A stretch of 64,000 bases of DNA, taken from Henckelia pumila (lineage: Eukaryota > Streptophyta > Magnoliopsida > Lamiales > Gesneriaceae). Shown piece after piece: positions 1 to 64,000 of this stretch; the stretch's first letter is position 1; the number at the start of each line of letters is the position of its first letter. The stretch spans positions 85,330,151-85,394,150 of the forward strand of contig NC_133120.1 in NCBI RefSeq assembly GCF_033568475.1. Reading direction: 5' to 3'. The notes under the pieces are model-generated. The model was not told the origin of the DNA. It did not search any database and worked only from the letters and a program-made list of their open reading frames with translations. A program made the position numbers and the translations under genes.

Positions 1-2466
1 TATCATCCCATACATGATACTCCCTATGGCTGACGCATATGGTATGTGTGCCATTTTCTCTATCTCTTAGTCAGTCTTGGGACACATAGACTTGGATAGA
101 GAGACTTCATGACACATAGGTAGATGTCCTCTCTTGGACTCATCCATTGAAAACCTTTTCAATATAGTGTCGATGTAGGTAGCTTGAGTAAGTTCTATCA
201 TTCTCTTAGATCTATCTCTATAGATCTGTATCTCTAGAATATAGGACACCTCACCCAAATTCTTCATCGAGAATCTACCTGACAACCATATCTTTGTTGA
301 CTGCAACATCCCTACATCATTCCCAATGAGTAAGATGTCATCAACATAAAGTACTAAGAATGTCACAGCATCCTTAACTACTTTCTTGTACACGCACGGT
401 TCCTCCGGGTTCTTGATGAAACCAAAATCCTTTATTGTTTCATCAAATTTTTGGTTCCAACTTCTTGATGCTTGTTTGAGACCATAAATTGATCTCTGAA
501 GCTTACATACCTTATGCTCGCTTTCCATGGATGTGAATCCCTTAGGCTGCATCATATAGATTTGTTCCTTAATGTTTCCATTAAGAAATGCAGTCTTCAC
601 ATCCATTTGTCATATCTCATAGTCATACCATGCTGCTATGGCAATAAGGATTCTTATGGACTTGAACATTGCGACTGGTGAAAAGGTTTCATCATAGTCA
701 ACTCCTTGTCTTTGAGTATAACCTTTTGCCACCAATCGTGCCTTGTAGGTCAGTACCTTTCCATCAGGCCCAAATTTTCTCTTATAGATCCATTTACACT
801 CTATTGGAACAATTCCATCGGGAGGATCTACTAAAGACCAAACTTGGTTTGTATGCATCGAATCTATTTTCGACTGCATAGCTTCAAGCCATAAATTCGA
901 ATCCGCATCAGAAATTGCTTTCTTGAAGTTTCTTGGATCACATCCAATGTCGGGTTCACTTTGATCCCCTTCAAGAAGAAGACCATATCTAATAGGAGGT
1001 CTAGAAGTCCTCTCGGATCTTCTAGTAATAGGCGTGTCTTGTGATGATTCTTGAGGTATAGGATCGTTATTTTGTATCTCGGGTTCTTCTCGAATTTCTT
1101 TGAGTTCCATCATCTTGCCTTTCTTATCCAATAAGAACTCCTTCTCCAAGAAGATGGCATTCCTTGAAACAAACACTTTTGTTTCAGTAGGATGATAGAA
1201 ATAATATCCGATTGAATTCTTCGGATACCCTACAAAATAACATAAAGTGGATCGACTATCCAACTTATCTTCCACTGTCTGCTTCACGTAAGCAGGACAT
1301 CCCCAAATCCTCAAGTACGAATACTTAGGAGCTTTGCCATTCCATAACTCGTATGGTGTTTTGTTCACTGCTTTAGTGTGGACATTGTTCAACAACAATA
1401 CCGCCGTTTCAAGAGCATAGCCCCAAAACGAAGGTGGGAGCTCAGTGAAGCTCATCATAGATCGAACCATGTCCAACAAGATTCGATTGCGACGCTCCGA
1501 AACACCATTCAGCTGAGGTGTCATAGGAGGAGTCCACTGAGAGAGAATCTCATTCTTTTTTAGATAATCCAAGAACTCGGTACTTAAGTATTCTCCACCT
1601 CGATCAGATCGAAGTGCTTTAATACTCTTATCTAGTTTGTTTTCTACTTCAGCCTTGAATTCTTTGAACTTTTCAAATGATTCAGACTTATATTTCATCA
1701 AATATAAGTACTCATAGCTAGAATAATCATCAGTAAAGGTAATGAAGTAGGTATGACCAAATTTTGTACCAATACTAAATGGTCCGCAAACATCTGTATG
1801 GATCAAATCCAATAGATTTTGACTACGCTCAGGTTTTCCTTTGAAAGGAGATTTAGTCATTTTTCCTTTCAGGCAGGACTCACAAGTAGGTAGAGAGTTA
1901 ATATCAGACATATCAAACATGCTCTCTCCCACTAGCTTGTTCATCCTCCTTGAAGAAATATGACCTAGCCTAGCATGCCAAAGGTTTGCCGGGTTTTGAC
2001 TATCGATTTTACTTTTGTTCGTTGTTACCGGTTTATCAACATAATTTATTGGAACGTCTTTTAATTTTAAGTTATATAGATCGTTTTCAAGTTGTCCATT
2101 TCCAATTAAACATTCATTCTTGTAAATATTGCAAATCTCATTCACAAAATTGCAAGAAAAACCATCTCTATCAAGCATAGAAACAGAAATAATATTTTTA
2201 ATCAAGTCTGGAACAAATAAAACATCTTTCAAAAGTAACTTAAAATCGTTCTGCAAAATTAAATAAACGTCTCCCACAGCTTTGGCTTCAACTCTAGAAC
2301 CATTTCCGAGCCTCAGCTGGGTCTCACCCATCCTAAGCTTACGACTTCTTGTCATTACCTGCAAATCATTGCAAATGTGAGATCCACATCCGGTATCCAA
2401 TACCCAAGAAGTAGTATTAAGTGAAACATTTATTTCAATGTAAAACATACCCTTTGCAGTTCGCAA
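1..2466 (-). mobile_element. pol region of the left Copia element (protease, integrase, RT; partial)
   Basis: Minus-strand coding region of the first Copia element. Near its start is the aspartic protease signature with DTGCGSH. Then come a GAG-pre-integrase zinc-binding segment with LWHARLGH and the CxxC motif, an integrase core with the HTDVCGPF and SDRGGEY stretches and the conserved late Glu, and reverse transcriptase including the YVDD catalytic box. RNase H should follow and lies left of the window. The domain order is diagnostic for Copia rather than Gypsy. This is a fossil or possibly recent element, not a host gene. Confidence 0.88.
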
Positions 2467-2478
2467 CTGCTCGAGATA

Positions 2479-3306
2479 TTACTTGCAGTTACGTTTCCAA
2501 TGATCGGGTTTCTTGCAGTGATGACAAGTATCATCATCTTTGTTCCCGTTAGAAGCCTTTGTCTTGCCCTTCTTCTTCGGTACTGTTTTCTTTGGTGGGG
2601 CAGAACGTTTCTTACCCTTTCCATTTGGCCCCTTCTTAGAGTTAGAAGAGGAGCCAACCAAGAGTACCGGTTTATCCTTCTTTAATGTGGCTTCATAAGT
2701 TACAAGCATATTGACCATCTCTTCAAGGGAGGCCTCTATCTTGTTCATTTTGAAATTCACCACAAAACCGTCAAACGATGAAGGAAGAGAGAGAAGTAAT
2801 AAGTCCACATTGAGTTCATGCTCTAATACCAATTCAAGCGTTACCAACTTCTGAATGAGCCAAATCACGTGTACCCCATGATCACGGACCGAAGTTCCTT
2901 CACGCATGCAACACGTCATTAACTCTTTTACAGTAGCGAACCTTTCAGCTCTCGATTGAGCCCCAAAAAGTTCCTTGAGTTGTGCATGAATGTCAGCAGC
3001 ATTCACGGTATCCTCAAATCGCCTCTGGAGTTCATCAGACATCGAAGCTTGCATATAGCATTTGGCCTTGATATCATGGTCCCACCATTTATCAAGTTTG
3101 GCCAACTCTTCCGGACTTATATTAGCTGGTGATTCCTTCGGAGGAGATTTTTCTAACACGTAGAACATCTTCTCCGAGGTCAAGACAATCTTCAACTTAC
3201 GGAACCATTCCGTATAGTTTGCGCCAGTCAGTTTGTTTTGTTCGAGAATAGAGAATAGTGGATTGCGTGAATTCATCTTAATGAAATACTGAAAAGAAAC
3301 AGACAA
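2479..3306 (-). mobile_element. gag region of the left Copia element
   Basis: About 275 codons on the minus strand. The N-terminal half is the plant Copia capsid type (LTGANYTEWFRKLKIVL, UBN2/retrotran_gag family). The C-terminus is Lys-rich and ends in a CCHC-type zinc knuckle (CHHCKK...HWKRNC). It lies just upstream of pol in element orientation and downstream of a non-coding leader. Gag packages element RNA into virus-like particles. Confidence 0.87.
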
Positions 3307-5000
3307 TAATCAGTTATTGTTTAATTAATTTACTAAGACATAAAATAAGGCGAAATTTATTTTATGAATCTCACTCCCACTATTTTAACGATTTCACTAC
3401 CCTCTAGTGAAAACGAGAAATATTTTCTTTAGTGGGAACATGGAGTCCAATTGACAAACTATAGTCCCGAATAATATCAGTCAACCATAATTTTCAAATG
3501 GTAGAGCCCAATTGCTTCCAAAGCAACCTCCATGTTTTTACCTCATGTCCAATAAGGGCCCAATAATATGACGCCGTTTATTGTGACACGTCAAGATGAC
3601 CCATCAATATTAAGTTGTGATGTACGGTCGCCATGTGGATCCCCAATAATATGAGCCAATCTCATGAGAGTTCCATCCAACTTACAACATGTGTCGATCC
3701 AATGTACAGCTTTCCGACGAACGGGCCCCCCAATAATATGAGCCGGACCGTATCCGCGGGTAGCATCTCATACATTGATCGTTGATGGAAGGTAGGAACA
3801 TTTAAATAATATTTAAATTTCCTTTATTTATCTTGATATCAATTTTAAATCATATTTAAAATGAGGGATTTTTAATTTTGAAAATTTGTCTCATCATTTA
3901 AAATTTGTATGCTTGCGGGATTCATACAATTTAGTCTAAACATGCATACAACAATAATATCATATATTATTTTAGGATGATCGATTCCATTACTAATCGA
4001 CCCTTGGTTGCCAATCACGAGTCTAAGTCCAATCCTAGGTAATATGCAAGTATGCAATGCAATCCTATTACATTAAGCTTCCAATTTACATTTCTTCGGT
4101 CTTTATCATTGCTTGCTGGTCCCACCTCCATCTTCAAAATCTCCCACTATTTCTAGTGAATTTACAATAAATTATTATGACAAATAAAGGGATACATTAT
4201 AGGGGTGGGAACGGGTCATAAACCAGGCCCACTTTTATTACAAATGATAAAATCAAATTTGGGCCATAAACCAGGCCCATTAATAAAATCCAACAATCAA
4301 TAATAAAGCCAAATGTAAACAACCTAACATACACCTATAATATTGTTCATGGCAATCGATCATCCTTATCCAATAATATTTAATTCAAAAATTAATTTAT
4401 TGGACATCATGCAATGACAATAAATATAAATAGATAAAATCATATTTCATACATAAAATCTTATTTTATATATAAAATCATATTTTATCTAGTTTATCCA
4501 TAAAATCATATTTTACATATAAAATCCAATTTTATACATAAAATCATATTTTATTATCAATTGTACCAAAATTAATAATTAAAGATTTAATTTATTGGAT
4601 TAAATTTATAAATTTCCAAAATTCAAAATTTATCCAAAAAGTAATTTTTCTTAAAAATTTTGGACTCAAACAATTTTGACCCATTGCCTCGTGGACCAAC
4701 TGAAACAATTTTTAATTGGGCCAAAAACTGGGCTCGATAACAATTAACGGGCTGAAATTCAAAATTTCAAAAAATTAAAATTTTAATTTTTCTGGGCTGC
4801 CCGAGACGATCTCGGGCAGTCCCCGACAATCGGGCCGGGGGCCCAGCCCTTCGCTGGGCCGCTCGGCGCGGCCCAGCTGCGCGCAGGGCAGCGGGCAGTC
4901 CCCACGGAAAATTAAATTTTTTTTTTCGTTTTATTTTTCTGAAAAATCGAGGCTTGTACAATTGAACAATATTTTAATCGTAAAATCCGAGAACATCCTG
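3307..5000 (-). other. Untranslated leader of the left Copia element
   Basis: Non-coding stretch between the primer-binding site and gag. It holds about four degenerate repeats of roughly 83-92 bp, each carrying the motif CCAATAATATGAGCC or a close variant (near 3468, 3560, 3643 and 3730). It also has repeats of the type taaaatcatattttat (about 4436-4560) and a GC-rich patch (about 4795-4905). I see no supported gene here. Confidence 0.6.
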
Positions 5001-5012
5001 GCTCTGATACCA
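5001..5012 (-). other. Primer-binding site, left Copia element
   Basis: Plus strand gctctgatacca, which is TGGTATCAGAGC on the element strand. This is the standard initiator-methionine tRNA primer site of plant Copia elements, one base from the LTR edge. Confidence 0.85.
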
Positions 5013-5013
5013 C

Positions 5014-6871
5014 TGTTGGAACACGGTCGTTTTCCGGATCGAAAAAAAAAGTGATACCCGGTGCAGCGGAAGTTTTAAATTTTTATATGAAATGATTTCA
5101 TATGGATATCAAATTCCTACGATTAAAATTGATAACATAAAATTTAAACAATATAAATTTTACCTTAAAATCTCGAAGCGAGATTATGGACACCAACAGA
5201 TTAAACTGCTCTTGTTGTATATCCCAAGAACTGATGAACGAACAATTCTTCAATCAGGTCCACGAACAGAAGTTTAATCTCTCTGATAGACTGCACTAGA
5301 AAGTCTATCAGAAGTTTCTACGAAGAGATAGAATAGATATGATCTGTTAAATCAGTCTGCAAATTCAAAATTTACAGACTGAATTTTCGAACACTGTGAG
5401 AGGGAGAGGGAGGGGTCGGCCGAAAAACCCTAAGAGAGAGCTCTCTAGGTTTTCGAAATTTTGACCTGTGTTGTCTAATTTCTGCACTGCAATAACTTAT
5501 TTATAATGTGGGCTGCTAACAGCTTAGGGCCCATTAGTCATAAGTTCAATCCTGACAAGCAAAGCCCGCATGTTCAGAAATTAATATAAAATTCATCGTG
5601 ACTCAAATTGATAAACCAATTTCACCAATGTGCACAGAAACCATTTCTGCATCTTTTAAAGTCAAGATAAATTTTCTAAATCCGAATTCAGTGATTTCCA
5701 AAAATGTCCATCACTATATCATTTTAGGAAATTTTACTCCCTCTACTTTTAAATAAGAAGTCCCACTTCTTTATTCACTAAATTTAACTCTTTAAATTTA
5801 ATTATCTCAACGGGGATTAAAAAATCCATTACTTGTGTGACCCTCAATGGTTCAGGGATACAGCTAGCCGTGGGCTCACAACTCCTTGTGACTCGGAACA
5901 ATAATTTCCGACTTGCCCATCGAATCATGGTAAGAGCGCCTAGCAACATCGCCCCATGATTCCCTAGGTATCACTGATAGTGCCTGCAAGAACCAATAGA
6001 TTTTGGTTAGCGTATAGTACGGTCCCTTCATCCATATATCCCGATCGAATCAACAACCATTGGTAAATCAAGAGTCGTTCGAGATTCGATAACTATGCAA
6101 TGCATCTTGAAGATCAAATAATGACATCTCATGTGCTACTAGGAAACCAAGTAACCTAAAACACATCATGTACTCTGGCCAGAGATTCGTCACACTAATA
6201 TCTCCTCAGATTGCATAGGATATCCACACTTGCAAGTATGTGGTGAATCCTTGACAACAAAGCATCGACTCCTATATGTGTCATAACTATACCCAATCCC
6301 GACACCTGATGACCTCAATAGAGTCGGTAAACGAGTCAAAGTACAGTACTAGCATATAGAGTCTCAATGATGTTTCAAGTAGTAAGGACTAATGGTGTAC
6401 AACCAAAACCGCGGACTTTATCCACTCGATAAGTGATAACCACTTGGAAAGTCCGGATAGGATAGTTCGATCATTCATCATATGAATATCCATTTGCATG
6501 CTTTGAACATCTCTATGTTCCATACCAATGAAACGTGGTACTCGGCATCGCAAACGCTAGTCTCAATCTCGAGCGATCCTTATCCTTATTAACGGACGAC
6601 TCAATCGACCAGGAACTGTTTAGAATATACAGTGACTTTAAGATGTGTTTCATGATAGTCATCCTCATGTGCTACCACATCTTACATACACTATAGTATA
6701 TTCAAGGTCTTCATCTAAACATCTTATAGTATGTCACAACATAATAATATGATAAAAGATAAAGTAAATGTCATTATAAAAGTGTAAATTATATTAACCA
6801 AAAGATTATTTATACATAGAGTCATAAAAGCCCTTAGCCACAAGTTGGCTCACCGGGCACCCACTCTTTCA
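5014..6871 (-). repeat. 5' LTR of the left Copia element
   Basis: On the plus strand it runs from TGTTGGAACA, directly after the tRNA-Met primer-binding complement gctctgatacca, to a terminal ...CACTCTTTCA. It therefore has the TG...CA termini of an LTR. The element-sense start resembles the GTGGGTGCCCGGTGAGCC type seen in plant Copia LTRs. Length is about 1858 bp. The flanking 5 bp at 6872 are gtatc; the matching copy would lie outside the window. Confidence 0.8.
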
Positions 6872-8186
6872 GTATCCAGCTTGTCTCTTGGATCGGCGAG
6901 TTAATGGTTTTGTGGGAAACATCTTATTCACCACGCTCATGTCTGGTAAATTCTCTACATCGATGGCATTGCCAGGCTCTCCTGGAGCGATGGAGTCCAG
7001 AGGCACAGGTTTCTCGGCAACAGGAATGATTGCTTGCTCAACAACAGGGTGTGGTGATATAGGTGCTGTGACACCTTCTGCAGCATCTTCCTTATATCCT
7101 GTCTCAGAACGAATATCGTGTGAATCAAAACCCTTTCCAGCCATTAGAATATGAAATAATGAAGGACACATAAATTTTGAGCAATCTGAAAAATCGGGAG
7201 AACAAAGAATACAGTAAAGCGATACGTAACAAGGAAGTAGAATATTTTCTTAAACAGATAAGAACACAGATATATTAGGCACCAAATCTTTTCCTATTCT
7301 AGCTCGGATTCTGAGTAGGCTCCAACGGTAACAAAATCCCAAACGGTAACTCTTCAAAAATGGTAACAAATCCGATTTAAAATAGACAATAAATCCCTTG
7401 ATTTTCACCGATAATCTAGGCCCAAATATTTCACCAAATATTACCAAAATTAACTAATCATCATAATATAACACCATTGTAACAAAATCCAATCACTTTC
7501 AAATTCAAAAATTCAGAGGATAGGGCAAAAATCAAAATTTTTATTTGACCAGAATTCGTAACCTTTCGGCCAAATATATTCACAAATATGCATGCCCTAA
7601 TTATGTCTAAAAACAGAGTGTGACATAAAAATAAAATGCAATTTTATGCACAAATAAATGTTGACAAGTGAGATGTTATCCACGATGTTGGCAACATCTC
7701 CCAGCAACAATTCAGGATTCAGAAAAATTATTATATCCAATTCATTATTTTAGCAGAAGTGGTAGCCTGCACACTAAAGGAACGATCTTCAAATGGACCC
7801 CTTTAGGTAGCTTTTTCCATTTGCTTCTGATTATCAATCAAATTTGATGATTGATTCAATTCAAGCTTCATCATTTTTTTTGTTCTTTTGTTATTCTGAA
7901 TTTACAAAGTCACTTTTCACTTGGGACATGATCATGGAATACACGAACGTCCCTCCACTACTTCGTGACTTAGTCAGAACTCTTCTTCAATTTATCCGAA
8001 TTAAACTATAAAATATTTTGCAAAGAATCCTGAGTGAAAACTAGTCAATGGTTACAAAGTATCAACCACATCACAAAACAGAATGAATGCATGAATGCAG
8101 TATGCCTAAGATCCTAAAAATGCACATGCATGAAAAGGTGTTGTCACAGAGTGTTGGCAACACTCCTGACAACATCTCGGTTCTGT
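6872..8186 (-). other. 3' region of the SIRE-like element with env-like ORF remnant
   Basis: Sequence downstream of pol in element orientation. An open stretch at about 6872-7171 (minus) reads a Pro/Val/Glu-rich segment ending KPLTRRSKRQAGY, directly truncated by the left Copia LTR. SIRE-type elements are known to carry an extra env-like ORF here. I see no transmembrane pattern in the remnant, so env-like refers to position only. The rest is AT-rich and non-coding. Motif copies lie at 7671 and 8137. Confidence 0.5.
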
Positions 8187-11100
8187 CTATAATGCACACA
8201 TACTGAGAGACTTTCTTAAACTGGAAAATCTCTCGAAATCCAAAGCTTTTGTGAATATATCAGCTAATTGGTTATTAGTTCCAACAAACTCAATTAAGAT
8301 CATGCTTTTCTCGACCAAATCTCGAATGAAGTGATGTCTAATGTCAATGTGTTTGGTTCGAGAGTGTTGTACTGGATTTTTGGATATATCAATGACACTA
8401 GAATTATCACAGTACATAATAGGAGTATCACTCTTAACACCATAATAATTTAGCATTTGATTCATCCAAAGGAGTTGTGAATAACAACTACCAATAGCAA
8501 CATACTCAGACTCGGCAGTAGACAGTGAGACATAATTTTGTTTCTTACTATACCAAGATACTAAGTTATTCCCCAAGTAGAAACATCCTCCCGAAGTGCT
8601 CTTCCTCTCATCTAAATTCCCAGCCCAATCAGCATCACTAAATCCTACCAAATTCGAATTGGTTTCTTTAGTGTACCACAAACCCAAATTCAAAGTTTCA
8701 GCCACATATTTTAGTATTCGTTTCACAGCTTTCAAATGAGTAACTTTTGGGTTAGACTGGTATCTAGCACACAGACAAACACTATACATGATATCAGGTC
8801 TAGTAGCACTTAAATACAAAAGACTACCAATCATGCTTCTGTAGAGGGTGTTGTCAACACCTTCGGCAACATCCTCCCTAGACAGTTTTTCATTCGACCC
8901 CATAGGTGTACGCATGTGTTTAGTGTTGTCATTCAAAAACTTCTTTACAAGATTTTTAGCATACTTGCTTTGGTACAAAAATATATCATCATACATTTGT
9001 TTCACTTGCAAGCCCAAAAAATATGTTAAATCACCAACCATGCTCATCTCAAATGTAGAAGACATACACTTCACAAAATTATCAATAAGTTTATCATTTG
9101 AAGCACAAAAAATTATATCATCCACATAAATTTGGCAAATTAAGATATTATCTTGATACTTTTGTACTAACAAAGTCTTATCAACTTCACCTCTTTTGAA
9201 GCCAATATTGAGCAAGTACTCAGTAAGTCTCCCATACCATGCACGTGGTGCTTGCTTCAATCCATACAATGCCTTTTTTAACTTATACACATAATCAAGA
9301 TGATTTGGATCCTCAAAACCTTTAGGTTGTTTCACGTAGACTTCTTCATTTGGGATCCCATTCAAAAAGATACTTTTTACATCCATTTGATAAAACTTCA
9401 TTCCCATGTTACATGAAATAGCAAGCAAAAGTCGGACTGACTCAATGCGGGCTATAGGAGCAAAGGTTTCATCAAAATCCACCCCTTCAATCTGTGTGTA
9501 CCCTTGAGCTACCAACCTAGCTTTATTTCTAATGATGTTTCCCGACTCATCAATTTTATTTTTAAAAATTCATTTAGTTTTTATGACATTACCATGAGCA
9601 GGACACGGTACCAAGTACCAAACATCATTCCTAACAAATTTTTCTAACTCTTCATGCATAGCATTGACCCAAAATTCATCTTTTAAAGCCTCTTCAACCT
9701 TTTTGGGTTCAATGTTTGACACGAAACAAGAGAATCTTACCTGAGAATACGTAGAACTCATGCACAACAAACCTGCCATCTTTCGATAATCCACTTTCTC
9801 TTTCCTTCGAGTTTGAAATTCTCCATGTACATCTCCAATGACCTGTGAGGTTGGGTGGTTCTTCTGAATTCTGCTTGAAACATTCTTTCCAGCTTCATTT
9901 ACCTCACTGTTCTCATCAATATTCTCATCAGTAGGCTTTTCAACTTTTGATTTTGGATTTTCTGTAGGAGGTGTTGTCAAAGGTGTTGGCAACACTCCTT
10001 TGACAACATCTAAATTTCCAGAATTATCCAGTAGATCATTAACTTCATCCTCAGCTGTTTTCTTCTTTAGATCTGCAAAGTCATCAAAAACAACATTAAT
10101 TGACTCAAAAATAGTCCTTGTTCTCAAGTTATACATCCTATAGGCTCGGCTATTTGATGAATATCCCAAGAACATACACTTATTACTTTTTGCATCAAAT
10201 TTAGCAAGATAATCCCTATCATTCAAAACATGACATACACATCCAAAAACATGAAAATATTTAAGGTTTGGCCTCTTTCCCATGAGAATTTCATAGGATG
10301 TCATAGTCGTATCATTCCTCAAATAAACTCTATTTGAAATATGACATGCAGTATTCAAGGCTTCAGACCAAAAACGTTTTGAAATATTTTTTGAACTTAA
10401 CATCACTCTTGCCATCTCTTGCAAAGTCCTATTTTTTCTTTCAGCAATTCCATTTTGTTGTGGAGTTTTAGGAGTAGAAAATTCATGATAAATACTTTTC
10501 TTATCACACAAGCTAGTAAAAGAAGAGTTTTCGAACTCCTTACCATGATTAGTGCAAATACGGATTACCTTCAGATTATGTAGATTCGTAATCTTAGTGA
10601 GTAGTTTCTTGAAGGCATCAAATGTGTCTGATTTTTCTCTCAGAAAATTTACCCAAGTATATCGTGAGAAATCATTCACACAAAAAAAATAATATTTCTT
10701 ACCTCCAAAGCTTTCAACATCCATTGGACCCATCAAGTCCATATGTAAAAGCTCAAGGCAGCGTGTTGTCACAGATGTTGGCAACACCTCGTGTGACACC
10801 CTAGTCTGCTTCCCTTTCTGACATTCTTCACAAACAAATGGAATACCAGATTTTAAGTTAGGCATACCTATTACAACATCTAACTTACTTAAGTTTTTTA
10901 GTGTCTTGAAATTTGCATGCCCCAATTTTTGATGCCATAGATCAAACTCATTAACTTTGGTGTGTCTACAAGCCATCTCTTCTCCGAGTTGATAGCAGTT
11001 GTTGGATGACCTAGTACCTGTCATGACACAGAGATTTGAATCATCAAAAACTTTGCATAATTTCTTATCAAATTGCACATTCAAATTATCATCACAAAGT

Positions 11101-12203
11101 TGGCTTATGCTTATTAGATTTGCGGTTAATCCTTCAACATGAAGCACATTGCGAAGCTTGGGCAGACCAGCAACATTCAGAGTTCCCTTTCCAACAATGT
11201 TTCCTTTTGAACCTCCACCATAGGTTACTTTTTCACTTTTCTGTTCAATATAGTCAGTGAAAAACTTTTTGGAACCTGTCATGTGACGAGAGCTACCGCT
11301 ATCAAAGTACCATGCACCTGAAACATTAGTTCTCAAAGCAGTATAAATCATATGACATTGAATATCAGCTTTTGGTACCCAAATCTTTCTTACATAAGAT
11401 CTGTTTCTAGGGATGTTGTGGGAAGGTGTTGGCAACACCTTAGGCAACACCTTCGATGCAGATCTATACCTGTAGTCTTCCTGCAGCTTAAAACAGTACG
11501 ATTTAATATGACCAGGTCTATGACAGTAGTGACATATGTACCTACGTTTCCTTCTAGACATTGAAGGAGCAACAGGCCGTGGTTTTGGTTTTGGAGGATC
11601 AATAGGTAAGGCCTTTCTGCTTGAGCTTTTTGTACTGCTTCTTTCCTTGACAAACACAGGGTCTTTCGAACTTTCACCAACCTCAAATATGTTGTTTTCA
11701 AAACCTAAATCAGTCTTACAATCTCTTCCCATCATGAGTAGCGAATCAAGCTTGGAAGTGCTTGAATTAAACTTGGCCAAAGTAGCATTTTTTTTTCCGA
11801 GTTCTTTCTTCACTTGACTTAATTCCATGTCTTTCTTACTCAGCATGACTTCCAGTCTTGACACATCAGCCTTTAGATCAGAATTTTCCTTTGAAAGAAT
11901 AGTATTTATCTTATTTCTTTCAACCCAATCAGTATGTAACTCTTCAAACATCATCCGAGCTTCTTCCATGGACATTGTCTCTTCACCTGTATCATTATCA
12001 CACATATTATCAGTAATGGAGGAATTCAAACAAACTGACCTTTGGGAGATGTTGCGGCTAGGTGTGGCAACACCTGTGGCAACACCTAAAGGATTGACTT
12101 GAAACTTTTTCTTGCTCTTCAGTAGAGCAGATAAGGCAGTATGACTTTCTTCATCTTCTTGTTCTTCTTCTTCAGACTCTCCATCACTCAAGGACGTGTT
12201 CAT
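8187..12203 (-). mobile_element. gag C-terminus and pol of the SIRE-like element
   Basis: Minus-strand coding region. In order: an acidic, coiled-coil-rich gag tail; a CCHC zinc knuckle (CHYCHRPGHIKSYC); protease (FDSGSSRHMTG); GAG-pre-integrase (LWHQKLGHANFKTL); integrase core (LLHMDLMGPM, later FSTPKTPQQNGIAERKNR); reverse transcriptase (YVDDIIFC); and RNase H (SDADWAGN, STAESEYVA, ending near LADIFTKALD). Five palindromic-motif copies fall inside this region at 8846, 9967, 10761, 11411 and 12047, all between domains. Confidence 0.88.
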
Positions 12204-15200
12204 TCCTTTCTAAGCATGTTGGCACACTCATTTGCATAGTGTCCAAAACCTTGACAAGCATGACATTGAACAATGTCCAACTTCTTTGACACAAACTTCT
12301 TCTTCCCTTCCAACATCAGTCGAGGCTTAGGAGTATCAACAGGTTTTCTTGGTGATTGTTCTGGTCCAGTAATCCTTAAAGGCTTGTTAGAGAACATTGG
12401 AGCCTTGAGTTTTTGATCCGTCTTTCTCGACTCTTTATAATCATTGAATTTCTTAGTCATAAGAGAGATCGAATCATCTTCCAAGTCAGATTGACGAACT
12501 TCTTGATGAAATTGGACATACTCCTCATATGAGGGTTTCAAGGCTTGAAGGGCTATTGATTTTCCTTTATCCTTCTCTTGTTCTGTATTGTTCATCTCAA
12601 AAACTTGAAGGATGCTAATCAGTTCAGTCATCTTCATCTTTGAAGTGTCTTTTATTTCTTCAAGTGCCCAAATCTTCCCATTGAATCTTTTAGGCAAAGA
12701 TCGAAGAACCTTGTTGTAAGGCCCGAGATTATTTAATTTTAATCCGAAAATATTTAATTTGGGAATATTTAGAGTTTAGAATTAAATTATAATATTCTTA
12801 AATTGAAAAGGATGGAAATTGAATTAAATCGTTTTTCCGGGGACTGAATTGCAAATAGCCAAAAGTTCAGGGACTAAATCGCAAATATGTAATATATATC
12901 TTGAACCCACTTATTTCTTCAGCTACTTCACGTGTAACATCAGAAAGAAAAGAAAAGAAACAGCTGAACTCGATCAAACCCTTTCCCACGCCATTTTTGT
13001 TCCGAAAAAGCTCCGTTATCTCGCGCTCCGGTTGTCAGAAATTCCAGATAAATATATATCTGCGATCACAGCTCCGAGACCTTCGATTTGGTACATGTTT
13101 TATTCACATATCTCAGATTTTATTTTTATGTGAAAGATGGAAAATTATGATTTTATCATATATGCGTATATCAGCTGTACCGATCGTGTATTCGCAGACG
13201 GTTCGAAAAAAGACTGTCGTTCGGATTTTATATGAATTTGGGAAGAATAATTCGAACACTACCATGTTTGATTGATACTGATTTTTATGGTAATGAGATG
13301 ATATGTTAGAGATTATAAGTTATCTGGATTGTTGGATTGATTTGGATATTGTTTGGATTGCCGGTTTTAGCCGTTATGCCGTCGATTTGCAAAATGTCAA
13401 GACTTTGATATTGTTGATTGAACGAAGCATGGTTTGAATGGCATCTGATCTTTTTAGTTATTCGATATGTAATTTATCAGCTTTCTATCAAAGTTGCCGA
13501 ACTCGAGATCTCCGAGTCAAACCGAGAAGGATTTGAAGCAAGGTTTGCTAGCATTTGCACTTGAGATTGAGTTGAGAAGTGGAGCAACCTTTTGATATTA
13601 ATTCTCATTGATGTACTTGCAGATTTGAAGTACTTTCAGACGTGACATAGAAAGGTATAAATGACAGCAAATCCAGATGGGATAGAACGCTTGAAATAGC
13701 TTTCATTTCAAGTATTCCCATGTCAATCACATACTTGTTTCTTTATATTTCTTATGTGATTATTTGTTTGTATTGCTTTGTTTGCTTATATGCTTAGTTG
13801 TTCAAGATGTGTTTTATAGCTTTTAATGCATACAGCTTATGTTGCATTCATCTTGAACTCCAGCCTTAATAGCACAGAGGGCAGCCATCGCCTAGAGTGC
13901 AGATGACGTTTGGAGAGCTGTAGTGAGTGGCATGGAATATAGATTTATTTATAGAGTCAGCTTGACTCATGGCACATAATATGGATTTATGTTCAGAGCC
14001 AGAAGACTCACTATAGTTGCACCAAAGTCAGAGGACTAAAATACTTGATGCCGCCTCGAATGGGAGTATCGATGGTTTGATAGTTATTTTATTCCTCGGG
14101 ATCCCAAAGAACTAAGTTTTATTGATATCAGCTTGATAGCCTTCCTTTGCCATTTGCATTGCATTCACGTTTATTATCTCGCGTTTAAAGTTGTTTATAC
14201 TGGGATTTTATTCTCACCGGAGTTATCCGGCTATTGCTTTGTTTTGTATGTGTGCATGGCAATAGGTGGGGCAGGAGCTAGTCAGAAAAGACAAGGATAG
14301 CTCGAGATTGAGGCATAGCAAGTGAGGACACGGGCTTAAGTAGCACGACTTGTACTTTATGTTGTTGAACCATGCTAGAAGTGATACAAGAACTTTGTAT
14401 ATTATGGCTTGAATACATGCTAGTTTATGTTTATTATGTTTAGAAGCTTGTCAGACGTTATAAGATAGCATGTATTTGATTTTGTAGCATGTATAAAAGA
14501 TTATGACTTGTTTATCCATTCTTTGGCAGCAGATTTTTGATAGCATATTCCCCGATCGAGCGAGACTCTGCCCTTTAAAACAAAAAAAAAAAATTTTTAG
14601 CTTTTATTTCTTTAATTCTTTTAAGTACTTGTTTAATTGTTAATTACAATAAATTGCCCTAAGATAAGATTAGCAACCCGGGTCCCCACACTTGTTCACC
14701 ATAGTTTCACTCGCAATAGGTCCTCCAAGAGCATGCGCCTCTGTATCTATCTCCCTAAGTTTCTTATCATAATCGGCAATAGATTCATTCTCATCCATCC
14801 TGATATTCTCAAATCTTGCGTTTAACAATCTCAATCTTGTTCTTCTCACGCTATCAGTTCCTTCACAGTGTTCTTGAAGAGCATCCTATGCATCCTTAGC
14901 AACAGTGCAATCAGCTATGATTCCATACATCCTCATATCAATAGTTGCAAAAATTGCATTGAGTGCTTTAGCATTGTAGCTTGAACTTTGTGTTTCCTCG
15001 GCAGTCCAAGTTTCTTCTTGCTTGATGATGTAGTCTCCATCTTCATCTAGCGTCTTTGGAGGAGTCCAACCAGTCAGAATACTTTGCCAAGCACGAACAT
15101 CCATAGCCTTAATAGTATATTGCATCCTATTCTTCCATAGTGCGTAATTCGTGCCATCAAGGACCGGAGGTTTCAGGAACGAGTTCGCAACAGACGATGA

Positions 15201-15206
15201 GTTCAT
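12200..15206 (-). mobile_element. gag of the SIRE-like element, split by a solo LTR
   Basis: The N-terminal part (14886-15206) has the DUF4219/UBN2 start (LDGTNYALWKNRMQYTIK). The C-terminal part (12200-12697) has a zinc knuckle (CHACQGFGHYANEC). The halves are separated by the 1976-bp LTR at 12715-14690. Both belong to one gag by orientation, family and matching target duplication. This is a virus-like structural gene and a fossil. Confidence 0.82.
12715..14690. repeat. Solo LTR of a Gypsy-type element in SIRE-like gag
   Basis: Runs from TGTAAGGCCCGAG to GGGTCCCCACA, giving TG...CA ends, with the 5-bp duplication CTTGT on both sides (12710-12714 and 14691-14695). It holds no gag or pol and no primer site, as expected for a solo LTR left by recombination between the LTRs of a full element. 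Its ends resemble LTRs of plant Gypsy chromovirus elements (Tekay/Del type); that assignment is from memory. The perfect duplication and clean ends suggest a fairly recent event. Confidence 0.85.
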
Positions 15207-15279
15207 CTTATTCCCTGTAATAAAATAAACAAACCAAGATCAGTTCTTAGTGTATCAAGAAAATAGCTCTGATACCACT

Positions 15280-16088
15280 TGTAAGGGATAAGGGTTGCAC
15301 ATAAACTGTTTGAGGTGTTGTCACAAGGTGTCGGCAACACCTACAATAATACCTTGAGTAATTTGCAGCAGAATATATTTAAAGCGTAAATAAAATAAAC
15401 AAGCAGCTAAATAAATAGACTCAATATGATTTAAGCAAGAGTATAAAATACTCTTGCAGCGCCTCAGGGCAAAACTTCACTAGAAAAATAAATCAAAGAG
15501 TTTTACAAACCCTAAAACTAGTGATTATTGTAAAATTCAATTTCTCAAAACAAGTGAGAAAATAAAGAGTAAAAGTTCTCCTAAAAACATTCTATATGAA
15601 ATAGAATAACGAAAAATAAAGTAAGGAGAAAAATCTTGAAGCCAACAACACGTGAGATGAAAACACTCTTCGATCAACTATTTTCAAGTGTTCTTCACGG
15701 CTTCAAATAATCACGACCGATACAAGCTTCAGCAGCTATTTCTCAATGTACATATATTGAAGCTTAAGAAACTCACGACCTCTCTCCCTTTTGGTCGGTC
15801 ATGCCTATCTCAATATATAGGTAAAGAATCCTTCTTCAACATATTTCCTTGTAGACATAGGATTCTAGATCTTGTTCTTTTTTTCAAGTCAAATCTACAT
15901 AGTAAAGGAATTAAATCATTAGAGATAAGATAATAAATATTATGATAAACTTAATCATATCTCAAATCAAGTTAAGCAAGGAAGTAAATAACTTATTTAA
16001 AATTACTTCATGTCCAAGAAAGACAAAAGATATTAAATAAAATCTTTTTAAAAATAGGACGATTTTAAGGAATAAAATATTTTTTTCA
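15280..16088 (-). repeat. 5' LTR of the SIRE-like element
   Basis: Starts TGTAAGGG two bases after the primer-binding complement gctctgatacca (15266-15277). Ends near ...TTTTTTTCA at 16088, where RNase H coding sequence of the older Copia element begins. Length about 809 bp. The right edge is set by that coding junction and the terminal CA, so it may be off by a few bases. One palindromic-motif copy lies at 15312-15352. Confidence 0.65.
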
Positions 16089-19000
16089 CCATAGATTTTC
16101 CAAGAAACACACAAAAACCAATGGTGGATTTTCGTGTGTCCAAGCATGCTCCCCAATCAGCATCAGAAAAAAAAACTAAGCTTGAGATTGGAATTAGAGC
16201 TATAAAGAAGACTTTGCCCAGCTGTCCCCTTTATGTATTTCAAAACATTATGCACATCCTCCATATGAGAAACACGAGGCTTAGACACATATTGGCTCAA
16301 ATTATTAACTGAATAAGTCAAATCCGGCCGTGTAATTGTAAGATACAACAACCTTCCAATCAGTCTTCTGTAAGACAAAGGATCAGCTAACAAATCTCCA
16401 TATTCTTGACTCAATTTCATATTAATATCCATAGGAGTGGTCCGTGGCTTACATCCAAGAATACCTGCTTCATTAATCAGCTGTAATGCATAATGTCGTT
16501 GACAAATAGAAATTCCACTATTTGAACGTGCAACTTCGATTTCCAAAAAATATTTCAACTCTCCCAAATCCTTCAAACAAAACTTGCTATTGAGAAGTAT
16601 TTTAAAATCAGCTGCTTCCTTCTCATTATTTGTAGCAATAACTATGTCATCGACATAGACTAATAAAGCCAAGAAAATATCTCCATGATTGCGAATAAAC
16701 AAGGAATTATCTGCATGAGATTGCACAAAACCAAGATTTATCAAAGTAGAAGAAAACTTTGTAAACCATTTGCGAGATGCTTGTTTAAGACCATAGAGCG
16801 ATTTGTGTAACTTGCAAACATATCTTTAGGTAAACATTCCCCATATCTGTAATATCCCGGAGGCAGAGACATATAAACTTCTTCAAATAAATCCCCATGT
16901 AAAAAAGCGTTGTTCACATCAAGCTGGAACAAAAACCAGCCACGTGCTGCTGCAAGAGCTAATAAGGTTTTAACAAAAACAAGCTTAGCAACAGGAGAAA
17001 AAGTTTCAAAATAATCAACACTCTCTTGTTGTGTATATCCTTTTGCAACGACCCTAGCTTTATACCGTTGCAAAGTGCCAACAGCAGAAAATTTAGCTTT
17101 GTAAACCCAACGACACCCAACCACAGTTTTGCCAAATGGGAGATAAACAATAGATTGTGTTGTAATGCTCGAAGCTCTTCAGTCATGGCTTGTCTCCATT
17201 CGGGCAACACAACAGCCTGATAAAAACTTTGAGGCTCGATAATGGAAGAAATATTTGAGACAAAAACACAAAAATAAGGTGACAACTTCTGATCATTAAG
17301 AACTGATGATAATGGGTGTGCAGTAGAAGATTTTGTATGATGATTAACAACATAACATTGATAATCACGAAGATGAATAGGCTTGGAAATAAGACGTTGA
17401 GACCGAGTTTTACCAGGTGTAGTGGGCTGAGCATAATCATGGACAATATGTGTTGGAACAGAACATGTAGGTAATACCCGATTAGAAAAATATATCAAGA
17501 TCATCAAGAGTACGCAAATATTTGTCAAGAAACGGAAAAATATCCTCATGAAAAATGACATCCCGAGAAATATAAAGTTTATTTGTGTCCATATTCAACT
17601 GTTTATAGCCTTTATATCCCGGTGGATACCCAAGAAAAACAAACTTAATGGCTCTAGGAGAGAATTTTGAACGAGAAGAAACAAGAGTAGACCCATAACA
17701 TAAACAACCAAAGTTCTTTAAATGTGAATATGTTGGATGCTTCTGATATATCATTTCAAAAGAAGTTTTATGTGAAATAACTGGAGAAGGAGTTCGATTA
17801 ATGAGGTAAATGGCTGTGATAACACACTCATTCTAATATAATAGAGGAATTCCAGATTGAAACAATAAAGCACGAGAAACATTAAGGATGTGTTGATGTT
17901 TTCGTTCAACAACAGAATTTTGTTGTGGACGTTCAACACAAGAGTTGAAATGAATAATGCCTTTGTCCATGAAAAAATTGGTAAATTGGAGTTTTAGAGC
18001 ATTATCACTTCGAAATGATTTTATCTTTTTGTCAAATTGAGTGTGAACCAGAGAGTAAAAATCTGGAAAAACAGTGGACACATCAGATTTTAATTTCAAA
18101 ATGTATATCCAAGTGAATCTATTGTGATCATCCACAATAGTAAGAAAATACTTGAACCCTTCAGTCGTAATTGGAAGAAAAGGACCCCAAATATCAATGT
18201 ATACAAGATCAAAAACATTATCCCAACGTGTGTTATTTGATATAAAGGGTAATAACTTTTGTTTAGAAGGATGAAAAATAGAACAATGTGTTAAATCTTC
18301 ATCTATTGGAGTGAAATGTAATTCAGTACCTATATCAAAAAGTCTAGTGGAAGATGGATGTCCTAGTCTAGAATGCCAAAGTGTTGTTCTTGATAAGGAA
18401 ACATTACAAACTTTTGCAGAAACACATGAATCTGTGAAGACATACAGATTGCCAACTCTTCTACCCATCCCAATCACCTTGGTTCTGTTGATATCCCGGA
18501 TTTGACAAAAATCAATCATAAAAGAGACGGTACACAAATTCTGCTTTGTGAGAGAACTAATAGAGAGCAGATTAAAACGGAATTTTGGAACAAAAAGCAC
18601 ATCATTTAGTATAAGATCAGGTGAAAGATTAACACTGCCTATGTGAGTGACTGAGACAGAAAGATTATTTGGTAAAGTAACTTTAGATGATATGGCTTTA
18701 TAAGAATGGAACAAATCTAACATACAACAGATGTGATGAGTTGCTCATGTGTCCATCACCCAATCTGAATGTATGATTGAAAGAAAAGACTTTGACAAAG
18801 AATGAATATCATTGAAACAAGACTATAGGCTCTTGTTGTTGTTGTTGTTGTGATGTCGAAGCAGACTTAACCCCAACTTGAAGCTTAGAACTCAAGAACT
18901 CAATAAGTTGTTGGCATTGATTCAGAGTCAAATCATCTGCAGACACATTTGCTATACTACTGATTCCAGATTCCTGATTTGTGCCTGTCCATCTGTGACC

Positions 19001-20165
19001 TTGTATGCCATAACCTTGATTTGGCTTTTGATTATACTTATAATGCCCAGGTGGATAACCATGCAACTTAAAACATTTATCAACCGTATGATTCGTGAAT
19101 CCACAATGAGAACAAAGAAGTTCACCCTTTCTTTCCCTTGCTCCTTGATGATTTTGATATTTTTTAACAGCAGCAACAGTCGATATAAAATTAGAACCAG
19201 ATTGTCGATCCATGTATTATTTAGACGCATTTTGATGAATAGATCTCTGTCTTTCCTCTTGCACCACGAGAGAAAAAACTTTAGAAATAGCACGTAAAGG
19301 ATCTGTCATCAACATTTGCGCTCGAACTTGAGAATATGATTCATTCAACCCCATCAGCAACTGCATGACATATTCTTGATTATGATAACTCACCCATTCC
19401 TTCATCGCACCACAATTACATGTTGATACTGGCTGATAATCCTTCAATTCATCCCAAAGTATGCGCAATCTCGTATAATATGAACTAACGCCCATTGATC
19501 CTTGCTGCAACACATTAAGCAACTTTTTGATTTCAAAAATTATAGGAGTGTTGCTTTGATGAAACCTATCACGCAGATCCACCTAAATTTCGCGAGCAGT
19601 GGTCATATACATCAAGCTATCTGATATATATCGACTTACTGAATTCAAAATCCAGGATATAACCATACTATTGCATCGATTCCACGCAACGAACAACAAA
19701 TCATCAGATATCGGTCGCGCAATAGTATCATCAACAAAACTCAATTTATTCTTCGCGATTAACGCCATGGTCATGCCTCTGCTCCAGGTGTTGAAATTAG
19801 GACCCGTGAGCTGATGAGATACGAGAATTATACATGGATTATCTCCATTTTGGAGATAATATGGACTGCTCAAATCTTTCATTAGTGCTTGCTGAGCTTG
19901 ATTAGCATTTTGATTTTCCTTTGCCATGAACGAATGCGTGAGAAACATAGTGCGAAGTCTAGCTCTTTGATACTATTTTATGGAAATTGAGAGAACTTCA
20001 TTAAAAGAAATGTATTGATTCAAAAATGAATTCTGGAATTGAATGTTTACAAAGGAAGCCTTGCGCCTTTTATAGGCAATACTAATACACGGGTTAACTT
20101 GTTAACTTGTTTAACTAACTAATCAACAACTAACTGTAATTATAACTAACTCTAATAAGGGGGCA
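16089..20165 (-). mobile_element. Older, degraded Copia element
   Basis: Minus-strand Copia remnant. Gag is at about 18809-19948 (SHQLTGPNFNTWSRGMTMAL, then a CSHCG...C knuckle). The pre-integrase/integrase segment (LWHSRLGHPSSTRL, YIDIWGPF) is at about 17830-18720. RT (YVDDIVIATN, TRPDLTYSVNNLSQY) and the start of RNase H (DADWGACLDTRKST) are at about 16090-17120. Coding is interrupted many times, so it is old. RNase H is cut off at 16089, where the SIRE-like LTR begins, so the SIRE-like element inserted into this one. Its remaining 3' part should lie left of the window. Confidence 0.85.
19981..20165 (-). repeat. Probable short 5' LTR of the older Copia element
   Basis: Follows a degraded Met-tRNA primer-binding complement (gctctttgatacta, about 19962-19975). 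Begins TGGAAATTGAGAG and continues through a stretch ending near ...GGGGGCA. About 185 bp. The right edge is uncertain because there is no second copy to compare. Confidence 0.4.
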
Positions 20166-21320
20166 TCGGGAGTGGTTCTGTCGTGGCTCCTCTTACGTGA
20201 ATAAGAATAAGTAGCACTGAATGTTGGTTAAGTGAATGAATAATTTGTAGAGAATATGTTGATATTCACAGAGGTTGAGATACAATGAACGTTTTGGAAT
20301 AATTAATTGTTAGAATAATTTTCCGAATTCATTTAATATTTTAAAAAATTTTGTTGTCGATGACGAATAATGATCTCCGTTGCAAAATTTCAGAAACCTC
20401 ATGACTGTTCACGAGTGGATGCTTTGATTCGTGAACGGGTCTGACTAAGAATCGCAAATTTTCGACATCGTCTTTTCATTTCTATAAATATGTGCATCAT
20501 CAGATTCAATGGTATGTCTTGAATTAGTTTATTACCTCCATTGTATCCTGGAAGAGATCGTAAAAATATTTGTTAAAACATAGCGTTTATAACGTGCCTT
20601 GAAATTCATCAAAATCCTTTATAATATTTTCGAAATTCTTCAACATTAACCTTTAACCATACCCTAGCACCAGGTCGGGCTCGGGTAGGATTCCTCACCC
20701 CATCAAAATACCTAACAAATCTCAAATTAAGAGTAAAGATTTTATAAATCCCAAAGATATTGGGATGAACACGAATCTATCTGGTGCGGACATCATAGAT
20801 CTGGTGACATGCTCTTTTCTAAAAAAATGAAGAAAAAACTATTTTAAAAAATGACTTAAAAATATAATTTTTTAAGAGTTAGAACTTCTGTCTTTTAGCT
20901 TATGATTCTACTTCTATTTAAAAATTTAAATAAAATTATTTTTCGACAATTATCCAAATATCAAAACTGTTTTTGTTTGTTTGTTTTTTTAAGTGTAGAA
21001 ACACTTAAAAAGTTGAGCTAATTGTGTTTTTTTTTAAGTTACAACTTCTGTACACAAATTAATTAGATAGTATTTGGAAGAGTTTATAAGAAATACTTCT
21101 CAATTAACCTAGCTAATGGGGACATTAGTCACTCAGAATTATATTTTTAAACGCACAGAACCACACCGAAAACACTCTCAACATCCTTAACCGCAGTTAA
21201 TATATGAGCCACGTCAAAAATACTCCCGAACCCACCATAGTTCATTTGTGCACCGACCTAATATCATAACTTGTTTAACTGAAGATTCGCTCACCAATTC
21301 GAAGACAATAATTTTTTTGG
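20166..21320. other. AT-rich intergenic DNA
   Basis: Between the retroelement nest and a small hAT-like repeat. I see no coding sequence I would defend. Confidence 0.5.
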
Positions 21321-21328
21321 TTATACAT

Positions 21329-21632
21329 AGAGTTGTCGAAACGGGCCGGCAGGACGAGTCAATCCGCAATCCATCAAAACCTGCCAATTGGCGGGATGGA
21401 TCGACCCACAATTTAGGCGGGTTGAGAAATTATTAACCCAACTCGCCTATTTGACGGTGCGGGGCGGGCCAACCCGCTGATTTTAGTTATATTTGACGGG
21501 TTGGCTTGTAACCCACCACTTGGCGGACCGACCAACTATTTAGACGGGTTGAAAATTTTTCAATTCAACCCACCTATATAACGGGATAGGACAGACCAAC
21601 CTAGCGGATCCAATTCATTTTGAGAGCTCTAA
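21329..21632. mobile_element. Non-autonomous hAT-like element
   Basis: A 304-bp segment unusually GC-rich for its surroundings, built of many versions of GGCGGG/CCCGCC and GGGTTG/CAACCC words. The ends are imperfect inverted repeats (agagttgtcgaaa against agagctctcaaaa after complementing). They are flanked by near-identical 8-bp sequences, ttatacat (21321-21328) and ttacacat (21633-21640). An 8-bp duplication and AGAG-T-TC-AAA type ends fit hAT. It encodes no protein. Confidence 0.5.
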
Positions 21633-21640
21633 TTACACAT

Positions 21641-22620
21641 AGTCCGAGGACATTTTTCAAAGCATATCGCCAATGTGGGCTGGGCTGCTCACGTGGTCGG
21701 GCCTCCAAAATAACTCATAATTCGGCTTTTGGATCCGGTCTGCAGAGAGATCCAAATCCTGCGCCCCTTCGTCATCTCTGGCACGTCAATGTTTTTACTG
21801 CAAAATCTTCAATCGAATCCATAGATCACAGAGCGGAGCGATAAGGAAATTTGTGGTGTGATAAGAGCAACTGGAGTGAATCCTTCTTTGGTATGGAAGT
21901 TTAGGTTGTTTTTTTTTTTTTTTTTAAAAAAAAAACTTTTAGATGTTCATTATTCAACTATGCATCAATACAACATTAGTTTTTTTTATCGAAGAAAAAA
22001 TCTATTCAAAACAGTTCCATCTTTGTTTTATATAATATGTTTGGATCCAAATTTGTTGGAAAAAGCTTCGGATAAACGGTTGACAGAAATGTTTTTCTTC
22101 GTTCTTGCTTGCAATCTTTTTTGGATTCAACTTCGTGGTAGTCTTGTGGTTAGTAATTTCATCTAAGCGAGCCATGATAATCATTTCATTTTTTACTTCG
22201 TTATTATTTGCCATAAAAGCTCGAATTTATTCTGACGTGTTCGACACATTTCAAGCAAGAGTTTTCAGGTTCGATAAATCGCTCAGCGCAAGGCCAGTGT
22301 AACGGTGCAATTAGAGTTCCAAGTTTGGGCTAAAACAAAATAGTTAGATTCCTCACTTTCTACTGATTCCACTCAGGCAGCAACCCTCATTGTTGTTTTT
22401 CTTTTTGCTTCCGATTTCCTGCAATATATTCTCTTTTTCCCACTTCTATTCTCGTATTTGCCTCTGAAACCCTCTCTTGCCGTTGAATTGTCAAATTTTG
22501 AATCACCAGATTTTCTGTAGCTATGATTTATGCAACATTCTTTATTATTAATCATTATTAAATTTAATTCCAGATATGCTATTTTATTCATTGTAGTATT
22601 TATTTTAATTTGTGGTATTT
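21641..22620. other. Upstream region of the Agenet gene
   Basis: Contains poly-T/poly-A tracts near 21910-21935 and a more GC-balanced stretch at 22240-22450, with pyrimidine-rich sequence typical of a plant promoter/5' leader. The ORFs here are short and show no family motif. Confidence 0.4.
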
Positions 22621-25600
22621 ATGGATGGATGCACAGAAAACTTATTTGCTGAATTCCTCATGGGTAGAAAAATCAATGTACCTTTTAAAATCGGAGACCT
22701 GGCCGAAGCAAAGACTTTCGAGGATGGTTATCGCGGTGCATGGTTTCGATGCAAGGTGTGGTATTCAACTTGAAGCTCGAAATGTTATGTTCTGAACCTC
22801 TTGGTTTCAAATACCATCTAAAAATTAACCTGTTTTCTGCTTATGAGTTATGCTTTTGGTTCATTGCTTCAAACATAAGAGGCTATCGACTCTCTGGACA
22901 TTGGAAATGATGTGACTTTTCATTTGCATATATTTGCTTTGTTTCTAACAGCTGGTTCTTTTTTTAATTACCATTTTCTCTCTTGTTAGCTAGCTTTGTT
23001 GTCTATGATAACTGTATATTCTTTCTTTTAACATACAGAGTAGTCAAAAGGTTTTTGTTACCAGAAATTGTGTTTTTGTTTAACTTTTTGCTTATAATTT
23101 ATCCCCTTAATGTGATAGAAACCCTGACTGAGACGAGTTACACATTCATGAGTTGACCTCATAGATAATAAGGAGCCACAGATCAATGGCCCCTTTATTT
23201 ATATTCTTAAGATATCTGATGTTACTTTGTCCGCAATTCAAATGTAGATAGGGGTTTTCAGCTCAATCCTATGCATCATCTTACTCTAGGATCTTTGTGA
23301 AAAGTCCTCATATTTGTTGAACGGATGATGCCTGTTATTTTTATTATGCTCTCAACCTTCAATTAAAGATGTCTGAGCTAAATTCTTGTAGCATGAGTCA
23401 AGAAAATGTTGCAACTGTTGGAGCGTTTTTGCACTTTTCCTCTCCTGGTTGCATTTGGTCTGACATTTTTTTTTCTATTAAATTGTCTCCTATTGAACAT
23501 TGTTGGCCAGATAGAAGTTGTAATTCACAAAGCAACACCACTCTTTTCTCCTATTCACGTAAGTCTCAATTTTTTTTTATCAGATTATAGAGATCTCCAG
23601 GAGAAAAGGGAGTATTGGGATTGTCTCAGAATATTATGACTTCCCTGAGGAAAGTTAGTATCTGCTGTATACTTTTATTGACATATATTTTCTCCTTGGA
23701 GCATAATTAATGTAATGTCTCATAATTGTCTATGTGTTACTGTTTGTATCTACTGGAGGAGTAATTTTGGTGGTGATAAATGTATTATTATGGTATTGTT
23801 GCATGATTATGTGGGGAGGAATTTATTGGTTTCTAGTTTTATCATTGGAGCTGTCATTTTGGAAATTTTAACTAACTTCAGATCTATATTACACTTTGAG
23901 TCCTGAAGTGTGACCAAGTAGGGTTGCATAATATGCGCAGAGATGAATCAAGATATGTTGAACGGAAAATATTTTTAACATGAATATGTTTGAGTAAATC
24001 ATTGTGTTTGCTCTGCTCAAGTGATAACTAGACATGGCTACTTTTCAATTTCCAATGGCAGAACTGGAATGGGTTGAGCTCTATCAGATGGCCCCCTATC
24101 ATGTGGGAAAAACAAGAGAAAAAAAAGAATTGATGTTACGGCCACCCTACCCACCCATCTACCGTAAAAGCCAAATGCCTCTTGTCGGCGAGATTTCAGA
24201 GGTGACGGTGATTGTTGATGACACATGGAAGGTTGGGGATCTGGTGGACTGGTGGAAGGATGATTGTTATTGGTCTGGAAGTATTACGGGGTTATTTGGC
24301 AATTGCAAGGCCATGGTAATAATTGCTGATTTTTTTTCCTAGCCCCTAGGCTTGGCTTATGATGAAGTTTTTATCTCCATTACAAACTGACCCAAGAATT
24401 TCTTGGAAGCATTTTATTTGATGTTAAGGGCTAAAATATTTCTCATTACGTTTTAATAGATTTTGATATTATACTGTGGCTGTATTTTCTTGGTAATACA
24501 CTAATCACCAACTAATGTTTCCATTCTGGTTACTGTAACTCTAGCTTGAGCTGAAACCACCGCCACATGGTGAAGGTGATACCTATAAAGTTCTTTTAAA
24601 GGATGTACGCCCATCTCTAGATTGGTCACCAAAACAGGGTTGGACTGTGCCACCTCAGGTTTGTTACTTTTGGACTACCTGATTTTATTGAAGTGTTGGT
24701 TGAGTCTGACATTAGAACTTAAGTTGTGAATGGATTGATCAATTCAGATTTGCAGCGGCATAATTTTAGTGGACTTCTATAGTTTCCTATGTGCGTGTTG
24801 ATGAATCTTATATTGTTTTGTTTTGCTTTGCCTTGTGTGGTTTCCACATGTAATTCTTATAGAAACTGGGTAATGTGAATATAAGCATTTACAGCTCTTT
24901 ATTTTCTTGTTTATAGATTATAGATTAATTTCAGCTTTTGTATGTTTCATCTGTGGCTTTAAATCTTTTCAGATAACTCTATTCCCATTTTCAAATTTAA
25001 ATTTGTCTCTTATCCTTCATCTTGTATTGTAAATGATGGTTCAGTCACACTGATAACTCGAGTCTTTGGGAGGGGTGAAACCGTGGTATATTATGTCATC
25101 ATGCTCAGTTTACCAGTCTACCTATATGCAGCTTCTTGAAGTATGTATTTGTTTTCTAAGCTTTGCAGGGAGAAAAAAATGGCTGTGTTTGTGCTCAGAT
25201 TATCAAACCTCTAACTCAAGGTAAGATCATCCATCCAGAATCATTTTTCCTAGTAAAATGTGACCGTGCCAGAAAGATTTAGGATTGTTAAACTGATGTG
25301 TGACCATTTGCATGTATACTGTTAGATGGTTAAACCTAAAGGTTGGCCTTATGCCTTGTATGCGATGCGATGTGCTGTGTTTGGCAGGAACTTTTAAATA
25401 ACCTAACTTATCACACTTATCACAAAAACGAACCACATGAAATGAACTATAGCCCAATTTGACATGTGGTGTCTTTGATCACCACTCTTGAACCAGGAGA
25501 AGTTAAGGTCCTTTCATTAATCTGCTGATTTCTTAGATACATAATTTGGAGGTCAAATTTAACAAGAATCTGATTATGTCCGGGTCTTAATGGTCTGCTG

Positions 25601-27182
25601 GTCTGAGTCCTAGCAGGCCAGTCTCTTGGACAGGGGGCTACGCAAGAGGACTTCGCTCTGGTTATGACCACTGTATTCACTGTTGAGTATCAACTCATTG
25701 AACATAAAATTTAGGAAGATCATTCTGGTCCAGATTTGTCTGTTGACTTGTCATTCTCTTTGTCACCCACCTCCTGTTGCTAGAAACCACGTTTCTCTTC
25801 TTTGTAATCATTCTAAATGTTGATTCACAAATATGATATTTGGATGTCATTTATTTCGTTTGTCTTGAGAATGTGTAAAGAATGCTTAGGAGGCACCTAC
25901 GTTGAGAAGGTTCCAACTCTCATCTATACGAGGCACTAATATGTTTGAAAACATAACTTCAATATTTAGTTTGATTATATGAACAGAGTAGCATCTATGG
26001 TTAGCTATCTGTACTCTTTGGTGCATTTCAAGAGTAGTGAGTTCCTTAGCCCTGTCCCTAGTTGAATTTCTTTCTAGTGGTGTTCCTGTATCAGGACTCA
26101 GGTAGGCCTTTACTTGGGTGGTGAGCTATTGTACTTCATTATTTTTCGTCCTTGCATTCCGTCTGGTATCATAATTTTAACATTAATCATAAATTACCAA
26201 AATAATGGAATTCATTTCATTCTCTTTTGTGCTTAATTTCTGTAAACAAAGTTTTTCTCACACCTAACAGTGCCAACAACGCAAAAGTATTACATTCATG
26301 CTACTCTATGAAATTCTCCCTTGTATCATTGCCTTTTTTGTCATGGAAATTGTCGGAACTTCTTGTTTCTTTTGTTGCATATTTTTGTTTCAGACTTCTC
26401 CTATTGGTAACGGTGGAGATTCTTTGGAGTTTAAGCTTAAAACATAAACACACACACACACACACATACACATATTGGACAAGTGTTTGCTCGAACCATT
26501 TGATCTCACGTTACTAAATTTGTGGAATCATATTATGATATATCTGCTTCGGTTTCATGCTTTAATCTGGATTTCAATGCTTCCATTCTCTAAAGCCCGT
26601 AAAGCACGTCAAGAAACCATGTCTGGTCACAGAAAAGATGAATCAGAGGATAGAAGAACACCGGATATCCAGACGCAAGAACTCAAAGCACGTCAAGAAA
26701 CCATGTCTGGTCACAAAAAAGATGAATCAGAGGACAGAGGAACATCGGATATCCAGACGCATGGTTCTGAAGACAGAAGAACGTCGGAACAACCCCAAGT
26801 TCCCCAGGAGAACCATGGAGCTGGTGGCGGGGTCGTCCAGACACAAGGTTCTGAATACAAAAGAAGAACGTCAGAACCACCCCAAGTTCCCCAGGAGAAC
26901 CATGGAGCTGGTGGCGGGGTCGTCCAGACACAAGGTTCTGAATACAATAGAACGTCAGAACCACCCCAAGTTCCCCATAAGAACCATGGAGCTGGTGGGA
27001 GGGTTGCCCTTGACTCCGTGGAGACCGACACAGTAGAGGCAGCGATAATGGAGTTGGAAGAACTTGTAAATAAGGTCAAATGGATCAAGAAAATTTTGGA
27101 ACAGGGGATTTCTTTTTCTGATGGTGCGAGACCTGAATGGGAGTTTGTGGACCAGTCTCCTGCCTCCTCAGCTCCTAAGTAA
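22621..27182 (+). CDS. Agenet (Tudor-like) domain protein, six exons
   Basis: Predicted exons: 22621-22755, 23584-23653, 24062-24315, 24545-24658, 25169-25220, 26596-27182. All introns are GT-AG with matching phases, giving 403 aa. The N-terminus holds a first Agenet module (FKIGDLAEAKTFEDGYRGAW, residues about 22-75) and the linker MLRPPYPPIY. A second module starts with WKVGDLVDWWKDDCYWSGSI (124-143) and continues through LKDVRPSLDW. The C-terminus is hydrophilic with about five 28-residue tandem repeats, then a conserved-looking tail (AIMELEELVNKVKWIKKILE, EWEFV). Plant Agenet pairs bind histone or RNA/protein ligands; no catalytic domain is present. It lacks the DUF724 domain of some relatives. 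The weakest point is the exon 6 acceptor (ctctaaag): a nearer acceptor at about 26394 would end the protein five codons later. Confidence 0.78.
26601..27000 (+). repeat. Coding minisatellite, about 84-bp period, in the last Agenet exon
   Basis: Two copies of a unit beginning AAAGCACGTCAAGAAACC start at 26601 and 26685 (84 bp apart). Three copies of a unit beginning ACGTC(A/G)GAAC(A/C)ACCCCAAG start at 26781, 26868 and 26952 (87 and 84 bp apart). The unit lengths are multiples of three, so the frame is kept. Encoded motifs are ARQETMSGH-KDESEDR and SE-PQVP--NHGAGG. The shared period suggests one minisatellite that diverged into two subtypes. Confidence 0.85.
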
Positions 27183-28457
27183 ATTTCTCTTTATAGTTGT
27201 GAAAATTCAAGAACTCTCAGAAACTGTAAATTTCGATTTTTTTTTTGTTTTTTCGGTCATACGAGGTTGCATTTTCTTTCCTCGAGGATAAAAACAAAAT
27301 AGAAGTAGACAAAGCTCACAAATATGGTCAATATTTACTTGCATGTTTGTTCGAGGGGTTGAATCTTTTGTACGGATCCATTGCTATTTGGGGCAAACTG
27401 AAGAATGAACAAGCCAAGTGTCGAAAGAAAAATAATCCAAGTCAACCATCCTCAACACATATGTATCACGTTAATCAGCATTTATCTCACTTGGGAAAAT
27501 CGACTATCGTCATTTATTCATCTGGAATCTCAGTATTTCAGTCCATCTCAAAATTATTAATTTTTTAAAATTGTCTTCTTTATCAAACATTTTTAAAAGC
27601 AGTCTTGTATGATCTAGAAATCGTAAAATACCATTCTTTTCTTTCTTTTTTTTTTTAAAAAACCTTATCTTACCATATTATTACAATAGAGATCATCTAA
27701 TTAATTAACTTCTAATCAATTGGTTAAATTTGATGTGAAATTACAATTATGTTCTGATTTAATTTTTAATAAAACCAAGATTATTAGGCAAATTACTCAT
27801 TTTATATTGTTTTCTCTTTTTTAGTCATTAGATGTTTTGTTGTTTATAAAAATGACACTCACTTGTGTCATTTGTTTTTTTTTATTTACAAAAATGTCAT
27901 TCACTTTGTAAAATTGATATATCTATTGTGTTTTTATGAATATTTTTGTTTAGGAAGACCCTATTTTTTTTTTTTTTGTATTTTTAAAATTTTAGAATTC
28001 ACTTTTATTTTTTGTTTTTTGTTTTAATTTGATAATATTAATTTATATAATGCATTATTATATCGATAATAACATTAAATACATCATGTGTGTTAAATAT
28101 TATAGTTTTATAGAAAAAAGTGATAAATTTACATTTTTATAAAAATAATTAAAAGAAAGAAAGATATTTAAAATATATATTGCATTTTATTCACGATAAC
28201 ACCTAATAAATTTTTATCATCGTCTTAGGAATATATATAATAATGTAAATATAAAAAAAGAGATGTATGTTAAGAAACTAGATTTGGTGACCAAAAGTAG
28301 TTATTTAAAGCCATTCATACTTAATTAATAGTATTAAATTCTATATCTATCTATGTATATATATAAGGAAAATAAAGTAAGTGCTATTTTCAAAGTGACG
28401 ATTGACGAATGGGTGCGTGTGTTATATTATTTATGAAATAAGATTTTAAAAAAAAAT

Positions 28458-28502
<45 letters not shown>

Positions 28503-28640
28503 CTGTTGGGTTGGTTAAATAAACAGTTGAGAAGCTCAGTCTCAGTAATCAAGCAGTTGAGAAGCTCACATGAATCAAGCTCTGTGTATACAGCGCAAGA
28601 AATCCGCGTAAATCCATCTTCTTTTTCTATCCATTTCTTC
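27183..28640. other. Intergenic, AT-rich
   Basis: Holds the 3' flank of the Agenet gene and the promoter side of the kinase gene, with homopolymer runs and a (TA)n tract at about 28463-28497. An open stretch at 27245-27568 has no start context, family motif or splice support and is not called. Confidence 0.5.
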
Positions 28641-28645
28641 CTTCA

Positions 28646-28657
28646 TATATATAAACC
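28646..28657 (+). promoter_or_regulatory. Probable TATA box of the BLUS1-like kinase gene
   Basis: TATATATAAACC lies about 125 bp upstream of the ATG at 28780. It is followed by a CT-rich stretch (ctctctcattcatcc...ttctctctc) typical of plant transcription starts and leaders. The spacing would give a leader of roughly 95-100 nt. Confidence 0.45.
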
Positions 28658-28779
28658 CCATCAGATCGATAACCTCTCTCATTCATCCTTTTTGTTTTTC
28701 TCTCTCAAGAAATCAAGTACGTGTACGTGCCAATTGTGTCAAGAATCACAATCCAGAGAAGACCATCAAGAACACGAAG

Positions 28780-30252
28780 ATGGACCGCAAAGAGAAAGAC
28801 GCTGAAGATGATTCAACCAGAATTAATGATCAGTATCCTCTCGACTCGAGGTGCTACGAAATTCTTGATGAAATCGGGAGAGGGGTCAGTGCGATTGTGT
28901 ACAAGGCGATATGCATTCCGTTTAACTCTTCCGTCGTCGCAATCAAAGCCATTGATTTGGAAAAATCGAGAGCGGATTTAGATAGCGTACGACGCGAATC
29001 CAAGATTATGACACTTCTGTGCCATCCCAATATCCTCAGAGCTCACTGTTCCTTCACCGTAGAAAGCCAACTTTGGGTGGTGATGCCCTTCGTTTCTTGC
29101 GGTTCTCTGCAGTCGATTATTTCTGCTTCATTCCCCGAGGGATTGCCCGAGCCCTGCATCGCGACGGTTCTTAAAGAAACTTTGAGTGCCTTGTCATATC
29201 TACACGGGCAAGGCCATCTGCATAGAGATATTAAGGCGGGGAATATCCTTGTCGATTCAAATGGATCGGTTAAGTTGGCGGATTTCGGGGTTTCGGCCTC
29301 GGTTTGCGAGAGGAGTTCTTCGTCTATGATGCTTACTGATGTGGCGGGGACGCCGTACTGGATGGCGCCTGAGGTTATACATTCACACACAGGGTACAGT
29401 TTTAAGGCTGATATATGGTCGTTTGGTATCACTGCAATGGAGTTGGCGCATGGGAGGCCTCCTCTGTCCCATCTGCCGCCTTTCAAATCGTTGATCATGA
29501 AAATTACCAAGAGGTTTCGGTTTTCGGATCATTACGAGAAGGGTAAAGATGGAAAGGGAAAGAAATTTTCGAAATCTTTCAAAGACATGGTTGGTTTATG
29601 CCTTGACCAGGATCCTTCCAAGAGGCCATCTGCCGAGAAGTTGTTGAAGCATCCTTTCTTCAAGAATTGTAAGGGGAGTGATTACTTGGTGAAGAATGTG
29701 TTGCAGGGATTGGCAAGTGTTGAGAAAAGGTATCGAGGGGAAAAGATTCAGAGGGCTTTGTCACTGAGTAGAAGTGATGATGCTGATGAAGATGACGATG
29801 ATGAAAACGAGGGCGATTTTTCACTTGAAAGTGGGAAGCAGAGAAGGATCAGTGGCTGGAACTTTAATGAAGAAGGGTTTGAATTGGATCCTGTTTTCAA
29901 AGAAGGTGATCAAAGAGGTGTGAAACAGGTGAGCTTTGGAGTTGAAACAATGCTTCAAGAAAGTAGATCCAACTTCGATGAGGTCCAAACTGGTGGCTAT
30001 GTTGACAAGGGAGCTGTGATGGACAGTATGCTGCTTTTGAAGAAGAGTTTGGATTGTCAAATGCAACAGGTCGTGCAGCTGATGGCCTCGTTGGGTGGGG
30101 AAGAAAGCGCAGAGATGATGGCGGTCAGCAGGGAAGAGCAGATGATGCAGGTGATTGAGGAGCTGAGAATGGAGGTGGAGAATGAGAAGAGGAAGAGGTT
30201 TGCTGTGGAGATGGAACTGGAGTTTCTCAAATTGCAGCTTCCAAGGAAGTAG
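28780..30252 (+). CDS. BLUS1: STE20/GCK-family serine/threonine kinase, BLUS1-like
   Basis: Intronless, 490 aa; the Arabidopsis protein is 487 aa as I recall. Kinase domain about residues 26-294: Gly loop [12 protein letters not shown] (32-43), VAIK Lys56, catalytic HRD Asp150 in [11 protein letters not shown] Asp168, GTPYWMAPE (190-198), and Arg282 in [22 protein letters not shown] and GTPYWMAPE are of the STE20 class. The C-terminal region is acidic (about 333-347) and carries RRISGWNF with Ser358, matching in context the phototropin-phosphorylated Ser348 of BLUS1. A predicted coiled coil of Glu/Met-rich heptads (about 450-488) ends the protein. In Arabidopsis, BLUS1 links phototropins to H+-ATPase activation in blue-light stomatal opening. 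Orthology is inferred; a close GCK paralogue cannot be excluded. The ATG at 28780 is chosen because the domain starts soon after it. Confidence 0.82.
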
Positions 30253-31669
30253 GAAAAATATGGTGTAAATCTAAGATAGCTGATGACATCAAATGTAGGT
30301 GGTTTACATTTAGTTGTGTCAAGGTAACAATACGATTGCTCTCAAGACTACAAATACTGATGCTGCTTCTAGTTTGGTTTTATCTTGGATGATTGTAGAT
30401 TTCTAGGGTCGGAACTATTTTCGTGTTCTTTTGCTTTTGTTCATCTCTATTAGCGAATCAAGCTACTCATACATACATTGATTGATTAGGGCAGCTGGTT
30501 GTGTGACTGCTTTTGCTCCTCTGCCTTGTTTTCTTTCTGGTGTAATTACATCTGACTTTTAGTAATGAATTTGGATTTGCTAGCTTTTAGAAAAAGGTGA
30601 CAAATTAATGCTGTGACTTTGAGGATGTATTGTTGCTTTCCTTCATTTTTAATGCCTACTGTTTTCTTGAGCCCGATCCTATATATAAATTTAGGCGATG
30701 ACCCAGTTGCGATAAATTAAATGGGCCTTATTCTTTAAGCTTAGCCCATGCTATTGCTATATACAATGTTTTTATTCAATAAATTTAAAATACGGTGCAT
30801 TAAATGATACACCGAGGGAAGTATTCTTTTCCAAAGGGAAAAATTTCTGTGTTTTGTCTTTTTCTTTGGCTGATTAAAAAGAGAGCAAATTTTCCATGCA
30901 CTTTCAAGCTAATTACTCCTTTGTTTTTTTTTATTTCTATTTTGCTATAAATTGCAAATGTATTTACTATTTACTATATAGCCTACCTAATTAAGTTCTT
31001 TCTAGAGAAAGAAAAAAAGCTCTGATGAAATAATTAAGGGGATGAAGTGAAACTTATATATATAAGTTGATGTCCTCCAATATGTTTTATTTATAAAATT
31101 AATTAATTACGTCATTTGCCATTCATATGATTACTTTATATTTATTATTACGTTAGTTTTGAACACGTCGATCATTTTTTAAGACATGAAGGCGCGCAGG
31201 CAAAACCTGCAATATGGGAAGTATTACCTTAAAAAAGTGAAACTAGAAGTAGGCAAGGATGGGATCACTCCATTGGCCACCAGTCATTCACAAAATCTGA
31301 GCAAAATAGGGCACAATCTTTTGTATGTTGGTGGGTTCTGATATCTTTTGAGGGAGAAAATGGCAAGCAAATCTTGGTCACTGAGATATACTTTTCTTTT
31401 GTAATCTAGCGATCGAAGGTGCTTGTATTACAAATATTCTCCCAACCATAAAATTAGATTTTTTTAATGAATTTTGGTTGTCAGGGATCGGAACGAGTGA
31501 ATATCTACTTATTAGTAATCATTGCTATATATATAATTCGCAATTTGGCTCCATGCATTCATCATAATATGTATACTTGTCAATTCAAGTCCTTGAATGG
31601 AAGAATTAAGTACTACTCGTGTAATAGCTAGCCAGCTTTACATAGCTTATAACATGCATGCACCACATT

Positions 31670-31714
<45 letters not shown>

Positions 31715-33347
31715 TAGCTAGCAGTATGGCACACGCGGGAAGTTCTATGCTGACAGACCGGGTAGTAATGGCTCCGGGCCATTGTGCACATCACATTATG
31801 GTGATGTGCACAATACCCGGGTCGATGGATTGCCCTCCGGGCGCTACCCCGGAGGGCAGCTAAGAACTTTCCGGCACACGCATTGCGTGTGTAACAAACA
31901 AATATCATGTTTTTTTTTCTCAAAAGTGAAAGATATGGATGGTGAAAAAGTTAAAATGACATAAAAATCAGCATAGTGGATTTTGTAATAGTCAAAATTA
32001 TGTTAGGAATTGTGATGGGAGAAAGTAGTTGAAAAAGGGTATTTTTGAGCATTTGAAAAACAGACCACAACCCCATGAAACAGTTTCTATGTGCTCAAAC
32101 TTAATTAATAGTAAAAGATTATATATCCTCAACATATATAATCATATCTAATTGGCTAGTAGCTATAATTAAGCATGCACCTAAAACCCTCAAGTTAATA
32201 TTCTAACACAAAAATCACCCCAATCCCAAAAGAAACAAATGCTTCTTTTGAAATGACAATGCTGATAACATACAAATTGACATGGCAAAAAAAGCTCTGA
32301 GCTAGCTGAGAACGTACATACATAAAAAGCAATATGCCTTTATTTCGATCATCTAATTAAGGTGGGGGACCTTTCCACTCAACACATGATTCTATAAATG
32401 ATACGTGATTTATATGTTACCTACAATGGTTCATTCTTTTTCACTAGATTTAATTCGTACCATTAATGATCATCATCACTCTACTCAAGTATACATACAG
32501 TGGCTCATTTTTCTTGTAGTGAGACTCGTGCATGTATCTTCAATCCTATGTTAAATTTTAGGGACGACCAAGCTTGGAATTTGTTTCTTCTGCACTCAAA
32601 AAAGTGTAGGTTGCAATTTAAAAACGTTTTTCTTTTTACATTCTAATCGTGGTCTAAATTAAAGCGCATACTATATGAATACAAACTTAGACAAAAATGT
32701 AACGAGGAATGAATGATGTGGTTCCCCGAAATGGCATGACTTGGGAGGACGAGGTTGTACAATTAGTGATCAGTAGTGGCCAAACATAGGGAACATGCAC
32801 TGCCTAACTCCATCCAATCACATTCTCCTTTGCTGGCTTAGAGTTTGATGGCCTCTAGCAAATTACTCATCACACTATCTGATCACTACTGTTAAAAGTC
32901 ATCTATAACTTTTATTCTTTTTTTTTTAAAAAAAAAAAGAATTAGTTTGATTTAAAATTTAAAGAATATTCCAACCTATATTTACGTGCATAATGACAGT
33001 GCTTTCAAATGAAGGGTCACTCTAAAGATAAGTTAATACTGTAGGGTTAGAAGTATGTAGCTAAGAATTCACAAAAAAAAAGGGGGGGTTTTAATTAGCT
33101 AGCTTTTTTATTTTTGAAATTACTTTACTAGCTATGCTTTATAATAGCAGATTAAAATTTGAAAAAAAAAATATTGGGTTTTTCTCCTTATATGTTTTAG
33201 AAAAAAATAATGTTCCATACTCGCTACCTTTCTCTATTTATATCACGATATATAACTCATGCTAAGTGATTCTTCCTTATCTTGTCTGTCGTCTGTGTAG
33301 CTTTTTGACACTTGACACATACATTCACAATTCTACGTACGCAGAGA
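30253..33347. other. Intergenic region between kinase and SUP-like genes
   Basis: Kinase 3' flank (to about 30650), then AT-rich sequence, a (TA)n tract (31673-31706) and a GC-rich hairpin element (31739-31872). At 32700-32900 lies a patch of more even composition carrying an inverted pair (agtgatcagtagtg and tgatcactact), a candidate conserved promoter segment for the zinc-finger gene. No coding sequence is supported. Confidence 0.5.
31739..31872. mobile_element. GC-rich hairpin element, copy 1
   Basis: The left arm AAGTTCTATGCTGAC...CCGGGTAG and the right arm (as complement) AAGTTCTTAGCTGCC...CCGGGGTAG form an imperfect inverted repeat. The centre is a perfect palindrome around ATTGTGCACATCAC/GTGATGTGCACAAT. 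It lies just right of a (TA)n tract. It is too short to code and its ends resemble those of two other hairpins in the window (47690, 61880). Confidence 0.6.
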
Positions 33348-34052
33348 ATGGAGCGATCAAGAATCTGTTCGGGCAGAAATACGAAGCAGCAACAAAGCAA
33401 CAATAATTGTACACAAAGAATCCAAGAAATGAACGTTTACAAGTTCAAGGGCAAATGGGATTTTTGCCACGACTTCAAGAACCATAAAATTGCCGAGGAA
33501 ACCTCGGTTGGAGCTGGATTTTCTTGGCCTCCAAGATGCTATTCATGCAATTTCTGCAGAAGGGAATTCAGATCTGCTCAAGCTCTTGGGGGACACATGA
33601 ACGTTCACAGAAGGGACAGAGCAAGATTGAGGCAATTTTCACCGCCCAAGAATATTATCCAAAATCTAGATCCTTATTATAACCCTAGCAGCTTGAATCC
33701 AAACCCTAGTTTGATGTCATCTCACTGGACAAGGTTCCCTCACCACACTTCTCCTTTGCCTCCATTCTTCCCTTCTTCACATTCCCATTTCTCTTCATGT
33801 TTAGAAAGTAGCCATGCTGCAGGTATTGAGAGTCGATCCAGGGAGATGAAGCCGCCGAGTGCAGGAGACTTCGTGAAGAATATGGAGACTCGGAAAGCCT
33901 TTAACAGCGTCGAAAAGTTCGGTCCATTTGTTCGTGAAAAAGGGCGTGAAATCGCGAAGAAAGATCTGGTGAGATTGGACCTGGAGATTGGCTTGATCAG
34001 TCAGTACTCTCATGGGGAGCTTGATTTGGAACTTCGACTAGGGTACACTTGA
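33348..34052 (+). CDS. SUP: SUPERMAN-like C2H2 zinc-finger repressor
   Basis: Single exon, 234 aa. One plant-type C2H2 finger, Cys67/Cys70/His83/His87, has the QALGGH signature (residues 78-83). It sits in the SUPERMAN context GFSWPPR upstream and [13 protein letters not shown] downstream. The middle is Ser/Pro/His-rich and low complexity. The C-terminus ends [10 protein letters not shown], an EAR repression motif. The family acts in the nucleus as transcriptional repressors controlling organ boundaries and growth. I chose ATG 33348 (MERSR) because SUP proteins begin MERS; upstream in-frame sequence lacks an ATG. It could be a ZFP10/RBE-type relative rather than SUP itself. A poly-A run follows the stop (34053-34075). 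Confidence 0.82.
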
Positions 34053-35748
34053 AAAAAAAAAAAAAAAAAAAAAAAATTTTTTCCATGATTTCTTAAGCAT
34101 CTTGTTAGCTCTATGCATTGTTTTTGTTTTAGAAAATCGTGAAGATTTGCTAAGCTAACTTTTGCAACTGATCTCCACTCAAAATTTACCAGGAGAAGTT
34201 GGGGGCCGGGCCGGGTATATTATTATGAAATATATCATGTTATAAATTCCAACACATGGCTGATATATATTACTGAAAAAACATATTCTCTAGCAGCATT
34301 CGATGCCATGTTTATGTGATCTCACTCAATTATTAATTATTACGCCATACATGAAAATTTTCTCACCCTCAACTTTGGAAAAACGACGATATTAATGATG
34401 CCTACAGTACATTACTATGCATACCTACAATCAGTTTCTATATATCACTAATTTCTACTGTCTCCAATATCGCACACGCACCAAAACACACCACCCACAA
34501 CGACGTATAGTACGTACTGTGGTACGTGGGATGGCAACCATAGCCCTGATCGACGATTGAGTGTGTATGTCGATAATATTAGAGAGAATGAAGTCCATTC
34601 TATGTCGTATGTGCGGGCTCAGTCTCCACGAGGCACTCAAACTCTATCATGGTCCTGAAAATTAATTCCAAGCATAATATATAGTTCAAATTATTTTTTA
34701 TATATAAAAAAGAAAAAACATTCAATATTACAACTAATTATTTGGTAGTCTAGGTTGCTAGGTGATATTAATATGCATTATGGGCCACTGTATTTATGAC
34801 ATCCCCAAAATGGGATGCTTTGCATGTTCCCGACAAATTTTTGGTGTCAAATGGCATGATGACATTTCCTAAAATGGAATAGAATGAAATGAAATGAAAT
34901 ATTTTGGTCAGTTTCAAAAAGCATTACAGAGAATTGAAAGAGAAACAACTGATCTTCTTTCTTTCCCAAAAGAGGAATTAAGGCACCTCATTTGAATACT
35001 TCCAAACGAGCCCTTACCATCTGCTTCATCCTTGAAAACTTATTATTATTTCTCTATTGATCATTATTAAATTATATTTTCAAAAATTAAGGAAACGTTC
35101 TGTTTTAATTTTCAAATTATTGAAAAGAAATAAATTAAATATTAAGTTTAATTTACTCTAAATCTAAAGTGTTGTAAATTAATAATTTATATTTAACGTT
35201 GCATGCATGAGGCATTTTGAAATAAAGAAATTTAACTTACTCGATATTTGCAATATTTTATATAAACAAAACATACATACAGGGAAATGATTGATATTTT
35301 GCATTCTCTGCAAAGATGCCAAATCAGAAGAAATATCGCATGTATAATATTACAGTGTTTGAATATAGTTGAATAGGGCTTATGTCATGTCACACTAGCC
35401 CTTCAACTCAGATAGCAGCTTTGACCAAATTAAGACGAGGGGGAAAAGTAGGTCTTCAAGTACAAGAATTATGTTGTTGATCTATCGAAGAATCAATGTC
35501 ACGTTGTATATGTAGCACAATTAATTAGGTTAAATTCAAAATATTTATTCTACATTAATTATTAATCTAAAAGTCTATTGAGCCAAATAATAAATCTATA
35601 TATATAGATATATATAACTGAGATCGTATGTAAAAACTGATTTGATTTCATATAAAACAGCAATATTACCACTGTAATTCATCACCTATACTGATCGGGA
35701 AGTCTCTACATTAGTGTATCAATTTGAAAAATTTTCAAGATTAAATTG

Positions 35749-35750
<2 letters not shown>
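34053..35750. other. Intergenic, AT-rich
   Basis: Downstream of the SUP-like gene. No family-level coding signal; only short ORFs without motifs. A (TA)n tract ends it (35748-35781). Confidence 0.5.
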
Positions 35751-35784
<34 letters not shown>

Positions 35785-36151
35785 GATGCCGTTTGGTACA
35801 TTGTATGAAATAGAGATGATCCATAAATTTTTACTCATCCCATGTTTTCTTTCATTTTTTTTAACTCAACGTCATGATCTTATGACCTGATATGACATTA
35901 GATGTGAGCTTAATTGATGAAAAATCCCTTCCAACCCATGGTATTAGTGGAGGATGAGTGCGTGAAATTGGAAAGGACAATTAAGATATTCTATAATAAT
36001 AAACACAATAATCCTACAAAATTAAAAACATACAAAACAACATATATTACCGATCATATCTATGTATTACTTATCCATATTTCATCATGTTTTTATCACA
36101 CGTACTTTTATTCATCTCACATACATCCCATTCATGACACCAAACAGTATC
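35785..36151. mobile_element. Harbinger-like MITE 1
   Basis: Terminal inverted repeats GATGCCGTTTGGTACA and (complement of right end) GATACTGTTTGGTGTC, flanked by TAA on both sides. 367 bp, no coding capacity. A TAA/TTA duplication and GTTTGGT ends fit Tourist/PIF-Harbinger MITEs. Confidence 0.65.
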
Positions 36152-36884
36152 TAATTGTTTTGTTTTGTCTAATTCGTACGTAAATTGTAGTTAACAAAGT
36201 AGTTTTGCTTCAAAACCTACTCAACAAGAAAATTAAGAAATTTAAAATTTTATTAAAATTCAAATATATATGCACATGGTTCGATATAAAATGTGATGCA
36301 TGGGGTCTTATGAAATTTAATAAGAAAGTCGTTAATAGCTTAGATGCGAAGTTTACATTTATGCATTACTTAAATAGTTAAATTATACAATAACGTGCAC
36401 TTTCCAACTAACATAATAAGAGAGCTATAAATTTCGTAATTAATTATATTTTTGTCATAAGAAATGGTCAAAAAGTTGATAGTCATGTCGATAGTTAGGA
36501 TTAACGCGTAATTTGGCCGTCTATTGATTTTTTCTCACGTAAGGCGACAAATGTTAAATGCCGAGAATTGAAGTTGAAAATTGAATGTACCGTCGTGTTA
36601 TGTTTATATTTAATTATTTTTTTTTTTACTATGCTACATATTGCACGAAAATGTATGGTAAATAGGTTCAAGTACTCGAGGAAGTTTGAATTGACTTATA
36701 ATTTATCATTCAATTTGGTGGGCCAGAAAAACACAAAATGATCATGCGTGTATATATCAGAGTTATTATGTTACATGTACATTAATGAAAGTGACACGTT
36801 ATATTTGAATTGAATTACAAAATTATTTGACATACATTAATTAACGAAAATATCTTTTCATTGAGATGATTTTTTTAATTTTAA

Positions 36885-37887
36885 GGGCCCGTTTGGTAAG
36901 TGAGATAGGATAAATAAATGATATGTTAGATTGTGGATTATTTTGTGGTTTTTTATAGATAATTATACATGATGATAAAAATTAAATATGTTTGGTACGT
37001 TTTTTATTTGAGGGATAAAAAAGTGTATGAATTATGATGTTACCAAAATATCCCTGCCTTCAACTAAAAATTACCACGTAAAATCATCTTCTTCCACACA
37101 AATCTCTTTCCACAAATCTCTCTTCGTTGAAATGATGCTCTCTTTGACCCCAAAACGAATCGCATCATTTTTGCCAATATCTCCATGACGGTGCGTGCCC
37201 TTCCGAGTCGCCGCCCAATCGGCTGAGGTTACAATCTCGATCCGGAGCAACTGGTTATAGAAATTGCTATCGTTCAAGGCGAGGCCAAAATCCGAACCAG
37301 GTCCTCGTGTCGGGTGGGTTCGAATCCACACCCGAATTACTCATCAAAATATAGAACCTTCTCCTATGCTATCAATTTTCAAAGACCGAGAAAGAAATTG
37401 TAGGAGAAACATGTGCTTGTATCCACTTGTTTATATTTCGAAATTTTGATGATGTTATAGGGAAGAGAAGCGTCTTCGAGTTTCCTATAGAAGGAGAAAT
37501 ATGTGATATCTATATTTTCGTGAAATGATTCCAGATCTTTTAAAAAAAAAAACGATTCCAAATCTAAAGGTGCAAATTTTTGTTTCACGGCGCTGTCTCA
37601 GAAGCGTTTTCGAGTTTCCTATCGGCCAGACGGTATTATGTTGGAAAGAGTATTGGTTTTCAAAAATTAGCGCTAGGGACAAAATGGTAATAGCATTTAC
37701 TTTACCTACGCACTGTAGCATATGGGTTTCTCAATACCTTCTCCCACGTGAGATAGATTTTCCAGCCCTGTCCAAAGCACTTAGAAATATAATAACGGGC
37801 CCAGCGTTATCCCTCTTCCAGCAAAAAACGAGACAAACGGTTGATAATTATATAATCCTCCCCTTATCCTATGTACCAAACACAGCC
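36885..37887. mobile_element. Harbinger-like element 2, about 1 kb
   Basis: Ends GGGCCCGTTTGGTA and (complement) GGCTGTGTTTGGTA, flanked by TAA on both sides (36882-36884, 37888-37890). The interior is less AT-rich than its surroundings and has short open stretches but no recognisable transposase. Probably a non-autonomous derivative. Confidence 0.6.
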
Positions 37888-38240
37888 TAAAGGTAACATA
37901 TAATCATGTATATTTAATCTTTCAATGCACCTATAACATTTTTACATATGTTAAATGAATACCTTAAATAATACCATGAATTGAATTAATCTATCCAAAT
38001 TGAGAAAGTAAAATGTTTTTTTTCTTCTTCTTCTTCTTTTTTTTATTTTCCATGGATGTCCTTTTACAATAACAAGAAAGAGCTTCTTTTTAAATTTTTT
38101 TTTATGAAGATACAAGAAAATGTATTTATATTATATTCATGTGCGCATATACATATATATGCAAATATATATATACACACACTTATCTGTGTTTGTGTAC
38201 GTGTTTCGATGCAACACAAGTTTGATTATCTGGATAAATC

Positions 38241-38548
38241 AGTTTTTTTGTCCATTAACTTATTTATTTTTGGTTTTGATCAATTAACTTTTAGAATTTT
38301 GGTTTTGGTACACTAACTTTTAATTTTTTGTGATTTTGGTGCAACTGCTGATGTGGCGCGGCACTGGAAAATGATGATATAACATTCGGAAAATGATGTG
38401 TCACCGAAAAATGATGACGTGTCAATCTGCCACATCAGCAATTGGACCAAAATCATCGAAAATTAAAAGTTATTGTACTAATACCAAAATTTCAAAAGTT
38501 AATGGACCAAAACAAAAAAAATGGACAAGTTAATGAATCTAAAAAAAC
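38241..38548. mobile_element. Fold-back element, family with 45101-45413
   Basis: Inverted-repeat element whose arms carry (T)TTGTCCATTAACTT and TTTTGGTTTTGGTACACTAACTTTTAATTTT, with the complements on the right. The loop has several GAAAAATGATG(A/T) and ACGTGTCA words. About 300 bp and non-coding. The element at 45101 shows the same arm sequences. Confidence 0.6.
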
Positions 38549-39411
38549 ATTAATTTTCTCGATTATCTACAATTACTTTAAGAATACACTGACATGTACA
38601 TCTACATTTGAACAATATAATTAGTGTCATACCTAATCCGACGATACGTAAAATGTCTCTTTTCGTGTAACTAAACAAACTATAGAATTACAACTTTTCA
38701 TGATGAATACAAAAAATTTTCCATAGTTTCTGCTGAAATGTTCCTAAAAGATTAATTATAGTCGATATATGGTTCTATATGCACTGCTTGCCCCTGCCTA
38801 GATATAACTAAAACCTAGCGTGTGTATTGATCAATATTGATTCGTTGTAACATATGAAGTTATCATATTGAATCAAAAGTAGTGAAGAATTTAAAATGAT
38901 CAAGTTAATTCAACAGCTAAATTGTAACATTTTGTATAAAAAAAATTGTTGTCATTTGAGTAATTTTATAATAGTATACCACCAAAATATATATGATAGG
39001 TGACAGTTCGACGTTAATAAGCATAAATTCGAAATGGCTAATTAAAGTTCATGCCTGTATCTGTTTGATGATGAAAAGGGGGAGGGAGACAACAAAGTCA
39101 TTTTTTTTTTTTATAAATATAATAATAATAATCACGTACCACTAGACATTAATTCGAAGCCGGCTAATACATTAATTAAACCGATAAATTATATCACAGA
39201 AAATAAATTAAATAATAACTTTATAACAAAATATATAAATAGCACTAACAAGAGTCAAGATCAAGAGCTTAGTTTTGAGTTAATTATTTCTCTCCCTATT
39301 CCCAACCCTAGCTAGCTCTCAAGAACATTGTTTCCCAATTACATAGCTAGCCTAAACATATTTCTTCCAATCAAGAATCTCTCCCAAAAAAAAACAAAAA
39401 AGTAGTGAAGG
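38549..39411. other. Upstream region of the second zinc-finger gene
   Basis: AT-rich promoter-side DNA. A leader-like stretch with CTAGCTAGCTCTC sequences lies at about 39260-39411. TATA-like words are too common here to pick one. Confidence 0.4.
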
Positions 39412-39960
39412 ATGGAGGCCTGGAAACACGCCGATTGCGATATACTTTCAAGTGTAGAAACGACAGAGAAATTAATTAAAGAAGACGAGTACTCCGGTGT
39501 TGGAAGAGCATATGAGTGCACTTTCTGTAAACGAGGCTTCACTAATGCTCAAGCTTTAGGAGGCCACATGAACATACATAGGAAAGATAAAGCCAAAGTC
39601 AAGAAAAGAAACGGAGAGGAACCCTCGAACCAAAGCAATATCGAACCGGTCGAAAAATTCTTGAATCCGAGGTGTTTTTCTCATGTTTCATCAGGTGATC
39701 AAGGGCACGGCCAGGTCATGAGTTATCAAGTGTACTTGCCTTCATCAAACCCTAGTAGTACTAGTGTAAGTACTCAAAATTATCAAAGAAATTATATCCC
39801 TGTTTGGAGGCCACAAGAGCAATTCATCGATTACATGAAGGTGAACTTGAGTATGAGAATCGGATTGCCCCCACTTGTGGATGTGGACGAGGGTTATAGA
39901 GATAGGTTCTTGCAGGAAAGTGAAGTGGATTTGGAGCTCCGTCTCGGTCACGACCCGTGA
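39412..39960 (+). CDS. C2H2 zinc-finger protein, URO/TAC1 type, with EAR motif
   Basis: Single exon, 182 aa. One C2H2 finger (Cys36, Cys39, His52, His56) within [20 protein letters not shown], followed by NIHRKDKAK. The [16 protein letters not shown] form is typical of the TAC1/URO branch of the SUPERMAN group rather than SUP itself ([20 protein letters not shown]). The C-terminus DLELRLGHDP is an EAR-like repression or regulatory motif. Likely a nuclear transcription regulator. It lies 5.4 kb downstream of the SUP-like gene in the same direction; in Arabidopsis SUP and URO are neighbours, which favours URO. I leave the symbol empty because the branch is not certain. Confidence 0.8.
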   Translation: MEAWKHADCDILSSVETTEKLIKEDEYSGVGRAYECTFCKRGFTNAQALGGHMNIHRKDKAKVKKRNGEEPSNQSNIEPVEKFLNPRCFSHVSSGDQGHGQVMSYQVYLPSSNPSSTSVSTQNYQRNYIPVWRPQEQFIDYMKVNLSMRIGLPPLVDVDEGYRDRFLQESEVDLELRLGHDP

Positions 39961-40141
39961 TCGATCGGGTTTTCATGCCTTTAAATTCAAAGGTATAAAT
40001 TTGTGATCAGCTACGTACGTGCCCGGCCACGGTGTAGAAATATATATATAGTGAGTTCATACAATATTTGTCATTGTTTTATATTTTTTTTCAAGGAATA
40101 TTCAGTGAAGGACGAACTTTCAGAATATCGGTAGATCTAGG

Positions 40142-40269
40142 TGTGATTTAATGGATTTAATTTGTGTGCAAAACATTCATTATAGATGTGATTTAATGGA
40201 TTTTGTGTGCAAAACATTCATTAATATATATGTGATTTAATGGATTTTGTGTGCAAAACATTCATTTAT
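40142..40269. repeat. Three-copy tandem repeat, about 45 bp
   Basis: Units start TGTGATTTAATGGATTT at 40142, 40187 and 40231. Each continues to GTGTGCAAAACATTCATT. Periods are 45 and 44 bp. Confidence 0.85.
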
Positions 40270-40448
40270 ATATAGACTGTAAAAGTATAATCTGAGTACT
40301 TAATTATTAACTTCGTTAAAAAAAAAAGTACTACTCAATTAACCTTAATTAAAATGTAAACCAAGTACTTCTAACGATTATTATAATTATATAATCTACA
40401 TACTATGAATTAATTTTTTAACTTTAGCAGATACTCTTCCTTAGTAAT

Positions 40449-40537
40449 TAGAGAAAGGAAAATGATCAAGGGATTTTTGAAAATCGCCTTTAGCAATATT
40501 TGTTGTTAGAGAAAGGAAAATGATTAAGGGATTTTTG
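40449..40537. repeat. Two-copy short tandem repeat
   Basis: TTAGAGAAAGGAAAATGAT(C/T)AAGGGATTTTTG occurs twice, about 59 bp apart. Confidence 0.8.
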
Positions 40538-41533
40538 TTAATTGCATTCCATTTGTAAATAAATTTGCATTCTTTTTTTAAACGCATGAAATTGAGTGTA
40601 GATAATATAATTACAGTGCAAATATCAAATCTCATTATATATATATACACGCATACATATTGTATACATATGAACTCCAAGGGCTAGGGATATAGAAAAA
40701 ATAATGAGATTAATGCAAACAGGTAGGCGCAAATTACGTGTGATCCAAATTAACTTGGAAAAGTTAATGGGCTGGTCCAAGAGCAAGCCCAATCCCAATA
40801 CCTAAAATTTAAAATACCAGGTCATAATTATTGCGTTGAGAGTTGGTATTCTAACTCGTACCATTTTTATTTTTGGTCTTATAATCAATTAATTTGATTT
40901 TAATCGAGTAAATGGTTTGTTTTTTCTTCCCAATTATATATAGTTTTTTCCATCAAGAGAGTTGACACCAACAATGTATGATGTCATGTCAGCATTATGA
41001 TGAAAATAAAAAAAATTGAAAACAAGAAATGCAAGTTAGTATACTTATAAGAATGTGAATTGACTGATAACAATACCAAAATAAAATCTTTGCAAATAAC
41101 GGAAACCAAAAATACATTTTTTTTCTTGCGAAGATATATGATATCTTCTATTTCCCAAGGTACTCTTAATTTTATTTTTTATGTGACTAATTGTATGTAT
41201 ATCAATTTTCTAAATGTATTGAACTAATTCAAGCAACGTCAAGTTAAAACAAATGATAATTGTCTCTTTCGAAACGTTTGGCGTAATTTTCAAAAGTTAT
41301 AGTTAGAAATTAGAATGTGTGTACCATTTGCATGATGTAGTGGCCTTTGCTGAGGCTAGATTGAATGCGACTATTGACCATCGTGGATCATAAAAGTTGT
41401 CAACATCAGATCGATCAAATATTCCCGGCATACACATTGATTCATTCAAAAATAGAATTTTCCTTTGGTGGACCATATATGTCTCGATTAACCATCGATA
41501 TATTTAAAAATGATCTACTGTTTATCGACGAAC

Positions 41534-41584
<51 letters not shown>

Positions 41585-42953
41585 TGGTAGATATTCATTT
41601 TTATTAAGCAGAACATATATGTATATATGGACCATGGCACCAATGTTTCTTGTTGAACGTATGCATTGAAAATGAAGTCTATAATGTATATGTGTATACT
41701 CAATTAATTGTCAAGTGGAATCAAGGAAAAGCACACATAGGACAATCGTTTGTTGATCAGTACTTGATGAATTTGAGTTCTGTTTATTTGCTTATATTTG
41801 TTAAAGAAAGGGTCGGCTTTTGATGGCAACATTTTTTCAACATCGATATAATTGTACATTGGATTTTATGAACGAAATTTAGACAAGTGGTGTCTTGTAA
41901 GCTAATTAAAACTCATCATTTTTTGTTTGTTTGTATAGATATAGAAATGATATGGACGTCATGTTTGGATAGTAACGCAGAACAAGCAGAAAATAAAATG
42001 ATCATAATTCGCCTTAATATTTTTTTTTAGGAAAAAACTCGTTATATTATTATTGAACGCCAACCGTTACAAGTCTAACCAATCAAAGAAGGAAATTCAT
42101 CATTCATCAATACTTTTTATTCGTACGTGTATAACATCCAACCTCAAAAAATATTCAAGAATAATATCACTCCATTTATAATACTACAACAAATCTTCAA
42201 GTTTCCATTAATAGTTGATCTGGGAATAGTAACGAATATTGTTTTTCTTTTTCTTTTTTTTTTTAGAAAAAAGGCATAGTGGATAAACATAATTGATTGA
42301 GAGATTAATATAGATTGTATTTGGCGTGACAAAAATTAAACGTGCAAAAATGATATTGCTCCAAAAAAATGATGGGATTAATGTGAATGAGACATTTGTG
42401 TGACCAAAGTCAAAAACCATCCAAAAAATTATTTTCAAACCCATAGTTTTGAAATTGATTATGCTTTTGGGAGACCAACAACCTATCGCTATATCCAGGC
42501 CTCTTGAGGCAAACAATCCCCCACTCTACCCCCTCTCGCAGTTGCAAGCGGAACCATTCAAATTAATTGTATATACTTAATATTTTTTTAAAAATATATT
42601 ATAATTTTCTAGAATTATCTTAAATACAATAAAATATAATTTACGTATTTCCTCGAAATTCATGCATGTGTCAATTCCAGCTGTACATGAGACACGAAAT
42701 TGGAAATATTGGAACTTGGAAGTTATGCGTGATGAAGAATTTATTCTTAAATCTCCAACTTAATCTTGACCAAATATTATCTGGATCTTTGGACTCTCGA
42801 ATAATTTAAAATTATGAGTTTCTTCGACAAAAATAACAGATAAATCATTTGAAGTTGGATCGGTGAATGCAATGTTTAAACCAATTAACAATTACAATCA
42901 TAAAATTCTATAAATTTTATAAATATGTATATGTCTGAAGACATGAAATTTAC

Positions 42954-43048
<95 letters not shown>
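42954..43048. repeat. (TTA)n microsatellite, about 95 bp
   Basis: Near-perfect run of about 31 TTA/ATT units. The minus-strand poly-Ile open frame over it is an artefact. Confidence 0.95.
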
Positions 43049-43948
43049 TGTTTTTTCAAAAAGGCAAGTTGAAATAGAATCATTGTCTGATGAGCATTTT
43101 ATAAAAGAGAATCATGATCTGCTTTAAAAAATTTAATCTCTTAGCAATTACTTTATGTGCCTCGCTAGCTAAGAGATAAAAATCACAAATAAGTATTCTT
43201 TTCAAAATGCGTTAAGCTCAAGTCATTTTCTTTGCCATGCACTATTAAGAATTTTGAACTTTTTTAAAAAAATTAAAGCTTAATTGGCATTATCATTGGC
43301 AGACTTATCTTTTTGTCTGCTGATATGGAGAAATTTAGGTTTGAATCGTTCTTTTCTAACATATTATTAAATTATAAGACATAGTCCAAATGCCACATGA
43401 CATTTGAGAAACCAATATATTATTATATTGGATGATTATAAAGAGAAAATCATTATTTGAATTGTATTTTTCGTTGAGTCTCATTTCTTTCGGAGGTTAG
43501 AGATTTTTATGTCATATAGATGGAATAAGAATGCGGCATGGTATTAGCTCAGGGTTTACTTGATTACGCACTGTTTAAGCTTGAATTTATTAAATCAACG
43601 ATAAAATATATAAAGTTTGAAGGAATTGACATTAAAATATTTAATTCAAAACATTATAAGTATACATAATTATTTGAACTGATGCAGCGAGCCATACGAG
43701 AATGACTGAATCCTGTAATCAAGATATTTAATTCGTGAGTCGAATTATTTCACTAGTGAAAATAAAATAAAAAAAATAAAAAGTATATCTCCATCTTAAT
43801 TATGGGGTCGGGGTCTTGAGCTTATTAATTACTTAATATAGCCTTATAGGGCCACTTCTTTGTTCCCCCAATTTTTTATAGACTCAATTTCTGGACCTAT
43901 ATATTATAAAAAAATCTTTGACTTGAAAATAGTTTGCATTCACTTAAA

Positions 43949-44003
<55 letters not shown>
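43949..44003. repeat. (AAT)n microsatellite
   Basis: About 16-17 AAT units, then AATACTAATACTAATT. Confidence 0.93.
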
Positions 44004-44005
<2 letters not shown>

Positions 44006-45100
44006 AATACTAATTAATGGAATGTCGTATATATTATTAATAATCATAATATAAAATTTTTCTCTCTCTCAAAATAATTTTTTTTTTTTTTTGAAGTTTC
44101 TCTCAAAATAACTTAGTTGCAATTTTAATGGATTTAATCATAATTCATAAGAACCCGACTCATGAGAATGTGGTGAGAAAAAAACTGTCAAAAGATATAT
44201 ATATAACAAGTCAAATTGTACGTGGAATTTGCTCTTTAAAATCATTTACTATATATAATATAAGAGCATTCTATACCAAGTATTAACAATATGAAGTTAC
44301 GATGTAATTTTGGATTTGTTTGAAACAACCTATTTTATCAAACTAATTATATAATCTTGGATTTGAATCATCCAAAGAAAACAACATACGTCGTTTCGCT
44401 GCAATCTTTATTTTTTTTAAATTTATATGAGATGTTCACGTGAACATCTCAATTGAAAAAAATTAAAAATAAAATAAAAATTGCAACGAAACGACGTCGT
44501 TTTGCTGCATAGCACGGTGTGCTGTTTTTCTTGAACAGCAGAGGATCCAGATTCTATAATTTTACTATATAATAAATTTTCTCTCATAACATTTCGATTT
44601 AATAAATTAATATATTTTTTATTTTTTTGTTGAAATACACACATAGTGTGTGTTAGGATCCATTAATAGGGTTATAATTCACCAAAGTTTTTGATTCATT
44701 AATTCATATAAAAAGGGAATATGATCATTTACCAAAGTCAAATATAAAATGTGTCCGATCCCCATTCGAAGCTCTTTAATGCTACATTAATTATAATTTC
44801 ATAAAATCCGGTTAAACTCCCTTACAAGATACTGTTGTTGAAAGGTTAGAAATTTTATACTGCTTATTCTCTGACCGTAAATAAGACTGTTTGTTTGTTT
44901 TTTTTTTAAAAAAACAATTCAAAGGAGACACACTACGTGAATCAATTTACGTCCCAAAATAAATGGATGAGCTATCTTTGGAATCTCAAACTATATAAGG
45001 AAATGAATCTCAATTATTGTATTCATTTTTTTTATTTTATATTTATACATAATTAGTAAATTAGTGAAATATTTTTGTTTATATACGTGTTTAATAAATT

Positions 45101-45413
45101 AGGGAAAATATTTTTTTTATCCATTAACTTGTCCATGTTTTGGTTTTGGTCCATTAACTTTTCAAATTTTGGTTTTGGTACACTAAATTTTAAATTTCAG
45201 TGATTTTGATCCAACTGCATACGTGTCATCCAGACATTGGCACACGTCACCCGAAAAAATGCTGAAGTGTGTTAATGTCTAGCTGACACGTGTGCAGTTG
45301 GACCAATATTACTGAAAATTAAAAGTTAGTGTACCAAAACAAAAATTTGAACAATTAATTGACCAAAACCAAAACATGGACAAGTTAATGGACCAAAAAA
45401 ATATATTTTCCCC
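45101..45413. mobile_element. Fold-back element, second family copy
   Basis: Ends AGGGAAAATAT and its complement ATATTTTCCCC. The arms TTATCCATTAACTTGTCCATG and TTTTGGTTTTGGTACACTAA are mirrored on the right (CATGGACAAGTTAATGGACC). The loop contains GCTGACACGTGTGCAGTTGG mirrored by CAACTGCATACGTGTC. Same arm sequences as 38241-38548, but a better-preserved palindrome. Confidence 0.7.
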
Positions 45414-45601
45414 AACTTCCATGAAATACATATCGCATATATATTGATGGTTATAATCAAATTAATTATTAGAACCATTAACTATAAAAGTTAATTAAGA
45501 CAATTACTAATCATCAAAATTAAAGTCTGACCCATATGAGGTTAAAGTCCAAAAAGAGGTCCGTTTGTTAAGTCCATCGAGAGATCTGTAAGGGTGTGTT
45601 T

Positions 45602-45980
45602 GAAGTGGTAGATAATTAGTCTACCTATAAATTATTTTATTTATCTTATGTTTTTTTTTGTCATATTATTTATTCATCTTTCAATTATTTATCTTACATC
45701 AATCAAATCATAAATTATTTATCTTACATCAATCAAATGATTTAATTTAAATTACTATATTACCCTTTATAAATAATATTATTCATATTTTTATTAATTA
45801 TTACAAGGATAAAATAATAATTTACTATTTTCATAAAATATATAATCAATCAAATCAAACAAACCATAATCTATCAATCAAATCAAATCTTATATTAACT
45901 ATCATTTTTTATTTATTTTTTATTACAATATATTACTTATTTTTATATTATTTATCTTATCTTCAACTTCAAACGGACCT
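45602..45980. mobile_element. Harbinger-like MITE 3
   Basis: Ends GGGTGTGTTTGAAGTGG and (complement) GGTCCGTTTGAAGTTG, next to TAA/TTAA on the two sides. About 380 bp, AT-rich, non-coding. Confidence 0.5.
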
Positions 45981-46219
45981 TAAATAAATTATTTTTTCAT
46001 ATTTCAAGATAAGTTATCATTTTAGCTCTCAATAATTATTTTATTCTCTCTGCTTTTGAATAACGTCGATCGACTCAAGTGCGTCTAACACGATATATTT
46101 TTTAGAGTTTGCAGGAACGGTGTTTACACACCTGAATCTTTTTTTTTTTTTTTTTTTACATTTGCTTAGATTCTTTAATTAACGTGAATATTTTATTTAG
46201 TTAAGTCACAAATATATAA

Positions 46220-46568
46220 GGTTCCGTTTGGACATATGCTTATAAAATATTTTTATAAAAATATTTTTTAAAAACTTTTTATAAATGTTTCAAAAGTTGT
46301 TTAAAAAATAAATATGTTTTTGGACAACTATTCTATAAAATATTTTAACATTTCAAAAGTAATGTTGTTAATCTTTGTTTTTCATGATTTCATTCTAAAA
46401 ACATAAAACACATTTCAAGTGTTTTTTAAAAAACTATACTTGTAGAACACTTTTTAAAAAATATTTTTCAAAAACATTTTACAAAAATTGTATCCAAACA
46501 CATACTTTAAATTTTTTTCACTTATAAAATACTAAATTTTTTTTTAAAGTATATGTCCAAACGGAACC
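46220..46568. mobile_element. Harbinger-like MITE 4
   Basis: Almost perfect inverted ends GGTTCCGTTTGGACATATGC and (complement) GGTTCCGTTTGGACATATAC, with TAA on both sides (46217-46219, 46569-46571). 349 bp, with an AT-rich self-complementary interior. The best-preserved MITE of this type in the window. Confidence 0.72.
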
Positions 46569-46571
46569 TAA

Positions 46572-47309
46572 ATATATTATAAAATAATTAAATAAGAAGT
46601 GCAGATGATTCAGTTTATAAAATAATTATCACTGCACCATATAATGCGATCAATTTTGGTTCTATAACTTTTTAATTTTGGCTATATTGGTCTTATTTTT
46701 ATCAGAATATCTATTTTTTTCGGAAATTGATGACTAGACAATAAAATTCGATAATTTTCAATTTGAAAGATATTCATACTACTTGGAATGTCACTTAATT
46801 TTATAAATTTTGGTATGTTAATAGAATAAATATGTGTTCATAATTTTTTTTTAAAAAACAAACAAAATCAAAAGTAAAAAACCGTGGACTTTAATTAAAT
46901 TTTTTTAATTATCTCAACTTTTAAAATGTTTCTTGTTTCTCTGTTTTTAAATATGGTTTCATCCACAACCAAAGATTAAAAAAAAATAATATTGACTCTA
47001 TTGATTTATTTTTGAATTATTTTTTTGAATAAAAAACGAGAAAGGTTAAAAAATATTATTATGAGATTATAATTCTTTTTTTTCTCATGAAATATGGAAA
47101 ATTAATTTTTTAACTTACAAATCTCTAATGATTGAATCTTCATTGCGATTTTTTTCGGTGAGATTTGATTTTTGTTTGTGTGTAAATGGGTTTTTTTCTC
47201 TAGAGTTTTTGAGCAATCACTTAATCTGGCTGTGTTATTAATTGGGGTAGTAAGATACGAAAAACATATTTATCACATCTATTTTTTGTATTTATTATTA
47301 TTATTATTA

Positions 47310-47341
<32 letters not shown>

Positions 47342-47689
47342 TTATAGTTCATTTTAATAATGTAAAATTTAAGTGGCATTCCAAATAGGAAAGTATCATT
47401 TCAAATTGAAAAATCCCAGAAATTTCTTGAAAACTTAAACATTCCGGTAAAAATCGGGCTAAAATAACCAAAAGTTAAAAGACAAATACATAAATTTGAT
47501 TAATTAAAAAACTAAAAGAGAAAACAGGTAAAGATAAAGAACCAAAATGACTTTTTACCCACGATGAGCTTTAAGATTTTTTATTTTTATTTTATAATCG
47601 TGACTTTCTTAAATAAATTACAAATATTTGTATAAAACAACTTAATTAGTTTGACCGCTTCAGATGATTATTTGATTGTTCCTAGGGAG
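46572..47689. other. Intergenic, AT-rich, with (ATT)n tract
   Basis: No coding signal. The (ATT)n microsatellite at about 47289-47342 has one interrupting GTT. Confidence 0.5.
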
Positions 47690-47819
47690 CAGTCTATGCT
47701 ACCCAACCAGGCAGTACTCGGGTGGGGTAACAACGGCCCGAATCACCCGGAAGATTACATGATGTGATCTTCCGGGTAATCCGGGCCATTGATGACTGCC
47801 CGATCTGCCAGCATAGACT
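47690..47819. mobile_element. GC-rich hairpin element, copy 2
   Basis: The left end CAGTCTATGCTACCC and the complement of the right end CAGTCTATGCTGGCAG form an inverted repeat. The core GGAAGATTACATGATGTGATCTTCC is palindromic. 130 bp, far more GC-rich than its surroundings. A second (ATT)n microsatellite follows at 47871-47920. Confidence 0.65.
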
Positions 47820-47869
47820 GAGCCAGTCCCTAGACCCTAGTCATACTTAAGATTACTACATATTTTGCA

Positions 47870-47922
<53 letters not shown>

Positions 47923-48471
47923 GTGTGATACGAGTCGTCTCGACCCATATTTATAACAAAAATAATCAATTTAACATAAATAGTATTCCCTCCGTTTCAT
48001 ATATGTTGTCTTATTTTAGTTTTCACACGAATTAAGAAAAATTTATTGAAAAAGTAAATTTTATATAAACTTCCTATTTTATCCCTATTTAATGTATTAA
48101 AAAATGATTGCACAATTTTTAAAGTGTAGTTAATAGGGGTATATTAGTAAAGAATCGTAAAAAAATATTACTAAATATGATGTACGACTATATATTTGGG
48201 ACAAACAAAAAAAAAACGTAAACAATATAATTGGGAGAAAGAGAGTAATATTTTTTTTCATAAATCAAGCCAAATAAGAGTTATATTACATTTTTGTAAA
48301 TTACCAAAAAGTATATCATACGTGGACGGTGGACATGAGTAATTGCAATAATAATAAAAACATAAATGCAAATAAATCTCACTTTTTTTCTTTTATAATT
48401 AATAATTAATAGGGCAAGAGAGGTTTTGATTGGCAGAAGTTTTCCAGCAAAAGTGCGTCTAAGTTCTCTTC

Positions 48472-48566
48472 ACCAACCCCACCTCCTACCCCCACCCCCA
48501 CCCCTACCCTCTACCACCCTACCACCCCTCCCCCCTCCCCCCCAAACACCTCCCCCACCCCCACGG
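48472..48566 (+). promoter_or_regulatory. C-rich tract upstream of the ethylene receptor gene
   Basis: About 95 bases with more than ten runs of three to seven C, broken by A and T. It sits about 1 kb before the receptor ATG and just before a CT-rich leader-like region (48567-48780). The minus strand has matching G runs, so i-motif/G-quadruplex formation is possible. A promoter or leader role is inferred from position only. Confidence 0.4.
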
Positions 48567-48937
48567 TGAGATTTCTTATTATATTCCACTCTCTACATTT
48601 CTCTCTAAATTACATACAATTCATAATAATTTCTCTACCCTTTCTTCTTCAACCATTGAACCTGTCTTTGTTTTCTTTTTTGGCAATGCAAACGATAGCC
48701 CTCTCTAATCTCTCTTCTCTTTCTATTTACACACACACTCACACATATTCCTTCTGTGAAACTTTCCAAGATTCAAACTTTTTTCCTCGTCACCCTGTTT
48801 AACAAACTGTATCCCGAATGGTTTGGTGGGAAATGATTTTTATGGAAAAAGATGCTGTTTCGCTGGAGTCCATTTGAACTCTTTGTTGTAAAAGCTGTCT
48901 AGGGGTTCAAATTGTATTGATAGGTGCATTTCACCAG

Positions 48938-49410
48938 GTACAAAATTTCTTCTTTTTGTTTTTTTGGTTCTTTTTCGATTTTCTTCGATGTTCAGATTTT
49001 AATGGCCTGGTTTTCATTTTACTGGTTTCACTGTTTGTGTTTAATGTCTTGGCTTTTGGCTAGTTTTTCTGTTTTATATTGTTAAATTAAACATAGAGGG
49101 AAGTTATTGCATAATTAAACTCTACCACAGCTGTGAAAGCACCGAACTGAATATATTTAAATGGAATTTTCTAGCGTTTCTGGCAAGGTGGTGGTGGGTC
49201 AGATCTTTGTTGGGTCTGAGGTTCCTTTCTTCCTAATATGTGCTTGAGTATGGGCAATTGGCGTGTAACTCAATATCATATGTTTTTTCATCCTTATGTA
49301 TGATGTTTGATTCAATGTATGCCAAATATAATATTTTGCTATATTGAAGGAAAGATTATTTATTTGCTATTTGATGGGTTTTGATTTGATAAAACATCTA
49401 CCGGCAGGAG
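48938..49410 (+). other. Possible 5'-UTR intron of the ethylene receptor gene
   Basis: A donor-like ACCAG/GTACAA at about 48938 and an acceptor ...CTACCGGCAG/GAG at about 49407 bracket T-rich, intron-like sequence. Leader introns are known in ethylene receptor genes. Exact ends are inferred. Confidence 0.4.
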
Positions 49411-49411
49411 A

Positions 49412-49551
49412 ATGAATGCTAGCGGTTCTTACGTGATAGAATTGGTCAATCTTGCACCTGTGCATTGAGCTGCATTGGAGGCTAAACTGGATAAAATTCA
49501 ATGGACTGGAAAAAATAGATTAGCTCATCCATGCATTGGATGCCATGTTAA
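49412..49551 (+). promoter_or_regulatory. Three small uORFs before the receptor start
   Basis: Downstream of the putative leader acceptor: ATG 49412 to TGA 49468 (18 codons), ATG 49501 to TAG 49518 (5 codons), and ATG 49531 to TAA 49551 (6 codons). The third overlaps the main start at 49545 in another frame. If this leader is transcribed, the receptor AUG would be reached only by leaky scanning or reinitiation. Confidence 0.5.
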
Positions 49552-52500
49552 AGACATCTTGTTTCTTGATTTTATCCATATTTATTTTGGTAGCTGCCGC
49601 TGAAAATGGATTCTCGCGTTGCAATTGTGACGATGAGGGATTTTGGAGCATCGAGACTCTTTTGGAGTGCCAAAAAGTTAGCGACTTTTTCATCGCAGTG
49701 GCCTATTTTTCCATTCCGATCGAGCTACTTTGTTTTGTTAGTTGTTCGAATGTTCCATTTAAATGGGTGCTTTTCCAGTTCATATCCTTCATTGTCCTAT
49801 GTGGCATGACTCATTTGCTAAACGGATGGACTTACGGTCCTCACCCGTTTCAGCTGATGCTCGCTCTCACGATTTTCAAATTCCTGACAGCTTTAGTTTC
49901 ATTTGCCACTGCCATAACCCTTATCACCCTTATTCCCTTGTTACTCAAAATCAAGGTGAGAGAACATTTGTTGAAGAAGAAGACATGGGATCTTGATCGG
50001 GAAGTAGGAATTATTAAGAAGCAGAAAGAAGCTAGCTGGCATGTTAGGATGCTAACTCAAGAAATTCGAAAATCCCTCGACCGGCACACGATATTGTACT
50101 CAACTTTGGTTGAGCTGTCTAAGACATTGGATCTGCAGAATTGTGCTATTTGGATGCCAAATGCAGGTAGAACAGAAGTAAATCTTTTGCATGAATTAAA
50201 AGGAGGGAGCTTTTCAAATACGGGAAACTCTCCAATCCCAACTAGCGATCCAGATGTGAGAGAGATCAAGAGAAGTGACGGAGTGAAAATACTAAATCCT
50301 AAGTCGGTTCTTGCTGTGGCAAGCAGTGGAGGAACTGGTGAGCCTGGTGCTGTGGCTGCAATTCGAATGCCGATGCTTAAGGTTTCGAATTTCAAAGGTG
50401 GCACCCCAGAGATGATTCCGGCATGCTATGCAATTCTTGTGTTGGTTCTTCCGGATGAGCAGGGTATATCTTGGAGCGATGAGGAACTTGAAATAGTCGA
50501 GGTCGTAGCTGACCAGGTTGCTGTTGCTCTTTCTCATGCTTCAGTTCTCGAAGAATCTCAACTTATGAGAGACAAATTAGTGGAACAAAATCGAGCACTA
50601 CAACAAGCGAAACAAGATGCATTAATGGCAAGTCAAGCCCGGAATGCATTTCAAATGGTAATGAGTAAAGGATTAAGAAGTCCAATGCATTCAATTCTTG
50701 GACTTATTTCCATTTTACAAGACGAAAAACTAAGTACCGAACAAAAGCTTCTTGTCAATACCATGGTTAAGACGAGCAATGTTCTTTCAGCCTTAATAAC
50801 TGATGTGGTGGATACTTCAGCCAAAGATAATGGAAAATTCCCTTTGCAAATGAGGTCTTTTCCATTGCATTCTATGATAAAAGAAGCTTCTTGCCTCTCC
50901 AAGTGCCTTTGTGTTTATAGGGGTTATGAGTTTATGATTGAAATCGATAAGTCATTGCCAAGTCATGTATATGGCGATGAGCATCGAGTATTTCAGGTCG
51001 TTTTGCATATGGTTGGGAGTCTTTTGAAGGGAAGTAAAGGAGGAGGTTCACTAATGTTGAGGGTCTTTCCAGCCAGTGGTAGTCAGGGATGGAAGGAGCG
51101 AAAAAGAGGCCAGGGGCGAACGAACTCGTCTGATGGCTATGTTTATATAAGGCTTGAAGTTGGGATTCGTCATGTCAGCTCCCAGTCAGAGGACAACACA
51201 CTTCCCGTAATTCCACATGGTTTCCAGAGATACTATGATGGAGCGGAGGGAGGAATGAGCTTTACCGCTTGCAGGAAACTAGTTCAGGTATGCGCATTAG
51301 CCATGTTATCGACTTATGAGCTGTGCATCACATAAATATGGTTTTGTTAGGTGATTTCATGATATCTTTCCCCTTCTCCAACCCACCCACCCCCCCCCCC
51401 CCCTCCCTCCATGTGTGGTTTCCTATTGTTGAAATTTTATATTGATCTGTTTTAACTAAGCACCACGGTAATCAGCTTCTGATATAAATTTGGCAGTTTT
51501 GTTTCCATAAACTAACGTGTCTTTGTTTTACAAGCCAAGAACATATACCATGTTTATAAAATATTTGCTATAGATCAAGCCCAACTAAAGTTCATGTATA
51601 CAGAGACAAGAACCAGAGTTAACATTATAGTTATGGTACAATGGAATTGAATCTGGTCGAGCACCATTCATATTTTTATATTCAACATCATAGTTATGGT
51701 ACAATAGAATTGAATCTGGTCGAGCACTAGTCATATTTTTATATGCATGAACTCGAAGTTTATTAAACTGGCTTGAAACTCAACTGGAAATTTCAGAAAC
51801 TAACTTTTCTGGACTTGAGTTCTGTTTGAAGTTGAGTTCAATTTATGTTTTTGAGTTTAATGATCAAAATTGGTCGAAGTATGGCTCAAGCTGATGATAT
51901 CAATTAATTTTAGATCTAAAAAAATAAGTCGGCTCAAAATGTATGAAAAAATGTTCAAGCTCAAGTTAAATAATTCGGATATGATTCAGAATATCTGAGC
52001 TGATTCGAAAAGCGTGGTAACTGACTTTGCCTATTTGTTTATCGGCAGTTGATGCAAGGAGACATCAGGGTGATATCCAATCCTGAAGGTTTTGATGAAT
52101 GCATGGCTCTTGGCTTAAGGTTTCAAGTCCGGTCCTCGGCTGTAACAGGCCTATTAGAACATGGTGAATCTTCAGATCGAGTCCATTCGAACACCCTTTT
52201 TAGAGGATTGAAAGTTCTTTTAGCTGATGCGGATGATGTAAATCGAGCGGTGACACGTAAATTGCTGGAGAAATTGGGATGCACAGTTTCTACTGTTTCA
52301 TCGGGATACGAATGCCTCAGTGCTCTTGGTCCTTCTATATCTTCCTGTCAAATAGTACTCCTTGATCTGGAACTACCCGATTTAAATGGCTTTGAAGTTA
52401 CCATGAGGATTCGTAAATTTCGTAGCCGTAGCCGGCCATTGATCATCGCCTTGACAGCAAGTGATGACGGAGAAATGAGGGATAAATGCAGCCAGATTGG

Positions 52501-52591
52501 AATGAACGGTGTTATCCAAAAACCAGGCTCGTTTCAAGAGATCGCGAACGAGCTTAAGCATATTTTGGTGCAGGCTAATAGAAGTTTGTGA
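49545..52591 (+). CDS. ETR2: Subfamily-II ethylene receptor (ETR2/EIN4 type), two exons
   Basis: Exons 49545-51287 and 52049-52591 (GT-AG, phase 0), 761 aa. Domains: a hydrophobic leader helix (about 5-19); Cys26/Cys28 for the receptor dimer; three ethylene-binding membrane helices with copper ligands Cys86 and His90 (CGMTHLL); a GAF domain (about 180-345); a degenerate histidine-kinase region; a receiver domain (about 635-755) with phospho-acceptor Asp687 (LLDLELPDLNGF) and Lys739. The canonical kinase His is replaced by Lys375 (MSKGLRSPMH), and the ATP-binding G boxes are not recognisable. Degenerate kinases are usual in this subfamily. It should act at the ER membrane, holding CTR1 active until ethylene binds. 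FWSIETLLE, the Lys at the His site and DGYVYIRLE favour ETR2 over EIN4. Residue 63 is Cys where relatives have Tyr. ATG 49545 is chosen; the frame upstream lacks another ATG. Confidence 0.85.
51288..52048 (+). other. Intron of the ethylene receptor gene, with duplicated segment
   Basis: 761-bp intron with GTATGC donor and ATCGGCAG acceptor, lying between the kinase-like and receiver parts, where a related Arabidopsis gene also has an intron (from memory). It holds a poly-C run (about 51390-51402) and two tandem 62-bp copies starting AACAT(T/C)ATAGTTATGG at 51621 and 51683. Confidence 0.75.
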
Positions 52592-55500
52592 GTCAATCCT
52601 GGTGCAGGGGAATCCATATGGTATCGTTGCCTTGATAGAATAATAGGAGATGTTTTGCTTATTATATAAAGATGCCTCATGGTATCTGTAATTCAGCACA
52701 AAGATGTCACATACACAACAATGATAGTCCAAATTTGTATCCTATACAAAGTTCATCTTCATCCTCACCTTCATCTTCACATTCCATCGTCTTTACATTT
52801 CCAAGTCAATCTAAGTTATAATTAATGCCCATCACTACAATGTCACAAAGAAATTTTCGGTTTTTTTGGCTTTGATCTGAAATATCTTTTGTTTCTATAC
52901 TTGATAAGCCACTTTGCCACACAAATTTAACCTCGACGAGACGTCGAGCATTATTCGAGCTTTAGGCCGGATGCATTGCTCTTGTAGAGTCTGAAGACAG
53001 TTCTAATTGTAAATCATGTAGACTTGGAGATGTAAGGAATGCTCTGGTATTTGTTTAAAAAGTTTTTATTGGTGGAATGTTGTTTTAGCTAGTATCACCA
53101 AAATAATATCGGTGAAACATAGTTATCAAGATCTCTGACTGTCTCGTATGTTTTCATAAATTAATTACAAAGTGTAATAAGATGATGACAAGTTACCACA
53201 AGAAATTTAATAATATAATAATAATTGCTAAATTCTCATATAAAAGTTGGCTCAACTCCAAAATATATTCTGTAAGAAAACTGACAATATATAAGCTTAT
53301 AAGCATGAAGACCTGAGCATAGAGGTAGCATATAATAAAATAAGTGTTTAAATAAAGTTAATTTGCTCAGATTAAGCAGTCGAATCTAAAATTTATCTAT
53401 AAAATGGTTTAATAAACATCCACTTGAAGTTGAAGCGAGATTTTTGTGCAAAGGGATCTGAATGTGCTGAAATTAAAATAATGATGATTGCAGTCCTTCG
53501 ATGGCATAGGATGACTTTTAAATCAAATCAACCACCTTTGGAATTTGCATTAACTTTAGATTAAACTAAATTAAACCAACTTGAGATTGACAGACACTTG
53601 GAATTTTTTTTAAAAAAAATGGGTATTTTGAATTGAAACCTAGGGTTCTGTGTTTGAAAGTAAAATTACATTAAAACACCTTATTGAAGGGGAAGAAAAT
53701 TAGAAATCGCAAAATTTTGTTCTCAAGTTGAGCATAATATAGTTCACTCAAAAAAAAAAAAAAAAGAAAAAGAAAAAGAAAAAGAAAAAGAAAGTTGGCA
53801 TAATATGATAAAATTTTCGGTAATATTTAAATATTAGTAGCTATTGTGCAGTTCAAGATTTCTACCAAGTACCTACCTGATTCTTTAGGTTACTAATTAG
53901 TTTTACGAAAAGCAATCTTGATTATTTTACATGCAACTTTGTATATATTAAATATTCTGATGATAGGTGAAATATATCATTTTTATTTTTATAAATTTTT
54001 TCTCTTCATTTTCATCGTTCTTTGTCTAATTTTTCAATCAATAAGCTAAATAATATAATTTGCTTAATTTTTATCATAGTCGTTATTGTTTATATATATA
54101 TATTTACGTACAATTTTCACTAAAATTAAATTAATTATATATGATAAAAGAATTATAATAAAAATAATTTATTTATAAATATATGCTTATGTAACGTATG
54201 TGTGTTGAAAACTTAAAGCTGCCACTATACACGAGTTGATTCTAAAATATTGTCGTGAAGAAGAATGCGTGAGGATTGAGGAATCTCGTTGTCCAGTCTT
54301 ATAAAAAAATATTTATTTTAACATATTTTTTACTAGAGTTTAAAACGTGAAGTCATATTATATTATTATTATATAATTATTGGCATTGAAATATTTTATT
54401 TAATGAGTGGATTTTCAAGAGTAAATTTGAAAATTGTTCATTTAATGTCGGGGTTTGAAAAATAAATTTAAAATCGAAGTTAAAAAGACTTTAAAATATT
54501 TGTACTTATAAATGTCCAACAATTTGGAATGTACAAAATAATTACAAAAATAAAAGATATTTATATATTTTCTATAAATAAAATATGAAGGGATTATAAT
54601 ATATATTTGATTTTTGGGGTATGTTTCCTGATAGGCTGAGCCTGCTTTGGAGATGTTGAAGGAGGCCGAAGCTGACATCAAGGCCCAATATTTGTAATTG
54701 ATACGATTCTTTACATCATGAAAGATTGATGACCCAAGCTAAAAATTCTTATGATTGAATGAGCCTGTAAAAAAAGAGGGGAAAAAAAAGGGCCTAAATT
54801 TCATAACGTAAAACTGTAGATGCATTACGCTGAAATTAATTTGAAATATTGGGTGATTTAATATTTTTTAATGGAATAAAATGTTTGAAAGTAAATATAT
54901 CCGACATTATTTATTATATATTTGTTCATAAAATAAACGTCGGAAAACGATGGGGGATGCATTTGTGTTGATATTAAGATATATAATGACTCCTGGGACA
55001 AAGTAATAATTGCTTCGGCCGGCGGTGCATGATGGGTGGTCATATTTCATTAATACGTGCATGCAAGTGGGCTCTTTTCATGGCTATTTTTAGTGTGTCA
55101 AAGGTAAAGGCATAAACTTACAAGTTGCAAAATTTTGCAAATGGTGTTGGTGGGGAGACAACACTCGTAAAAGTTTGGCAATTACTAATTAGACGCGTTG
55201 CATGAACAAAATTATCGATGTTCACGGTAGACGAGCGATCATTCATCGCCTAGCGTCTGAATGTTTAGACGATCGTTTAGGCCCTGTTTTTTCTTTTTGG
55301 TTTAAATATATATCTAATCATTTTTGTTAATTTTAATATTTTTCGAATAATTCTTTTTATCGAATTCAAACTCAAAATACATTCTCATCTTCATCAGATT
55401 CAAATTGATGGGCACATATGTCAACAGTCAAATAATATTTTTTAAAAAATAAAAAATTTCGAGCAGCTTATATAAGGTGGCGTAGACGGACAATTAATAT

Positions 55501-57339
55501 AATAACACCTAGAAGCTTCGACCGTCTACAAAATAAGAGCGGTGGGCAACTACCTAGCGCCTAAGAGGTCCTAGACGTCGCCTTTTAGAGCACTGATAAT
55601 GAAAATATTTTAAGTATTAATGTGAGAGATTGGAGAGAAAATATTAGAGGAAGTGTAAGTGATGGAAAAATTGGAAGTTATATGTACTGACATTTTGTAT
55701 TTTAAATTACAAAAGTATCATTGAATCTAATTATATCTCTTTTAACTTTTTTTTATAGTATATCTCTTGTGCGGAATTTTACGGGTGTTTATCCATGTGA
55801 CAGATCAATCTAATTCATATTTATAATAAAAAAATAATACTATTGACATAAAAAATAATATATTTTTGTAATTAACTCAAATAAATATATGTCTCACAAA
55901 ATTGATTCGTGAGATTATCTTATGAAAAACAAAATTGTTGTCCTGAATGCAATACATATATAGTGACTTGCATGATTCTCAACTTTAATATAGTGTATAT
56001 GCATATACACACAAATAAGAGGATCAGGTGAGAAAACCTCTCACATTTTGCCTCACACTCAATTTTTATTTAATAATATATCTGTAATTTTTCTTTTTTG
56101 TTTTACTAAAGTATTTAATTTGTCGTTTTTCAGAATTAAAATATATGTTTCTTTGTTGCAACAAAAGCGGGAATCGAATTGTTTAATATTAGGGCACAAA
56201 TCAAGGTTAATTTAATGGGGGAAAATGGCAATAATTGCAGCGAAAGGGCCCATCTGGATTGGAATTTAGCATTGGAACGTTGTGCCCATATATATTGTTG
56301 TTAAGCATTGTTTATTTATTTAAGATTAATAAAGCATAACACGTGAATTCATGTGACCATGGCCCTCCATGTCACCTTTAATTAATTACCATTCCTTTAC
56401 TAATCAAAATTTTAATAAATACTGTGCACAACACTCGATCCATTTCGTTATAATCTTCATTCTTATTAATATATAATAATGGAGACCACGCACGCTTTTA
56501 TTAGCCAAAAGGAGGATTTAGTTATAAATTCGTAGACTCATGCCTTAATTAAAGTTTTGTGTAGGTTTGAATTTCTTTTCTGTTAATTTTCTGTGTTAAA
56601 AGATAATTAATCGATCTATTCATTCGCTGAGATGACCTAGCTAGTGAGCATGCACGATCTAATTAATTATTACTACTATTATTATTAGTATTTTTTAAAA
56701 AACATGTTCTAATCAGTACGTACTTCACAATCAAACATAGAAACCGAAGCACAAATTACAACAATTAATTTTTATAAATTGCAACAAACGAAAAGCAAAC
56801 CATATTTTTATTATTGCAAACTCCTCTATACTACATACATATTGACTCAAAGATATTAATAGACATATACAAACATTACAAAGACCAATAGCAAGTAATT
56901 AACAATAAACAATAAAACCTTTTCTCTATAGATGAACTACGTAACGACTAGATATATTTTGAGCATATATAATCTATATTGTCTCATGTGATTACAAACA
57001 CACGAAATATTTACTCGATCAATACAGCAGATTATTCTATATAATATAATATGATATTGTTGGAAACATCATATTGGTCTTAAAAAATGTTATTTGTACA
57101 ACGAAGATTACACACGTTATTTTTGAAATTACAAAATTCTCTTGTGAAAAAATCTTTCCATTAATTGGTAGACTTGAGATAATTTTGAAATTTCAAAAAG
57201 TAATTTTCATGTAACGTAAGTTTTGGTCTTAATTCCTCTACACCTGGAAATTAGACAAACTTGCAGCCTGCAGAGATCTTAATTTAATCACTTAGTTGTT
57301 GGAAATTTCGTCAGAAAAAATAATAAATTACCATGCAGC
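52592..57339. other. Intergenic region, AT-rich
   Basis: Receptor 3' flank, then AT-rich DNA with an (AAAAAG)n patch (53755-53792). One exon-like scrap lies at 54635-54697 (below). The remaining ORFs are short with no motif. Confidence 0.5.
54635..54697 (+). pseudogene. Exon-like scrap of unknown origin
   Basis: After an AG acceptor-like site, 20 codons read AEPALEMLKEAEADIKAQYL and then TAA. The composition (Glu/Ala/Lys, amphipathic helix) and GC content contrast with the surrounding AT-rich DNA. I cannot identify the parent gene, and no other exon is evident. Low confidence; chance remains possible. Confidence 0.2.
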
Positions 57340-58092
57340 TTAGTATGGTGGCCGTAGATGAGCCCAAGCATATGCATCATGATTCAGGTGCCCACCATTT
57401 GGGGTTATATTGTAAATAGGTAAGCTTGAAGGGTCAGAATTAATCCCCGGCGGCGAGCCTACTCCTCTGCCACCGCTGCTTTCTTCCTCTTCAAGAGGCA
57501 ATCTTTCGTAAGTTGCGTTGGCAAAGGTGGCTGCAATGATCATAACAGGCCCTACGGCCACCACTGGCCCCACCACGCTTCCTCCCACCACCTGTCCTTG
57601 TCCGCCGGACAAGTAAACGGTCAAACCAGTGGATCCCGGCAGAGATGGACCGGGGAGGAAGGTTCCAGACAAAGAAAGAATCTCAAACCGGCCCTGCAGT
57701 GCGACCGCAGCTCCTGGAGCAGCTGGCTGACGTATGCTGACGTTTGCAACTGAGCCGCTGCCGCTCACGACGCAGACTCCGCGTTGGCGGCGGCGGGCGA
57801 ACTGAGCTATGCTCTCGGCTACGTCGGTGCCGCTTGCGATTTCCATAACATGGCTACGCAAAGCGTTGGGGCTGTCCCGGGTCACGAAAATCGGCGGCTT
57901 CGGCTTGTTCTTTGAACCGGTGGGTCTGCCGCGCGGCCGGCGGTTGACTTCCTCGCCAGCCCTCATCTCCTCCTTTTCGTCGTCTTGGCCGCGTCGGATA
58001 TTTTCATGGACGGAGAGATCCATTTCTAGCTTATTTCTAACCTGTTCAGAAAAGCCTACTGGAACAGTACCGGTCCACCACCGGTTCGCCAG
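57340..58092 (-). CDS. AT-hook motif nuclear-localised (AHL) protein, probable CTG start
   Basis: From ATG 58023 the protein is 227 aa: one AT-hook ([16 protein letters not shown], residues 29-44), then a PPC/DUF296 domain (about 47-172) with GRFEIL (111-116), [10 protein letters not shown] and the [13 protein letters not shown] tail. This is the type-I AHL architecture, close to AHL19/AHL20. AHLs bind AT-rich DNA through the hook and form trimers through PPC, affecting growth and immunity. The frame stays open upstream, and 23 codons earlier reads (CTG)ANRWWTG, matching the MANxWWT start of relatives but with CTG in place of ATG. No in-frame ATG occurs between the upstream stop and 58023. 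The CTG has A at -3 and G at +4, a strong context. I give the extended start; the safe start is 58023. Confidence 0.83.
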
Positions 58093-58886
58093 ACTTGCAA
58101 GATTTTGATGGATCTTTGACAGCTGATTAAATTATATATATATATCTTGGAGCTTCAAAGATGAAACCCTAATTTCTGTTTCATTAGAAAGAATAAATTC
58201 AGCTCAAAAGCAAACCCTGATTAATTTTAAGTCAAGAAGCAAAAAAACTAATAAAACCACAGATATAGAAGTAATTAAGTTTGTGGGATCAGGACAAGGC
58301 ATAAAGCAAAGGGGTTATAATAAAGATGGATAATTTGGAATAAAAATATCTAAAGAAATCTGAGGATATATAGCCATGATCATTATATTAGTGGCCTGAG
58401 AAGAAGAAGAAAGAAGAAGAAGAAGAAGAAGAGTACCCTTGAAGAGAATCAAGAATCAAGAACAAAGGAGATCAGAAACTAAAAGAAGAACTAAGTATAT
58501 AATAAAATTGTATATTTAGTGTTTTACAACAACGAAAAAAAGGACTAAATTAAAATGTGTATGGTAACTATCCTTTTCTTTGGTTTGATGTGCTCATGGT
58601 GTGATTTGGTAACCTGTGGTTTTATTCTTTTATAAAGAAATCGCTGGCTAGTCTTTGTATCAGTACTATGGGTCTAATTGTGATTTTTGGTTAGTAAGTG
58701 ACCCAAAAAATTAGGGTTTTTTTTTTTAAAAATTGTTTTCATGAATCACTAAAAATTAGGGTTTTAAGTGGTGGGTTCGGGTACATATTAATAAAGGAAT
58801 GGGTGAATTAAATGGGTTAAAAGAAACTGGTCCACCTCTTTAATAGAATAATGTATAGAAAATTAAACCCAGTTAAGTTTTTTAAC
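58093..58886. promoter_or_regulatory. Promoter/leader side of the AHL gene
   Basis: Upstream of the minus-strand AHL gene. A (TA)n run at 58134-58147 could serve as TATA. A purine run of GAA repeats (58399-58432), pyrimidine-rich on the gene strand, resembles a plant leader. No other gene seen. Confidence 0.4.
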
Positions 58887-59074
58887 AGAGAAAATTACAT
58901 TTTGTGGGCAATTTACGATCTTTATTCTACTAATTAATTTATAAATTTTTTTTAAAAAAATTATAATCGTTAATTTTTCTACCAATTAAGTGTTGGCATC
59001 ACGCTGCAAAATGATGACGTGACAGTGAAAAATGATGTGGTGGCAGACATTTGTTAACGTATTCGATGTCACGT

Positions 59075-59575
59075 TAGGGATGTAAATGAGACGAACAGTT
59101 CGCAAACTTTTCGGGTCTCGGCTCGTTAAATGCTCATTCGAGCTCGTTTAATGAGGCTCGTTAAGGCAAACGAACCAAACTCGAGCTTTACAATATTCGG
59201 TTCGTTAGCTCGTTAACAAGCTCGTAAGTCATCTCTTAGATGAAAAAATATAGTATTGATATTTAATTTATAAATTTACACTTAACTTATGAAAAATATT
59301 GAAAAATTTATAAAAATTAATTTATTAGAATAAAATTACAAATTTTAATAATATTATTATATTTTTTTCAAATATATAATTTAGTTTTTAATTAATTTAA
59401 TGAATATTTAAATTTATAGTTTAAATATATTAAGCTCGTTTAGGCTCGATAAAAACTCGAATAAGCTCGTTAGCCATGAATATATTCGTTAAATAAGCTC
59501 GGGCTCGACTCGTTTATAAATGAACCAAGCTTGAACATTCAAAAGCTCGGCTCGGTTCGACTCGTTTACATCCTA
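59075..59575. mobile_element. Non-autonomous hAT-like element, tandem copy A
   Basis: Begins TAGGGATGTAAATGAG and ends CTCGTTTACATCCTA. It is filled with inverted GAGCTCG/CTCGTT words flanking an AT-rich core. TAGGGATGTAAA...TTTACATCCCTA ends belong to a well-known plant hAT-type family. About 501 bp. The left flank carries TGTCACGT (59067-59074). Confidence 0.7.
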
Positions 59576-59577
59576 TG

Positions 59578-60052
59578 TAGGGATGTAAATGAGACGAACA
59601 GTTCGCGAACTGTTCCGGTCTCGGCTCGTTAAAAGCTCGTTCGAGCTCGTTTAATGAGGCTCGTTAAGGCAAACGAACCAAGCTCGAGCTTTACAATATT
59701 CGGCTCGTTAGCTCGTGAACATGCTCGTTAACAGGCTCGTTAACAAGCTCGTAAGTCATCTTTTAGACGAAAAAATAATAGTATTGATATTTAATTTATA
59801 AATTTACACTTTACTTGTGAAAAATATTGAAAAATCTATAAAAATTAATTTATTAGAATAAAATTACAAATTTTAATAATAATATTATATTTTTTTCAAA
59901 TATATAATTTAGTTTTTAATTAATTTAATGAATATTTAAATTTATAGTTTAAATATATTAAGCTCGTTTAAGCTCGATAAAAGCTCGAATAAGCTCGTGA
60001 GCCATGAATATATTCGTTAAATAAGCTCGGGCTCGGCTCGTTTACATCCCTA
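59578..60052. mobile_element. Non-autonomous hAT-like element, tandem copy B
   Basis: A second copy in the same orientation with the same start and end (TAGGGATGTAAATGAG ... TTTACATCCCTA) and closely similar interior, separated from copy A by only two bases. TGTCACGT recurs to the right (60059-60066), so the 8-bp duplication brackets the pair and not each copy. Confidence 0.72.
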
Positions 60053-60296
60053 TCCCTATGTCACGTCATTAGTTTAATGAGAAGGGAATAAAATTGGAAA
60101 AAAAAAAATCAAATCAATATAATAAGACCATGAATTGACTAACAATAAATCTAAAATGAAGAAAACGCAAATGACTGAAAATATAATTTTCTCTAAACAA
60201 ATAAGTTGATTTGTTCAACTAAATTTCTTAATCAATCGCATAAAAATACGTTGAACAAGTCATTTTCGAATATCACATATACGCACATAAATATAA

Positions 60297-61799
60297 AGAG
60301 TTATTTGCACCAAACACCCTTGTAAAATATTGAAAATGTACACTTCACCCCTGCGAAATTTTAATAGGCATCTTCAACCCTAACCTTTTAAAAAATTAGC
60401 ACACTCGCCCCCTCAGATGAGTGATTGTTGCGCACGGCGCCCCTCATGCGACTGGACAAAGATTTTGATTTTTTTTTTTGCACCAAATACCCCTGTGAAA
60501 TATAAAAAATGCATATTTGACCCCTGTAAAAATAATTTTTAAATCTATTCAACCCATAATACACAATTTTTATTAAAATCTAATTATAAAAAATTTAGCA
60601 AACACTTTTCATTTTATTAATTTTATTTTTATTTTTAATTTTAAATTTAAATTTATTATGATTATATAATTATTTTCTAAAAAATATTATTATTTTATCT
60701 TTTTATCAATATTTTATTAAACTTTCTTCTTGTTTCCAACTTCTCAATTAAAAATGTATTCATAAACGAGATTTAAATACCTAAAAGTACCAAAATATTA
60801 AATCAAAATTATAATTTCATGTATATTACTTTTCAATTTAGGATTATAGATTTTTGAACCAAAATCTAAATTTTTTAAAATGCATTGCAGAATTTGCATT
60901 AAATAATAATACACAATATTTATTAAGATCTAATTATAAAATATTTTTAAAGCATTTTTAATTTTATTAAATTTTAATTTTAAATTTAAATTTAAATTTT
61001 TAATTTTTAATTAATTTATTTTTTAAAATAATATTACTTTATCTCGTTATCATTATTTTATCAAATCACTTCGTGTTTTCAATTTTTCCATTAAAAATTA
61101 TTCAAAAATAAGGATTTAAATATCTAAAAATACCAAAATATTGAACCAAATGATAAGTTCATAAATGTTACCTTTTCGATTTATAATTATATAAGCATGT
61201 TATTTTTTTATTATTTATTACAAATTGTGCAATGCATATTCTCAAAAAATTTAAATTTTGGTTCAATAATATATAGTCCTAAATCGAAAAAGCAATATGT
61301 TTAAACTTATCAATTTAGTTCAATATTTTGGTAATTGATACTTGTTTATGAATGCATGTTTAATGAAAAAGTTGAAAACAAGAAGAAAGTTTAATAAAAT
61401 AATGATAACAAGATAAAATAATAATATTTTTTAGAAAATAATTATATAATCATAATAAATTTAAAATTAAAAATAAAATTAATAAAACAAAAAGTGTTTG
61501 CTAAATATTTTATAATTAGATTTTAATAAAAATTGTGTATTATGGGTTGAATAGATTTAAAAATTATTTTCACAGGGGTCAAATATGCATTTTTATATTT
61601 CACAGGGGTATTTGGTGCAAAAAAAATATGAAAATCTTTACCCAGTCGCATGAGGGGCGCGTGCGCAACAATCAATCATCTGAAGGGGTGAGTGTGCTAA
61701 TTTTTTAAAAGGTTAGAGTTGATTATGCCTATTAAAATTTCACAGGGGTGAAGTGTGCATTTTTAATATTTCACAGGGGTGTTTGGTGCAAATAACTCT
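60297..61799. mobile_element. Long inverted-repeat element (Mutator- or fold-back-like), 1.5 kb
   Basis: The left arm from AGAGTTATTTGCACCAAACA and the right arm ending TGTTTGGTGCAAATAACTCT are inverted repeats extending about 500-600 bp each. AAATATAA(A) flanks both sides (60289-60297 and 61800-61808), an 8-9 bp target duplication. The arms include CACCCCTGTGAAAT-type words and a GC-rich patch (GTCGCATGAGGGGCG and complement). Part of the left arm is duplicated inside (about 60545-60870 and 60900-61200). No transposase. A 9-bp duplication with long arms fits Mutator-like elements. Confidence 0.72.
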
Positions 61800-61879
61800 A
61801 AATATAAATAATGAAAGAAGTATAAAATGATACAAGTTGAACAAGTCATTTATATATATATATATATATATATATTTTA

Positions 61880-62035
61880 TTATGCTGCCCACTTTCCGTG
61901 TCCACCTCCATGCCCACCTATGAGGTGGCACTTATCCATTGGATGAACCATTTGTATATGATTCATCTCATCCATTGGATGATTGACACCTCATAGGTGG
62001 GCATGAAGATGGGCACGGGAGGTGGGCAGCATAGT
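61880..62035. mobile_element. Hairpin element, copy 3, within a (TA)n tract
   Basis: The ends ATTATGCTGCCCAC and (complement of right) ACTATGCTGCCCACC mirror each other. The arms continue through CATGCCCACCTATGAGGTG, inverted on the right (CACCTCATAGGTGGGCATG). (TA)n runs flank it at 61852-61874 and 62042-62082, so it appears to have split a microsatellite. Confidence 0.65.
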
Positions 62036-62039
62036 ATAA

Positions 62040-62082
<43 letters not shown>

Positions 62083-62086
<4 letters not shown>

Positions 62087-62793
62087 CTCATGTGTTATAA
62101 ACACATTATTCAATTTGTTTCATGATTTCATGTTTTTTTGGCTAAATAGTCTTCGGTAATGCGAAAAGGGGTTTAATTCAAGCACAATTAGTTCGCACTT
62201 TACTTATATATAAGTATTTTTTTATTTCGGTTTTCTTTTTGTGATGGATCAATCAACTTGCATCACTTGTTCATGCAAATCATTATTTTATATAATTATA
62301 TATTATTGTACTTGAGTTAGTTTAAAAAGATGAAAATGAATAAAAAGGAATTAATATTAAGATTTTTGAAGAATTTAAATTATCTCAACTCGTATATATT
62401 TCAATGAATTTGATAATGAAATCGAGTTTTTCTTGAGCCAGTGTCTATACACATATGATCGATTTACCGTGTCAAAAGTGAACTAACATAAACCGTGCAG
62501 TTTCGGTTGGACAAATATATAGGTGTCGGTTCAAAGTTCAAACCACCCTTATCCATCCCAAATCCCAATATTGTAATAAAAAAACATGTGGAGTATTTTA
62601 TTTTATTATGTGATCCAAATTAATAATTTTGACTAAATGTCACATAGCACATAACACGAAAATAATAAAGGAAATTCAATTTTTATTGGACAACTATCTG
62701 TCTAATCGTTTATAGTTGTAGTTTGCGATGAGTTTGTTATCATTGCATTGTACATCGTCTCAAATTTAAGATTTCGATGATTAAATCCTTTCA
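62083..62793. other. Intergenic, AT-rich
   Basis: 3' flank of the small minus-strand gene. No coding signal. Confidence 0.5.
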
Positions 62794-63180
62794 TCAGTCT
62801 AAATTTCCGAAACAAACAAAAGACAGAATCGGAGCGGCCTCGTAACCAAAAGGTTGGGCCGGGTGTTGCCATAACTTGGCGATCACCACTGGCTCCTCTA
62901 CAATGGTCATCGTCGCGGCGGATGCCACCTCCTGTTTACCATTAGCACAACAAGACTTTGTCTCGTCCATCACATCATTGGAGATGGGCAACTGAACCAA
63001 TGGCGATAAGAGAGGTATCACCACTTTCCATTCCTTTGCCGGACGAATCTGTATTGACGCCGGAGCCGCCCTCTGCAGCCGACTCGATTGGCGCCTCAAA
63101 GACAGATCTTTATTCCCATTGTCGTCTGTCATTTTTTTAGGATATGATTGTTGTGGAGCTATAAGATGAAAGAAATTCAA
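62794..63180 (-). CDS. Small conserved plant protein, At4g14450-like
   Basis: Single exon, 128 aa from ATG 63180, or 112 aa from the internal ATG at 63132 (MTDDNG), which fits the family start better as I remember it. Recognisable blocks: SSRLQRAAPASIQI, then a Trp-containing segment leading to VIPLLSPLVQLP, and near the C-terminus LWQHPAQPFGYEAAP. These match a plant family known only as uncharacterised protein At4g14450; no enzyme motif or membrane segment is visible. Arabidopsis relatives are small and basic at the N-terminus. Its place next to an AHL gene and near a BLUS1-like gene repeats the Arabidopsis order. Function unknown. Confidence 0.65.
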   Translation of the reverse strand: MNFFHLIAPQQSYPKKMTDDNGNKDLSLRRQSSRLQRAAPASIQIRPAKEWKVVIPLLSPLVQLPISNDVMDETKSCCANGKQEVASAATMTIVEEPVVIAKLWQHPAQPFGYEAAPILSFVCFGNLD

Positions 63181-63550
63181 GGAGGAGCAAAGATTGGTGG
63201 TGGAGGGTTTGTGTGCTATAAATATGGGGCACGTGGATTACACGCATGGGAGAAAAGAGTCGAGTGCAGAATCATATTCTTTTCAGTCAATGGTCGTTAA
63301 AAAGAGACAGGATATTGATAATAAATTGTTGATATGGATGCAATTACCAGGGGACGATCCATCTATGAAATCAAGCAGCTAGGATCTTTTCATGTATGTT
63401 CGATATTATCATTCGAGGAGGGAGGGTCCATTACATGAAGAGTAGCATTCTTTTTCCTTTTTCTTTGATTACTGGCAACTCTTAAAACGGCATGAATACA
63501 GAACTATTTGAACCAAACTAGAATAGGGTAATAATAGATCCATCACAAAG

Positions 63551-64000
63551 TCAAGAATTTATGTAACACATGGATTGGGCTTGAAGAAAATAAGAATCCT
63601 TGTATTTTCTACCGCTTCCAATGTATATCCCATTCTTGATCCAGTCATCGCGATGTATCCAGGCATCCCGCGTGAAATCGAGGACACCTAGTATCTGCAG
63701 CAAGATAACATGACAAGTTAATGGCAGCACTTACTCTTGAGCTGATACTGCTGAACACCATGATGATTGCGAGCATCCAAATCGTATACATTTTGTATTA
63801 ATGAATATGAGAACAAAAAAGTTGTCTTATATGTTTACATAAAACTTGTGACTTATTTTGCTATCACGGAATATAATACAAAAATAAGGAAATATTGAAA
63901 AGATAATTACATTGCCGAGGCAGCGAAAAAGGGTTTTCGGTTTAACGACTACCTTTAGGAAAACAAAGCAAATGTATATCAAGAACACTTACCACTCCAC
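63551..64000 (-). CDS. 3' end of an unidentified minus-strand gene (two exons, partial)
   Basis: The last exon is 63551-63694 (48 codons including TGA), preceded on its strand by a TTGCTGCAG acceptor. It begins ILGVLDFTRDAWIHRDDWIK and ends FLQAQSMCYINS. A GTAAGT donor at 63987-63992 (complement) marks the end of the previous exon, of which only 8 bases (63993-64000) are in view; the intron is 298 bp. The dense Trp/Asp/Arg/Tyr content and the paired splice sites argue for a real gene. I do not recognise the family. Confidence 0.55.

What the first reader, a model, noticed from the sequence alone, without database searches (positions are those of the whole stretch)
7671..15352. Eight copies of a short palindrome (core GTGTTGGCAACAC) spread through one retroelement, in linkers between domains
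Seen directly: the SIRE-like element carries near-identical motifs at about 7671-7700, 8137-8178, 8846-8876, 9967-10010, 10761-10800, 11411-11454, 12047-12088 and 15312-15352. Most pair a GGTGTTGTCA or GTGTTG half with the palindrome GTGTTGGCAACAC and a trailing CAACA(C/T)C. I see none in the adjoining elements or host genes. Five copies are inside coding sequence, keep the frame and give short peptides such as GVATGVATP, VLPKVLPTP and VLPTPLTTP. Each lies between domains: within gag, after the knuckle, before the integrase core, between integrase and RT, and between RT and RNase H. Three are in the LTR and 3' region. Inference: a short sequence that multiplies within the element (mini-transposon, template-switch product or gene conversion), or a repeated protein/RNA-structure site selected to recur. 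I know of no description of this.
Basis: partly seen in the sequence, partly recalled or inferred. Interest (0 to 1): 0.72.

Follow-up and report, generated by a model that had tools for sequence, protein, structure and literature searches.

The report
Binding-site array along a plant retrotransposon
A family of plant jumping genes carries the same palindromic DNA site about a dozen times, evenly spaced from end to end and even inside its protein-coding genes, apparently so that some protein can recognise the element along its whole length.

Summary
The eight motifs lie in one Sirevirus-type Ty1/copia element on the minus strand; a weaker ninth lies in its env-like ORF. Each copy is four half-sites (GRTGTTG, GRTGTTG, CAACAYC, CAACAYC) at near-fixed spacing. 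In the 885-Mb genome GGTGTTGNCAACACC occurs 1746 times, its reversed control 0. The fuller copies seen carry 11-14 sites, more evenly spaced than chance.

It is not a recent mini-transposon. L144, about 58% identical in pol, has all five gag-pol sites at the same codons (within one residue). Nucleotides, not peptides, are kept: synonymous codons are conserved while amino acids vary, L144 reads half-sites in other frames, and re-coding the peptides almost never restores the motif. Frame-broken copies keep the sites.

The base flanking the core flips in concert between two lineages of one genome (purine 99/100 against 1/29), with the mirror change on the other side. I infer dyad-symmetric sites read by a co-evolving, probably element-encoded protein; an RNA role is not excluded. 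Sirevirus LTR palindromes are known; I did not find a body-wide, in-frame array described. Function is inferred.

The parts
15314..15353 (-). site 1, near the 3' end of the 5' LTR (U5 side)
   Evidence: PBS at 15266-15274
15266..15274 (-). primer binding site TATCAGAGC in the Sirevirus junction CA/AGTGG/TATCAGAGC
   Evidence: junction described in PMC2829016
14886..15206 (-). gag, N-terminal part (interrupted); weak Pfam matches below cut-off
12200..12697 (-). gag, C-terminal part; zinc-knuckle match below Pfam cut-off (E 0.0048)
12048..12086 (-). site 2, coding (ORF residue 46), peptide GVATGVATP
11412..11451 (-). site 3, coding (residue 258, before the protease domain), peptide VLPKVLPTP
10762..10800 (-). 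site 4, coding (residue 475, between gag_pre-integrs and integrase core)
9970..10010 (-). site 5, coding (residue 739, after the SH3-like domain and before RT)
8835..8873 (-). site 6, coding (residue 221 of the RT/RNase H ORF, after RVT_2); right outer half-site degenerate
8137..8176 (-). site 7, just after the pol stop codon
7672..7711 (-). site 8, linker before the env-like ORF
7048..7087 (-). site 9 (weak), in the env-like ORF at residue 35; same residue in 8 loci at score 21.5 or more
9570..12203 (-). protease-integrase ORF
8187..9515 (-). RT-RNase H ORF
6869..7171 (-). start of the env-like ORF, cut by another copia element; the open ORF in L138 carries PF20167 Transposase_32

Best explanation
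The motif is a cis-acting nucleic-acid site, repeated 11-14 times from the end of the 5' LTR to just before the polypurine tracts of a Sirevirus-type retrotransposon and kept by selection on nucleotides; in gag-pol it sits at fixed places in inter-domain linkers (shown). Each site is a dyad-symmetric array of four TGTTG/CAACA half-sites (shown). I infer that a dimeric or tetrameric protein reads it, most likely on double-stranded element DNA. The likeliest purpose is body-wide recognition of its own DNA, for example keeping it open against silencing as VANC proteins do for VANDAL transposons. The env-like Transposase_32 ORF is only a candidate reader; nothing was tested on it. Sub-confidences: selected nucleotide site 0.9; dsDNA rather than RNA 0.6; element-encoded reader 0.5; anti-silencing role 0.3.
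For: 1746 genome places against 0 for the reversed control. All five gag-pol positions in L144, and the covered ones in other divergent loci with the losses told in the report. Same codon given same aa, sites against elsewhere: 119/166 against 1551/2745 under 70% HSP identity, 185/212 against 2554/3526 at 70-85%, 340/353 against 6108/6742 above; aa identity under 70% is lower at the sites (0.479 against 0.599). TGTTG/CAACA columns 0.857 identical, flank 0.744, p 2e-7, five sites. Re-coding reaches the observed score in 0 of 6000 for four sites, 13 of 6000 for the fifth. L144 reads half-sites in other frames at 258, 475, 739. Gap CV 0.19-0.42 against about 0.93. Base before the core purine in 99 of 100 lineage A instances and 1 of 29 in B; base after it pyrimidine in 91 of 100 and 1 of 29 (two A elements only, 27/27 and 25/27, Fisher 8e-15 and 2e-12). 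Inside TGTTG, changed cells are one-sided in 69 (core) and 124 (outer), compensated in 1 and 0. Frame-broken copies with an RNase H deletion keep strong sites.
Against: In lineage A, though not B, the two core halves match each other better than permuted halves (z -2.7 and -3.3; B -1.2 and -0.4; all unique instances pooled -9.3, which mixes site classes), and core positions 1-2 covary, as a hairpin would. The centre base is C in 30 and G in 1 of six elements' sites (A 8, T 6), which a symmetric dsDNA site does not explain. Overall nucleotide identity of the site windows under 70% HSP identity is lower than elsewhere (0.633 against 0.682); only the half-sites are conserved. No reader was identified; the model of the env-like domain failed (pLDDT 35). 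Sites within an element are treated as independent in the flank test, and lineage A elements share sites by descent. The mixed group C shows no clean flank preference (11 purine, 10 pyrimidine). All data come from one genome, and loci were chosen because they hold at least one exact core.
Confidence: 0.5

Rival explanations
1. The sites act in RNA: dispersed hairpins along the genomic RNA, bound by Gag or another protein for packaging, export or assembly, like the multiple dispersed packaging signals of RNA viruses.
For: Sites run from near the end of the 5' LTR to the PPTs, evenly spaced; sense-strand centre base skewed to C; motif RNA folds better than shuffles on average (mean z -1.85, 42.5% of 127 unique below -2); core halves matched in lineage A. 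Dispersed packaging signals are described for RNA viruses (PMC6281560, abstract start).
Against: Inside TGTTG 193 one-sided changes against 1 compensated; over all half-site positions A-C cells outnumber G-T (core 52 to 33, outer 97 to 61); permuting right halves hardly changes outer folding (z -1.7 to +0.9); several conserved sites, such as the LTR and RT/RNase H ones in L129 and L138, are not predicted to form the hairpin in 215-nt context.
Confidence: 0.25
2. The sites are read by a host DNA-binding protein that the element has recruited, for instance a transcription or chromatin factor.
For: Half-site TGTTG/CAACA is the same in the lineages seen, as a conserved host reader would give; CAACA is an element of RAV-type factors (recalled, not tested).
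Against: Lineages A and B in the same nucleus differ systematically in the flanking pair. Sites lie throughout the body; at score 22 none was found upstream of the site near the LTR end in L144, where promoter sites would lie.
Confidence: 0.15
3. A self-copying or conversion process (template switching, gene conversion, mini-transposon) spread the motif and keeps it uniform; no function.
For: Motif is multicopy with the centre base in one orientation; quasi-palindrome correction could match the core halves; in the 3' part positions differ between L129 and L144 after the first two sites.
Against: Gag-pol positions orthologous over deep divergence and no gag-pol site elsewhere at score 21.5; spacer interiors differ between sites of one element; even spacing; no length change at the RT/RNase H site relative to another copia.
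Confidence: 0.07
4. A repeated peptide motif is selected (linker or cleavage site).
For: The gag-pol copies lie between or beside domains.
Against: Different peptides and frames; more than half of the 11-13 sites of L129, L138 and L144 lie outside gag-pol; synonymous conservation.
Confidence: 0.02

Closest known systems
Sirevirus repeated motifs (RM boxes), Bousios et al. 2010, PMC2829016 (abstract, sections 9, 12, 13, 19 and passages read)
   Same: Palindromic, multicopy (8-32 per element), similar within an element, lineage-specific consensus, absent from the classic copia elements of that study; extra linker copies go with the env-like gene.
   Different: Known boxes cluster in the LTR and before env, with a CGG-CCG core in 12 of 13; here the core is TGTTG-CAACA, sites are four-part, evenly spaced and also in gag-pol; CGG(0-4)CCG occurs 0 to 2 times in each of five stretches scanned.
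VANC/VANDAL sequence-specific anti-silencing, PMC5735166 (passages)
   Same: Short motif enriched in one transposon family and rare elsewhere, bound by a protein of the element, motif variants by subfamily.
   Different: VANDALs are DNA transposons (recalled); YAGTATTAY motifs are dense, tandem, in one orientation and mainly non-coding; here dyad arrays, evenly spaced, also coding, and no binding shown.
Dispersed RNA packaging signals (PMC6281560, PMC7793301; abstract starts only)
   Same: Many sites spread over a genomic RNA.
   Different: Those are RNA contacts with coat protein; here half-site sequence is kept and pairing of the arms is not.
Palindromes in maize Sirevirus LTRs (Bousios 2016, seen only as cited in PMC5311732; paper not held)
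   Same: Palindromes in Sirevirus regulatory DNA, small-RNA mapping hotspots.

Membership tests
Sirevirus (Ty1/copia) | 5' LTR/PBS junction CA/A(T or G)TGG/TATCAGAGC | tested here: met
   window at about 15281-15266, and L142 and L144
Sirevirus (Ty1/copia) | multiple AGGGGGAG polypurine tracts before the 3' LTR | tested here: met
   met in relatives: three each in L129 and L144, two in L142; none in the window, whose 3' end is cut off
Sirevirus (Ty1/copia) | copia-type gag-pol order with integrase before RT | tested here: met
Sirevirus (Ty1/copia) | RT phylogeny within the genus | not tested
   no reference Sireviruses at hand; own-genome tree only
Sirevirus RM box | palindromic, at least 8 copies per element | tested here: met
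   L129 13, L138 11, L144 13, L147 11 at score 22
Sirevirus RM box | CGG-CCG core | tested here: not met
   core TGTTG-CAACA; one published RM (Tnd-1) also lacks CGG-CCG
Sirevirus RM box | clustered in the LTR and upstream of env | tested here: not met
   one site in the LTR part seen (two in L142), the rest spread over gag-pol, linker and env
VANC-type anti-silencing system | element protein binds the motif and removes methylation | not testable with these tools
   no binding or methylation data
VANC-type anti-silencing system | motif enriched in one TE family, rare elsewhere | tested here: met
   for the excess; of 2410 hits the first 8 listed (L121-L128) were looked at: 7 overlap Sirevirus-type protein homology, L127 lies in the element of L128/L131
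RNA packaging-signal array | stem pairing conserved by compensatory change | tested here: inconclusive
   TGTTG positions 1 compensated to 193 one-sided changes; core positions 1-2 covary and core folding in lineage A is better than permuted

The most novel reading that the evidence does not exclude
A retrotransposon labels its whole body, coding sequence included, with evenly spaced dyad operator sites that are written into its genes by synonymous codon choice and read by its own DNA-binding protein, whose specificity drifts between lineages in one nucleus and rewrites the sites in concert: a self-recognition or anti-silencing code in a class I element.
Probability: 0.4. Interest if true: 0.87.

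Novelty: new variant of a known kind. Interest (0 to 1): 0.74.

Why it matters
Sireviruses occupy large parts of plant genomes (about 21% of maize nuclear content by the abstract start of PMC3599292), and the role of their palindromic motifs was left open in PMC2829016. An array fixed at orthologous places inside gag-pol and rewritten in concert between lineages makes the question testable: which protein binds the dyad, and does its specificity track the flanking base? It would add a class I counterpart to VANC anti-silencing or, on the RNA reading, a dispersed packaging code in a retrotransposon, of which I know none (recall, not a search).

Tried and rejected
Viral contigs: the GGTGTTGNCAACACC scan stopped at its limit with 120 stretches, 80 listed, each listed one with a single site, so taken as chance; the RT query found no relative. 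Mini-transposon, conversion and peptide readings: see rivals. Structure of the env-like Transposase_32 domain from a 4-row alignment: pLDDT 35, so no fold search was made. Exact-core strings in papers: 31 papers hold one of five strings; by title and abstract start none of the 20 listed concerns this motif, and none was opened. Searches for a described body-wide Sirevirus or gag-pol palindrome showed only the LTR/linker motifs; most listed papers were seen as listings. Other elements and host DNA of the window: no comparable G/C-containing dispersed palindrome. CG content: half-sites 38 CG in 4312 nt, whole spans 1.96 per 100, loci 1.38, no clear pattern, not used.

Not done: an unbiased sample of Sireviruses lacking the motif (protein request unanswered), other species, binding data, boundary duplications.
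Full report
What was checked. They are there. With up to two mismatches the core gives 16 strand-hits in the window where shuffles give 0.84; 13 are at seven places in the element and three at two places elsewhere. TGTTGNCAACA occurs six times in the element and nowhere else in the window. The other element stretches and host stretch tested hold no comparable G/C-containing dispersed palindrome.

The element. It is a Ty1/copia element on the minus strand: gag in two parts (14886-15206 and 12200-12697), a protease-integrase ORF (9570-12203), an RT-RNase H ORF (8187-9515) and the first 100 residues of an env-like ORF (6869-7171) (the gag matches are below Pfam's cut-offs). Its 5' LTR/PBS junction, CA/AGTGG/TATCAGAGC, is one given for Sireviruses, and relatives L129 and L144 carry three AGGGGGAG tracts where the 3' LTR should begin. 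The window copy is interrupted twice: by a piece of about 1976 bp (12715-14690, flanked by ACAAG) in gag, and by another copia element (about 1-6868) in the env-like ORF (read). The open env-like ORF of L138 has PF20167 Transposase_32.

Anatomy of the motif. On the sense strand each copy is four half-sites in the order GRTGTTG, GRTGTTG, CAACAYC, CAACAYC. The scan at score 22 covered 20 sources (the window element and 19 loci) and gave 154 instances, none in L148, with 4 in L142 belonging to a duplicate. The left spacing is 12 in 124, 13 in 22, 14 in 8; the core spacing 8 in 121, 7 in 32, 9 in 1; the right spacing 12 in 94, 13 in 48, 14 in 12. The window has a ninth, weaker copy at 7048-7087 in the env-like ORF; eight loci have a copy at the same residue at score 21.5 or more.

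Genome-wide. The own genome (884,658,702 bp) holds 2410 exact cores (reversed control 2) and 1746 places of GGTGTTGNCAACACC (control 0). Of the 2410, the first eight listed (L121-L128) were looked at: seven overlap Sirevirus-type protein homology, and L127 belongs to the element of L128/L131. The fuller copies have 11 (L138, L147), 13 (L129, L144) and 14 sites (L142, without its duplicate), from near the end of the 5' LTR to just before the polypurine tracts; the 13 of L129 include one in each LTR. Gaps are more even than random: CV 0.325 (L129), 0.318 (L138, L147), 0.187 (L144), 0.423 (L131), against about 0.9; simulated p at most 0.0015 in seven of eight elements, 0.016 in L131. Lineage A elements share positions by descent and are not independent; L144 is a separate lineage.

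Same places, deep time. In gag-pol the mapped sites are only at residues 46, 258, 475 and 739 of the protease-integrase ORF and 221 of RT-RNase H, within 1 residue in all but L147 (42 in one of two overlapping HSPs) and L140 (742). L144, 58% identical to the window over masked pol columns, has all five; L141 (54%) has 258 and 475, L131 (62%) has 46 and 258, within what each covers. Sites 258-739 and 221 lie between or beside Pfam domains. A tree with the site codons masked gives clades L142/L134/L126, L144/L136/L143 and L140/L141/L131 with support 1.00, 0.91 and 0.93. Losses exist: L135 lacks part of sites 46 and 739, L141 has a decayed copy at 46 and L140 at 221; L131 and L140 fall below score 21.5 at 221. 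In the 3' part positions are not fixed: counted from the post-pol site, L129 has sites at 461, 1095, 1896, 2733 and 3172, L144 at 463, 1208, 1937, 2417, 3197 and 3653 (positions). Loci were chosen because they hold at least one exact core, so occupancy is biased upward; the coincidence of gag-pol positions is not.

Nucleotides, not peptides. Counting loci L129-L148 and HSPs of at least 42% identity: where the amino acid is the same, the same codon is used in 119 of 166 cases at the sites against 1551 of 2745 elsewhere (HSPs under 70%), 185 of 212 against 2554 of 3526 (70-85%), 340 of 353 against 6108 of 6742 (85% and more). Amino-acid identity under 70% is lower at the sites (0.479 against 0.599), and so is nucleotide identity of the whole site windows of about 14 codons (0.633 against 0.682): what is kept is the half-sites. 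TGTTG/CAACA columns are 0.857 identical, other columns inside the motif 0.693, flanks 0.744 (Mann-Whitney p 2e-7, five sites, 11 to 17 rows each). Re-coding each window peptide with the element's codon usage reached the observed motif score in 0 of 6000 trials for four sites and 13 of 6000 for site 739. In L144 half-sites at 258, 475 and 739 are read in other frames. L126, L134 and L142 share an RNase H deletion and broken frames yet keep strong sites.

Concerted change. The base before the core is a purine in 99 of 100 lineage A instances (11 sources, L142's duplicate left out) and in 1 of 29 in lineage B (L144, L143, L136); the base after the core is a pyrimidine in 91 of 100 and in 1 of 29. 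With only one autonomous-type and one deletion-bearing A element, L129 and L142, the counts are 27/27 and 25/27 (Fisher 8e-15 and 2e-12; L129 against L144 alone 2e-7 and 3e-5). The outer half-sites have a purine before CAACA in 56 of 56 of these. Spacer interiors are not uniform, so block gene conversion does not explain it. Both lineages live in one nucleus, so a single host reader would not predict the difference; a reader that each lineage encodes would. The mixed remainder (L131, L140, L141, L145, L146; 21 instances) shows 11 purine to 10 pyrimidine before the core.

DNA or RNA. For DNA: both orientations of the half-site are kept as sequence; inside TGTTG one-sided changes number 69 (core) and 124 (outer) against 1 and 0 compensated; A-C cells outnumber G-T, 52 to 33 and 97 to 61 (114 unique instances); permuting right halves hardly changes outer folding. 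For RNA: the sense-strand centre base is C in 30, A in 8, T in 6 and G in 1 of the instances of six elements; core positions 1-2 covary; the core halves match each other in lineage A (z -2.7, -3.3) though not in B (-1.2, -0.4); the motif folds better than shuffles on average. Several conserved sites are not predicted to fold in context. I put 0.6 on DNA and 0.25 on RNA; the strand bias of the centre base remains unexplained.

Known and new. Palindromic repeated motifs are a known Sirevirus feature: 13 elements, CGG-CCG core in all but one, in the LTR and, in env-bearing elements, mostly upstream of env (PMC2829016, section read). What I did not find in print, by the searches in an open-licence library, is a body-wide, even, four-part array inside gag-pol or a concerted lineage-specific change of it. 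The closest working analogue is VANC/VANDAL (PMC5735166, passages). Hence: new variant of a known kind, function inferred.

Noticed in passing
window 12715-14690: Insertion in gag starting TGTGGGGACC and ending CTTACA, flanked by a 5-bp duplication ACAAG: looks like a solo LTR of another element.
   Followed up: partly
window 1-6868: A second copia element (TATCAGAGC on the minus strand at 5001-5009) lies in the env-like ORF of the Sirevirus-type element.
   Followed up: partly
L126, L134, L142 and separately L131, L140: Both groups lack roughly the same 110-residue part of RNase H (about residues 250-366), so its loss seems recurrent or old in these lineages.
   Followed up: partly
L142 3701-4700 and 8366-9365: Two stretches 4665 bp apart, 997 of 1000 bases identical: a recent duplication.
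   Followed up: no
L129, L142, L144, L143, L136, L131: The centre base of the palindrome is C 30 times and G once on the sense strand; not explained by a symmetric DNA site.
   Followed up: partly
L138 7289-9253: The env-like ORF of 655 residues has one Pfam match, PF20167 Transposase_32 (putative plant transposon protein), and none to an envelope protein at E 0.01.
   Followed up: partly
window 4415-4573: AT-rich repeat with 19-bp steps in the non-coding part of the other copia element.
   Followed up: no
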